45,843 nt of DNA, taken from positions 1-45,843 of the forward strand of contig CAUJCX010000054.1 of NCBI GenBank assembly GCA_963169235.1. Reading direction: 5' to 3'. The DNA comes from Actinomycetota bacterium (lineage in GTDB: Bacteria; Actinomycetota; Thermoleophilia; Miltoncostaeales; Miltoncostaeaceae). The notes under the pieces were generated by a model. That model had not been told where the DNA came from, did no database searches, and saw only the letters and a list, made by a program, of their open reading frames with translations. This document shows, one piece after another, positions 1 through 45,843 of this stretch. Position 1 is the stretch's first letter. Every line of letters begins with the position of its first letter. The translations under genes and the position numbers were made by a program.

Positions 1-401
1 GGGGATGGGTGCAGGTACTCGTCACGTCGACGGGGGCCGACGGTGGCTTCTCGGCGCACCTGCGCGTCGGGCGCTCCACGTGGGTGCGGGCGCGCACCGC
101 CGACGCCGTCAGTACCGGCGCGCGGGTGTCGGTGCGCGCCCGCGTCGCGTTGCGCCGGTCGGGGACGCACCTGCGCGCACGCCTCGTTCCGGTGTCTGCC
201 GGTGCGACGGTGGTGCTGCAACGGCTGGACCTCGATCGCTACCGCTGGCATGCCGTCGGCGTCGGGCGCACCGACCGCGGCGGTGCCGCGATGCTGACCA
301 CACCGCGCCCGGGCGTGTACCGGGTGGTGGTGCCCCGGCCCGGTGCGGGTCTCGACGCGGCCACGTCCCGGACGGTCGGCATGCCCGCGCACCGGGGGTG
401 A
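1..401 (+). CDS. Secreted/surface protein, C-terminal fragment (5' end outside window)
   Basis: The reading frame is open to the left edge and ends at TGA 399-401, so only about 132 C-terminal residues are visible. The sequence has alternating hydrophobic and Arg/Thr residues typical of a beta-sandwich. It includes a VVLQRLDLDRYRWHAV stretch and then a PGVYRVVVP stretch before the end. Many extracytoplasmic actinobacterial proteins end this way, with Ig-like or fibronectin-like repeats. No catalytic motif is present in the visible part, so the function of the full protein cannot be told. A GTG at 9-11 could be mistaken for a start but it has no ribosome-binding site and the frame continues upstream. 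It converges with the response regulator that ends at 438. Confidence 0.6.
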   Translation, partial: GWVQVLVTSTGADGGFSAHLRVGRSTWVRARTADAVSTGARVSVRARVALRRSGTHLRARLVPVSAGATVVLQRLDLDRYRWHAVGVGRTDRGGAAMLTTPRPGVYRVVVPRPGAGLDAATSRTVGMPAHRG

Positions 402-437
402 CGACCCGCGTCGCGCCCGGTTGGGTCGCGGGCCGCG

Positions 438-1115
438 TCAGTGCGTGGAAGGCCACCTCGGCGCTGAGGAGGTCCCGGGCCGCTCCTCGAGATACGTCAG
501 CACCGCCCTCACGCGGCGGTGCTCGTTCGCGTCGGGCAACAGGCCCAGCTTCGCGAACACGCTCGAGATGTGGGTCTCGACGGTGCGCTCGGTCAGCCAG
601 AGGCGCCGCGCGACCCCGGCGTTGGTGAGCCCCTGTGCCATCAGGTCGAGCACCTCGCGTTCCCGCGCCGTCAGGCGCGCCATGGGCCCGTCGGTCGGCT
701 GAGCGCTCATCAGGCCGGCGACCGCCTCGGGGTCGAGCGCCGACCCTCCGGCGGCCACGCGCTCGACCGCGTCCACGAAGTCGGCCACGTCCAGCACGCG
801 GTCCTTGAGCATGTACCCGAACGCCCCTCCCGCCACGAGCCCGGCGGGCAGGTGGGTGATGTGCTGGGACAGCAGCAGCACGCCCAGGCGCGGGTGGCGT
901 TCGCGGATGATCGCCGCGGCCTCTACGCCGTCGGACGCGTTGCCCGGGGGCATGCGGATGTCGAGGATCACCACGTCCGGCCGGTGCTCGTCGACGGCCG
1001 CGACGGCAGACGGGCCGTCGCCCGCCATCTCGACGGTGTGATGCCCGAACTCCGCAAGCAGCCGCCGAAGGCCCTCGCGGAACAGCACGGAGTCCTCGCC
1101 TACGACGACGCGCAT
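438..1115 (-). CDS. LuxR/NarL-family response regulator
   Basis: This is a 225-residue two-component response regulator. The N-terminal receiver domain opens with MRVVVGEDSVLF. It carries the acidic pocket (E7, D8) and the phosphoacceptor Asp52 in DVVILDIRMP. The C-terminal LuxR-type helix-turn-helix (about residues 155-205) contains LTAREREVLDLMAQG and the recognition segment TERTVETHISSVF. The ATG at 1115 is chosen because the receiver fold begins exactly there. An upstream extension of the frame is Arg/Gly-rich noise lying over the kinase gene. The start overlaps the end of the histidine kinase by 16 bases, so the two are probably translationally coupled and form a cognate pair. The regulated genes are not visible. 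Confidence 0.93.
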   Translation of the reverse strand: MRVVVGEDSVLFREGLRRLLAEFGHHTVEMAGDGPSAVAAVDEHRPDVVILDIRMPPGNASDGVEAAAIIRERHPRLGVLLLSQHITHLPAGLVAGGAFGYMLKDRVLDVADFVDAVERVAAGGSALDPEAVAGLMSAQPTDGPMARLTAREREVLDLMAQGLTNAGVARRLWLTERTVETHISSVFAKLGLLPDANEHRRVRAVLTYLEERPGTSSAPRWPSTH

Positions 1116-3073
1116 GGCAGCACCGCCCGCAACTCGGTGCCCTTGCCCGGGGGGCTCTGAAGCGTCAGGCGGCCGCCCAGCGCGTGCACGCGGTCGGCCA
1201 GTCCCGCGAGCCCCGAGCCCGGGCGCACCACCGCGCCGCCGCGGCCGTCGTCGCGCACCGAGATCTCCACCTCGCCGCCGTCCTGCAGGACGCCCACGGC
1301 GATGCGCCCGGCCGCGGCGTGCTTGACCGCGTTCGCGACGGCCTCTGCCGCGACGAAGTACGCGACGGTCGTGACGTCGTCGGCCAGGACGCTGGCCTGG
1401 CACTGCACATCGACCGGCACCGCGGTGCGGCGCGTCAGCTCCGCCAGGGCGGGCCCGAGACCATCGTCGAGGCAGCTCGGCCGCAACCCGTGCGCGATCT
1501 GGCGCAGCTCGCTGACCGTCGTGCCGATCTCGGCGATGGCATCATCCAGCAGGTCACCGGCGGGCAGGGCCACCCCGCGCGCCAGCTGGTGCTGCGCGAC
1601 CCGCAGGTTGACCCCCAGCGACACCAGGCGCAGCTGGGCTCCGTCGTGCAGGTCACGCTCTAGTCGGCGCCGCTCCTCGTAGGACGCGGCCATGAGGCGC
1701 GCGCGGCTGGCGTCGACCTCCCGCAGCAGCCGGCGCGACTCGGTGCGCAGCCGCACGGAGTCGAGCAGCAGCGCGGCGGCATCCGACACCGTCCGGGAGA
1801 CCGGCACGCCCTCCGGCGACGGGGAGAGCGCCGCGACCGGTGCGTCACCCAGGGCGACGCGCGACCAGTCGTCGCCGGGGGACACCGGCGCGCCCGCCGC
1901 GTCCACCCAGCCGTCGCCGTGACGGTCGGCGTAGGCGACCACCAGCGCGGGATGGTGGCAGCCGGCCCGCAGCACGCCCTCGACGCCCTCGGGCTCGGCC
2001 TCGCCCCGGCGGACCAGGTCCGAGAAGCGCGCGAGCGCGTCCACGGCGCGCGTCTCGGCGGGCAGCAGCGCGCGCCGCATCCTCGGCCTCAGCCACGCGC
2101 GGGCCGGCGCCAGGCACGCCGCGCACGCGGCCGCCCCGAGGGCGGCGGGGACCACGGAGTCGTCGGCCACGAGCGAGCCCACCACGGCGCTGACCACGAC
2201 GTACGTCGTCACGGCAAGGAGCGCCAGGGCGACGTACAGCGCCGTTCCGACGAACGCCCGGTCGGCGTCGAACAGCCGGAAACGCATCATCCCCATGAGG
2301 GTGGCGCCGTGGATGCCGACGAACATCACCATCAGCCCGATCACGGCCAGGTCGGGACCGTCCAGCAGCAGGTAGCTGACCCAGCACAGGAACAGCGTGA
2401 TCGGGATGGTCAGGCCCGCGGCCGCCATCCACGTGAGCTGGGCGCGCACCACGGCGGACGGTTCGGAGCGCAGGCGCCGCACCAGGATCACGGCGGCCGC
2501 GATGAGCCCCGCCATGGTCAGGAACGGGAATGCGTGCGCGACGTTGGCCCAGGCGTACTGCCCCCACGGGTGCGGCACACCCTCCAGCGGCGGCGCGTAG
2601 GCCAACGGCGCCACGGCCCCCACGGGCAGGGCCACCAGCGCCAGCGCGGGCAGGCCCCACAGCAGGGTCCGCGCCACGCGCCCGTCGGCCCGGCCCGTGG
2701 GGAACACCACGCAGAGGCACGCGAACGGCACATACAGCCACATCCAGCCGAACTGCGACAACCCCACCACCTCGGGCGAGCGGGGCACCCACGCGGGCAG
2801 CGCGCTCCATGCCGCCTGGTACGCGTCCATGAAACCCATGATGCTGCTGACCACGCCGTTGGCGCCCAGCAGCGGGCCCACGGGGTTCCCGGGCGCGGTG
2901 CGGGACACGACGTACGCCACCGCCACCGACGCACCCGCCAGCACGGCCGTCACGATCAGCGCGGCCCACGCGTCGCCCGGCAGCCCGGCCGCCCGCGCGA
3001 CCACCGCTGCGGCGGCGACCACGGCCGCCACCGTGACCCCTTCGAGCCGCACGAACATGGGAGCCTGGCGCAT
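1100..3073 (-). CDS. Membrane sensor histidine kinase, HisKA_3 (NarL/DesK-like) type
   Basis: The protein has 657 residues from the ATG at 3073. The N-terminal half is highly hydrophobic, with around eight predicted membrane segments. A linker follows, with a coiled-coil-like stretch and the HisKA_3 dimerisation box around ERDLHDGAQ, where His476 is the expected phosphorylation site. The C-terminal HATPase_c domain has a N box (EAVANAVKHA), a DDGRGG box and a GSGLAGLADRV box. Kinases of this class phosphorylate LuxR-type regulators, and one follows with a 16-base overlap. A GTG at 3121 would add 16 Arg-rich residues; neither start has a strong ribosome-binding site, so the N-terminus is uncertain. 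The sensed signal is unknown. A multi-span input region suggests a membrane or lipid-related stimulus, which is inference. Confidence 0.92.
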   Translation of the reverse strand: MRQAPMFVRLEGVTVAAVVAAAAVVARAAGLPGDAWAALIVTAVLAGASVAVAYVVSRTAPGNPVGPLLGANGVVSSIMGFMDAYQAAWSALPAWVPRSPEVVGLSQFGWMWLYVPFACLCVVFPTGRADGRVARTLLWGLPALALVALPVGAVAPLAYAPPLEGVPHPWGQYAWANVAHAFPFLTMAGLIAAAVILVRRLRSEPSAVVRAQLTWMAAAGLTIPITLFLCWVSYLLLDGPDLAVIGLMVMFVGIHGATLMGMMRFRLFDADRAFVGTALYVALALLAVTTYVVVSAVVGSLVADDSVVPAALGAAACAACLAPARAWLRPRMRRALLPAETRAVDALARFSDLVRRGEAEPEGVEGVLRAGCHHPALVVAYADRHGDGWVDAAGAPVSPGDDWSRVALGDAPVAALSPSPEGVPVSRTVSDAAALLLDSVRLRTESRRLLREVDASRARLMAASYEERRRLERDLHDGAQLRLVSLGVNLRVAQHQLARGVALPAGDLLDDAIAEIGTTVSELRQIAHGLRPSCLDDGLGPALAELTRRTAVPVDVQCQASVLADDVTTVAYFVAAEAVANAVKHAAAGRIAVGVLQDGGEVEISVRDDGRGGAVVRPGSGLAGLADRVHALGGRLTLQSPPGKGTELRAVLPCASS

Positions 3074-3139
3074 GCGCTGACGATAGGACTCCCGACCCCG
3101 CCGGACCACCCGTGCCACCACGGATGTGGCACGCCGGGA

Positions 3140-3802
3140 TCAGGCAGGCGGCATCGCGCGCACCAGATCTGGGGTGAGGCCGGCGATGCGGTCGACGATC
3201 AGGTGGCAGCGCTCCACCACCGCCGGGTCGGGCGGGTAGTCCGGGTTGGGGACGGCCACCACGCGCATGCCGGCGTCCAACGCCGAGCGCAGGCCGGCGG
3301 TGGAGTCCTCCACGGCGACGCATGCGGCGGGATCGTGTCCCAGGCGGCGGGCCGCCTCCACGTACACGTCCGGGAACGGCTTGCCGCGCGCCACCTCCTC
3401 GGAGGCGACGTACTGCGGCAGCACGTCGCCGAGGCCGCCCAGGTCGATCATGGCGGCGATGATCTCGCGGTTGGACGACGACGCGATGGCGCACGGGTAC
3501 TCCCGCGCCATGCGGCGCACGGCGGCGACGGCGCCGGGCAGAAACGGCGGCTCGGCCCGGTAGCGCTCAAGCAGGCGGGCCACCACCTCGTCGCGGATCT
3601 CGTCCGGCGTCATCGGCACGCCCAGCTCGGCGTGCATGTAGCCGGTCCACTCGGGCGAGCTCATGCCCATCATGTCGGTGTGGGCGCGGTCGGTCCACCG
3701 CCCGCCCCGCGCGCGGGCGAGGTCCTCGCGCACGCGGTCCCAGACGTGCTCCGTCTCGGCCAGCGTGCCGTCCATGTCGAAGATGACCGCGGCGACGTCC
3801 AC
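3140..3802 (-). CDS. HAD-superfamily hydrolase, beta-phosphoglucomutase/phosphatase-like
   Basis: The protein has 220 residues. HAD motif I is FDMDGTL near the N-terminus with nucleophile Asp9 and acid/base Asp11. The SSS of the IASSSNR segment fits motif II. A KPFPDVYVEAARRLG segment supplies the motif III lysine, and VEDSTAGLRSALDAGM is motif IV. The helical cap after motif I (roughly residues 15-85) places it in the subclass of sugar-phosphate phosphatases and beta-phosphoglucomutases. The substrate cannot be told from sequence. The GTG start at 3802 lies six bases downstream of TAGGCT (a -10-like box that also contains the upstream gene's stop codon), so it may be expressed from its own leaderless transcript as well as by read-through. 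Confidence 0.9.
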   Translation of the reverse strand: MDVAAVIFDMDGTLAETEHVWDRVREDLARARGGRWTDRAHTDMMGMSSPEWTGYMHAELGVPMTPDEIRDEVVARLLERYRAEPPFLPGAVAAVRRMAREYPCAIASSSNREIIAAMIDLGGLGDVLPQYVASEEVARGKPFPDVYVEAARRLGHDPAACVAVEDSTAGLRSALDAGMRVVAVPNPDYPPDPAVVERCHLIVDRIAGLTPDLVRAMPPA

Positions 3803-3808
3803 CGCGCG

Positions 3809-3814
3809 AGCCTA
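3809..3814 (-). promoter_or_regulatory. Candidate -10 box of a leaderless promoter for the HAD gene
   Basis: Read on the minus strand the box is TAGGCT, followed by exactly six bases and the GTG start at 3802. It overlaps the TAG stop of the oxidoreductase gene. TAnnnT six to seven bases before a start codon is the usual geometry of leaderless actinobacterial transcripts. The same geometry recurs at 22807, 36152 and 38653. Confidence 0.4.
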
Positions 3815-4786
3815 GCGACCGGGGCCGTCCCCGGCGGGGAGGGTGAGCACCACGTTGCCGCGCTTGTGACCGCCGTCCACGATGCGGTGCGCGGCGACGA
3901 CGTCGGCCAGCGGCAGCGTGCGGTCGACCACGGCCCGCAGCTCGCCGCGCGCGGCGCGCTGCAGCAGCCACTGGACGTCGGCGAGGCGCTCGGGCGCGCC
4001 GCCCCTCACCACGCGGCTGCGTGGCACGACGAGCTGCGCCAGCGTGGGGACGGCCAGTAGCAGCAGGCCTGCCGGAGCCAGCAACGCCGTGCCCTCGGCG
4101 ATGGAGAGGTTGCCGACGGCATCGAGCACCACGTCGTACCGGCCTCCCGATCCGGCCAGCGGCTGGCGGGCGTAGTCGATGACGTGGTCGGCACCGAGTG
4201 ACCGCACCAGCGCCGCGTTGCCGCCGCTGCAGACCGCCGTGACGGTCGCCCCGAAGTACTTCGCGATCTGCACGGCGTTCGTCCCGACCGCCCCGGACGC
4301 GCCGTTGACCACCACGTGCATGCCCGGGGCGACCCGTCCTCGGTCGCGCAGGAACCACAGCGCCGTCACGCCGCCGAAGAGCATCGCGGCGGCGTCGACG
4401 TCGGTCACGTCGTCCGGGATGCGGGCAACCGCTCCGTTCTCGGCCGCCAGCACGTACTCGGCGTGGGCGCCACCCAGCCCGTCCGTCAGGCCGCACACCC
4501 GGTCCCCCGCGGAGTGGACCACGACGCCGGCGCCCACCGCCGCGACCTCACCCGCGTAGCTGCCTCCCAGCACGGTGGCGCGCGGGCGCCGTACGCCCAG
4601 GGCGAGGCGTGGCAGGTGGCCGAAGCCCTTCGGGAAGCGGGCCCCGCGGATGCGGGCGTCGGCCACCGTGACCGGAGTCGCCGCCACCCGCACCAGTACC
4701 TGACCGGGACCGGGCGTGGGCAGCGGCACATCGCGCACCACGACGACGTCGGGCGGTCCGTACCGGTCGGCGCACGCCGCGAGCAT
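3812..4786 (-). CDS. Medium-chain dehydrogenase/reductase, quinone oxidoreductase-like
   Basis: This 324-residue NAD(P)-dependent oxidoreductase has a GroES-like N-terminal half and a Rossmann C-terminal half. PTPGPGQVLVRVAAT and AGEVAAVGAGV belong to the GroES-like part. The nucleotide-binding turn is in NGASGAVGTNAVQIAK, followed by GADHVIDY. The cysteines and histidines that bind zinc in alcohol dehydrogenases are not evident, so it is probably a zinc-free quinone-oxidoreductase-type enzyme. The start is set at the second of two close ATGs (4786) because GGAGG at 4793-4797 lies six bases before it but abuts the first ATG at 4792. It is transcribed divergently from lon, and a 7-bp inverted repeat lies in the shared upstream region. 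Its substrate is unknown. Confidence 0.9.
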   Translation of the reverse strand: MLAACADRYGPPDVVVVRDVPLPTPGPGQVLVRVAATPVTVADARIRGARFPKGFGHLPRLALGVRRPRATVLGGSYAGEVAAVGAGVVVHSAGDRVCGLTDGLGGAHAEYVLAAENGAVARIPDDVTDVDAAAMLFGGVTALWFLRDRGRVAPGMHVVVNGASGAVGTNAVQIAKYFGATVTAVCSGGNAALVRSLGADHVIDYARQPLAGSGGRYDVVLDAVGNLSIAEGTALLAPAGLLLLAVPTLAQLVVPRSRVVRGGAPERLADVQWLLQRAARGELRAVVDRTLPLADVVAAHRIVDGGHKRGNVVLTLPAGDGPGR

Positions 4787-4842
4787 TCGCATCCTCCGAG
4801 GCGGGGTGGGTCGCGGCCGAACCTACGGATCATGGGAGCGCG

Positions 4843-4867
4843 GAGGGTTAAGCGCTCGTCAACCCTC
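4843..4867. repeat. Inverted repeat GAGGGTT-N11-AACCCTC in the divergent region
   Basis: Two perfect 7-base arms (4843-4849 and 4861-4867) are separated by 11 bases that include AGCGCT. The 18-bp arm spacing fits a protein dimer binding two turns apart on one DNA face. It lies about 57 bases upstream of the MDR start and just upstream of the lon promoter, so it could serve either gene. Confidence 0.45.
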
Positions 4868-4890
4868 GGCCCGTCGCCTTCATCTCAGCC

Positions 4891-4919
4891 TTGACGACTC
4901 AAGTTACCCAGCGTAACCT
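4891..4919 (+). promoter_or_regulatory. Candidate lon promoter (TTGACG-N17-TAACCT)
   Basis: TTGACG at 4891-4896 and TAACCT at 4914-4919 are separated by 17 bases, a good fit to a housekeeping sigma factor. The -35 lies in CTTGA-N4-TCAAG (4890-4903), whose right half ACTCAAG is a perfect HspR half-site, but the spacing is not that of a standard HspR site. The first GTTAC-N5-GTAAC palindrome fills the spacer, so a bound repressor would block polymerase. Confidence 0.5.
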
Positions 4920-4944
4920 CCGACAACTGGTTACGCACCGTAAC
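4903..4944. promoter_or_regulatory. Twin GTTAC-N5-GTAAC operators upstream of lon
   Basis: Two perfect palindromes occur at 4903-4917 (spacer CCAGC) and 4930-4944 (spacer GCACC), 27 bases centre to centre. The second extends to six-base arms, GGTTAC and GTAACC. One sits between the -35 and -10 boxes and the other covers the probable transcription start region, the layout of a cooperative repressor. The binding protein is unknown. The HxlR regulator just downstream of lon is one candidate, but this is only inference from position. Confidence 0.6.
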
Positions 4945-4970
4945 CGTCTCCGTTCGAAAGGCACCGCTCC

Positions 4971-7313
4971 ATGGATCGTTCCGACCACCCGACGCATCTT
5001 CCCCTGCTTCCCCTTGAGGAAGCCGTGCTTCTGCCGGGCATGTCGGTGACCGCGCCGCTCGTGGGTGACGAGCAGACCGCGGCCGTCGACCACGCGCTGG
5101 AGCACACCGACGGCATGCTGGTGAGCGTCCCCCACATCGACGGCGCGTTCACGCCGTTGGGCGTCGTCGCCACCATCACCGGCCAGATCGCACTGCCCGA
5201 CGGCAGCCGCGGCGTGTCCATCGAGGCGCTCCACCGGGCCGAGCTGGGCCAGGCGACCGAGCGCGGCGACACGCTGGTGGTGCCCGTCACCCCCATCCTC
5301 GACCCCGACGACGTGTCCGAGCGCGCGCACGAGCTGGCGGCCGAGTACCGCGCGGTCGTGGGCGAGGTGGCCGCCACCAGGGGCGACGGTGGCCGCGTCA
5401 GCGCGTTCCTGCGCGCCATCGACCACCCCGGCCGCCTGGCCGACACGGTGGGCTACGCCCCCGAGGTGGACGCCACCCGCAAGGCCGGCGTGCTGGCCGC
5501 GGTCGACATCGAGGCCCGCCTCGAGGCCGCCATCGCAGCCCAGCGCGAGCGCCTGGCCGAGCTGCACCTGCGCAAGCGAATCCGCGAGGACGTCAGCGAG
5601 AACCTGGAGCGCACCCAGAAGGAGGCGATCCTCCGCCGCCAGATGGACGCGATCCGCAAGGAGCTCGACGAGACCAACGACGAGTCGGCCGACGACTGGC
5701 GCCGGCGCATCGCCGAGTCGGGCATGCCCGAGGCCGCCCGCAAGGAGGCCGACCGCGAGCTGGCCCGCCTGGAGCGCATGGGCGACGGCGCCGAGGCCGG
5801 CATGATCCGCACGTACCTCGAGTGGATGGTGTCGCTGCCGTGGGACAAGCGCTCGGACGACACGCTGGACGTCGCCGAGGCGCGGACGGTGCTGGACGCC
5901 GACCACACGGGCCTGGAGAAGGTGAAGGAGCGCATCCTCGAGTACCTGGCCGTCCGCCGCCTGCGGCGCGACCGTGACATGGGCGACGCGTCCACCGGCG
6001 TGATCCTGGCGCTGGTCGGTCCGCCCGGCGTGGGCAAGACGTCGCTGGGCGAGTCGGTGGCACGCGCCACCGGGCGCGAGTTCGTGCGCATCAGCCTGGG
6101 CGGCATCCGCGACGAGGCGGAGATCCGCGGCCACCGCCGCACGTACGTCGGTGCCCTCCCGGGCCGCTTCGTGCGTGCCCTGCGCGACGCCGGCACCCGC
6201 AACCCCGTCGTGCTGCTGGACGAGCTCGACAAGGTCGGCTCCGACTGGCGCGGCGACCCCAGCTCGGCGCTGCTCGAGGTGCTCGACCCGGCCCAGAACC
6301 ACACGTTCCGCGACCACTACCTGGACGTCGACCTCGACCTGTCGGAGGTGCTGTTCATCGCCACCGCCAACATGGTCGACACCATCCCCGCCCCGCTGCT
6401 CGACCGCATGGAGATCATCCAGCTGGACGGCTACACCGAGGACGAGAAGCGGGCGATCGCGACCGACCACCTGGTGCCGCGCCAGATCGAGCGCAACGGC
6501 CTGCGCGAGGGCGAGGTGACGCTGACGGCCGACGCCATCCGCGCCATCATCGGCGACTACACCCGCGAGGCGGGCGTGCGCACACTCGAGCGGGAGCTGG
6601 GCAAGGTCATCCGCAAGGCGGCCACGCGCGTCGCCGAGGGTGCCACCGACCCCATCACCATCGACGCCGGCGACCTGGTGCCCGCCCTGGGGCGGCCGAA
6701 GGTGCACCACGAGGCGGCCGAGCGCACGGCGACGCCGGGCGTGGCCACCGGCCTGGCCGTCACCGGCACGGGCGGCGACGTGCTGTTCGTCGAGGCCAGC
6801 GAGATGCCCAAGGACGGCGGCGACGGCCTGGTGCTCACCGGCCAGCTGGGCGACGTCATGCGCGAGTCGGCCCGCATCGCGCTGTCGTGGATGCGGGGTC
6901 ACGCGGGCGAGCTGGGCATCGCCGACGACCGCCTCACCGACCGCAGCGTGCACGTGCACGTCCCGGCGGGAGCGATCCCCAAGGACGGGCCGTCGGCGGG
7001 CGTCACCATGGTCACGGCCCTGGCGTCGCTCTACTCGGGCCGCGCCGTGAAGCCCAGCGTCGGCATGACCGGCGAGGTGACGCTGCAGGGGCGGGTGCTC
7101 CCCATCGGCGGGGTCAAGCAGAAGCTGCTGGCCGCGCATCGGGCGGGCCTCACCGAGGTCATCATCCCCGAGCGCAACCGCGGCGACCTGGACGACGTCC
7201 CGGCCGACGTGCTCAAGGACCTCACGGTGCACCCGGTGCTGACCGTGGGCGAGGTGCTCGACCTGGCGCTGGAGCCCGCGTGCAGCCGCCGGGATGCCCT
7301 GGCCTCCGCCTAG
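4971..7313 (+). CDS. lon: ATP-dependent protease Lon (LonA type)
   Basis: The 780-residue protein degrades damaged and regulatory proteins in the cytoplasm, as a hexamer. It shows all LonA parts in order. The N-terminal LON substrate-binding domain starts at LPLLPLEEAVLLPGM. A long helical region contains LRKRIREDVSENLERTQKE. The AAA+ module has Walker A GPPGVGKTS (about 350-358) and Walker B VVLLDELDKV. The C-terminal serine-lysine protease has the catalytic Ser675 in KDGPSAG and Lys716 in GGVKQK. Length matches the family. GAAAGG about ten bases before the ATG serves as ribosome-binding site. The promoter region carries twin palindromes, consistent with stress or repressor control. An HxlR gene follows 30 bases after the stop on the same strand. 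Confidence 0.98.
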   Translation: MDRSDHPTHLPLLPLEEAVLLPGMSVTAPLVGDEQTAAVDHALEHTDGMLVSVPHIDGAFTPLGVVATITGQIALPDGSRGVSIEALHRAELGQATERGDTLVVPVTPILDPDDVSERAHELAAEYRAVVGEVAATRGDGGRVSAFLRAIDHPGRLADTVGYAPEVDATRKAGVLAAVDIEARLEAAIAAQRERLAELHLRKRIREDVSENLERTQKEAILRRQMDAIRKELDETNDESADDWRRRIAESGMPEAARKEADRELARLERMGDGAEAGMIRTYLEWMVSLPWDKRSDDTLDVAEARTVLDADHTGLEKVKERILEYLAVRRLRRDRDMGDASTGVILALVGPPGVGKTSLGESVARATGREFVRISLGGIRDEAEIRGHRRTYVGALPGRFVRALRDAGTRNPVVLLDELDKVGSDWRGDPSSALLEVLDPAQNHTFRDHYLDVDLDLSEVLFIATANMVDTIPAPLLDRMEIIQLDGYTEDEKRAIATDHLVPRQIERNGLREGEVTLTADAIRAIIGDYTREAGVRTLERELGKVIRKAATRVAEGATDPITIDAGDLVPALGRPKVHHEAAERTATPGVATGLAVTGTGGDVLFVEASEMPKDGGDGLVLTGQLGDVMRESARIALSWMRGHAGELGIADDRLTDRSVHVHVPAGAIPKDGPSAGVTMVTALASLYSGRAVKPSVGMTGEVTLQGRVLPIGGVKQKLLAAHRAGLTEVIIPERNRGDLDDVPADVLKDLTVHPVLTVGEVLDLALEPACSRRDALASA

Positions 7314-7343
7314 CCGGCCGGGCGCGTAGGCTGGCGTCCGGTA

Positions 7344-7655
7344 ATGGAATGCGGTGACCACAACCCCGTGTGCAGGCGGTACCAGTCGGCGGCCGAAGTG
7401 CTCGGCCGCCGCTGGAGCCTGGCCGTCATCCGGGTGGCGCTCGACGGGCCCGCCCGGTTCGGCGAGTTCCGGGCCAGCGTCGACGGACTGTCGGCGCGCC
7501 TTCTGGCCGAGCGCCTGCGCGAGCTGGAGGAGTTCGGCGTGTTCGAGCGCCTCCAGGTGGGGCCGCGCACGTTCGAGTACCGCCTGACCCCCAAGGGCGA
7601 GGCGCTCGCCCAGGTCATCTCCGAACTGGAGATGTGGGCGAACGCCTGGGACTAG
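7344..7655 (+). CDS. HxlR-family winged-helix transcriptional regulator
   Basis: This 103-residue protein matches the HxlR/MarR-like fold. The conserved Cys (VCRRYQSAAEVLGRRWSL) sits at the start of the first helix. The phrase RFGEFRASVDGLSARLLAERL is the family signature helix-turn-helix, followed by the wing (RTFEYRLTPKGEAL). HxlR proteins are dimeric repressors or activators, often responsive to aldehydes, quinones or redox state. It follows lon by 30 bases, so it may be co-transcribed. TAGGCT at 7327-7332 could also provide a separate promoter. Its target is not visible; the palindromes upstream of lon are a possibility only. Confidence 0.92.
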   Translation: MECGDHNPVCRRYQSAAEVLGRRWSLAVIRVALDGPARFGEFRASVDGLSARLLAERLRELEEFGVFERLQVGPRTFEYRLTPKGEALAQVISELEMWANAWD

Positions 7656-7668
7656 CCCGTGAGGGGTG

Positions 7669-7699
7669 GCGCGCCGGTGCGGTGATCGCCCCGGCGCGC
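7669..7699. terminator. GC-rich stem-loop between convergent genes
   Basis: GCGCGCCGG (7669-7677) pairs with CCGGCGCGC (7691-7699) across a 13-base loop. It lies between the convergent HxlR and MMPL genes, so it could stop transcription from both sides. There is no T-tract, which is common in high-GC bacteria. Confidence 0.5.
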
Positions 7700-7709
7700 G
7701 CGTCCCCCC

Positions 7710-9830
7710 TTACACCGTCGACTCGCGCCCCGCGCGCGCGGCGCGGCGCGGGCCACCCAGCCACGACGGTGCCCACCAGTTGGCGCGGCCCAGGAGGCCC
7801 ATCAGCGCGGGCACCAGGAACGCGCGGATGACGGTGGCGTCGATCAGCACCGACAGGGCGGTGCCCACGCCCACCAGCTTGATGAACACGATCTCCGACG
7901 TGGCGAACGCCCCGATCGCGGCCACCATCAACAGGGCGGCGGCGGTGACGATGCGCCCCGTGCGGGCCAGCCCGATGGACACGGCCTCGCGGTCGGACGC
8001 GCCCGCCCGCCGCGCCTCGAGGATGCGGGCCAAGAGGAACGTGCCGTAGTCGGTGGACAGGGCGAACGCGATCGCGAACAGCAGCACCGGCTGCGTGGCC
8101 TCGAGCGCCCCCTGCGACGTGAAGCCCAGGAGTCCCTCCAGGTGCCCGTCCTGGAAGATCAGCACCAGCAGGCCGAACGTGGCGGCGATGGTGAGGCCGT
8201 TGAGCAGCACGGCCTTGATGGGCAGCACCACCGAGCGGGTCATCACGAACAGGATGATGAACGTGGTGCCCACCAGGAGCGCCAGGGCCCACGGGATGCG
8301 CTGCGCCAGCACGTCCTGCTGATCGAGGAAGCGGGCGGTCTGGCCACCGACCTCCGCCTGCAAGGGTGACTCGATGGCGCGCAGGTTCTGCACCAGGTCC
8401 TTGGTGCCCTGGTCGAGCTGCGATCCGGGCGGCACCACGTCGATGCGCCAGACGCCCTCGGCCACCTCGCGGGCGGGCGACACCAGCGACCCGGCGGCGA
8501 CGCGGGCGACGTCCTGCCGGTAGGCCTTGACCTGCGCCGCGGCACCCGGTCCCGCGTTCACCGCCACCAGCACGGGCGCGGACGCGTCACCCGGGTACGT
8601 GCGCTCCATCACGTCCTGCGCCTGCCGGGCCGAGTGGTCCGTGGGCAGCATCGACGCGTCCACCGCGGTGAAGCGTACGCCCAGGAACGGGGAGCCCAGC
8701 GCGATGAGGGCGGCGCCCACCACCACGGCCACCACTACCGGGCGGCCGAGCACCCGGTGCGACAGGCGGTACCAGCCCGTGCGCGGCAACGCGGCGGAGG
8801 TGGGCTCGCGACGCACCCAGCGGCGGGGCGTGAACGCGTCGATGCGGCGCCCCAGGAGCGCCAGCGTGGCGGGCACCAGCGTCAGCGTCACGAGCGCCGC
8901 CGCCAGCGGCACCACGATGCCGGCCACGCCCATCGAGCGCAGGAAGTTCTGCGGGAATACCAGCAGCGACGCCAGCGCGGTGCTGACGGTGAGGGCGCTG
9001 AACACGACGGTGCGGCCCGCGGTGCGCACGGTGGCCACCGCGGCCGCACGCGGCGCCAGACCACCGGCCAGCTCCTCACGGAAGCGCGACACCATCAGCA
9101 GGCTGTAGTCGACGGCGAGGCCCAGCCCCAGGCCGGTGACCAGGTTGAGCGCGAACACCGACACGCTCATCGCGGCCGCGTCCACCACGAGCAGCGCGAA
9201 GAACGTGACCATCACCGTCGAGGCCCCCACCACCACGGGCACCAGGGCCGCCACAGGGCTGCGGAAGATCAGGAACGCCAGCACGAACAGCAGCGGCATC
9301 ACCAGCAGCTCGGCCCGCGCGAGATCGGACTGCACCTGCGCGCCCACCTGCTCGCCGGCCACGACACCGCCGCCGAGGATGGCCGGCGTGCCGGCCAGCG
9401 CGGCCTGCGCGTCGGTGGCGACGTCGGCCTCCGACGCGTCCGAGCTCAGCGTGGCCGTCACCAGCACCGACGACCCGTCGCGGGCGGTACTCGACGCGTC
9501 GCCCGCCGCGGGGAGCCCCACGGACGCGATGCCGTCGACGGCCCGCAGCCGGGCGGCCACGGCGGCGACGTCGCGGCGGGCCTGCGGTGACGTCGCCCCG
9601 GTGGGCGTGGGCACCACCGCCACCACGCCGGGCGTGGCCTCGGCGCCGGTGGCGCGCGCGATCAGCGCCGCGGCGTGGGCGCTCGGTGAGCCGGGGTCGT
9701 CGAAGTCGTCGCCGCCGTCGAGCAGGCCGGGCAGCGGCCCCCCGATGACCGCGCAGGCGAACACCACGAATGCGGCCACCGCGATGACGGTGCGGGGCCG
9801 GGCAGAGACGAGACGCGAAAGCCATTGCAT
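7710..9830 (-). CDS. MMPL/RND-family membrane exporter
   Basis: The protein has 706 residues and about 12 predicted membrane segments in two similar halves, each with a large extracytoplasmic loop. The first half contains the membrane motif GLGLAVDYSLLMVSRFREEL and the second the corresponding ALSTDYGTFLLARILEARR, which carry the Asp-Tyr pair that MMPL/RND transporters use for proton coupling. The start is ATG 9830, where AAGGAG lies nine bases upstream; a longer frame would run across the promoter and the TetR start. Such proteins export lipids, peptidolipids or drugs. The gene is divergent from a TetR regulator and is probably repressed by it. The substrate is unknown. Confidence 0.95.
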   Translation of the reverse strand: MQWLSRLVSARPRTVIAVAAFVVFACAVIGGPLPGLLDGGDDFDDPGSPSAHAAALIARATGAEATPGVVAVVPTPTGATSPQARRDVAAVAARLRAVDGIASVGLPAAGDASSTARDGSSVLVTATLSSDASEADVATDAQAALAGTPAILGGGVVAGEQVGAQVQSDLARAELLVMPLLFVLAFLIFRSPVAALVPVVVGASTVMVTFFALLVVDAAAMSVSVFALNLVTGLGLGLAVDYSLLMVSRFREELAGGLAPRAAAVATVRTAGRTVVFSALTVSTALASLLVFPQNFLRSMGVAGIVVPLAAALVTLTLVPATLALLGRRIDAFTPRRWVRREPTSAALPRTGWYRLSHRVLGRPVVVAVVVGAALIALGSPFLGVRFTAVDASMLPTDHSARQAQDVMERTYPGDASAPVLVAVNAGPGAAAQVKAYRQDVARVAAGSLVSPAREVAEGVWRIDVVPPGSQLDQGTKDLVQNLRAIESPLQAEVGGQTARFLDQQDVLAQRIPWALALLVGTTFIILFVMTRSVVLPIKAVLLNGLTIAATFGLLVLIFQDGHLEGLLGFTSQGALEATQPVLLFAIAFALSTDYGTFLLARILEARRAGASDREAVSIGLARTGRIVTAAALLMVAAIGAFATSEIVFIKLVGVGTALSVLIDATVIRAFLVPALMGLLGRANWWAPSWLGGPRRAARAGRESTV

Positions 9831-9855
9831 GTCGATGCGCTCCTTGGGTGACGGG

Positions 9856-9883
9856 CGTAACCTTACGGCCGTTACTTTACGAG
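9856..9883. promoter_or_regulatory. Candidate TetR operator in the MMPL/tetR divergent promoter
   Basis: An AT-rich island in otherwise GC-rich DNA contains CGTAA-CC-TTACG (perfect 5-base arms, 9856-9867) and, overlapping it, GTAAC (9857-9861) mirrored by GTTAC (9871-9875). ACGGCCGT lies at the centre. It sits midway between the MMPL start (9830) and the tetR start (9911), as expected for a repressor acting on both. The 10-mer TAACCTTACG here also occurs in the second tetR promoter at 42093-42102. Confidence 0.55.
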
Positions 9884-9910
9884 CGTTCAGCGATCTGTCA
9901 AGGTCTCCCC

Positions 9911-10558
9911 ATGACATCTCGGCGAATCGGTTCCGACGAGCGCCGACCCGCGCGGCGGCGCAACCCGCGCGGCGAGGGCGGCCGCCTTCGGGACGACCTG
10001 CTTGACGCCGCCGGGGAGCTCATCGCCGAGGCGGGCCGGGTGGACGCCGCCTCCATCCGGGCCGTGGCGAGGCGCGCCGGGGTCAGCGCGCCCAGCGTGT
10101 ACCTGCACTTCGCCGACCGCGACGAGCTGGTGCAGGCGGTGCTGAAGCAGCGCTTCAACGACCTGCACGACGCCATCACCGAGGCCCTGGAGTCGAGCGG
10201 TCCCGAGGCCACCGCGGCCGAGTTCCTGTTCGCCGGATGCGCGGCGTACGTCGCGTACGGGCTGGACCATCCCGGGCCCTATCGCGTGCTGTTCGACTCC
10301 CCCGCCGAGCCGTTCACCCCGGACGCCTCCGCGGCCGCCGACGCCGCCCTGGGGCTTCTCATCGACGGCGTCGCGGCATGCCAGGCCGCCGGCAGCGACA
10401 TCCCCGGCACGCCTTTGGAGGTGGCGACGATGGTGTGGTGCGCGCTGCACGGCATCGTGATGCTGCGCGTGGCGAACCCGTTGTTCGCGTGGCCGCCCGT
10501 GGACGATGCCCTCAGGGTCATGCTCGAGCGGCTGGTGGGCCTTCCCGCCGAGGGCTGA
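9911..10558 (+). CDS. TetR/AcrR-family regulator with WHG-type C-terminal domain
   Basis: The protein has 215 residues. The N-terminal TetR DNA-binding domain includes LLDAAGELIAEAG and the helix-turn-helix SIRAVARRAGVSAPSVYLHFADRDEL split over about residues 35-70. The C-terminal ligand-binding domain contains MVWCALHGIVMLRV, the Trp-x-x-x-His-Gly signature of the WHG group. The ATG at 9911 is preferred because the basic N-terminus (TSRRIGSDERRPARRR) leads directly into the domain; an earlier GTG would read through the operator. It very probably represses the divergent MMPL exporter and itself through the site at 9856-9883. The ligand is unknown. Confidence 0.93.
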   Translation: MTSRRIGSDERRPARRRNPRGEGGRLRDDLLDAAGELIAEAGRVDAASIRAVARRAGVSAPSVYLHFADRDELVQAVLKQRFNDLHDAITEALESSGPEATAAEFLFAGCAAYVAYGLDHPGPYRVLFDSPAEPFTPDASAAADAALGLLIDGVAACQAAGSDIPGTPLEVATMVWCALHGIVMLRVANPLFAWPPVDDALRVMLERLVGLPAEG

Positions 10559-10577
10559 GGCACCTCACGCGGCGGGA

Positions 10578-10599
10578 GCCGGCCGGGGCGGGGGCCGGC
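10578..10599. terminator. Stem-loop between convergent tetR and sugar operon
   Basis: GCCGGCC (10578-10584) and GGCCGGC (10593-10599) form a 7-bp stem with an 8-base loop. It lies between the tetR stop (10558) and the end of the last gene of the opposing operon (10638). It has no T-run, so the assignment rests on position. Confidence 0.35.
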
Positions 10600-10637
10600 A
10601 GGGGGACGGGCCGGGGGATCCGGCCGTGCGCGGCGCG

Positions 10638-10832
10638 CTACGCGCGCGGAGAGGTGAAGTGGTGCCCGCCGCGGGCGCACCAGAACACCAGGCGACCGGC
10701 ATCGGTGCGGGCGACGCACGATCCGTCGTGGCGGTGCTCGGGGCAGGGTCGCTGCACCCCGTTCAAGAGGCCGTCGGGCGCGACGCGCGCGTGGGCGGGG
10801 ATGGTCCGTTCGAGGGTGGCTGTCGTCGTCAT
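10638..10832 (-). CDS. Small Cys/His-rich protein (possible zinc-binding), last gene of sugar operon
   Basis: This 64-residue protein has Cys30, His33, Cys39 and Cys52, with a His pair at 57-58. The pattern CxxH-x5-C-x12-C could bind a metal as a small zinc ribbon. No known family is recognised. The ATG at 10832 follows the dehydratase stop by only five bases. An AAAGGG nine bases before the ATG lies in the end of the dehydratase gene. Co-transcription with the sugar genes is therefore likely, but a role in glycan synthesis is not shown by sequence. Confidence 0.65.
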   Translation of the reverse strand: MTTTATLERTIPAHARVAPDGLLNGVQRPCPEHRHDGSCVARTDAGRLVFWCARGGHHFTSPRA

Positions 10833-10837
10833 GGTGT

Positions 10838-12760
10838 TCAGCCCTTTCGCTCGGCGTTGGCGTGGTCAGTGGATTCGTGGTCCAGGCGGAAGTCCCTACC
10901 CAGACCGAGCGCCCCCCACAACAGGGCGTCGACGCTCTCACCGTCGCGGCTCTCGGCGCGGTCACGCAGCGCCTCCAGACCCTCCTGGAGCCGCCGGGGA
11001 TCGAGCGGCGTCCGCGTGGCCCGCATCACTTTCGCGTAGCGGGTGGGACGTACCTGCTCGTCGACGTTGAAAAGTTCCTCGTGCAGCTTCTCCCCCGGCC
11101 GGATGCCCACGATCTCCACGCGGATGTCCTTGCCGGGCTCGTGCCCCGAGATCTCGATCATGCGGTGCGCCAGGTCGAGGATGCGCACGGGCTCGCCCAT
11201 GTCGAGCACGAAGATGTCGCCGCCGTCCGCGATGCCCGTCGCCTCGATCACCAGCTGCACGGCCTCGGGGATCGTCATGAAGTAGCGGGTCATCTCGGGG
11301 TGCGTCACCGTCACCGGCCCCCCGGCCGCGATCTGGCGCCGGAAGATGGGCAGCACCGAGCCGGAGCTGCCCAGCACGTTGCCGAACCGCACCGCCGCGA
11401 ACCGCGTGGTGGACGATGCGTTGCGCGACTCGATCACGCGCTCGGCGAGGGCCTTCGTGGCCCCCATCACGGTCTTGGGCTCCACGGCCTTGTCGGTGGA
11501 GATGAGGCAGAAGCGCTCCACCCCGAACTGCTCGCTGAGCGTGGTCATCAGCTCGGTCGCGAGCGCGTTGTTCGCGACGGCCTGCAGGGGGTTCAGCTCC
11601 ATCATCGGCACGTGCTTGTACGCGGCGGCGTGGAACACGATCTGCGGTCGGTGCTCGGCGAACGCCCGGGCCATCGCGACCTCGTCCTTGCAGTCGGCCA
11701 CCACCGGGGTGAGGCCGGTCCAGCCGCGCTCGCGCAGCTCGAGGTCGATCTGGAACAGGTTGTTCTCGGCGTGGTCCACCAGCACCAGGCGCTTCACGCC
11801 CAGGGCGACCACCTGGCGGCACAGCTCGCTGCCGATCGATCCGCCGGCGCCCGTCACCATCACCGTGCGGCCGTTGAGGTAGCGGGCCACCTTGGCCAGG
11901 TCGACCTCGATGGGGGCGCGTCCCAGCACGTCCTCCACCTGCACCTCGCGCAGCCGCCGCACGGTCACGTCGCCCGAGATCAGCTCGGGCAGGCTGGGCA
12001 GCGTCTTGCACGGCACGCGGGCCTCGCGGCACGCGTCCACGATCTCCTGGCGCACGGCGCCGGATGCGGACGGCATCGCGATGATGACCTCGTCGATCTC
12101 GAGCTCACGCAACAGGCGCGGCAGGTCGGCGCGGGTGCCGCGCACGCGCACGCCGACGACGCGGATGCCCTGCTTGCGCATGTCGTCGTCCACCAGCCCC
12201 ACGGGCGTGTAGCCCAGGGCCCGGTTGCGCTTCATCTCCTTGATCATGATGTTGCCGGCCTCGCCGGCACCCACCACCAGCACCTCGCGGCCGCGGCTGA
12301 GGGCCTCCGACCGCGGCGGGCGCTCGATGAGGCTGCGCACCAGGAACCGGGCGCCGGCCACCAGCACCATGCTGAACAGCAGGTGCGCCACCAGCACGCC
12401 GCGCGGCACGCTGGGCACCCGGTCGGGCCGCCACAGCGTGAACACCGCCAGCACCACCAGGCCGGCCAGCGCGCACGCGGCCAGGATGGTCTGGATGTCG
12501 CGCAGGCTCGTGAAGCGCCACCACTTGGTGTAGAAGCGGGCCACCACGAACACCAGGAGCGTGATGCCCACCACCAGCCACACGGTGTCCTCGAACAGGC
12601 GCTCGTAGCGGCGGGCGGGGTTGCCGTCGAAGCGCATCTGGAACGCGAGCCAGTACGCGAACGCCACCAGGCACGCGTCGGCCACCACCTGGGCCAGGCG
12701 GTGCACGCCGGTGCGGGGCGTCAGCCGGCGCGGGATCCAGGCCACCAGCCAGTCCCTCAT
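10838..12760 (-). CDS. Membrane nucleotide-sugar 4,6-dehydratase (CapD/PglF-like polysaccharide biosynthesis protein)
   Basis: The 640-residue protein combines four membrane segments (about 24-43, 59-78, 92-110, 121-140) with two Rossmann domains. The first has VVGAGEAGN (about 162-170) and belongs to the CoA-binding-like domain of this family. The second is the catalytic SDR domain with TGAGGSIG (303-310), AAAYKHVPMME, and STDKAV followed by MGATK, where Met replaces the usual catalytic Tyr. That replacement is typical of long UDP-GlcNAc 4,6-dehydratases such as PglF and WbpM. The reaction makes a 4-keto-6-deoxy sugar, the substrate for a DegT-type aminotransferase, which is encoded two genes upstream. 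ATG 12760 overlaps the stop of the DUF354 gene (ATGA). The precise sugar is not determined. Confidence 0.94.
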   Translation of the reverse strand: MRDWLVAWIPRRLTPRTGVHRLAQVVADACLVAFAYWLAFQMRFDGNPARRYERLFEDTVWLVVGITLLVFVVARFYTKWWRFTSLRDIQTILAACALAGLVVLAVFTLWRPDRVPSVPRGVLVAHLLFSMVLVAGARFLVRSLIERPPRSEALSRGREVLVVGAGEAGNIMIKEMKRNRALGYTPVGLVDDDMRKQGIRVVGVRVRGTRADLPRLLRELEIDEVIIAMPSASGAVRQEIVDACREARVPCKTLPSLPELISGDVTVRRLREVQVEDVLGRAPIEVDLAKVARYLNGRTVMVTGAGGSIGSELCRQVVALGVKRLVLVDHAENNLFQIDLELRERGWTGLTPVVADCKDEVAMARAFAEHRPQIVFHAAAYKHVPMMELNPLQAVANNALATELMTTLSEQFGVERFCLISTDKAVEPKTVMGATKALAERVIESRNASSTTRFAAVRFGNVLGSSGSVLPIFRRQIAAGGPVTVTHPEMTRYFMTIPEAVQLVIEATGIADGGDIFVLDMGEPVRILDLAHRMIEISGHEPGKDIRVEIVGIRPGEKLHEELFNVDEQVRPTRYAKVMRATRTPLDPRRLQEGLEALRDRAESRDGESVDALLWGALGLGRDFRLDHESTDHANAERKG

Positions 12761-13758
12761 CGCGCCGCCTCCAGCATGAGGTCGAGCAGCACGTCGGGGT
12801 CGCGGAACGGCGGCGGCGCGGTGCGGTCGCGCGGCACCACGGCCACGTCGCCGGCCGCGTCCAGGCGGCGCAGGCGTCCCTCGGCGATCAGGCGGCGATC
12901 GACCGCGCCCATGGTGCCGGCGAACGGGGTGTACGCGGGCACGCCCAGCGCCACCGCCTCGCGGTTCATGGTGCCGCCCGCGCTCACCACCAGGTCGGCC
13001 TCGGCCACCAGGCTGGGTCCGTCGATGGGGCGCTCGGGCACGATGGCGCGGGTGCCGCGCAGTTGCCGACGCTGATCCTCCGTGCGCGGAAGCACCACGG
13101 TCTGCACCTCGCTGTCGTCCAGAAGGCGGCTGAGCGTCGCGGCGAACACGTCGTTCGACAGGCCCCGATGGTACAGCGTGACCTCGGGAGGCGGGCGTAG
13201 CACGGCCGTCACCGTGTCGTCGTCGAGCCCCAGCTCGGCGCGCACCCCCGGGTCGAGCGCGTGGTCGGCGAGGTAGTACTCCTCTTTGAGGCCCGCATAC
13301 CGCAACAGCTTGGGCGACCGGATGCCGTAGCGCCACAGGCTCCACTCGGGGATGGCCGCCGGCACCAGCACGCGCCGCGCGAACCGGCCGTTGGTGTGGT
13401 GCATGGCGGCCGCGTACTCGTAGTCGAACATGGTCACCTGCGGCGTGTCCGCCAGGCGGGCCGCGACGGGCTGGTCGGTGCTGCCGTGGGCGACGGCAAG
13501 GTCGAACCGCTCGCGCCGCGCAAAGCGGACGAGCGTCGCGGTGCGCTCGGCCATCGCCCGGGCCTTGTCGCGTACCCCCGCCCCGCCGTGGGCGCCCACC
13601 ACGGTGTGGGCGATGCCGAAGCGGTCCAGGAGCCCCACCGTCTGCGCGAAGTCACGCGACGTGACGGTGACGTCGTGCCCGCGCTCCCGCAGCCGTGCGA
13701 TGAACGGGCGGAAGATGACGGCGTGCGGCGAGTTGGTGACGTCGAACCAGATGCGCAG
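12757..13758 (-). CDS. DUF354-family protein (glycosyltransferase-like fold) with non-canonical start codon
   Basis: The first in-frame GTG is at 13638. However, the frame upstream encodes a conserved family N-terminus: RIWFDVTNSPHAVIF then FIARLRERGHDVTVTSRDF. This is the Rossmann beta-alpha start of DUF354 proteins. No ATG, GTG or TTG exists in that frame between 13638 and an in-frame stop upstream near 13858. The best starts are CTG 13758 (giving a protein of 333 residues that begins at the usual position) or CTG 13794. The C-terminal half has VSAGGTMNREAVALGVPAYT, a UDP-sugar-epimerase/glycosyltransferase-B-like loop. It sits between the aminotransferase and the dehydratase genes. A role in surface glycan assembly is inferred from context. 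Confidence 0.85.
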   Translation of the reverse strand: MRIWFDVTNSPHAVIFRPFIARLRERGHDVTVTSRDFAQTVGLLDRFGIAHTVVGAHGGAGVRDKARAMAERTATLVRFARRERFDLAVAHGSTDQPVAARLADTPQVTMFDYEYAAAMHHTNGRFARRVLVPAAIPEWSLWRYGIRSPKLLRYAGLKEEYYLADHALDPGVRAELGLDDDTVTAVLRPPPEVTLYHRGLSNDVFAATLSRLLDDSEVQTVVLPRTEDQRRQLRGTRAIVPERPIDGPSLVAEADLVVSAGGTMNREAVALGVPAYTPFAGTMGAVDRRLIAEGRLRRLDAAGDVAVVPRDRTAPPPFRDPDVLLDLMLEAAR

Positions 13759-13795
13759 GCGCCGCCCGGCGGCGATGTCGTGACCGGGCGTCAGG

Positions 13796-14905
13796 TCACC
13801 CCACCGCTTCGCGGGCCTGGGCCACGGCGTCCACCACGTACGCGGCCTCCTCGGCCGTCAGGTGGGGATGCATCGGCAGCGCCAGCGCGGTGCGCGCGCA
13901 CTCCTCGGCCACCGGCAGGTCGCCCTCCCGGTAGCCAAGGTGGGCGAACACCGGCTGCAGGTGCATGGGGATGCCGTAGTACACGGCGCTCGCGACGCCG
14001 CGCTCCTTCAGCGCCGCCTGCACCGCCTCGCGGTTCTCGTGGCGGGCCATGTAGAGGTGGTAGATGGGGTGCGCGTCGGCCCGCACGCCGGGCAGCGTCA
14101 TGTACTCGCCCAGGCCCGCGGCGGCGTACGCGGCGGCGGCGGCGCGGCGGCCGTCGTTCCAGTCGTGCACGTGCTTCAGGAAGATGCGGATGACGGCGGC
14201 CTGCAGGTCGTCGAGGCGCGAGTTGTAGCCCACCTCCTCGAACACCACCTTGTCCTTCGAGCCGTGGAACCGCAGGCGGCGCACGCGCGCGGCCACCTCG
14301 GGGTCCTTGCACACCACCATGCCGCCGTCGCCGATGCCCGGCAGGTTCTTGGTGGGGAAGAAGCTGAGGGTGGCGATGTCGCCCATGGCGCACACGGGCG
14401 TACCCGCGTCGGACGCGCCGTAGGCCTGGGCGGCGTCCTCGATGATGGGCAGGCCGTGCGCGTCGGCGATGGGCCGCAGCGCGCGGACGTCGGCGGGGTG
14501 GCCGAAGATGTGCACGGGCATGATCGCCTTGGTGCGGGGCGTGATCTTGGCCTCCACCAGGGCCGGGTCGATGCAGTAGTCGTCGGCCCGGATGTCGCAG
14601 AACACCGGGGTGGCGCCCATGCGCGCGATGGCCTCGGCCGTGGCGTAGAACGTGTAGGGCGTGGTGATGACCTCGTCGCCCGGGCCGATGTCCAGCGCGT
14701 TCAGCGCGATCACCAGCGCGTCCGTGCCGTTCGCGACGCCCACGCAGTGGCGTCCGTCCACCTCGGCGCCGATCTCCTCCTCCAGCGCCGTGACGTGGGG
14801 TCCCAGGATGAACCGCCCGCTGTCGAGGACGCCGGCGATGGCCGCGTCGATCTCCGCGCGCAGGGGGCCGTACTGGGACCCGATGTCCATGAGGGGTACG
14901 TTCAC
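13796..14905 (-). CDS. DegT/DnrJ/EryC1-family PLP-dependent sugar aminotransferase
   Basis: The 369-residue enzyme transfers an amino group to a nucleotide-linked keto sugar. Visible features are DSGRFILGPHVTALEEEI at the N-terminus, NGTDALVIALNAL (phosphate-binding region), IIEDAAQAYGA with the cofactor-stacking Asp, and the PLP Schiff-base Lys176 in SFFPTKNLPGIGDGG. The start is GTG 14905 (V-N-V-P-L-M-D-I), because GGGAG lies five bases upstream. A longer frame to 14944 has no such site. It heads an operon with the DUF354 protein and the 4,6-dehydratase, so it probably aminates the dehydratase product to give an amino-dideoxy sugar. Which carbon is aminated cannot be read from sequence. Confidence 0.95.
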   Translation of the reverse strand: MNVPLMDIGSQYGPLRAEIDAAIAGVLDSGRFILGPHVTALEEEIGAEVDGRHCVGVANGTDALVIALNALDIGPGDEVITTPYTFYATAEAIARMGATPVFCDIRADDYCIDPALVEAKITPRTKAIMPVHIFGHPADVRALRPIADAHGLPIIEDAAQAYGASDAGTPVCAMGDIATLSFFPTKNLPGIGDGGMVVCKDPEVAARVRRLRFHGSKDKVVFEEVGYNSRLDDLQAAVIRIFLKHVHDWNDGRRAAAAAYAAAGLGEYMTLPGVRADAHPIYHLYMARHENREAVQAALKERGVASAVYYGIPMHLQPVFAHLGYREGDLPVAEECARTALALPMHPHLTAEEAAYVVDAVAQAREAVG

Positions 14906-15022
14906 TCTCGCTCCCGATGATCGAGCTGTGTCTTGAGTCAGCACGCGCGCTCATGGCGCGCGGTCTCGCAGGCGTTGGCCACGCCCGGTGGGCGCGACGC
15001 GACGACAGGCGCGGGCAGGCCC

Positions 15023-16228
15023 CTACCCTACCAGCCCGTCCTCCTGCGCCTCCTCGCCGGTGGCATCCGACCCCCGGGACGCCGCCGCGACGGGCAGCGT
15101 CACCGACACCGTCGTGCCGAAGCCCTCACGGGATTCGGCCGCGACGTGCCCGCCGAAGCGCTCGACGATGTGCTTCACGATGGACAGGCCCAGGCCGGTG
15201 CCCCCCATCTGCTTGCTGCGCGACGGATCCGCCCGGTAGAACCGCTCGAACACGTGCGCCAGGTGCCGCTCGGGGATGCCGACGCCGTCATCGGCGACGG
15301 CGAGGCGCACCCAGCTGCCGCCGCGTCCCTCAGGCCCGTCCGCGGGCTCCACGGTGACCGTGGCCGTGGCCTGCGGGCCGGCGTATCTGACGGCGTTCTC
15401 GAGCAGGTTGCGCACCACGGTCTCGGCCATGCCCTCCGTCAGAGGCACCAGCACGGGCGGGCCGTCGGGCAGCACCATCGTGACGTCCTGGCGCTGCGCC
15501 AGGTCGGCCAGCGAGTGCGCCGAGCGCAGGATCGCGTCCCGCAGGTCGCTGTGGTCGCGGTGCGAGCGGCTGGGCTCCGACTCCAGTTGCGACAAGAACA
15601 GGATGTCGGTGATGAGGGCGTCCAGGCGCCGGATCTCCGCCGACGCCCGGGCGACGAAGCGGGAGTGCGTGTCCTCGTCGAGGTCGGGGTCGTCGAGGGC
15701 CTCCAGCAGCCCGCCCAGCCCCGTCAGGGGCGTGCGCAGCTCGTGCGAGACGTTGGCGACGAACTGCGAGCGCAGCTCCTCGTACGCGACGGCCTCCGTC
15801 AGGTCGGTGAGGTACACCAGCGCCTCGGGAGCGCCGTCGTGGCGGCGGCGCTCCACCTGCACGCGATACGTGCGGCGATCCGACGAGAACAGGCGCAGTT
15901 GCTCGGAGCGAGGCTCGCCGTCGTCCAGCGTGTGCGCCACCATCTCGGCCAGGCGGTGCTCGCCGAAGGCATCCAGCACCCCCATGCCCGCCGCCACGTG
16001 GGGGAACCGCTCGAGCGTGCGGGCGTTGGCCTCGATGATCTGGTTCGCGGCGTTCACCCGCAGGCCGGAGATGGGCATCACGGCGAACACGCTGTCGCCC
16101 GGCGTGCCGGGCACCGCGGCCGTTGCCGCACCCGGCGGCGTGGGACGCGCCAGGCGTCGTCGCTGCTGCACGACCACGACCGCCAGCGTCACCACCACCG
16201 CAGCGAGAATGATGGCGAGCGTCTCCAC
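15023..16228 (-). CDS. Sensor histidine kinase, PhoR/SenX3-like, without adjacent response regulator
   Basis: The 401-residue kinase has one N-terminal membrane segment. A PAS-like sensor follows at about residues 48-150 (NQIIEANARTLERFP, then YLTDLTEAVAYEELR). The HisKA domain has phosphoacceptor His162 in FVANVSHELRTPL. The HATPase_c domain has NLLENAVRYA, DDGVGIPERH, FERFYRADPSRS and GGTGLGLSIVKHI. This organisation is that of phosphate-type PhoR/SenX3 kinases. No response regulator lies next to it, which is unusual. GTG 16228 is preferred over a GTG at 16252 because the membrane segment begins immediately after and GATACT lies six bases before it. It is upstream of the sugar operon on the same strand, 117 bases before the aminotransferase start. 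Confidence 0.92.
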   Translation of the reverse strand: METLAIILAAVVVTLAVVVVQQRRRLARPTPPGAATAAVPGTPGDSVFAVMPISGLRVNAANQIIEANARTLERFPHVAAGMGVLDAFGEHRLAEMVAHTLDDGEPRSEQLRLFSSDRRTYRVQVERRRHDGAPEALVYLTDLTEAVAYEELRSQFVANVSHELRTPLTGLGGLLEALDDPDLDEDTHSRFVARASAEIRRLDALITDILFLSQLESEPSRSHRDHSDLRDAILRSAHSLADLAQRQDVTMVLPDGPPVLVPLTEGMAETVVRNLLENAVRYAGPQATATVTVEPADGPEGRGGSWVRLAVADDGVGIPERHLAHVFERFYRADPSRSKQMGGTGLGLSIVKHIVERFGGHVAAESREGFGTTVSVTLPVAAASRGSDATGEEAQEDGLVG

Positions 16229-16322
16229 GTCCCCAGTATCGCGTACACGCAACCGTTACCTGGCTCGTACCGCGCCGACAGAGGGTCCTGACATCCTGGG
16301 GGCGCCCCACCACCAAGGACCG

Positions 16323-18137
16323 ATGCCCGTGATGACGCCCCGCCGCCTCCGCCTGCAACCTCGCCGCCACACCCGCCCGCTGGCCCTCGCCCTGGGCGCC
16401 GCGGCCGTGGCCGCCGCCGCGGCGCCGGCCGCGGGCGCCGTGACGGTGACGTCACTGCCCAAGCCGCCGCCGGCGGTGAGCGAGGTGGCCCCCGGGGTCA
16501 CGTACCAGCGGGTCGTGCGCCCGGGCGGGGTGGTGCTGCACGTGGTGAGGACGCGCCCCGGGGCGGCGACGCTCTCCCCGTTCATGCCGGGCGGCAACAC
16601 GCGCACGCCGGGCGACCTGCAGGCCGGCACGGCGGCGCGCCTCACCAGCGTCGCGTCCGTCAACGGCGACTTCTTCAACCTCCAGAACGGCTACCCCAGC
16701 GGCATCACCGTGATCGGCAACCGCCTCATCAGCGAGCCGGAGGCGAGCCGCTCCGCCCTGGTGATGGCCGCGGACGGACGCCTGGAGGCCGGCCGGTTCA
16801 CGTTCGCGGGCGCCTGGCAGACCATCAACCCGGACGGCAGCCCGCTGGGGACCCTGCGTCGTTTCCCGGGCCTCAACCGCCCCGGTGAGCGCGCCAACGA
16901 GTCCCTCCTGTACACGCCCGACTACGCGGGCCCCACGCCCACCGGGGGATCGCGCAACGAGGCCGTGGTGCGGCTCGACCCGGGCATCCCGGGGATCGCG
17001 GCGACGGGATCGGTGACGGGCACCGTGGTGTCCACCTCCGACGGCGGCGGGGTGACGCCGCCCGCCGATGGGGTCGTGCTGACCGGGCTGGGGGCCAACC
17101 GGGCGCAGATCGTGTCCGACCTGGCGACGGGCCAGCGGGTGCGCATCGACACCACCACGGGCGGCTTCCCGGCCGGGGCGCAGGCCATCGGCGGGGGCCC
17201 GCTGCTGGTCGACGGCGGCGCCGCCGTGCCGTCCGCGGGCGAGGGCTTCAGCCCGTCCCAGACCGATCAGCGCACGTCGCGCACCGCGGTGGGCCAGTCG
17301 CCCGACGGCGGCTACGTGCTGGTCACCGCGGAGGGCCCGGGCCAGAACGGCCCCGGCATCAGCGTCGCCGAGCAGGCCGCGCTGATGGCGTCGCTGGGGG
17401 CGCGGCTCGCCGTGGCCATGGACGCCGGCGGGTCCGCCCAGATGGTGGTCGGCGGGGCGCCGGTGGTGGCGTGGTCGTCGCCGCGGCGCGTCACCACGGC
17501 CGTCGCGGTCGACGTGGGCGGCGTGCGCATCGCACCGCTGCCGGAGCGGCTGTCGCCCAACCGCGACCGCGTCGACGACACCGCCGACGCCGACATCGTG
17601 GTGCCGCGCCCCGGCGTGCTGTCGGTGGCGCTCGTACGCCGGGGCGCGTCCACCGCGACGCCGCTCCTGCGTCAGCCCGTCGCCGCCGGCACGACCCGCC
17701 TCACCGTCGACCCCCGCAACTCGCAGATGAAGGACGGTCCGTACCGCCTGGTGGCCGAGCTCACGCCTGCCGACGGGTCGGCCGCCACCCACGCCGACCG
17801 GCCGATGGTGTTCGACAGCACGCTCGGGTCGCTGAAGGTGCGCCCGTTCCGGCTGAAGGCCGGGCGGCGCACGGCACGCCCGTCCGTGTCCATCGACTTC
17901 ACGCTCACCCGGCGCGCCAACGTCACGGTGCGCATCGAGAACAGCGCCGGCAAGCGCGTGCGCACGCTGCGGGCGGGCCGCAGCATGAAGGCCGGGCGCC
18001 AGCGGCTGGTGTGGGACCGCTTCGTGGGCCGCAAGGTCGCCCAGGGATCCGTGCGCATCACCGTGATCGCGCGCAGTTCCATGGGCACGCCCGGGCTCAC
18101 CGCCGCGCTCACCCTGCCGCCTGCGAAGAAGGGCTGA
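16323..18137 (+). CDS. Secreted phosphodiester glycosidase-family (NAGPA-like) protein with FlgD-type Ig module
   Basis: The protein has 604 residues. An Arg-rich N-terminus and a hydrophobic Ala-rich stretch ending near AAGAV form a signal peptide of about 40 residues. The NAGPA/phosphodiester glycosidase domain follows, with SVNGDFFNLQNGYPSGI near its start, QAIGGGPLLVDGG in the middle and the signature VAMDAGGSAQMVVGG near residue 370. These enzymes hydrolyse sugar phosphodiesters, and bacterial members act on cell-surface or teichoic-acid-like glycans. After LSPNRDRVDD the C-terminal part contains beta-rich FlgD-like Ig modules (DGPYRLVAELTP; NVTVRIENSAGKRVRTL). The start at ATG 16323 has AAGGA just upstream; ATG 16332 is an alternative. 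Antisense and upstream extensions of the frame overlap the kinase gene and are not real. Confidence 0.92.
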   Translation: MPVMTPRRLRLQPRRHTRPLALALGAAAVAAAAAPAAGAVTVTSLPKPPPAVSEVAPGVTYQRVVRPGGVVLHVVRTRPGAATLSPFMPGGNTRTPGDLQAGTAARLTSVASVNGDFFNLQNGYPSGITVIGNRLISEPEASRSALVMAADGRLEAGRFTFAGAWQTINPDGSPLGTLRRFPGLNRPGERANESLLYTPDYAGPTPTGGSRNEAVVRLDPGIPGIAATGSVTGTVVSTSDGGGVTPPADGVVLTGLGANRAQIVSDLATGQRVRIDTTTGGFPAGAQAIGGGPLLVDGGAAVPSAGEGFSPSQTDQRTSRTAVGQSPDGGYVLVTAEGPGQNGPGISVAEQAALMASLGARLAVAMDAGGSAQMVVGGAPVVAWSSPRRVTTAVAVDVGGVRIAPLPERLSPNRDRVDDTADADIVVPRPGVLSVALVRRGASTATPLLRQPVAAGTTRLTVDPRNSQMKDGPYRLVAELTPADGSAATHADRPMVFDSTLGSLKVRPFRLKAGRRTARPSVSIDFTLTRRANVTVRIENSAGKRVRTLRAGRSMKAGRQRLVWDRFVGRKVAQGSVRITVIARSSMGTPGLTAALTLPPAKKG

Positions 18138-18142
18138 CGCGG

Positions 18143-18168
18143 AGGGGCGCCGCCGCGGCGGCGCCCCT
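18143..18168. terminator. 26-base perfect palindrome, terminator between convergent genes
   Basis: AGGGGCGCCGCCG is followed directly by its exact complement CGGCGGCGCCCCT. The 13-bp arms could fold as a hairpin or cruciform. It begins six bases after the glycosidase stop and ends 11 bases before the stop of the opposing gene, so it probably terminates both. Confidence 0.7.
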
Positions 18169-18178
18169 GCCCACGGGG

Positions 18179-18469
18179 TCACAGCGGGGAGCCGTGCTCC
18201 TCGCTCATGGTGGCCTGCGCGTCCGGGCTCATCGCATCGAGCTCTTCGCGCGCGGCGCGCAGCTCGGCCACCAGCCGGTCGATCTCGGGGTCCAGCCCCG
18301 CCTCGCCGTTGCGCTGGCGGAACACCACGTCACCCAGCTCGGTCGTCAGCTGGGTGCAGCGTCGCTTCTGCATGGCCCGCTCGCCGGTGGTCTTGGCCTC
18401 GTCGAGGCCGCGCTTGCCGACGTCGGCCGCCTGCTTGGCGGCTTCGCGTGCCTTGTCCATCAGTCCCAT
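18179..18469 (-). CDS. Small helical protein of unknown function
   Basis: The 96-residue product is rich in Ala, Glu, Lys and Arg and is predicted to be almost all helix. It starts MGLMDKAREAAKQAADVGKR and later has LDPEIDRLVAELRAAREEL, a coiled-coil-like stretch. No membrane segment or known motif is seen. The start is well supported: GGAGG lies seven bases before the ATG, and TAGGCT (18499-18504) gives a promoter about 30 bases upstream. Proteins of this kind are common as short conserved actinobacterial hypotheticals. Function is unknown. Confidence 0.75.
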   Translation of the reverse strand: MGLMDKAREAAKQAADVGKRGLDEAKTTGERAMQKRRCTQLTTELGDVVFRQRNGEAGLDPEIDRLVAELRAAREELDAMSPDAQATMSEEHGSPL

Positions 18470-18501
18470 GCCCGCACCTCCGTTCGGGTTGTGCGCCCAG
18501 C

Positions 18502-18897
18502 CTAGCCCTCTTCCTCCCGCCCGATCATCACCGTCAGCGCAGCCGCGGCCAGCGAGAAGATGAGGCCGATGAACAGGCCGATCTTCTTGCCGGGGTAGTC
18601 ACCCTCGAGCAGCATCGCCAGCGTCACCCAGAACGGGATGGAGATGAGGTAGAACGACGTCGCGAACGGCGGCACGGGGATGGGGAGGTCCATGTCCAGC
18701 GCGGCCATCACCAGGATCGCGGCCGCAGCCAGCGCGAGCAGCAGGAAGATCCAGCTCGACGGCATGCTCTCCCAGCCGTTGCGGCTGAACCCTCCTGCAC
18801 CGAACCACGGCATGAACAGCGAGATGATGAACATGACGCAGCACGCGGCCGCCCCGAGCATCTTCTTCTGACCCATCGTCATGTTGGCGAAGTCCAC
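18502..18897 (-). CDS. Small integral membrane protein of unknown function
   Basis: The 131-residue protein has four predicted membrane segments, beginning LGAAACCVMFIISLFMPWF after a short cytoplasmic lead. The Phe-x-Pro-Trp-Phe motif at the end of the first helix also occurs in the 163-residue membrane protein at 19646 (FLPWY), so the two may be related in topology. The C-terminal tail is acidic (REEEG). GGAG five bases before GTG 18897 supports the start. No function can be assigned. Confidence 0.8.
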   Translation of the reverse strand: MDFANMTMGQKKMLGAAACCVMFIISLFMPWFGAGGFSRNGWESMPSSWIFLLLALAAAAILVMAALDMDLPIPVPPFATSFYLISIPFWVTLAMLLEGDYPGKKIGLFIGLIFSLAAAALTVMIGREEEG

Positions 18898-19019
18898 GAC
18901 GTCTCCTCACAAGGACGGGACGGGCCGACGTGGCCTTCCCGGACGGTTTGCACGTAATCCTTCTGCGCCGTTCTACCCGGCGTCTGCCCGGATGTTACGG
19001 CCATCCACGGCCGACATGG

Positions 19020-19244
19020 TTACGACGACGCCTCGGCGCGACTCTCCTCGTCGGCCACCCAGCCGTCGGGCGAGCGGTAGCACGGGGCCTCCCGGAACGC
19101 CGCGACGGGGTCACCGCCGTGGGCGGCCTGCCGCACGCGGCGGCGCACCCGGTCGGTCAGGCGCGTGGCCACCGGCGTGGCCGCGATCCCCAGCAATCCG
19201 CCCAGCACCACCAGGTGTCGTGCGACGCTGCGGCGCTCGGTCAC
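19020..19244 (-). CDS. Small hypothetical protein with one membrane segment, overlapping the GYD gene
   Basis: This 74-residue frame starts at GTG 19244, which overlaps the TGA of the preceding GYD gene in a GTGA arrangement, indicating translational coupling. It begins VTERRSVARHLVVLGGLLGI, giving a basic N-terminus and a short hydrophobic segment. It continues with an Arg-rich region (TRLTDRVRRRVRQAAHGG) and an acidic tail. A longer frame upstream lies over the GYD gene and is noise. No family is recognised. Confidence 0.6.
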   Translation of the reverse strand: MTERRSVARHLVVLGGLLGIAATPVATRLTDRVRRRVRQAAHGGDPVAAFREAPCYRSPDGWVADEESRAEASS

Positions 19245-19525
19245 TTCAGGAGCGCCAGGAACTCGTCGACCGGGATGGCCGTGAGCGTCTGGAAATGGGC
19301 GGTACCGCGGGCACCCAGCTCCATCGAGACGCGCGCGATCACCTTCTCGTCGGGCGCCTCGACGATGTTGACGAAGTCGTACGGGCCCAGCACCGCCCAC
19401 TGCTCGACCACCCGGGCGCCCATCTGCTCGATCTCGGTGTTGACTTCCTTGAGCCTGTCCGGGTTGGCCTTGAGGGTGCCCACGCCCTGGGGGCTCAGGG
19501 TGCTGAGCAGGATGTAGGTCGGCAC
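19241..19525 (-). CDS. GYD domain-containing protein
   Basis: The 94-residue protein contains the compact alpha-beta GYD domain: YILLSTLSPQGVGTLKANP, then QMGARVVEQWAVLGPYDFVNIVEAP (with Gly-Pro-Tyr-Asp in place of the name-giving Gly-Tyr-Asp), and ARVSMELGARGTAHFQTL. It has a ferredoxin-like fold that usually dimerises. Biochemical function is unknown for most members. GAAGGGG about six bases before GTG 19525 supports the start. TAACCT about 45 bases upstream could be a -10 box. It is followed, with a 4-base overlap, by a small membrane-segment protein. Confidence 0.88.
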   Translation of the reverse strand: MPTYILLSTLSPQGVGTLKANPDRLKEVNTEIEQMGARVVEQWAVLGPYDFVNIVEAPDEKVIARVSMELGARGTAHFQTLTAIPVDEFLALLK

Positions 19526-19645
19526 GTACTTCCCCTTCGGTTCGCGCGTCTGAGGCCGTCGCTGAGGTTAGCACGCACCCCGCTCGGGCCCGGCGGCACC
19601 CCGGGGCGCCGTGACCGCGCGGTGCTTCCCTAGGATTGCGGGCCG

Positions 19646-20137
19646 ATGCCCCGCCTCGCCTCCGCCCGCCCCCTCCTGCCGACCGTCGTCGTGGTGGTGA
19701 TGGGCCTCGTGGTGGCGGTCTCGGCGTTCCTGCCGTGGTACTCGCCGGACATCGCCCCGCCGCTCACCCCCGACAGCGTCAGCGGCTGGGACGCGACGTT
19801 CGCGGCCAAGCTGATGGTGGTGGGGGCCGTGGTGGCCACCATCGCGGGCGGCGTGCTGTTGCTGGACGCGCTGGGGCGCATGCGCCTCGACCAGGTGGGT
19901 GCCGCCGCCCTGGCGATCGTGTGCGTGGCGGGCATCGCGGTCGCCGCGGGCATGGTGGGCTTCCGGGCCATCCGCATCCCCGAACCCGCCGACCTGCTGT
20001 CGCGCCAGATCGGCCTGTACCTCGCCCTCGCGGCCGGCATCCTGGGCGTCATGGCGGCCCTGGTGCAGCTCCTGTTCACGCTCAGCCCCGACGACGAGCC
20101 CCGGCGGGCTCGGGGAAAGCGCCGCGCACGCCGATAG
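19646..20137 (+). CDS. Small membrane protein with four predicted segments
   Basis: The 163-residue protein has hydrophobic segments near residues 12-30, 55-75, 85-105 and 120-145. Its first helix ends AVSAFLPWYSPD, a motif similar to that in the membrane protein at 18502. The C-terminus is strongly basic (RRARGKRRARR), consistent with a cytoplasmic tail. TAGGAT at 19631-19636 lies nine bases before the ATG and could drive a nearly leaderless transcript. It may be linked with the next two small genes on the same strand. Function is unknown. Confidence 0.8.
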   Translation: MPRLASARPLLPTVVVVVMGLVVAVSAFLPWYSPDIAPPLTPDSVSGWDATFAAKLMVVGAVVATIAGGVLLLDALGRMRLDQVGAAALAIVCVAGIAVAAGMVGFRAIRIPEPADLLSRQIGLYLALAAGILGVMAALVQLLFTLSPDDEPRRARGKRRARR

Positions 20138-20166
20138 AGACAAGACACGACCCATCTCACATTCAC

Positions 20167-20634
20167 ATGTCGAACGCCAACCTGCCATACACGCGTTTCA
20201 CCCGCTCCGGGGGCTCGCACATCGGCGCCGTGATGCCGATCGGCCACGACGACGGCTCACACCTGGTCGAGTCGCACGCCCCCGACGCGGTGCCGTACGT
20301 GCAGGAGCGGATGACCCGCCGCAGGCGCCTGTCCGCCGCGGAGGCGCAGGCACAGATCGCCGAGTGGACCACCCACGGGGCCGTGCCCATCGGCGTCAAC
20401 TCCGGGTGGCGGGCCTGGCAGCGCGAACGGCGTGACGCGACCACGGGCGCATGGCGGGTGCTGCGCCTGGCCGTCGCCGACGGCACGGGCGAGGTGGACG
20501 TCGTCAACTGGTCGGTGCCGGCGCCCGTGACGCGCGGCGACGAGCAGCACTTCCACACCCTGTTGGACCCCCGCGACCCGGACGCGGCGCCGACGACGTC
20601 CGGGCCGGTACCGTTCATGGGGTGGACGGCGTAA
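20167..20634 (+). CDS. Hypothetical soluble protein
   Basis: The 155-residue protein starts MSNANLPYTRFTRSGGSHIG at ATG 20167. It is mixed alpha/beta with an Arg-rich middle (ERMTRRRRLSAAEAQAQ) and several Trp residues (NSGWRAWQRERRD, DVVNWSVP). There is no signal peptide or membrane segment. No family or catalytic motif is recognised. The gene follows the membrane protein by 29 bases and overlaps the next gene by 13 bases, so the three probably form a transcription unit. Confidence 0.7.
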   Translation: MSNANLPYTRFTRSGGSHIGAVMPIGHDDGSHLVESHAPDAVPYVQERMTRRRRLSAAEAQAQIAEWTTHGAVPIGVNSGWRAWQRERRDATTGAWRVLRLAVADGTGEVDVVNWSVPAPVTRGDEQHFHTLLDPRDPDAAPTTSGPVPFMGWTA

Positions 20635-20915
20635 GCGACATCCGGTTGCACCTGTGGCGCGTGACGTCCGGCTGGGGCGGCCCGTTCCAGTACGAGGAGG
20701 TGCTGGTCGCGGCCCCCGACCTGGAGACGGCCCGCGTGCACGCGGAGGCCGCGTTCGGCGGCGTGACGCAGCCGGTGTGCCGGGCCCGCATGCGCCTTCA
20801 CGACCTGGGCCCGGTGGCCGAGGGCGTGGTCGCGGGTCCCCGGCGCAGCGGTGAGGACTACCCCGAGGCGGCCCTCACCACCGACGTGCGCTGCGCGGAT
20901 CCCGCCGCCGGCTGA
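20622..20915 (+). CDS. Hypothetical protein, overlaps preceding gene
   Basis: The 97-residue frame is set to start at GTG 20622, inside the end of the previous gene. It contains IRLHLWRVTSGWGGPFQYEE, a YEEVLVAAPDLETARVHAEAA segment (split over two strands and a helix) and ends DVRCADPAAG. Codon use matches neighbouring genes with G or C at nearly all third positions. The start is uncertain because no clear ribosome-binding site is seen; TTG 20643 is an alternative. Function is unknown. Confidence 0.6.
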   Translation: MDGVSDIRLHLWRVTSGWGGPFQYEEVLVAAPDLETARVHAEAAFGGVTQPVCRARMRLHDLGPVAEGVVAGPRRSGEDYPEAALTTDVRCADPAAG

Positions 20916-20939
20916 CGACCCGCGGGGAGCCCCCGCACG

Positions 20940-22112
20940 CTACTTCTTCCCCTTGCCCTTCCCCTTGCCCTTCTTCTTCTTGGAGGGCTTCGCGGGCGCG
21001 TCCTCGCGGGCGTCGAGTAGCTCGGCCTTCTGCTCGCGCATCGCCTCCAGACGCGCGATGCCCTCGGCCCGCACGGCCTGGGCGGCGACCCGCGCGGCCT
21101 CCCGCTCGGCCTTCGTCACGGGATCGTCGTCGCCCAGCGACGCGGCGACGGCGGCCGCCTCCTCGAACTGCAGGTTCTCGGCGATCGCCCCCTTCACCAC
21201 CTCCTCGGTGTCGGCCAGCGACTCGGCCAGCGACGCGGTGCTCATGGTCGCGGCCAGGCGGGTGCGCTGCGTGGCCTCGCGCCACCGCGGCCGGGGCCAC
21301 TGGGGGTCCATGTCCAGAAGCGTCTGCACCACGATCTCGGTGATGGCGAGGCGGGCGTACCACTTGCGGTCGGCGGGCAGCACGTACCACGGCGCGGCGT
21401 CGGTGGACGTGCGCGAGAACACCGCCTGGTAGGCCTCCTGGTAAGCCTGCCACTTGCTGCGGGTCACCAGGTCGTTGGTGCTGAACTTCCAGTGCTTGTC
21501 GCGCCGGTCGAGGCGCTCCATCAGGCGCAGGCCCTGCTCCTCGTAGCCCACCATCAGCGCGAACTTGATCACGGTGGTGCCGGCGTCGATGAGCGACTTC
21601 TCGAAGCGGTTGATCTCGTCGTAGCGCTTCTCCCACACATCGCGCTCGACCAGCTCGTCCACCCGCACCACCAGCACGTCCTCGTAGTGCGAGCGGTCGA
21701 ACACGCCGATGAGGCCGGGCCGCGGCAGCGCCCGCCGGATGCGCCACAGGTAGTGGTGACGCCGTTCCTCGGCGCTGGGGACGCCGAACGAGCGCAGCGC
21801 CACCCCTTGCGGGTCGACCATCGACATCACGTGGCGGGTGACGCCGCCCTTGCCCGCCGTGTCGAGCCCCTGCACCACCACCAAGAGCGACCGCGAGCCG
21901 CCGTTGCGGCCCTCGGCGAACAGGCGCTCCTGCAGCTCTGACATCAGCTCACCGCGGGCCGTCATGTGGTCGCGCGCCTCGGTCTTGCCGCTGCCCCAGC
22001 CGGGCGTGGCGCTGCGGTCGAACGCCGCCAGGTCGAAGCCCTCACCCACCCGCAGCAGGTCGCGCGGGTCGTCGGTCCAGTCGCCGTTGCCGTGCCGGTG
22101 GTCGAGGCTCAT
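20940..22112 (-). CDS. PPK2-family polyphosphate:nucleotide phosphotransferase with basic C-terminal tail
   Basis: The 390-residue enzyme transfers phosphate between inorganic polyphosphate and nucleotides. It has Walker A GLDTAGKGG (82-90), the lid region with Arg-rich PSAEERRHHYLWRIRRALP, and Walker B FDRSHYEDVLVVR (138-150). The core ends near RKWYARLAITEIV. Beyond it are about 110 additional residues: an Ala/Glu-rich helical region, then a Lys-Gly tail with KKKKGKGKGKGKK at the very end. The core resembles class I or III PPK2 enzymes, which make ADP or ATP; substrate preference cannot be decided here. AGGGGA seven bases before the ATG supports the start. The basic tail may bind polyphosphate or nucleic acid, which is inference. 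Confidence 0.93.
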   Translation of the reverse strand: MSLDHRHGNGDWTDDPRDLLRVGEGFDLAAFDRSATPGWGSGKTEARDHMTARGELMSELQERLFAEGRNGGSRSLLVVVQGLDTAGKGGVTRHVMSMVDPQGVALRSFGVPSAEERRHHYLWRIRRALPRPGLIGVFDRSHYEDVLVVRVDELVERDVWEKRYDEINRFEKSLIDAGTTVIKFALMVGYEEQGLRLMERLDRRDKHWKFSTNDLVTRSKWQAYQEAYQAVFSRTSTDAAPWYVLPADRKWYARLAITEIVVQTLLDMDPQWPRPRWREATQRTRLAATMSTASLAESLADTEEVVKGAIAENLQFEEAAAVAASLGDDDPVTKAEREAARVAAQAVRAEGIARLEAMREQKAELLDAREDAPAKPSKKKKGKGKGKGKK

Positions 22113-22217
22113 CTGCGCGTCCCCTGGTGGGCGTGGGTCACCGCGGGCTCGCGTGGGCCCGCACGATGCGGGGGATTATCGCGCAAACTCCGGACAATCA
22201 CGGCATGAGGCGCGCGG

Positions 22218-22772
22218 TCAGGGCGGGGGGACGTCCGGCTCATGGGACGGGCCACCGATGACCGACAGGTCTTTCGGTCCGCACGCGGGGGCCTGCCGCA
22301 CCCCGTCCACGGCCGTCATGCACGCGGGCAGGGTGGGGATGGGCAGCGCCGAGCCCTGCAGCCAGCCGTGTGTATCGCGATGCGCCGGCGTGCCGGGCGG
22401 AGGCGCCACGAGCGGAAGCAACAGCGGGATCCGCGAGGCCGGGTCGTCGCCGTGCGGGGTCGCCAGGCTCACGCGCACACCGTCGCGGCGCGTATCGATT
22501 ACCACGCCGTCGGGCATGGGTGCGTCGGTCACCGTCGCCGCAGGTCCGGCGGCGATTCCGGCCGTCTCGCCCATGAAGATCGCGCCCAGCGCCTCGCGAT
22601 ACGACGTGCCGGCGGGAAACGTCACGGTGCCGAGCGAAGGCTTGATCCCCCAACTGTGGAACGTCATCTCCCTCACCTCGATCGCCGTTCTGTCGCGCGT
22701 GGAGTAGGCCGCTCCGGCGCTCGCCCTCACCCAGCCGCCGTCGCCGCACCGCTGGGGGCTTGCCGTCGCCAC
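22218..22772 (-). CDS. Hypothetical protein, uncertain start
   Basis: An open frame of up to 184 residues includes FHSWGIKPSLGTVTFPAG, a run of hydrophobic and Pro-rich segments (IPLLLPLVAPPPG), and three cysteines near the C-terminus. No family is recognised, and there is no signal peptide. GTG 22772 gives the longest form; ATG 22667 (MTFHSWG) gives about 149 residues and begins where the sequence looks more protein-like. A second frame over the same DNA is also open, so the frame assignment is moderate only. It is divergent from the vapBC pair. Confidence 0.5.
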   Translation of the reverse strand: MATASPQRCGDGGWVRASAGAAYSTRDRTAIEVREMTFHSWGIKPSLGTVTFPAGTSYREALGAIFMGETAGIAAGPAATVTDAPMPDGVVIDTRRDGVRVSLATPHGDDPASRIPLLLPLVAPPPGTPAHRDTHGWLQGSALPIPTLPACMTAVDGVRQAPACGPKDLSVIGGPSHEPDVPPP

Positions 22773-22794
22773 GCACGTTCGTGCTCACGCGTAC

Positions 22795-22812
22795 GCATCA
22801 TGATGCTACGAT
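22795..22812 (+). promoter_or_regulatory. vapBC operator palindrome abutting a leaderless -10 box
   Basis: GCATCATGATGC (22795-22806) is a perfect 12-base palindrome. It is followed with no gap by TACGAT (22807-22812), six bases before the vapB ATG (22819). This would put the transcription start at or next to the ATG and the operator between the -35 and -10 boxes. Antitoxins with ribbon-helix-helix domains repress their own operons at such palindromes. Confidence 0.65.
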
Positions 22813-22818
22813 GAAGGC

Positions 22819-23046
22819 ATGCGGACGACGGTGACCCTGGCGGACGACGTGGCGGCTGAGATCGTGCGGATGCGCCGCGACGACGGCGTCGGCATCAGCG
22901 ACGCCCTGAACCAGCTCGCCCGGCGCGGTATGACCGCGCCGCCGGCATTCGGTGCGGCGTACCGCCATGTCAGCGCGCCCCTGGGGATCCGCGTCGACGT
23001 CAGCAACATCGGCGACGTGCTGGACATGCTGGACGAGCACGGGTGA
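22819..23046 (+). CDS. vapB: VapB-like antitoxin (ribbon-helix-helix)
   Basis: The 75-residue protein begins MRTTVTLADDVAAEIVRMRR. The short N-terminal strand with alternating Thr/Val followed by two helices is the ribbon-helix-helix DNA-binding fold (residues 1-45 or so). The rest (SAPLGIRVDVSNIGDVLDMLDE) would wrap the toxin. It overlaps the PIN-domain toxin gene by 4 bases (GTGA), the typical toxin-antitoxin layout. It probably autoregulates through the palindrome immediately upstream. Confidence 0.88.
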   Translation: MRTTVTLADDVAAEIVRMRRDDGVGISDALNQLARRGMTAPPAFGAAYRHVSAPLGIRVDVSNIGDVLDMLDEHG

Positions 23047-23474
23047 TCGTCGACGCCAACCTGCTGCTCTACGCCGTCGACGAGCTCTCGCCCCATCACG
23101 AACGGGCGGCCGGCTGGCTGACCGGCGCGCTCAACGGGGACCAGCGGGTGGGGCTGCCGTGGCAGACGCTCGGTGCGTTCCTGCGCCTGGCCACGCATCC
23201 CCGTATCACCGCCACCCCCTTGTCCGCCGACGCGGCGCAGGGGTTCGTCGATCGATGGCTCGCGGCCGGCCCGGCCTGGATCCCGTCGGCCACGGAGGCG
23301 ACCGCGCGGATCTACGCCGGGCTGGCCCGCCGACACGGGATCACGGGAAACCTGGTGCCCGATGCGCAGCTCGCGGCCATCGCCATCGAGCACGGCGTGC
23401 ATGTGGCGTCGGCCGACGCCGACTTCGCCCGGTGGCCTGAGGTGACGTGGGTGAACCCCGTGGCCTCCTCGTAG
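23043..23474 (+). CDS. vapC: VapC-like PIN-domain ribonuclease toxin
   Basis: The 143-residue protein is a PIN-domain toxin. It has the first catalytic acid Asp4 in MIVDANLLLYAV, the FLRLATHPRI segment of this VapC subgroup, and the C-terminal cluster LVPDAQLAAIAIEHG with ASADADFARWP that supplies further metal-binding aspartates. VapC toxins cleave specific RNAs, often tRNA or rRNA loops, when released from VapB. All key acids of the C-terminal part are present, so it is probably functional. The target RNA is unknown. A strong stem-loop terminator follows 21 bases after the stop. Confidence 0.9.
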   Translation: MIVDANLLLYAVDELSPHHERAAGWLTGALNGDQRVGLPWQTLGAFLRLATHPRITATPLSADAAQGFVDRWLAAGPAWIPSATEATARIYAGLARRHGITGNLVPDAQLAAIAIEHGVHVASADADFARWPEVTWVNPVASS

Positions 23475-23495
23475 CGCGGGGTCGCACGCAAAGAA

Positions 23496-23532
23496 CGGGG
23501 CGGGTGGACGACGCCTGCGCCCACCCGCCCCG
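23496..23532. terminator. Strong bidirectional terminator between vapC and clpB
   Basis: CGGGGCGGGTGG (23496-23507) pairs perfectly with CCACCCGCCCCG (23521-23532) across a 13-base loop. It is flanked by AA-rich bases on the left. It lies between the convergent stops at 23474 and 23541. Confidence 0.8.
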
Positions 23533-23540
23533 AACCGGCC

Positions 23541-26134
<2,594 letters not shown>

Positions 26135-26138
<4 letters not shown>

Positions 26139-26548
26139 CGAAACGTCTCCCCCCTACGGTCTCGCGGCGCGATCGGTACCAGCGCCGTCGTCATCTTCAC
26201 CACCCTCACCAGCTCGGCCTTGCCGGCCTTGCGGGCCTGCGCGATCTCGTGCCGCGCCCACTCCCGCTCGTCGGTCAGGCGCCGCTCCGCCCGCCGTGCG
26301 CGCTCCTCGGCCCGCGCCAGCCGCTTCTCGAGATCCAGCACCCGCTCGACCCCCGCCAGGTTGAGCCCCTCGTCCGACAGCTGCTGGATGCGCCGCAACA
26401 GCGCCACGTCGTCGGGCGAGTAGCGGCGCGTGTTGCCCGCTGAGCGCGAGGGCTGCACCAGCCCCCGGCGCTCGTACACGCGCAGCGTCTGCGGATGCAT
26501 GCCGGCCATCTGCGCGGCGATGCCGATGAGGAACCACTCGCCCGTCAT
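26135..26548 (-). CDS. hspR: Heat-shock repressor HspR (MerR family)
   Basis: The 137-residue regulator has an N-terminal MerR winged helix: [20 protein letters not shown], then [16 protein letters not shown] and [22 protein letters not shown] long Arg/Glu-rich coiled coil follows (residues about 75-115). HspR represses dnaK operons in actinobacteria, with DnaK acting as co-repressor. The gene is joined to dnaJ and clpB by 4-base overlaps. It probably acts at the HAIR-like element at 30308-30328. Whether it also controls lon is open, since only a non-standard half-site pair is present there. Confidence 0.96.
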
Positions 26549-27654
26549 CGGAACAGCCCCGCGCGGGGGTGGTCGTCACGCATGTCGGCGTACGTCTCGA
26601 GCGCCGCCCGTTCCTTGTCGGACAGGTCGCCCGGCACCTGCACCTTCAGCCGGGCGATCAGGTCGCCGTGACCTGCGCCCTTCAGCTTCGGTGCGCCCTT
26701 GCCGGCCAGGCGCAGCGAGCGCCCGTCGGCCGACCCGGCGGGCACCTTCAGCTTCACCCGCCCGTTCAGCGTGGGGATCTCCACCTGCGCGCCCAGCGCG
26801 GCCTCGGGGAACGTGACGGGCACGTCCAGCAACAGGTCGTCGCCCTGGCGGGTGAACACGCTGCTGGGGGTGACGCGCACGATCACGAACAGGTCGCCCG
26901 CGGCACCGCCCCGCTCGCCGGCCTCGCCCTTGCCCTTCATGCGGATCTTCGTGCCGTCCTTGGCGCCCGCGGGCACCTTGACGTCGTGGCGCACGCGCTT
27001 GGTGACGCTGCCCACGCCGCGGCACGTCGTGCACGGGTCGTCGATGATGGTGCCGTTGCCGCCGCACCGCGGGCACGGCGACCCGATCGAGAAGCTGCCC
27101 TGGTCGCGGCCCACGACGCCCCGGCCGTGGCACTCGGGGCACAGGCGCGGGCTGGTGCCGGGCTTGGCGCCCGACCCGCCGCACGTCTCGCACGTGACGC
27201 GCTGCTCGATGGTGATGGGCACCTGGGCACCCGCCATCGCCTGATCGAACGACACCCGCACCTCGGCCTCGAGGTCGCGGCCGCGCATCGTGGTGGCCGA
27301 GCGGCGCGCGGACGGCCCCTCGCCGCCGTCGCCGCCCTGGCGCCGGAACATCTGCGACAGCACGTCGGCGAAGTCGCCGAAGCCGCCGCCGGAGCCCCCG
27401 TCCCCGCCCGCGCCGCCACCACCGCGGGGCATGCGCTCGCCGTACGCCCGCTGCGCGTCGTACTCGGCCCGCTTCTTGGCGTCCGACAGCACGTCATAGG
27501 CCTGGGAGATCTCCTTGAAGCGCTCCTCGGCCTTGGCGTCGCCCTGGTTCTGGTCGGGGTGGTACTTCCGCGCCAGCTTGCGGTACGCCTTCTTGATGTC
27601 CTCCGCCTTGGAGTCCTTGCTGACGCCCAGCGTCGAGTACAGGTCCTTCATCAA
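26545..27654 (-). CDS. dnaJ: Co-chaperone DnaJ (Hsp40)
   Basis: The 369-residue protein has the full type I layout. The J domain holds the His-Pro-Asp motif at 32-34 (KYHPDQNQ). A Gly-rich linker follows ([18 protein letters not shown]). Four zinc-binding repeats come next: [24 protein letters not shown] and CTTCRGVG. Two beta-rich substrate-binding domains complete it. It delivers unfolded clients to DnaK and stimulates its ATPase. A second ATG one codon later is possible. The gene starts 26 bases after grpE and overlaps hspR by 4 bases. Confidence 0.97.
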
Positions 27655-27680
27655 GCCTCCGACTCAGGCCTCGCCGGGGC

Positions 27681-28262
27681 TCACTGCCCCGACGAGACGA
27701 CCACCTTCGCCGCACGGATGACGGTGTCACCCATGCGATACCCCTTCTGCGCCTCCGCGATGACGGTGCCCTCCGGCTCGGCCGCGGGCGCCATCGAGAC
27801 GGCGTCGTGCTGGTTGGGATCGAACTGCTGCCCCACCACTTCCATGTGCTGCAAACCCCGCCCGCCCAGCACCGCGGCGAGCTGCTGGCGCACCATCTCG
27901 ACCCCCTCCGCCAGCGACGGATCGGCCGCGCCGAGGGCGTCGACCGCGCGCTCGAGGTTGTCGAGCACGGGCACCACGTCCAGCACCACGTCGCGCACCG
28001 CGCCGTCGCGCTGGACGATGCGGTCGCGCTCGTTGCGCTTGCGGAAGTTCTCGAACTCGGCCTTCAGGCGCTGCAGCGCGTCGAGGTACTCGTCGCGCTC
28101 CCTGCGGGCTTCGTCGAGCTCCGCCGCCGCGGCGGCGGCCGGGTCGTCCCCGGTCGCCGGCTGCGGGGCGGCGGCATCCGCGTCGGGAGCCTCCGGCTCG
28201 GCCCCCTGAGGGACGTCGCCGGGCATGGATCCGGGTTGCGTCGTGTCGTCGCCCTGGGTCAC
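27681..28262 (-). CDS. grpE: Nucleotide-exchange factor GrpE
   Basis: The 193-residue protein has a disordered acidic/Pro-Ala N-terminus. The long dimerisation helix follows (LDEARRERDEYLDALQRLKA then FENFRKRNERD). The C-terminal beta domain contains VGQQFDPNQHDAVSMAP and ends in GYRMGDTVIRAAKVVVS. These are the standard family signatures. It exchanges ADP for ATP on DnaK. Start at GTG 28262. The gap of 66 bases from dnaK is the largest in the operon. Confidence 0.96.
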   Translation of the reverse strand: MTQGDDTTQPGSMPGDVPQGAEPEAPDADAAAPQPATGDDPAAAAAAELDEARRERDEYLDALQRLKAEFENFRKRNERDRIVQRDGAVRDVVLDVVPVLDNLERAVDALGAADPSLAEGVEMVRQQLAAVLGGRGLQHMEVVGQQFDPNQHDAVSMAPAAEPEGTVIAEAQKGYRMGDTVIRAAKVVVSSGQ

Positions 28263-28328
28263 CGCTCGTCCGTGTCGCGTGTCGTGTTGTTCATCTCGTC
28301 TCTCCCCTCGTGATCGTGGTGGTGACGC

Positions 28329-30239
<1,911 letters not shown>

Positions 30240-30299
30240 GCTGTCTTCGTGCCTCCCTAGGCGCTTCCATGGCCCCGCCTTCTGCGGGGAACGTTCCGT

Positions 30300-30328
30300 A
30301 CCCTAAACCTGAGTCCCCACATGTCAAG
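30300..30328 (-). promoter_or_regulatory. dnaK operon promoter overlapped by a HAIR-like HspR site
   Basis: On the minus strand a perfect -35 TTGACA (30322-30327) is followed after 16 bases by TAGGGT (30300-30305). The sequence CTTGACA-N7-ACTCAGG (30308-30328) matches the HspR inverted repeat consensus CTTGAGT-N7-ACTCAAG at 11 of 14 positions, with the exact spacing. The operator covers the -35 box and most of the spacer, so HspR binding would exclude polymerase. No CIRCE element is present. Confidence 0.8.
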
Positions 30329-30365
30329 TCCAACGCGGTCGGATCTGATGCGACTTCACTAAGAC

Positions 30366-31775
30366 TTAAGGGTCGGGCGGGGAGAGCGGCGGACCCTCGC
30401 CCAACCGCGCGGCCCACGCGGCCGGGCGCTCGGTCCCGGCGGCGTACTCGTCCAGCGGCACCTTCCCCGCCCGCCACGCGGCCACGACGGGGTCGACGAT
30501 GCGCCAGCACTCCTCCGCGGCGTCACCGCGCACCGACAGCAGCGGATCGCCGTCGAAGATGCGCCCCAGGATCTCGCCGTACGGGCGCATGGCGGGTTCG
30601 CCCAGCTCGGCGGCCAGAGTGGTGCGCTCGAGCTCGAGGTTGCGCCCCGCGGCGTTGGTGGTGATGTCGAGCGTGATGCGCTGCGGCCGCAGGTCGAGCG
30701 TGATGCGGTTGGGCGTGGGCTCGCCCGTGAGGCCGTCGGGCACGTACCGCACCGGGCGGAACGTCACGGTGACGTGGTTGCAGTCGCGCCCCAGGGCCTT
30801 GCCGGAGCGCAACACGAACGGCACCCCCTCCCAGCGGGCGTTGCGCACGTGCAAAAGCAGCTCGGCAAGCGTGTCGGTGCCGCGTTTCGGATCGACCCCG
30901 TCCTCGGACGCGTACGCGGGCACCTCCTTGCCGTCCACGACGCCCGCCGTGTAGCGCGCCCGGCGCGACGAGGCCACGGGGTCGGCGTCCGCCACCCGCG
31001 TCGCGCGCAGCGCGTGCACCATCAGGTCGCGCAGCTCCACGTGGTCGATGCGGCTGGGCTCCTCCATCGCCACCATCGCCAGCACCAAGAGCAGGTGGCT
31101 CTGCAGCATGTCGACCAGCGCGCCCGCGCCGTCGTAGTAGCCGGCCCGCCCCTCCAAAGCCAGCGTCTCGTCGTACGTGATCTCCACGCGCTCGACGTTC
31201 TGGGCGTTCCACACCGGCTCGAAGATGCGGTTGGCGAAGCGGAAACCCAGCAGGTCGAGCACCGTCGCCCGGCCCAGGAAGTGGTCGACGCGGAAGATGT
31301 CGTCCTCGGGCACCACCCTCAGCAGTTGCTCGTTGAGAGTGCGGGCCGACTGCTGGTCCTCGCCGAACGGCTTCTCGAGGGCCAGCCGCAGGCCGTCGGG
31401 CCGCTCCATGCCCTCCAGCAGCGCGCAGATCTTCACGGTGACGTGCGGCGGGAGCGAGAAGTACAGGACGGCGTGCGGGCGCATCCCCGCCACCACGCGC
31501 TGCAGGTCGCCGGCGTCGGTGGAGTCGGCCACCTCGAACCGGGCGCGGGCCACCGTGGCCTTGATGACGGGCTCCGAGGCGCCGCCGTCCTCGAGCGCGG
31601 CGGCCAGCGTCGCGCGCCAATCGTCGCGGGAGATCTCGGTGCGGGCGACGCCCACCACCTCCACCTTCCGCTCGGGCTCGGCGGCCAAGAGAGTCCCCAG
31701 CCCGGGCAGCAAGAGGCGCCGGGTGAGGTCGCCCGACGCGCCCAGGATCACGAGCTGCTGTACGGATGAGGCCAC
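30366..31775 (-). CDS. zwf: Glucose-6-phosphate 1-dehydrogenase
   Basis: The 469-residue enzyme oxidises glucose 6-phosphate to 6-phosphogluconolactone, producing NADPH, the first step of the oxidative pentose phosphate pathway. It shows the NADP-binding turn GASGDLTRR near the N-terminus, EKPFGEDQQSA, and the active-site signature RVDHFLGRATVLDLLGFRFAN. The C-terminal half has the usual GKALGRDCNHV region. GTG 31775 is the chosen start because AAGGAG lies just upstream and the frame before it has no conserved sequence. It stands alone, without gnd or opcA next to it. Its stop lies directly upstream of the dnaK promoter on the same strand. Confidence 0.96.
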   Translation of the reverse strand: MASSVQQLVILGASGDLTRRLLLPGLGTLLAAEPERKVEVVGVARTEISRDDWRATLAAALEDGGASEPVIKATVARARFEVADSTDAGDLQRVVAGMRPHAVLYFSLPPHVTVKICALLEGMERPDGLRLALEKPFGEDQQSARTLNEQLLRVVPEDDIFRVDHFLGRATVLDLLGFRFANRIFEPVWNAQNVERVEITYDETLALEGRAGYYDGAGALVDMLQSHLLLVLAMVAMEEPSRIDHVELRDLMVHALRATRVADADPVASSRRARYTAGVVDGKEVPAYASEDGVDPKRGTDTLAELLLHVRNARWEGVPFVLRSGKALGRDCNHVTVTFRPVRYVPDGLTGEPTPNRITLDLRPQRITLDITTNAAGRNLELERTTLAAELGEPAMRPYGEILGRIFDGDPLLSVRGDAAEECWRIVDPVVAAWRAGKVPLDEYAAGTERPAAWAARLGEGPPLSPPDP

Positions 31776-31920
31776 GGCGTCTCCTTGGTCCCAAGGGGCA
31801 GTGGGTCTGCGCCGGGCGGACACCTGTAGGGCAGCGGACCCGTCACGCGATTATCCCCTCGCGGCCTCCGCGGCGCACCCCCACCGGGCCCGCGCCGCCG
31901 TCGCGCCCCCCGCACGGGCG

Positions 31921-32304
31921 TCAGACGGGTGCGTACGTCCCGATGGCCAGGGCGATCACCTCGCCGGTGTCCTCCTGGTGCACCTCGGCCTCCACCACGA
32001 TCACGTGACGGCCGCGCTTGCGCACGTGGGCCGTGGCGACGACGCGTCCGGTGCGGCCGGGCTCGAGGTAGTTCGTCTTGAGCTCGATGGTGGCGGGTAC
32101 CTGGTCGTCGTCCATCTGCGACTCGGCCGCCCGGCCCATGGCGACGTCGATGAGCGTGGCGATCACGCCGCCGTGGACGGTGCCGGCGGGGTTCAGGTGG
32201 CGTTCCTCGGCCAGGAGGCCCAGGCGCACGGAGCCGTCGTCGCCCTCCTGCGGCTCCACGCCGACGAGGTCCGAGAAGCCCTGGCCCACCGGTCGATCGC
32301 TCAT
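31921..32304 (-). CDS. PaaI-type hotdog-fold thioesterase
   Basis: The 127-residue protein has the hotdog-fold thioesterase signature: NPAGTVHGGVIATLIDVAMG, where the His-Gly-Gly and following Asp line the active site, and TIELKTNYLEPGRTGRVVATA. It ends with GEVIALAIGTYAPV. Such enzymes hydrolyse acyl-CoA or phenylacetyl-CoA-type thioesters. The substrate is not predicted. The ATG at 32304 begins the conserved domain; a longer frame upstream belongs to another gene's reading frame. It lies 145 bases upstream of zwf on the same strand but a shared role is not apparent. Confidence 0.9.
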   Translation of the reverse strand: MSDRPVGQGFSDLVGVEPQEGDDGSVRLGLLAEERHLNPAGTVHGGVIATLIDVAMGRAAESQMDDDQVPATIELKTNYLEPGRTGRVVATAHVRKRGRHVIVVEAEVHQEDTGEVIALAIGTYAPV

Positions 32305-32432
32305 GGCATCTCCGCTGTCCCTCCGGTCGGCTCGCCCACCGGAGCGCCCCGGACACCACCGATCATAGTCCGCTCCCGGTGATGCCACGCCCGCGATGCC
32401 CTCGCGCGCCGCTCGCTGCGGCGGCCAGCGAT

Positions 32433-33291
32433 TCAGCTGAGGCGGCAGTTCGCCGTCACGGCGAAGCGATGGCCGGGGGACGACACCCCGATGCGCGTGA
32501 ACAACACGGTGCCCTTGCACGCCCGGGGGCGCGTGAGCGTGATGCGGACCCGCTTCCACTTCGCGCGCGCGTTCGCCTCCGCACACTGCACGCCCTCGCG
32601 GAACACGGGGAAGTTCGCGCGACCGACGCCCACCGCGCGGGTCGAGCCCCATTGCCACCGCACGCCGTCGACGTGCACCGAGCACGCGGAGCTGCCGAAC
32701 GAGAACGCCCTGGGCTTCACGACCCGCTGCAGGGTGTAGTCCTGGGGCGGGAACGACACGCCGGGGAGCGTGTCGGGAGCGGCCGACGGCGGCGTCCGCT
32801 CCGTGCGGCGGGTGGCGGGCACCAGTGCGGCGGCGGCCGCGTCCCAGCGGAACGTGGTGAGGACCACCGGGCCCGTCGGGGCGGAGAACGCGTCCCCGCT
32901 GAGGAGCGTCGGCGCACGCTCGACGAGGAGGCCGTCCTTGACCTCGTAGCCGCCCCCGGTGAAGTACCGGCTGGGCAGGATGACGCGGTACGTGGCTCCG
33001 TCGACGACGAAGTAGAAGCCGTGTGACGTGCCGTTGTTGCCGCGCCACACAGCGTCCGGCACGGCGTCGCCGGTGAAGTCCGACGCCAGGACGGTGACGA
33101 ACTCGCATTCGTCGCCGTCCGCCCATTTCCAGACATCGTCGGGGACGTCGTCCTGATCGACGACGAGGGCCACCACGTCGACGTCGACGCACGACGGGTC
33201 CGCGGGCTCCGCAGGTTGAGCCCAGCGCCGAACCGCCTGCCACGGTGGCGCCCGCGAAAAGAGAGCAGAGCAGCGTTCGTTGTATGCGCAT
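32433..33291 (-). CDS. Secreted protein of unknown function, signal peptide frameshifted
   Basis: Two frames together make one sensible secreted protein. From ATG 33291, one frame reads MRIQRTLLCSLFAGATVAGG, a good signal peptide. The other frame, open from about 33240 to the TGA at 32433-32435, carries the body: ADPSCVDVDVVALVVDQDDV, FTGDAVPDAVWRGNNGTSHG and a C-terminal beta-rich domain with three cysteines. Removing one base from a GGG run (33221-33223 on the plus strand, CCC) joins them as SALA-QPAEP, a textbook signal peptidase site. So the gene either has a true one-base insertion or a sequence error. The body frame also has a GTG at 33299, but that start gives no signal peptide. The FTGDAVPDAVW segment resembles FG-GAP-like calcium-binding loops, weakly. 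Confidence 0.75.
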
Positions 33292-33366
33292 GGCGTCACC
33301 CCACGATGGTGGAACGTTCATTCCCCCATCGGCGTGACCACGTGCCCGGGACGACGGGCAATGCCT

Positions 33367-33972
33367 CTAGGAGTCCGCGTCGCCCTCCACCACCACGACG
33401 TGCACCGCCTTGGGGCCGTGCATCCCCAGGATCAGGGTCTTCTCGATGTCGGCCGTGCGGCTGGGCCCGCTCTGGAACGACAGGGCCGACCCGACCCCGA
33501 TGGCCGGCAGCGCGCGCAGCACGTCCAGCAGGCCGTCGAACAGGCGCCTGCGCTCCACCAGGCACACGTGCACCGGGGCGATCAGCGCACCCCCGCGGCC
33601 CGCCGCGCCGCCCGTGACGATGGAGCCGGTGGCCGCCACCGCCGCCACGCAGCCCGTGACCGCGACGTCGGCCTCGGCCACCGTCGCCCGGTCGGCCTGC
33701 TCGTAGTGCACCACCTCCACCCCCACGGTCTCCAGCCGCCCGGCCAGCGCCTCGCGGCGGGCGTCGAGGTCCGCGGCCAGCACCACCCGCAGGGGGCGGT
33801 GGGCGAGCACCGCGCGCTCGGCGGCGTCCACCGCGTCGCCGCGCGCCACCACCTCGGCCGTGCCCGCGACGGCCTCGACCTCGGCGACGAAGCGCGCGAC
33901 GGCGTCCTCGCCGGGACGAAGCTCGGTGGGGGCGATCGCCGCCAGCCGCGCCGGATCGATGCGCGGCCTCAC
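33367..33972 (-). CDS. lutC: Lactate utilisation protein LutC (LUD domain)
   Basis: The 201-residue LUD-domain protein starts at GTG 33972, overlapping the lutB stop (GTGA). It contains VEAVAGTAEVVARGDAVDAA, EADVAVTGCVAAVAATGSIV with the conserved Thr-Gly-Ser segment, APVHVCLVERRRLFDG and SGPSRTADIEKTLILGMHGP, the family's terminal signature. With LutA and LutB it forms the iron-sulfur L-lactate dehydrogenase complex. It closes the operon. Confidence 0.94.
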   Translation of the reverse strand: MRPRIDPARLAAIAPTELRPGEDAVARFVAEVEAVAGTAEVVARGDAVDAAERAVLAHRPLRVVLAADLDARREALAGRLETVGVEVVHYEQADRATVAEADVAVTGCVAAVAATGSIVTGGAAGRGGALIAPVHVCLVERRRLFDGLLDVLRALPAIGVGSALSFQSGPSRTADIEKTLILGMHGPKAVHVVVVEGDADS

Positions 33973-35369
33973 CGGCGGCCGCCCGGGCGTGGCCCTCCCG
34001 GGAGGTCGCGCCCGTCCAGCCAGCGGGCCGCGCCCGGCACGCGCCGCACCAGCCCGGACGGTACGCGGGCCGCCGCCCGCGTACCCACCCGCGCGAACGT
34101 CACCGACGCGCGGTACGTCCACGGGTTGCTCCACGCCAGCGACCACAGGCTCGACGCGACGCGCTCGGCCCGGGGCGCGGCGTCGCCCCGCACGCGGTCG
34201 CTGCGCAGGCCGTGCAGCAGGTCGTGGATGGGGATCTTCACAGGGCACACGTCGTCGCACGCCCCGCACAGCGTGCTTGCGTGCGGCAGCTCGCCGCCGG
34301 CGTCCATGCCGCGGAAGAGCGGGGTCAGCACCGCGCCGATGGGGCCGCCGTACACCCACCCGTACGCGTGCCCGCCCACCTGGCGGTACACGGGGCACAC
34401 GTTCTGGCACGCGCCGCAGCGGATGCAGTGGAGCACGTCCTGGTACGCGCCCCCGCGCAGGGCGCTGCGGCCGTTGTCCAGCAGCACCACGTGCATCTCC
34501 CGCGGGCCGTCGGGCTCGCCCGGGCGGCGCGGACCCGACAAGAGGCTCACGTACGTGGTGATCAGCTGCCCCGTGCCCGCCCCGGTGAGAAGCGGCAGCA
34601 TCACGGCCAGGTCCTCCAGCCGCGGCAGCACCCGCTCGATGCCCATGAGGCTGATGTGCACCCGCGGCAGCGACGTGCACATGCGGCCGTTGCCCTCGTT
34701 CGTCACCAGACAGATCGTTCCGGTCTCGGCGATGCCGAAGTTGGCGCCGCTGATGCCCACGTCGGCGGTGAGAAACGCCTCACGCAGGGTGTCGCGGGCG
34801 AAACCGGTGAGCGCGGCCGCGTCGTCGGGCAGCTCGCGCCCGGCCACGCGCGACAGGCTGTCGCGCACCTCCCCGCGGGTCTTGTGGATGATGGGCGCGA
34901 TGATGTGCGAGGGGCGGTCGTGGTCGAGCTGCACGACGTACTCGCCCAGGTCGGTCTCCACCACCTCCACGCCGTCCGCCTCCAGCGCCGGGTTGAGGCC
35001 GATCTCCTCACTGGCCATCGACTTCACCTTCACCACCCGCCGGCCGCCCGCGTCGCGCACGATGCCGCGGATGATCTCCCGCGCGCGGGCGTCGTCGGCC
35101 GCGCGGTGCACGCTCACGCCGTTGCGCTCGAGCGCCGCCACCAGCGTGGCCAGGTGCTCGTCGAGGTGCTCCACTGCATCGGCGCGGATGCGCCGCCCCT
35201 GCTCGCGCAGCGCGTCGTAGTCGTGGTCGCGGAAGCGGTCGCGCAGGGCGTTGTAGGCGTGGTCGGTGGCCTTCGGCACGGCCCGCCGCAGAAACGGCTT
35301 GCCCAGCTGCTCGTGCGCGCGCTGCGAGAACGTCGACGACGTCAGCGGGTCGGGCCCGGGCCGGTTCAC
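33969..35369 (-). CDS. lutB: Lactate utilisation iron-sulfur protein LutB
   Basis: The 466-residue protein has an N-terminal LUD domain (about 60-300) with ISGANFGIAETGTICLVTNE. Two [4Fe-4S] motifs follow, CIRCGACQNVC (315-325) and CGACDDVCPVK (368-378). The C-terminal region ends Arg/Pro/Gly-rich. It passes electrons from L-lactate oxidation in the LutABC complex. GTG 35369 overlaps the lutA stop by 4 bases. All eight cluster cysteines appear to be present. Confidence 0.96.
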   Translation of the reverse strand: MNRPGPDPLTSSTFSQRAHEQLGKPFLRRAVPKATDHAYNALRDRFRDHDYDALREQGRRIRADAVEHLDEHLATLVAALERNGVSVHRAADDARAREIIRGIVRDAGGRRVVKVKSMASEEIGLNPALEADGVEVVETDLGEYVVQLDHDRPSHIIAPIIHKTRGEVRDSLSRVAGRELPDDAAALTGFARDTLREAFLTADVGISGANFGIAETGTICLVTNEGNGRMCTSLPRVHISLMGIERVLPRLEDLAVMLPLLTGAGTGQLITTYVSLLSGPRRPGEPDGPREMHVVLLDNGRSALRGGAYQDVLHCIRCGACQNVCPVYRQVGGHAYGWVYGGPIGAVLTPLFRGMDAGGELPHASTLCGACDDVCPVKIPIHDLLHGLRSDRVRGDAAPRAERVASSLWSLAWSNPWTYRASVTFARVGTRAAARVPSGLVRRVPGAARWLDGRDLPGGPRPGGRR

Positions 35370-36115
35370 CGCAGGCCCGCCTCGGCCAGCAGCGTCGCGA
35401 TGTGCACCACGCGGGGGGTGTCGCCGCGGCGTCCGCTGCGCGCGTCGAGGTGCATGATGCAGCCCGGATCGGCCGAGATGACGGCGTCCACCTGGGCCAC
35501 GCGGGCGTCGTCCAGGGTGGCGTCGGCCATGGCCACCGACACCTCGGGGTAACGCACCGAGAACGTGCCGCCGAAGCCGCAGCAGCGGGGGGCGACGGCG
35601 GTGGGAACGACGGTGAGCCCCGCCACGGTTCCCAGCACCGCCCGCGGCGCGTCCGAGATGCCGAGTTCCCTCAGCATGTGGCAGCTGTCGTGGTACGCCA
35701 CCGTGCCCGGCCACGCGAGGCCCAGCGTGGCCAGGCGATCGGCACGCTCGGCCAGCAGGGTGGTGAGCTCGCGTACCCGCTGCGACACGCGGATCGCGGC
35801 GCGCTCGTGGCGCGATCCGCGGAAGAGCTCGCGCCAGTGCAGGTGCATCATGCTGGCGCACGACCCGGCGGGCACCACGATGGGCCCCTCGGTGCGATCG
35901 AGCGCGGCCAGCGACGCCTTCGCCACCCGGCGCGCGTCGGCGTCGAACCCCGAGTTGTAGCCGGGCTGACCGCAGCACGTCACTCCGCGCGCGAGCCGGG
36001 GCGCATAGCCGCAGGCGGCCAGCGCCCGCGTGGTCTGCCCCACCACGTCCGGCATGGCGATGTCACCCAGGCACGTCGGGAAGACCGTCACGGTGCTGGC
36101 TGTCGAGGCGGGCAC
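35366..36115 (-). CDS. lutA: Lactate utilisation protein LutA (CCG domains)
   Basis: The 249-residue protein contains two CCG domains typical of heterodisulfide reductase-like subunits: GVTCCGQPGYNSGFDADARR in the first and APRCCGFGGTFSVRYPEVS in the second. It opens with TVFPTCLGDI. It is the first gene of lutABC, which converts L-lactate to pyruvate at the inner face of the membrane, with electrons going to the quinone pool. GTG 36115 is the best start though the ribosome-binding site is very close. No lactate permease or GntR/LutR regulator is adjacent. Confidence 0.95.
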   Translation of the reverse strand: MPASTASTVTVFPTCLGDIAMPDVVGQTTRALAACGYAPRLARGVTCCGQPGYNSGFDADARRVAKASLAALDRTEGPIVVPAGSCASMMHLHWRELFRGSRHERAAIRVSQRVRELTTLLAERADRLATLGLAWPGTVAYHDSCHMLRELGISDAPRAVLGTVAGLTVVPTAVAPRCCGFGGTFSVRYPEVSVAMADATLDDARVAQVDAVISADPGCIMHLDARSGRRGDTPRVVHIATLLAEAGLR

Positions 36116-36151
36116 GCCTCCACCGTACCGACGCCGACCGGCCCCGCGCGA

Positions 36152-36157
36152 TACCGT
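36152..36157 (+). promoter_or_regulatory. Candidate leaderless -10 box before the YjbR gene
   Basis: TACCGT lies exactly six bases upstream of ATG 36164, within the 48-base divergent gap to lutA. No ribosome-binding site is seen, so a leaderless transcript is likely. Confidence 0.45.
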
Positions 36158-36163
36158 CGCGTC

Positions 36164-36595
36164 ATGCGTGACGACCGCCCCGCCACCCCGGACGACGTCC
36201 GCGAGATCTGCCTCGGCCTGCCCGACGTGGAGCTGGGGACCTCGTGGGGCGACCGACCCACGTTCAAGGTGCCCAAGGGGCCCAAGGGCAAGGGGTTCGT
36301 GCTGTACCGATCCCCGCACGCGACGGCCGTTGACCCGGTCACCGGCGACCCGTTCACCGACCTGCTGGTGATCCACACGGGCACCCCGGGCGACAAGCAG
36401 GCACTGGTGGACGACCCCGGTCTGCCGTTCTTCACCGTCCCCCACTTCGACCGCTCCAACGCGGTGCTGGTGCAACAGTCGCGCCTGGGCGAGATGACGG
36501 TGGCGGAGCTGCGGGAGGTGCTCACCGAGGCGTGGTTCGCCAAGGCCCCCAAGCGGCTGCACGCCGAGTACCTGCGTGACGAGGAGCCGGGATGA
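36164..36595 (+). CDS. MmcQ/YjbR-family DNA-binding-like protein
   Basis: The 143-residue protein shows the CyaY-like fold of the MmcQ/YjbR family. DVREICLGLPDVELGTSWGD at the N-terminus is a classic signature, followed by PTFKVPKGPKGKGFVLYRS and, near the C-terminus, LTEAWFAKAPKRLHAEYL. Family members are small, often annotated as DNA-binding, and mostly of unknown role. It overlaps the next methyltransferase gene by 4 bases (ATGA), so the two are translationally coupled. Confidence 0.92.
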   Translation: MRDDRPATPDDVREICLGLPDVELGTSWGDRPTFKVPKGPKGKGFVLYRSPHATAVDPVTGDPFTDLLVIHTGTPGDKQALVDDPGLPFFTVPHFDRSNAVLVQQSRLGEMTVAELREVLTEAWFAKAPKRLHAEYLRDEEPG

Positions 36596-37413
36596 GCGAT
36601 CACGCACCCGACGGGCCGGCGCGCGAGCGCGACACGTACACCCACGGGCACCACGAGTCGGTGCTGCGCAGCCACCGCTGGCGCACCGCCGAGAACTCGT
36701 GCGGGTACCTGCTGCCCCACCTGCGCGCGGGCATGCGGGTACTGGACGTCGGGTGCGGGCCCGGCACCATCACCCGCGACCTCGCCGCGCGGGTCGCCCC
36801 GGGCGACGTGCTGGGCGTGGACGCGTCGCCCGACATCGTGCAGCAGGCCCGCCGGGACGGCGCGGAGGGCGTCCACTTCGACGTGGCCGACGTGTACGCG
36901 CTTCCCTACGGTGACGGCACGTTCGACGTGGTGCACGCCCACCAGGTGCTGCAGCACCTGACCCGGCCGGTGGACGCGCTGCGCGAGATGCGCCGCGTGC
37001 TCGCCCCGGGTGGCGTGGCCGCGGCCCGCGACAGCGTCTACGGCACGTTCCGGTGGTCACCGGACAGCCCGCCGCTGGAGGACTGGCTCGACCTGTACAT
37101 GGCGGTGACGCGCCACAACGAGGCCGAGCCGGACGCCGGGCGCCACTTGAAGGCGTGGGCCCGCGCCGCGGGGTTCGAGGAAGTCACGTTCACGTCGTCC
37201 ACATGGACGTTCGCCGACCCCGAGACGTGCGCGTGGTGGGGCGACCTGTGGGCCGACCGCGCGCTCCACTCGGCGTTCGCCGACCAGGCCCGGCAGTACG
37301 GCCTGGCCGACGACGCCCGTCTGCGCCGCATCAGCGACGGCTGGCACGCGTGGGCCGCGCACCCCGACGCCGCGCTCATCATCCTGCACGGCGAAGTGCT
37401 CGCCCGTTCGTAG
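36592..37413 (+). CDS. SAM-dependent class I methyltransferase
   Basis: The 273-residue protein has a Rossmann methyltransferase fold. Motif I is MRVLDVGCGPGTITRDLAA, the acidic loop LGVDASPDIVQQAR, motif II-like FDVADVYALPYGDGTFDVV, and motif III EMRRVLAPGGVAA. These match UbiE/Coq5-like methyltransferases. The last 100 residues include several Trp residues (TWTFADPETCAWWGDLWAD) that may form a substrate pocket. Substrate is unknown. ATG 36592 overlaps the preceding stop. Confidence 0.93.
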   Translation: MSDHAPDGPARERDTYTHGHHESVLRSHRWRTAENSCGYLLPHLRAGMRVLDVGCGPGTITRDLAARVAPGDVLGVDASPDIVQQARRDGAEGVHFDVADVYALPYGDGTFDVVHAHQVLQHLTRPVDALREMRRVLAPGGVAAARDSVYGTFRWSPDSPPLEDWLDLYMAVTRHNEAEPDAGRHLKAWARAAGFEEVTFTSSTWTFADPETCAWWGDLWADRALHSAFADQARQYGLADDARLRRISDGWHAWAAHPDAALIILHGEVLARS

Positions 37414-37426
37414 CGGGGCGCCCACC

Positions 37427-38614
37427 GTGCCCGCACTCGCCGAACCCCGCGTGCGCGCCCGCCACTTCGGCCTCGCGATCACCGCGCTGGCCACGGGCGG
37501 CTTCGCCATCGGCACCACCGAGTTCGTCACGATGGGGCTGCTGCCGCAGATCTCGCGTGGCGTCGACGTCTCGATCCCCACGGGCGGACACGCCATCTCG
37601 GCATACGCGCTGGGCGTCGTCGTGGGAGCGCCGTTCCTGGCGCTCGTGGGCGCCCGGCTCCCGCGGCGGGCGCTGCTGGTGTGGCTGATGCTGGCGTTCG
37701 CCATCGGCAACGCGGCCAGCGCGCTGGCGCCGTCGTACGGCTCGCTCGTGGCCGCCCGCTTCGCGGCGGGGCTGCCCCACGGGGCCTACTTCGGCGTGGC
37801 GTCGCTGGTGGCCGTCAGCATGGCCCCGCAGGCGCGCAAGGGCCGCGCCGTCGCCTTGGTGATGCTCGGGCTGTCGGTGGCCAACGTGGTGGGCGTGCCC
37901 GCCGCGACCGTGCTGGGTCAGGAACTCGACTGGCGGGCGGCGTACTGGGCGGTGTCCTGCCTGGGGCTCGTGACGCTGGGCCTGGTGCTGTGGTTCGTGC
38001 CGTCGGCGCCCGGCGACCCCGACGCGCGCGGGCGCCGCGAGCTTGGGGCGTTCCGGCTGCCGCAGGTGTGGCTGACGCTCGTGGCCGGGGCCGTCGGCTT
38101 CGGCGGCATGTTCGCGGTGTACTCGTACATCGCCCCCGTCGTCACCGACGTCGCCGGGCTGAGCGAGCGCGCCGTCCCCGCCTTCCTGTTGTCGTTCGGC
38201 CTCGGCATGGTGGCGGGTACGTTCGCCGCGGGGGCGATGGCCGACTGTTCGGTGTTCCGGTCGCTGCTCATCGGCGGCGCGGGTCTGGCGGCCACCATGC
38301 TGCTGTTCTGGGTTACGGCGCCACACGCGTGGGCCGCGCTGCCCGTGGCCTTCCTCATCACGTTCGCGGGGTCCGTGCTGGTGGTGAACCTGCAGCTGCG
38401 GCTGATGGACGTTGCCGGCGATGCGCAGACCCTGGGCGCGGCGATGAACCACGCCTCGCTCAACGTGGCGAACGCGCTCGGCGCGTGGCTGGGTGGCCTG
38501 GTGATCGCCGCCGGCTGGGGCCTGAGGGCCCCCGCGCTCGTGGGGCTGGTGCTCTCGCTCGGCGGCGTGGCCGTCCTGCTGGTGTCGGCGCGTCTGCACC
38601 TCGCCCGCCGCTGA
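37427..38614 (+). CDS. MFS transporter, DHA1 (AraJ/YdhP-like) drug or sugar exporter
   Basis: The 395-residue protein has 12 predicted membrane segments. It begins FGLAITALATGGFAIGTTEF, the family signature of AraJ/SotB-type exporters, with GLLPQISRGVDVSIPTGGHA after the first helix. The loop between helices 2 and 3 has VGARLPRRALLVW, the motif A region. Such transporters expel drugs, arabinose-like sugars or other small molecules. It starts at GTG 37427, 13 bases after the methyltransferase stop, and is likely part of the same transcript. The possible link, methylation followed by export, is inference. Confidence 0.92.
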   Translation: MPALAEPRVRARHFGLAITALATGGFAIGTTEFVTMGLLPQISRGVDVSIPTGGHAISAYALGVVVGAPFLALVGARLPRRALLVWLMLAFAIGNAASALAPSYGSLVAARFAAGLPHGAYFGVASLVAVSMAPQARKGRAVALVMLGLSVANVVGVPAATVLGQELDWRAAYWAVSCLGLVTLGLVLWFVPSAPGDPDARGRRELGAFRLPQVWLTLVAGAVGFGGMFAVYSYIAPVVTDVAGLSERAVPAFLLSFGLGMVAGTFAAGAMADCSVFRSLLIGGAGLAATMLLFWVTAPHAWAALPVAFLITFAGSVLVVNLQLRLMDVAGDAQTLGAAMNHASLNVANALGAWLGGLVIAAGWGLRAPALVGLVLSLGGVAVLLVSARLHLARR

Positions 38615-38652
38615 CCTCGTCCATACCCGTCACGCCCACCTCGCCGCCGCGG

Positions 38653-38658
38653 TAGCGT
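38653..38658 (+). promoter_or_regulatory. Candidate leaderless -10 box before the leader ORF
   Basis: TAGCGT lies six bases before ATG 38665. Together with the short ORF it suggests the FkbM gene is expressed from a leaderless bicistronic message with the tiny ORF translated first. Confidence 0.4.
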
Positions 38659-38664
38659 CGTGCC

Positions 38665-38721
38665 ATGCACAACCCCGTTCCCGCGCTCCCGGTGGGCGGT
38701 CGCCTGAGCCGGCGCCCATGA
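38665..38721 (+). CDS. 18-codon leader ORF overlapping the FkbM gene start
   Basis: ATG 38665 begins MHNPVPALPVGGRLSRRP and stops at TGA 38719-38721, which overlaps the FkbM ATG in an ATGA arrangement. A -10-like box lies six bases upstream, and the FkbM ATG has no strong ribosome-binding site of its own. The ORF may therefore deliver terminating ribosomes to the FkbM start. It is too short for composition to prove coding. Confidence 0.35.
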   Translation: MHNPVPALPVGGRLSRRP

Positions 38722-39923
38722 GCGACGCCACCGTGGCCTGCCGCGTCACCGTGCCGCTGCCGGGCGCGGCGCCGCTCGAGCTGGAGGCGGGCGAGGCCGA
38801 GCGCTCGGCGTTCGGGCTCATCGCCGACGCCGGTGGGTACGCGACGGGCACGCTGGCCCTGTTGGCCCGGCTGGCGCCGCCGCACGCCGTGATCCTCGAC
38901 GTGGGCGCCCACATCGGCATCATGAGCATGGCGCTGGCCCGCATGCTCCCCACCGCCCGGGTGCACGCGTTCGAGCCGTCGCCCGCGTCCGTGCACTGGC
39001 TGCACCACAACCTCGTGCGCAACGACTTGGAGCGGGTGCGCGTGACGCACGCGGCGGTCGGGGCCGCCCCGGGCACGCTGTTCGTCACCGACAACGACGA
39101 CTACTCCATGGGCACGCGCGTGGGCGACGCCGGCGACGTCGCGGTGCCCGCCGTGACGCTTGACGACTGGGTGCGGCAGCACCTGGAGGGGAGCGTCGAC
39201 CTGCTGAAGATCGACGTGGAGGGCGCCGAGCCTGCGGTGCTGGCCGGGGCCGCCCAGACGCTCGCCACCCACCGGCCGGACGTGCTGATCGAGGTGAACC
39301 CCACCGCGCTGGCCGACCTGGACGGCCGCGACGCGCGGGCGCTGTGGCAGACCCTGCGGGACGTGTACCCGTACGCGTACTGGGTCGCCCGCGCGGGGGG
39401 ACTGGTGCCGCTGCGCGGAGCCGACGCGATGATGCGGGCGCTGCGCCGCCACGGCGTGGGGGACGTGCTGTTCCGCGCCCGCCCCGCCCGCTCGCGAGGG
39501 CTCAGGGCTCACGCGGCGGCGTTGGCCGAGCGCGCACCGGCGCGCGGAACGCAGTACGCCGTGGAGACGGGCCTGCACGTCGCCACGCCGGAGCCGCCCC
39601 CCGTCCGCACGGGAGCCCCCGTGACGCTGCCCGTGCTCGTCACCAACGGTACGGGCTCGCGCCTGGCGAGCGCGGGGGAGCACCCCGTCTACGTGGCGTC
39701 CCGCTGGTTCCCCGCCGACGGATCCCCACCCCTCGACGGACCCCGCGCCCGCCTTCGTCCCCCGCTACGCCCCGGCCACAGCCGCGCCGTGTCGCTCACG
39801 CTGCACCCGCCCGCACCGGGGGAGTACGACCTGCGCATCGCGCTGGTGCAGGAGCACCGGGCCTGGCTCGACCGCCTCGGGCCCGACGCCGCCGCCACGC
39901 ACCGGGTGATCGTCCAGCGCTGA
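38718..39923 (+). CDS. FkbM-family methyltransferase with extra C-terminal domain
   Basis: The 401-residue protein has the FkbM methyltransferase domain at residues about 30-240: SAM-binding LDVGAHIGIMSMALA (60-74), HAFEPSPASVHWLHHNLVRN, and LLKIDVEGAEPAVLAGA (about 162-178), the family's defining motif. FkbM enzymes methylate oxygen on sugars or polyketides. The C-terminal 115 residues (ATPEPPPVRTGAPVTLPVLV onward, ending GEYDLRIALVQEHRAWLDR) look like a separate beta-sandwich of the kind that binds glycans. A glycan-modifying role is inferred. A decayed copy of this C-terminal region lies at 41040-41365. Confidence 0.9.
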   Translation: MSDATVACRVTVPLPGAAPLELEAGEAERSAFGLIADAGGYATGTLALLARLAPPHAVILDVGAHIGIMSMALARMLPTARVHAFEPSPASVHWLHHNLVRNDLERVRVTHAAVGAAPGTLFVTDNDDYSMGTRVGDAGDVAVPAVTLDDWVRQHLEGSVDLLKIDVEGAEPAVLAGAAQTLATHRPDVLIEVNPTALADLDGRDARALWQTLRDVYPYAYWVARAGGLVPLRGADAMMRALRRHGVGDVLFRARPARSRGLRAHAAALAERAPARGTQYAVETGLHVATPEPPPVRTGAPVTLPVLVTNGTGSRLASAGEHPVYVASRWFPADGSPPLDGPRARLRPPLRPGHSRAVSLTLHPPAPGEYDLRIALVQEHRAWLDRLGPDAAATHRVIVQR

Positions 39924-40158
39924 ACGAGCCCGGCCGCCTCATCATCTGTCGACCAGACCTGTCTGCTCAGAGGCGCCAGGCTCCTCCCCCGGCCGCCGAC
40001 GTCCCGCCGGCGCGGAGGAGCACCACCGTGCCGGGATCACGCCCGCACTCCTACGACGGACGTGAACGCCGAGGCATCGCGTCCGGCGGGCGCGTCGCCG
40101 AGGGGGGCGGCCCCGCCTCCCGGGCACATGAGCAACGATTTGTCGGCGATCGCCCGGG
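39924..40158. other. Non-coding stretch with no clear feature
   Basis: The 235 bases between the FkbM stop and the antitoxin remnant have no convincing gene. A small inverted repeat CAGAC-CT-GTCTG (39954-39965) is present near the FkbM end and might contribute to termination. No toxin gene partner for the antitoxin could be found here. Confidence 0.4.
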
Positions 40159-40359
40159 TCACTCCTCGATGATGGCCCCCTGGACGTCGGCGAGATCGGC
40201 CAGCAGGCCGGCGTCCGCGGGGGGAATGCTGCGCCGCCGGGCCGATGGCACCCACGGGCTGCGCCGAGCGGTCGGCGCCATCACCTGGCCCCCGCGCAGC
40301 GCGGCGACCACCTTGGCCGTGCTGTCGCGCAGATCGCGCACGGACTCCTCGTGAGCCAC
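40159..40359 (-). CDS. Orphan Phd/YefM-like antitoxin, probably internally deleted
   Basis: The 66-residue frame starts GTG 40359 and opens with HEESVRDLRDSTAKVVAALR, the dimerising and DNA-binding N-terminus of Phd/YefM antitoxins. The usual next segment, a strand with Gly/Arg-Pro-Val-Ala, is missing, and the sequence jumps to RRSPWVPSARRRSIPP. It ends LLADLADVQGAIIEE, which resembles family C-termini. It looks like a real antitoxin that has lost a piece. No PIN or RelE toxin follows. The gene is therefore likely a relic. Confidence 0.5.
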   Translation of the reverse strand: MAHEESVRDLRDSTAKVVAALRGGQVMAPTARRSPWVPSARRRSIPPADAGLLADLADVQGAIIEE

Positions 40360-40362
40360 GTA

Positions 40363-40965
40363 CTACGGCACGGCGGGAGGCGGGCACGCCTCGCCGGTGG
40401 CCGCCTGCGCGGCCGGAAGTGCCTGCCCGGGCCGCACGTCCTCACCGCCCATGTTCGCCGAACGCAGGCGCTCGAGCGCGTGAAGTTGCCGGCGCGCGTC
40501 GCGACCGGACGCCGTGACGGTGACCGACCCCGTGCGCAGCTCGTAGCGGTCGCCGCGCTTGACGACGGGGACCCCGCGCACGCGGAGGTGCCGCTTTGGC
40601 GTGGTCGATGGTCGCTCGGCCGGGGCGCAGGCGGGCCGTACCTGCACGCGCAACGGCGGCGTGCACGACGCGCCGCGGCACGTGCCATACGTGAACGAGA
40701 CGCGGTTGGTGGCCCCGGGCTGCCCCGCGCCCCCGCGGCCGGATCGCGGCCCGGCCGCCACGATGCGCGTCAGCGGCAGGCCCTCGAACGACGTACCCAG
40801 CCAGTACAGCGGGAAGTCGGAGAACCCCGGCACCTGCTCGATCGCGAGGGCGCCGTGGGGGCTGTCGACCGCCGGCTCGGTGTCGGCCGACTGCGTGATG
40901 CCGACCACTGCGGTGCCGACGGCCGCGGTGCATGCGAGGGCGGCGAGTGCCGTGGACGTCCTCAC
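40363..40965 (-). CDS. Secreted or membrane-anchored protein of unknown function
   Basis: The 200-residue protein starts at GTG 40965, with GGGGAGG ten bases upstream. The N-terminus MRTSTALAALACTAAVGTAV is a signal peptide or anchor. The body contains DFPLYWLGTSFEGLPLTRIV, a motif seen in actinobacterial secreted hypotheticals, and a pair of cysteines in YGTCRGASCTPP. It ends with a Pro/Ala tail containing ACPPPAVP. A longer frame upstream lies over the FkbM relic and is not coding. Function is unknown. Confidence 0.75.
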   Translation of the reverse strand: MRTSTALAALACTAAVGTAVVGITQSADTEPAVDSPHGALAIEQVPGFSDFPLYWLGTSFEGLPLTRIVAAGPRSGRGGAGQPGATNRVSFTYGTCRGASCTPPLRVQVRPACAPAERPSTTPKRHLRVRGVPVVKRGDRYELRTGSVTVTASGRDARRQLHALERLRSANMGGEDVRPGQALPAAQAATGEACPPPAVP

Positions 40966-41039
40966 GACCCGCCCGCCTCCCCGGTCGCGGCGACGCGTGG
41001 ATCTGGGCTGGGGTCGTCGTCCTCGGGCGGCATGACGTT

Positions 41040-41365
41040 CACCCTGACAGCCGTGCGCCGGGGTGGGGACGATGACGTTCCGACGAAACGATCGCGCGTG
41101 CGCGCCAGGCGTCCGCGGCGGACGGACCCGGCGCGGAGACCGAGCGCGCGCCGGTGCGCGGCACGCGGGACGCGATGGAGCCGGGTCGTGCACGTCGCCC
41201 CACCGGAGCCGCCGCCCATCCGCCCGGGAGCCGCCGGACGCTCTCCCGTGCTCGGCACCGCCGCATGGAACCGCGTCTGGTGAGCGCGGGGTGAGCGCTG
41301 TCCACGTGGCATCTCGCCCGCTGCGTCCCCCGCCTCCACCCCGGCACCGCCACGACCTCGGGTGA
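41040..41365 (+). pseudogene. Decayed copy of the FkbM-gene C-terminal region
   Basis: The DNA at 41142-41317 aligns with 39528-39704 inside the FkbM gene at about three of four bases by eye. It shares runs such as TGCACGTCGCC and GAGCGCGGGG. The translated piece VVHVAPPEPPPIRPGA matches GLHVATPEPPPVRTGA. There are single-base indels, an in-frame stop and a deletion of about 45 bases after the block. Weaker similarity extends to about 41040 on the left and 41365 on the right. No methyltransferase domain precedes it. It accounts for most of the 429-base gap between the secreted gene and the DUF4386 gene. Confidence 0.75.
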
Positions 41366-41394
41366 CGATCCTGCCTGTCCCCACGGCGCGGCGG

Positions 41395-42081
41395 TCACCC
41401 GGAATATGTGTGCGCCAGATCGGTCTGTCCGCCCGCCGTGGCCGGATGCGACAGCGCGCGACGCATCAGCAGCCAGACGGCGAAGCCCAGCTCGCCCGCG
41501 AACGCGGGGACGGCCACCGCGACCTCCATCCCGCTCGCGAGGCGGCCGTAGTCGGCGAGGGCCGCCCGCGCCAGGGCGTCGGCGGCGTACATGCCGCCCG
41601 CCGCCAGCAGCATCCCGGCCAGCCATCGCGGTACGCCGGCATGCCGCAGTGCCAGCACGCCCAACGCCGCCAGGTGGACGCCGAAGAAGAGCAGTCCGAT
41701 CTGCCACGCGTCCGTGAAGGCCGCGACGCCGTCGGCGGACGTCGCGCGCCCGGCGGTCACGTCGAACAGATGCGTCAGCGCCGCTGCGGTGAGTACCGCG
41801 GCCGCCACCCGGCTCCACGCCATCAGCGCCGCGAGGTGTGCGTGAACGGGCACGAACGCCACGTACAGCGCCCACGCGGCCAAGAGGTCGAGCACCACGA
41901 TCACCAGGAACAGCGTCAGCCCCAGGCGCACCGCACCCACCGACGGGGCGTCCGGCGCCAGCGCGGCGAAGTTGGCCACCACGGCCAGCGCGGCGATGGC
42001 GAGGAACGAGGCCCCGGCCCAGCGGGCGGGCCCCGCCGGAAGCGCCTCGGCGGAAAGCTGCCTTACAGTGTAAGTCGTCAT
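41395..42081 (-). CDS. DUF4386-family integral membrane protein
   Basis: The 228-residue protein has six predicted membrane segments. It starts MTTYTVRQLSAEALPAGPAR at ATG 42081. The body includes FVPVHAHLAALMAWSRVAAA and AFTDAWQIGLLFFGVHLAAL, typical of DUF4386 proteins. A longer frame from 42153 would read through the regulator's promoter and is rejected. It is divergent from a TetR gene. One of two palindromic operators lies inside its first codons. DUF4386 has no known biochemical function; regulation by TetR suggests a role in a response to a small molecule. Confidence 0.88.
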   Translation of the reverse strand: MTTYTVRQLSAEALPAGPARWAGASFLAIAALAVVANFAALAPDAPSVGAVRLGLTLFLVIVVLDLLAAWALYVAFVPVHAHLAALMAWSRVAAAVLTAAALTHLFDVTAGRATSADGVAAFTDAWQIGLLFFGVHLAALGVLALRHAGVPRWLAGMLLAAGGMYAADALARAALADYGRLASGMEVAVAVPAFAGELGFAVWLLMRRALSHPATAGGQTDLAHTYSG

Positions 42082-42109
42082 GCGGCGTACGATAACCTTA
42101 CGACGTAAG
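42062..42109. promoter_or_regulatory. Twin CTTAC-N3-GTAAG operators between DUF4386 and tetR
   Basis: Two perfect palindromes occur: CTTAC-AGT-GTAAG at 42062-42074 and CTTAC-GAC-GTAAG at 42097-42109, 35 bases centre to centre. The first lies inside codons 3-7 of the DUF4386 gene and the second covers the intergenic region. The divergent TetR protein is the likely ligand. Binding would shut off both promoters. Confidence 0.75.
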
Positions 42110-42134
42110 CCGTTCAAGCCGGGGTGGATACGAG

Positions 42135-42797
42135 ATGGCCAAGCGGGCGCCACTGACGCGGGACGCCATCGTCGCCGCGGGCATAGGGCTGGCCGACCAC
42201 GACGGCCTGGCGAGGCTGTCGATGCGAAGCCTGGCCACCGCCTTGGGCGTCGAGGCGATGTCGCTGTACCACCACGTGCGCGACAAGGACGACCTCCTCG
42301 ACGGCATGGTGGACGTGGTGTTCGGGCTGATGCACCTGCCCGAGGTGGGCGGCGATTGGCGCGACCAGATGCGCGCGCGAGCCGAGTCCGCCCGGGAGGT
42401 GCTGAAGGCGCATCCGTGGGCGCTCGGCCTGGTGGACTCGCGCTCCCACCCGGGCCCGGCGACGCTCGTCCACCACGATGCGGTGCTGGGCTGCCTGCGC
42501 GCCGGAGGTTTCTCGGTGCCGATGGCCGGGCACGCGTTCGCGCTGCTCGACGCGCACCTCTACGGGTTCGTGACGCAGGAGCTGGCGCTGCCGTTCGACG
42601 ACGGCGACGACCTCGCTGCGGTCGCCGCCGACGTGGGCGCCGCGATGCCCGTCGACGTCCTACCGCACCTGGCGGAGTTCATGCACCATGCGCTCCGTCC
42701 CGGCTACCGCTTCGGCGCCGAGTTCGGCTACGGCCTGGAGCTCATCCTCGAGGCCCTGGAAGCCCGTCGCACCGGCGGCGACGCGCCGCGCCGCTGA
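42135..42797 (+). CDS. TetR-family regulator with TetR_C-type ligand domain
   Basis: The 220-residue protein has an N-terminal helix-turn-helix: TRDAIVAAGIGLADHDGLAR then MRSLATALGVEAMSLYHHVRDKDDLL, with the Ala-Leu-Gly-Val-x-Ala-x-Ser-Leu-Tyr core of classical TetR. The C-terminal part has HHDAVLGCLRAGGFSVPMA and LLDAHLYGFVTQELALPF, fitting the tetracycline-repressor C-terminal family. It probably represses itself and DUF4386 through the twin palindromes. The ATG 42135 follows TACGAG directly, with no clear ribosome-binding site. The ligand is unknown. Confidence 0.93.
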   Translation: MAKRAPLTRDAIVAAGIGLADHDGLARLSMRSLATALGVEAMSLYHHVRDKDDLLDGMVDVVFGLMHLPEVGGDWRDQMRARAESAREVLKAHPWALGLVDSRSHPGPATLVHHDAVLGCLRAGGFSVPMAGHAFALLDAHLYGFVTQELALPFDDGDDLAAVAADVGAAMPVDVLPHLAEFMHHALRPGYRFGAEFGYGLELILEALEARRTGGDAPRR

Positions 42798-42966
42798 CGG
42801 GCGACGGCGGTGAGGTTCCGGCCTGGCAGAGGCCACTTACGGGTGTGGGGCCGGGCGCGTGCGGCAGCCAGGCGCGCGCCCGGTCGCGCGTTAGCCTGAG
42901 GTTTCTCGTCCGCGCGCGCGGCCGGGGTTCGGGCCCCGCCGGCGCGCACCACGGCAGAGGAACGTC

Positions 42967-43539
42967 ATGAGATCGCTGCGATACTCGATCAACGTCACAC
43001 TGGACGGCTGCTGCCATCACGAGGCGGGGCTCCCTCCCGACGCGGAGTCGATGCGCCATTGGGGCATCGAGATGGAACGTGCCGACGCCCTCCTGCTGGG
43101 TCGCGTGACGTACGAGATGATGGAGTCGGCGTGGCGGCGACCGCCGTCGGGCGCCTGGCCCGGCTGGATGGACGAGTGGGATATCCCGTTCGCCGAGGCC
43201 ATCGACCGGGCGAAGAAGTACGTCGTCTCGAGCACGCTCCGCGGGGTCGATTGGAACGCCGAGCTCGTGCGCGGCGATCTGGGTGAGGCCGTCCGGCGGC
43301 TCAAGCAGGAGCCGGGTGGTGACCTGTGGGTCGGCGGCGTGACGCTGCCCCTGGCGCTGGCGGACCTGGGGCTGATCGACGAGTACACGTTCGTCGTGCA
43401 TCCGGTGCTTGCCGGGCACGGGCCGACGCTGCTCGCCGGCCTGCGCGAGCGCATCGTGCTGGAGCCTGTGGAGCGCCGGGAGTTCGCGTCGGGTGCCGTC
43501 GCCCTGTGTTTCCGGCCCCGGAGACGCGCGGCCTTGTGA
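42967..43539 (+). CDS. RibD C-terminal/dihydrofolate reductase-family protein
   Basis: The 190-residue protein has the dihydrofolate-reductase-like fold: SLRYSINVTLDGCCHHEAG at the N-terminus, ADALLLGRVTYEMMESAW, AIDRAKKYVVSSTLRGVDW, and GGDLWVGGVTLPLALADLGL with the NADP-binding Gly pair. It ends VLAGHGPTLLAGL. Stand-alone members are thought to be NADPH reductases, but their substrates are mostly unknown. It is not folA. GAGGAA six bases before the ATG supports the start. TAGCCT about 70 bases upstream might be its promoter. Confidence 0.92.
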   Translation: MRSLRYSINVTLDGCCHHEAGLPPDAESMRHWGIEMERADALLLGRVTYEMMESAWRRPPSGAWPGWMDEWDIPFAEAIDRAKKYVVSSTLRGVDWNAELVRGDLGEAVRRLKQEPGGDLWVGGVTLPLALADLGLIDEYTFVVHPVLAGHGPTLLAGLRERIVLEPVERREFASGAVALCFRPRRRAAL

Positions 43540-43613
43540 GCCACGCCGTCGTGGGGGCGGAGGGGGCGGCCAACGCGGTAGCGTCGGCGGTGGCGGATAG
43601 CGGGTGGCGGGCG

Positions 43614-44099
43614 TCAGCGCCCGTCCGCACCGCCCGCACGGGCGAGGGCGTCCACCAGAGCCGCCAGCGCGGGCACCTGCCCCGACACCAGCTTCGCCCC
43701 GGCCTCGGAGGGAGTGAGCCACGCGGCCCGGTCGATCTCGGGGAACTCGCCCGTGCGGCCCGACCGTGGCGGCCACTCCATCGTGAACGTGTTCGACCGC
43801 ACCGCGTCGGCGTCGAGGTCGCCTTCGCGGGCGAACACGCGCACGCGCTTGCCGCCGCGCTGCACGAACTCGCCCAGGTCGAGCGTCGGCCCACCGGGAG
43901 GTGCGTGCCCGGTCTCCTCCCGGAACTCGCGCAGCGCGGCCGCCAGCGGGTCTTCGCCGGAGGCGTACTCCCCCTTGAAGATCGACCACGCACCCGCGTC
44001 CTTGCGTGCCCACAGGGGCCCGCCCATGTGTCCGACCAGCACCTCGAGGGCGTCGCCCCGGCGGCGGTACAGCAGCAGGCCGGCGCTTCGCCGAGGCAT
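43614..44099 (-). CDS. NUDIX hydrolase
   Basis: The 161-residue enzyme has the NUDIX box from Gly43 to Gly65 (GEYASGEDPLAAALREFREE then TG), with the REFREE metal-binding glutamates intact. The upstream HMGGPLWARKDAGAWSIFKG segment is shared by an actinobacterial group of NUDIX enzymes. NUDIX proteins cleave nucleoside diphosphates linked to another group; the substrate here is unknown. The ATG 44099 overlaps by 3 bases the stop of a 41-codon ORF upstream. Confidence 0.92.
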   Translation of the reverse strand: MPRRSAGLLLYRRRGDALEVLVGHMGGPLWARKDAGAWSIFKGEYASGEDPLAAALREFREETGHAPPGGPTLDLGEFVQRGGKRVRVFAREGDLDADAVRSNTFTMEWPPRSGRTGEFPEIDRAAWLTPSEAGAKLVSGQVPALAALVDALARAGGADGR

Positions 44100-44224
44100 C
44101 AGGCCGAGACCGGTGGCGGGACGAACACGGGGAACGCCATCAGCGTCGCGAACGGCACCAGCGATGCGCCCGCAATGATCCCGCGGACCATGGTGCGAAG
44201 GATCTCAGGGCCCGTCCGCCACAT
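44099..44224 (-). CDS. 41-residue membrane mini-protein overlapping the NUDIX gene
   Basis: ATG 44224 opens a frame MWRTGPEILRTMVRGIIAGA that continues with hydrophobic residues and ends FVPPPVSA at TGA 44099-44101. The centre forms one predicted membrane helix. Its stop overlaps the NUDIX start (ATGA), the usual coupling layout in this genome. It is too short for automatic gene calls, and coding is suggested by the overlap and by hydrophobic character. Confidence 0.5.
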   Translation of the reverse strand: MWRTGPEILRTMVRGIIAGASLVPFATLMAFPVFVPPPVSA

Positions 44225-44273
44225 CGCGCCTGGACGCCGGGCCAGGCGTGGCGCCTGGCCCGTCGCGGTCTCC

Positions 44274-45626
44274 CTACGCCTTCTTCGGCGGGTTACCGTC
44301 CTCGCCCACCAGCTCCGGGTGCCACTTGCGGAAATGGTCGCGGTGCTGCGGACTGACGGCGCCTTCGGGGTGGTACTCGTCGTAGTAGTCGCAGTCGACG
44401 TGCTGGCCCTGCACGGTCAGGCGCTGGTACGCCGCGTCGATGTACGACGGGAAGCGGCCGTACGTGTCCCACACGTACTGGCAGTAGTCCTTCACCATCT
44501 CCACCGTCTCGTCGTGCGGGCGCGGCACGGCGTTGACGTAGCGCGAGTTGTCCTTGAACGGCTTCGGCACGTCATCGTCGAACGACGCCCACTTGTCGAC
44601 CATGAACGCGTCGACGGCCTTGCGCATGTCGCCGTGGTAGGGCGCCGTGTACGTCTCGAAGCACCCGTCGCGGCCCACCGCGAAGCCGTTGCCCTGCTTG
44701 TCGGTCTCGAACCGGAAGCCGAGGCCGGGCACGTCGCCGCCGCCCATCATGAACTTCGGCAGGTAGCCGGTGAACGTCCAGCCGCCCAGGCCCAGGGCCT
44801 GGAGGGCAAGGTTGATGTTCTGGCAGATGAACGCCTGCTCGACCACCAGCATCGACAGCACGCGGGTCTCCAGCTCGACCATGCCCATCTTGCGGGCGGG
44901 GTCCACGCGGCCCTCGTCCACCCACTTCTGCAGGCCCGCCGACTGCCAGCCCTTCTGCTCGTCGACGATGGAGAACTTGTAGCTGCGCGCCAGGTAGATG
45001 AACAGCACGTTGATGTACTCGAGCGTCATGTTCGTGATCGGCACGAACAGGCTGGTACCCGGCTTGTTGGCGTTCCAGTGGTTGAAGTCGAACAGGCCCG
45101 GAAGCTTGTCGGGCAGCTTCGCGCGGCCCTCCTCCAGGCGCACCTTCGCGCGGCGGAACACGTCGACCACGAAGTCGGCCTGGTAGTCACGCGACTTGCC
45201 GGACAGCGTGGAGATCTCGCCCGGCTCGGGCTGCATGTTGCGGATGTCCAGCCACCACAGGCCCTCGTCGTTCGACCAGAACAGCTCGGTGCCGTGGTTG
45301 TTGCACGCGCTCGGCCACGTGCGGTTGGTCCACTGCACCAGCGTCGACGCGCCGCGGGCGGCGTCCAGGTCGCTGAGCGCCATGCCCATCAGGCCGGTGG
45401 CGGCGATGCAGACCAGCGCCTCCTCCAACTCGGTCAGCGGCACCGGCTGGTACGGGCTGACGTACGGGATGGTGTCCGACTCGACGGTCATGCCCAGGCC
45501 GACGCGCCGGCTCTTGCGGTCGAACACGCTCTGGAAGAACGGGTAGTTCAGGGCATCGAGGAAGCCCTCGGGCGCCCCGGCCAGTACTCCGCCTGCTGCG
45601 GATGGATCGGGCGATACGGAGCTCAC
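44274..45626 (-). CDS. Conserved-looking 450-residue protein of unknown function
   Basis: This is clearly a coding gene by codon use and by GGGGG five bases before GTG 45626. It is soluble, with aromatic-rich segments: ESDTIPYVSPYQPVPLTELE, TLVQWTNRTWPSACNNHGTE, LGLGGWTFTGYLPKFMMGGG and CQYVWDTYGRFPSYIDAAYQ. There is no signal peptide or clear membrane helix. The TELEEALVCIAATG segment and the RTWPSACN region are reminiscent of flavin-binding nitroreductase-fold proteins, weakly. It follows an acyl-CoA ligase gene by 70 bases on the same strand, so it may belong to a fatty-acid or carnitine-type pathway. No function is claimed. Confidence 0.85.
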   Translation of the reverse strand: MSSVSPDPSAAGGVLAGAPEGFLDALNYPFFQSVFDRKSRRVGLGMTVESDTIPYVSPYQPVPLTELEEALVCIAATGLMGMALSDLDAARGASTLVQWTNRTWPSACNNHGTELFWSNDEGLWWLDIRNMQPEPGEISTLSGKSRDYQADFVVDVFRRAKVRLEEGRAKLPDKLPGLFDFNHWNANKPGTSLFVPITNMTLEYINVLFIYLARSYKFSIVDEQKGWQSAGLQKWVDEGRVDPARKMGMVELETRVLSMLVVEQAFICQNINLALQALGLGGWTFTGYLPKFMMGGGDVPGLGFRFETDKQGNGFAVGRDGCFETYTAPYHGDMRKAVDAFMVDKWASFDDDVPKPFKDNSRYVNAVPRPHDETVEMVKDYCQYVWDTYGRFPSYIDAAYQRLTVQGQHVDCDYYDEYHPEGAVSPQHRDHFRKWHPELVGEDGNPPKKA

Positions 45627-45696
45627 GTCTTCCCCCTTCTCGTGATGTCAGATGGTGCGGGCGACGTGAGCGTCGCCCGCACCGGTACGACGGGCC

Positions 45697-45843
45697 CTAC
45701 CTCTTGATCTGGATGCCGGCGGCTTCGCGGTCGAAGGTGTCGGTGGTGATGCCTTGTTCGCGGAGCTTGACTTTCTGGACGCGTTCGGTGGGGGTCTTGG
45801 GCAGGGTGTCGATGTAGCGGATGTAGCGGGGCACCATGAAGTA
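45697..45843 (-). CDS. AMP-binding acyl-CoA ligase, C-terminal fragment (5' end outside window)
   Basis: The last 48 codons and TAG of a gene that enters from the right edge. They read YFMVPRYIRYIDTLPKTPTE followed by RVQKVKLREQG, the C-terminal signature of acyl-CoA or carnitine-CoA ligases, with the catalytic Lys region (PKTPTERVQK). The fragment uses GAA, CAA and AAA codons, whereas nearly all other genes here prefer GAG, CAG and AAG, which may point to a different origin. Substrate cannot be told. Confidence 0.8.
   Translation of the reverse strand, partial: YFMVPRYIRYIDTLPKTPTERVQKVKLREQGITTDTFDREAAGIQIKR

Follow-up and report, generated by a model that had tools for sequence, protein, structure and literature searches.

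In the stretch of DNA analysed here (the window, 45,843 nucleotides from a member of the Thermoleophilia), the promoter of the lon protease gene carries two palindromes that are real and beyond chance. Comparison of sequences makes it probable that they are operators of a regulator of the HxlR/DUF24 family, predicted to be a thiol-sensing repressor that autoregulates a lon-hxlR operon. The HxlR protein encoded directly behind lon had been proposed as the regulator in a first-pass annotation of this DNA, and that candidate is well supported by comparison across Thermoleophilia, where the predicted operator appears to follow hxlR both when the gene is linked to lon and when it is not. From position and family we infer binding, repression rather than activation, co-transcription of the two genes, and a thiol signal. 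Chemical damage, and not the usual heat-shock circuit, may be what turns lon on in these bacteria.

Architecture of the lon promoter

Two perfect copies of GTTAC-N5-GTAAC, 27 bases apart, had been described at first pass in the spacer and over the start region of the lon promoter, and the description proved accurate (Table 1). Neither copy has a mismatch, the distance of 27 bases is that between their starts, and the arms of site 2 extend to GGTTAC...GTAACC at 4929-4945. A strict consensus promoter scanner called no promoter in 4780-5000; our assignment comes from reading the sequence together with the frame TTG-N3-N17-TA-N3-T, which recurs in 8 of 10 family promoters, that of the window among them. 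TTGACG and TAACCT are separated by a spacer of 17 nt, and relative to the start expected from TAACCT, site 2 spans approximately +3 to +18.

Table 1. Features of the lon region, in window coordinates
Feature	Position	Strand	Basis and remarks
Quinone-oxidoreductase-like gene, divergent to lon	3812-4792	minus	Best NCBIfam match PIG3 family, below cut-off
-35 element TTGACG, lon promoter	4891..4896	+	By eye; TTG here in 8/10 family promoters
Operator site 1 (candidate)	4903..4917	.	GTTACCCAGCGTAAC; GTTAC-N5-GTAAC, perfect; fills -35/-10 spacer
-10 element TAACCT	4914..4919	+	By eye; overlaps right arm of site 1; frame in 8/10 family promoters
Operator site 2 (candidate)	4930..4944	.	GTTACGCACCGTAAC; GTTAC-N5-GTAAC, perfect; over start region
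Likely ribosome-binding site GAAAGG	4956..4961	+	By eye
lon (endopeptidase La)	4971..7313	+	TIGR00763, 805.8 bits (cut-off 608.05); Pfam Lon_C, AAA, Lon_lid, LON_substr_bdg
hxlR, YodB-like winged-helix regulator with Cys10	7344..7655	+	PF01638, 73.4 bits (cut-off 20.8)

With one site in the spacer and on the -10 element and the other over the start, the palindromes occupy places that would block polymerase, and the layout was read at first pass as that of a repressor, a reading that position and family fit. HxlR could also bind the same palindromes and activate lon, as its Bacillus namesake does with its own target when formaldehyde is present; activators are known in the family, the B. subtilis protein responding positively to that compound (PMC7835342, excerpt). 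However, both palindromes lie downstream of TTGACG and no operator site is found upstream of the -35 element, and the frame that defines these positions recurs in 8 of 10 promoters, so we regard activation as quite improbable and continue to favor repression.

Conservation of the palindrome with linked hxlR

Twelve genomes, that of the window included, carry a full-length or nearly full-length copy of this lon and form the family set. The set excludes a partial lon in G035 and an additional partial copy at a contig edge in G006. Ten of the 12 encode a close hxlR directly behind lon, at least about 59% identical to that of the window over aligned rows. In one of these, G001 (locus L033), the lon match is split, with lon reaching to 19535 or beyond and hxlR beginning at 19587, so that the genes are adjacent. 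Non-recurrence of the motif upstream of lon in relatives had been named at first pass as a result that would refute the proposal, and the outcome was the opposite: all 10 lon promoters with a close linked hxlR have TTAC-N5-GTAA within 120 bp, and neither of the other two does, one belonging to a genome in which no hxlR was found (G008) and the other to a genome with a distant hxlR (G020, 39%).

Perfect GTTAC-N5-GTAAC sites number 13 across nine of the 12 family genomes, all 13 just upstream of lon, and the reversed control matched once across the set (G019). Whole-genome search found no perfect site in G006, G008, and G020, the first of which has a one-base variant at lon. When the 10 promoters were aligned, the arm bases of site 1 equaled the consensus in 97 of 100 cells; column means were 9.7 of 10 in the arms, 4.6 of 10 in the center, and 6.05 and 5.57 in the flanks. 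Seven of these promoters also have, 25 to 31 bp away, a second site in which 9 or more of the 10 arm bases are kept; in the other three, site 2 is degraded or missing.

In the genome of the window (2.94 Mb, 65 contigs), exact GTTAC-N5-GTAAC occurs at only these two places (reversed control, 0), and the same is true of the looser TTAC-N5-GTAA (reversed control, 1). A search of 396 phylum genomes for perfect twins with a gap of 8 to 18 returned three, all at the lon promoter of the window's family, with no reversed-control match among the rows listed. Chance or plain promoter constraint could point to the overlap of the -10 element with one palindrome arm, and to the absence of any excess of matches with up to two mismatches within the window (3 found, 3.02 expected). 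That explanation is contradicted by the uniqueness of the pair in the genome, by control searches of the same 10 family promoters (0/10 for permuted arms and 0/10 for gaps other than 5), and by the better conservation of arm columns than of flanks; we give it next to no credence.

The lon and hxlR genes

The lon of the window is the only strong Lon match in this genome, and hxlR starts 30 bp after it on the same strand, so the two are presumed to form one operon. The regulator belongs to the HxlR/DUF24 family by a PF01638 domain above the curated cut-off, its best PDB match is YodB (5hs7, E 8.7e-18), and an AlphaFold2 model built on a 10-row alignment (pLDDT 84.3, pTM 0.72) has helices and a beta wing in winged-helix order. 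Three further HxlR genes are present in this genome, none of them with TTAC-N5-GTAA upstream, because the pattern occurs nowhere outside the lon promoter.

All 10 family HxlR proteins have Cys10, and in the alignment to YodB 5hs7 it falls on the N-terminal cysteine. The sensor cysteine is Cys6 in YodB and Cys11 in Bacillus HxlR (PMC6798810, PMC8063818, and PMC7835342, excerpts), and in the latter protein the residue is reported to be conserved and to sense electrophiles (PMC7835342, excerpt). The window protein has no cysteine after Cys10 and so lacks the C-terminal partner of the YodB type, and no second conserved cysteine was found among the 10 family proteins. Since Cys10 is the only one common to all 10, these proteins cannot use a two-cysteine disulfide of the YodB type; the single Cys10 would still be open to alkylation.

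The lack of a disulfide partner for this one shared cysteine, along with the variety of signals among family members, leaves some room for a repressor of lon that answers to a bound ligand or metal instead of to thiol chemistry. We consider such a signal unlikely, if a serious contender, given the invariance of Cys10, its alignment with the YodB cysteine, and the recurrence of N-terminal cysteines in unlinked and in other lon-linked HxlR groups. A thiol signal acting through Cys10 is the reading that we carry forward.

Other HxlR subfamilies behind lon

Lon loci were also compared across the class, 119 of them being examined among the matches listed from 182 class genomes with this lon; some contig-edge matches were skipped, and one locus (L116, G283) came from the palindrome pattern search. 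Adjacency was counted in 113 usable loci, after six with too little downstream sequence had been dropped. An hxlR gene lies behind lon in 55 of the 113, 10 of the window type and 42 and 3 of two other subfamilies, and a tree of 73 HxlR proteins, computed from few columns, separates the groups (97/98 for the window type, 100/99 for the group of 42). The first-pass description of an unusual lon autoregulatory unit therefore stands in part: the link between HxlR and the palindromes is supported, but lon followed by hxlR is a frequent arrangement in this class, mostly with another subfamily.

Within the group of 42, TTAC-N5-GTAA is found at lon in only one locus, so that each operator keeps to its own regulator. 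When palindromes were counted de novo in that group, no clear operator emerged (top 4/42, shuffles up to 3). Control of lon by every linked HxlR cannot be claimed. Proteins of the group (for example, at L016, L017, L070, and L138) have an N-terminal C-x-x-C-like start, and CTTAC-N9-GTAAG is seen in four of the promoters. The class also has another type of lon, approximately 50% identical, in which the palindrome is absent from the upstream 200 bp (L022-L032); in several genomes (L022-L030), another reading frame seems to come immediately before this lon.

Unlinked hxlR and a probable operator in trans

Beyond the family, the best-matching relatives of the window HxlR are mostly encoded away from lon: of the 20 best nonfamily loci, 4 are lon-linked and 16 are not. 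TTAC-N5-GTAA is found within 950 bp upstream in 11 of these 16 unlinked loci (permuted arms, 0 or 1). In the unlinked loci examined, hxlR is flanked by a gene of the carboxymuconolactone-decarboxylase (CMD) family on its upstream side and by one for glutamine synthetase on its downstream side, with the palindrome ahead of the CMD gene. At L125:2062-4001 and at L123, L124, and L126, CTTAC-N5-GTAAG stands ahead of a cluster that runs from a CMD-family gene through a YodB-like hxlR to a glutamine synthetase gene.

Across 12 genomes of the unlinked type, CTTAC-N5-GTAAG has 25 sites, compared to three for the reversed control, and by position 12 are at the hxlR gene or cluster, 5 at lon, 3 at a sigma-70-type gene, and 5 elsewhere. 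Two genomes (G075 and G157) have only two such sites genome-wide, one in the lon promoter and one at the hxlR cluster. The sigma-70-type genes with CTTAC-N5-GTAAG upstream encode regions 1.2-4 and lie at L113:978-1895 (G265), L118:2204-3097 (G352), and L119:1066-1947 (G136); they are possible further members of the regulon.

With an unlinked HxlR as the query, a search of 80 genomes returned a larger set of 30 loci. TTAC-N5-GTAA is upstream of hxlR in 16 of the 30 (permuted controls, 0 to 3), and a sister palindrome, CTTA-N7-TAAG, in 25 (permuted controls, 0 to 1). Fifty-nine genomes had no hxlR seen behind lon (in G283 the sequence ends before the downstream gene), and they divide into 41 with an unlinked hxlR and 18 without. 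CTTA-N7-TAAG, a form chosen after seeing the data, is in the lon promoter in 17/41 of the former versus 0/18 of the latter (Fisher p 0.0011, relatedness ignored), and for strict TTAC-N5-GTAA the counts are 11/41 versus 0/18 (Fisher p 0.013, relatedness again ignored). In 24 of the 41 genomes with an unlinked hxlR, no palindrome is found at lon; G213, where the site at lon overlaps the assumed start, was excluded from the lon-promoter counts.

Elsewhere in the phylum, 15 HxlR relatives were found, none lon-linked in the DNA examined, and TTAC-N5-GTAA is upstream of three (permuted, 0 to 1). In other classes of the phylum (L256-L265), GTTA-N7-TAAC lies just upstream of an unlinked YodB-like hxlR in 6 of the 15 as listed, a count made without a control, which suggests an old autoregulatory operator.

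Heat-shock and Clp-linked regulators

Another protein, such as HspR, ClgR, or a regulator yet to be named, could bind the palindromes, with hxlR a passenger. Precedent exists for both named candidates, as HspR acts on lon in Streptomyces (PMC2687793, excerpt) and ClgR affects it (PMC9775585, excerpt), and in the window an HspR-like arm, ACTCAAG, abuts TTGACG at 4890-4903. Neither published consensus fits, the HspR-like arms are absent from the promoters of relatives that were compared, and the palindrome follows hxlR even where hxlR is unlinked to lon, so we hold a passenger hxlR to be very improbable. HxlR itself is the regulator that we continue to favor.

The HspR operator consensus is TTGAGY-N7-ACTCAA (PMC2687793, excerpt). 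In the window, TTGACG and ACTCAA abut at 4891-4902 with the 7-base gap missing, and the first-pass remark that the layout does not match the standard HspR element is borne out. The sequence at 4890-4903 over the -35 element, CTTGACGACTCAAG, resembles both HspR arms joined without a gap, and it is absent in nine related promoters. The ClgR motif, GTTCGC-N5-GCG (PMC9775585, excerpt), is not in 4880-4970 by eye. The divergent quinone-oxidoreductase-like gene was considered as a second target of the palindromes; the distance from site 1 to its ATG is 111 bp, and since it has no relative in the other 30 loci compared, shared control with lon is not supported.

Model for control of lon

According to the mechanism that we propose, one HxlR dimer would sit on each palindrome, the dimer at site 1 occupying the promoter between the -35 and -10 elements and the dimer at site 2 the start region. 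RNA polymerase would be kept off and the lon-hxlR operon held low, an instance of negative autoregulation. A reactive compound (a quinone, an aldehyde, a disulfide, or another source of thiol stress) would modify Cys10 and cause HxlR to leave the DNA; from the released operon, Lon would then be made to clear damaged proteins, and newly made HxlR would reset the switch.

A broader proposal, which we put forward tentatively and judge somewhat short of an even chance, is that Lon in Thermoleophilia moved from the heat-shock circuit to an electrophile- and thiol-stress regulon of a YodB-like HxlR. The regulator gene would be in an operon with lon (the window's family, and another subfamily elsewhere) or would act in trans from a CMD-hxlR-glnA cluster, in a regulon that extends to a sigma factor resembling group 2. 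Regulator and outer operator base (G or C) would have diverged together, and Lon would respond mainly to chemical damage to proteins rather than to heat.

Control of Lon has so far been known mainly via heat-shock or Clp-linked circuits. If correct, our model would describe a conserved one-gene thiol switch on lon that couples protein quality control directly to chemical damage. It would also give an HxlR clade that is otherwise unstudied a defined operator with almost a single target, and offer a compact inducible system and a clear, testable case of a regulator changing between cis and trans arrangements in step with its operator.

Comparison with known systems

In open-licence PMC papers, we found nothing on TTAC-N5-GTAA, nothing on HxlR in Thermoleophilia, and no account of lon being controlled by an HxlR-type protein, whether in cis or, across a class, in trans. 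The one paper that came up for HxlR together with Lon protease is, to judge from its title, a transposon study of Proteus. Chi et al. are said to have given, in 2010, TTAC-N5-GTAA as the operator of CatR.

Two known systems place lon under other regulators. In Streptomyces, clp and lon are under ClgR, a system that resembles the present case in that a lon regulator binds a gapped palindrome, but ClgR is an activator, its arms are different, and its motif is absent here by eye (PMC9775585, excerpt). HspR with its HAIR element likewise represses lon in an actinobacterium, Streptomyces (PMC2687793, excerpt), but that system involves another protein family and another operator, of which the window holds only the half-matching arms without their 7-base gap.

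The closest likeness is to the YodB/CatR/QsrR group of MarR/DUF24 redox repressors from Bacillus and Staphylococcus, with which the window HxlR shares the PF01638 fold and an N-terminal cysteine at the same place. The candidate operator, a short-armed palindrome within the promoter, and the predicted autogenous layout would also be alike. In contrast to YodB, which prefers TACT-N7-AGTA (PMC8063818, excerpt), the spacing here is TTAC-N5-GTAA, and the C-terminal partner cysteine is missing. Known targets of YodB/CatR/QsrR-type repressors are quinone and azo reductases, nitroreductase, and dioxygenases (PMC6798810, excerpt), whereas the target here would be lon. The kind of regulator and operator is already known, and it is the probable target, lon, that is unexpected.
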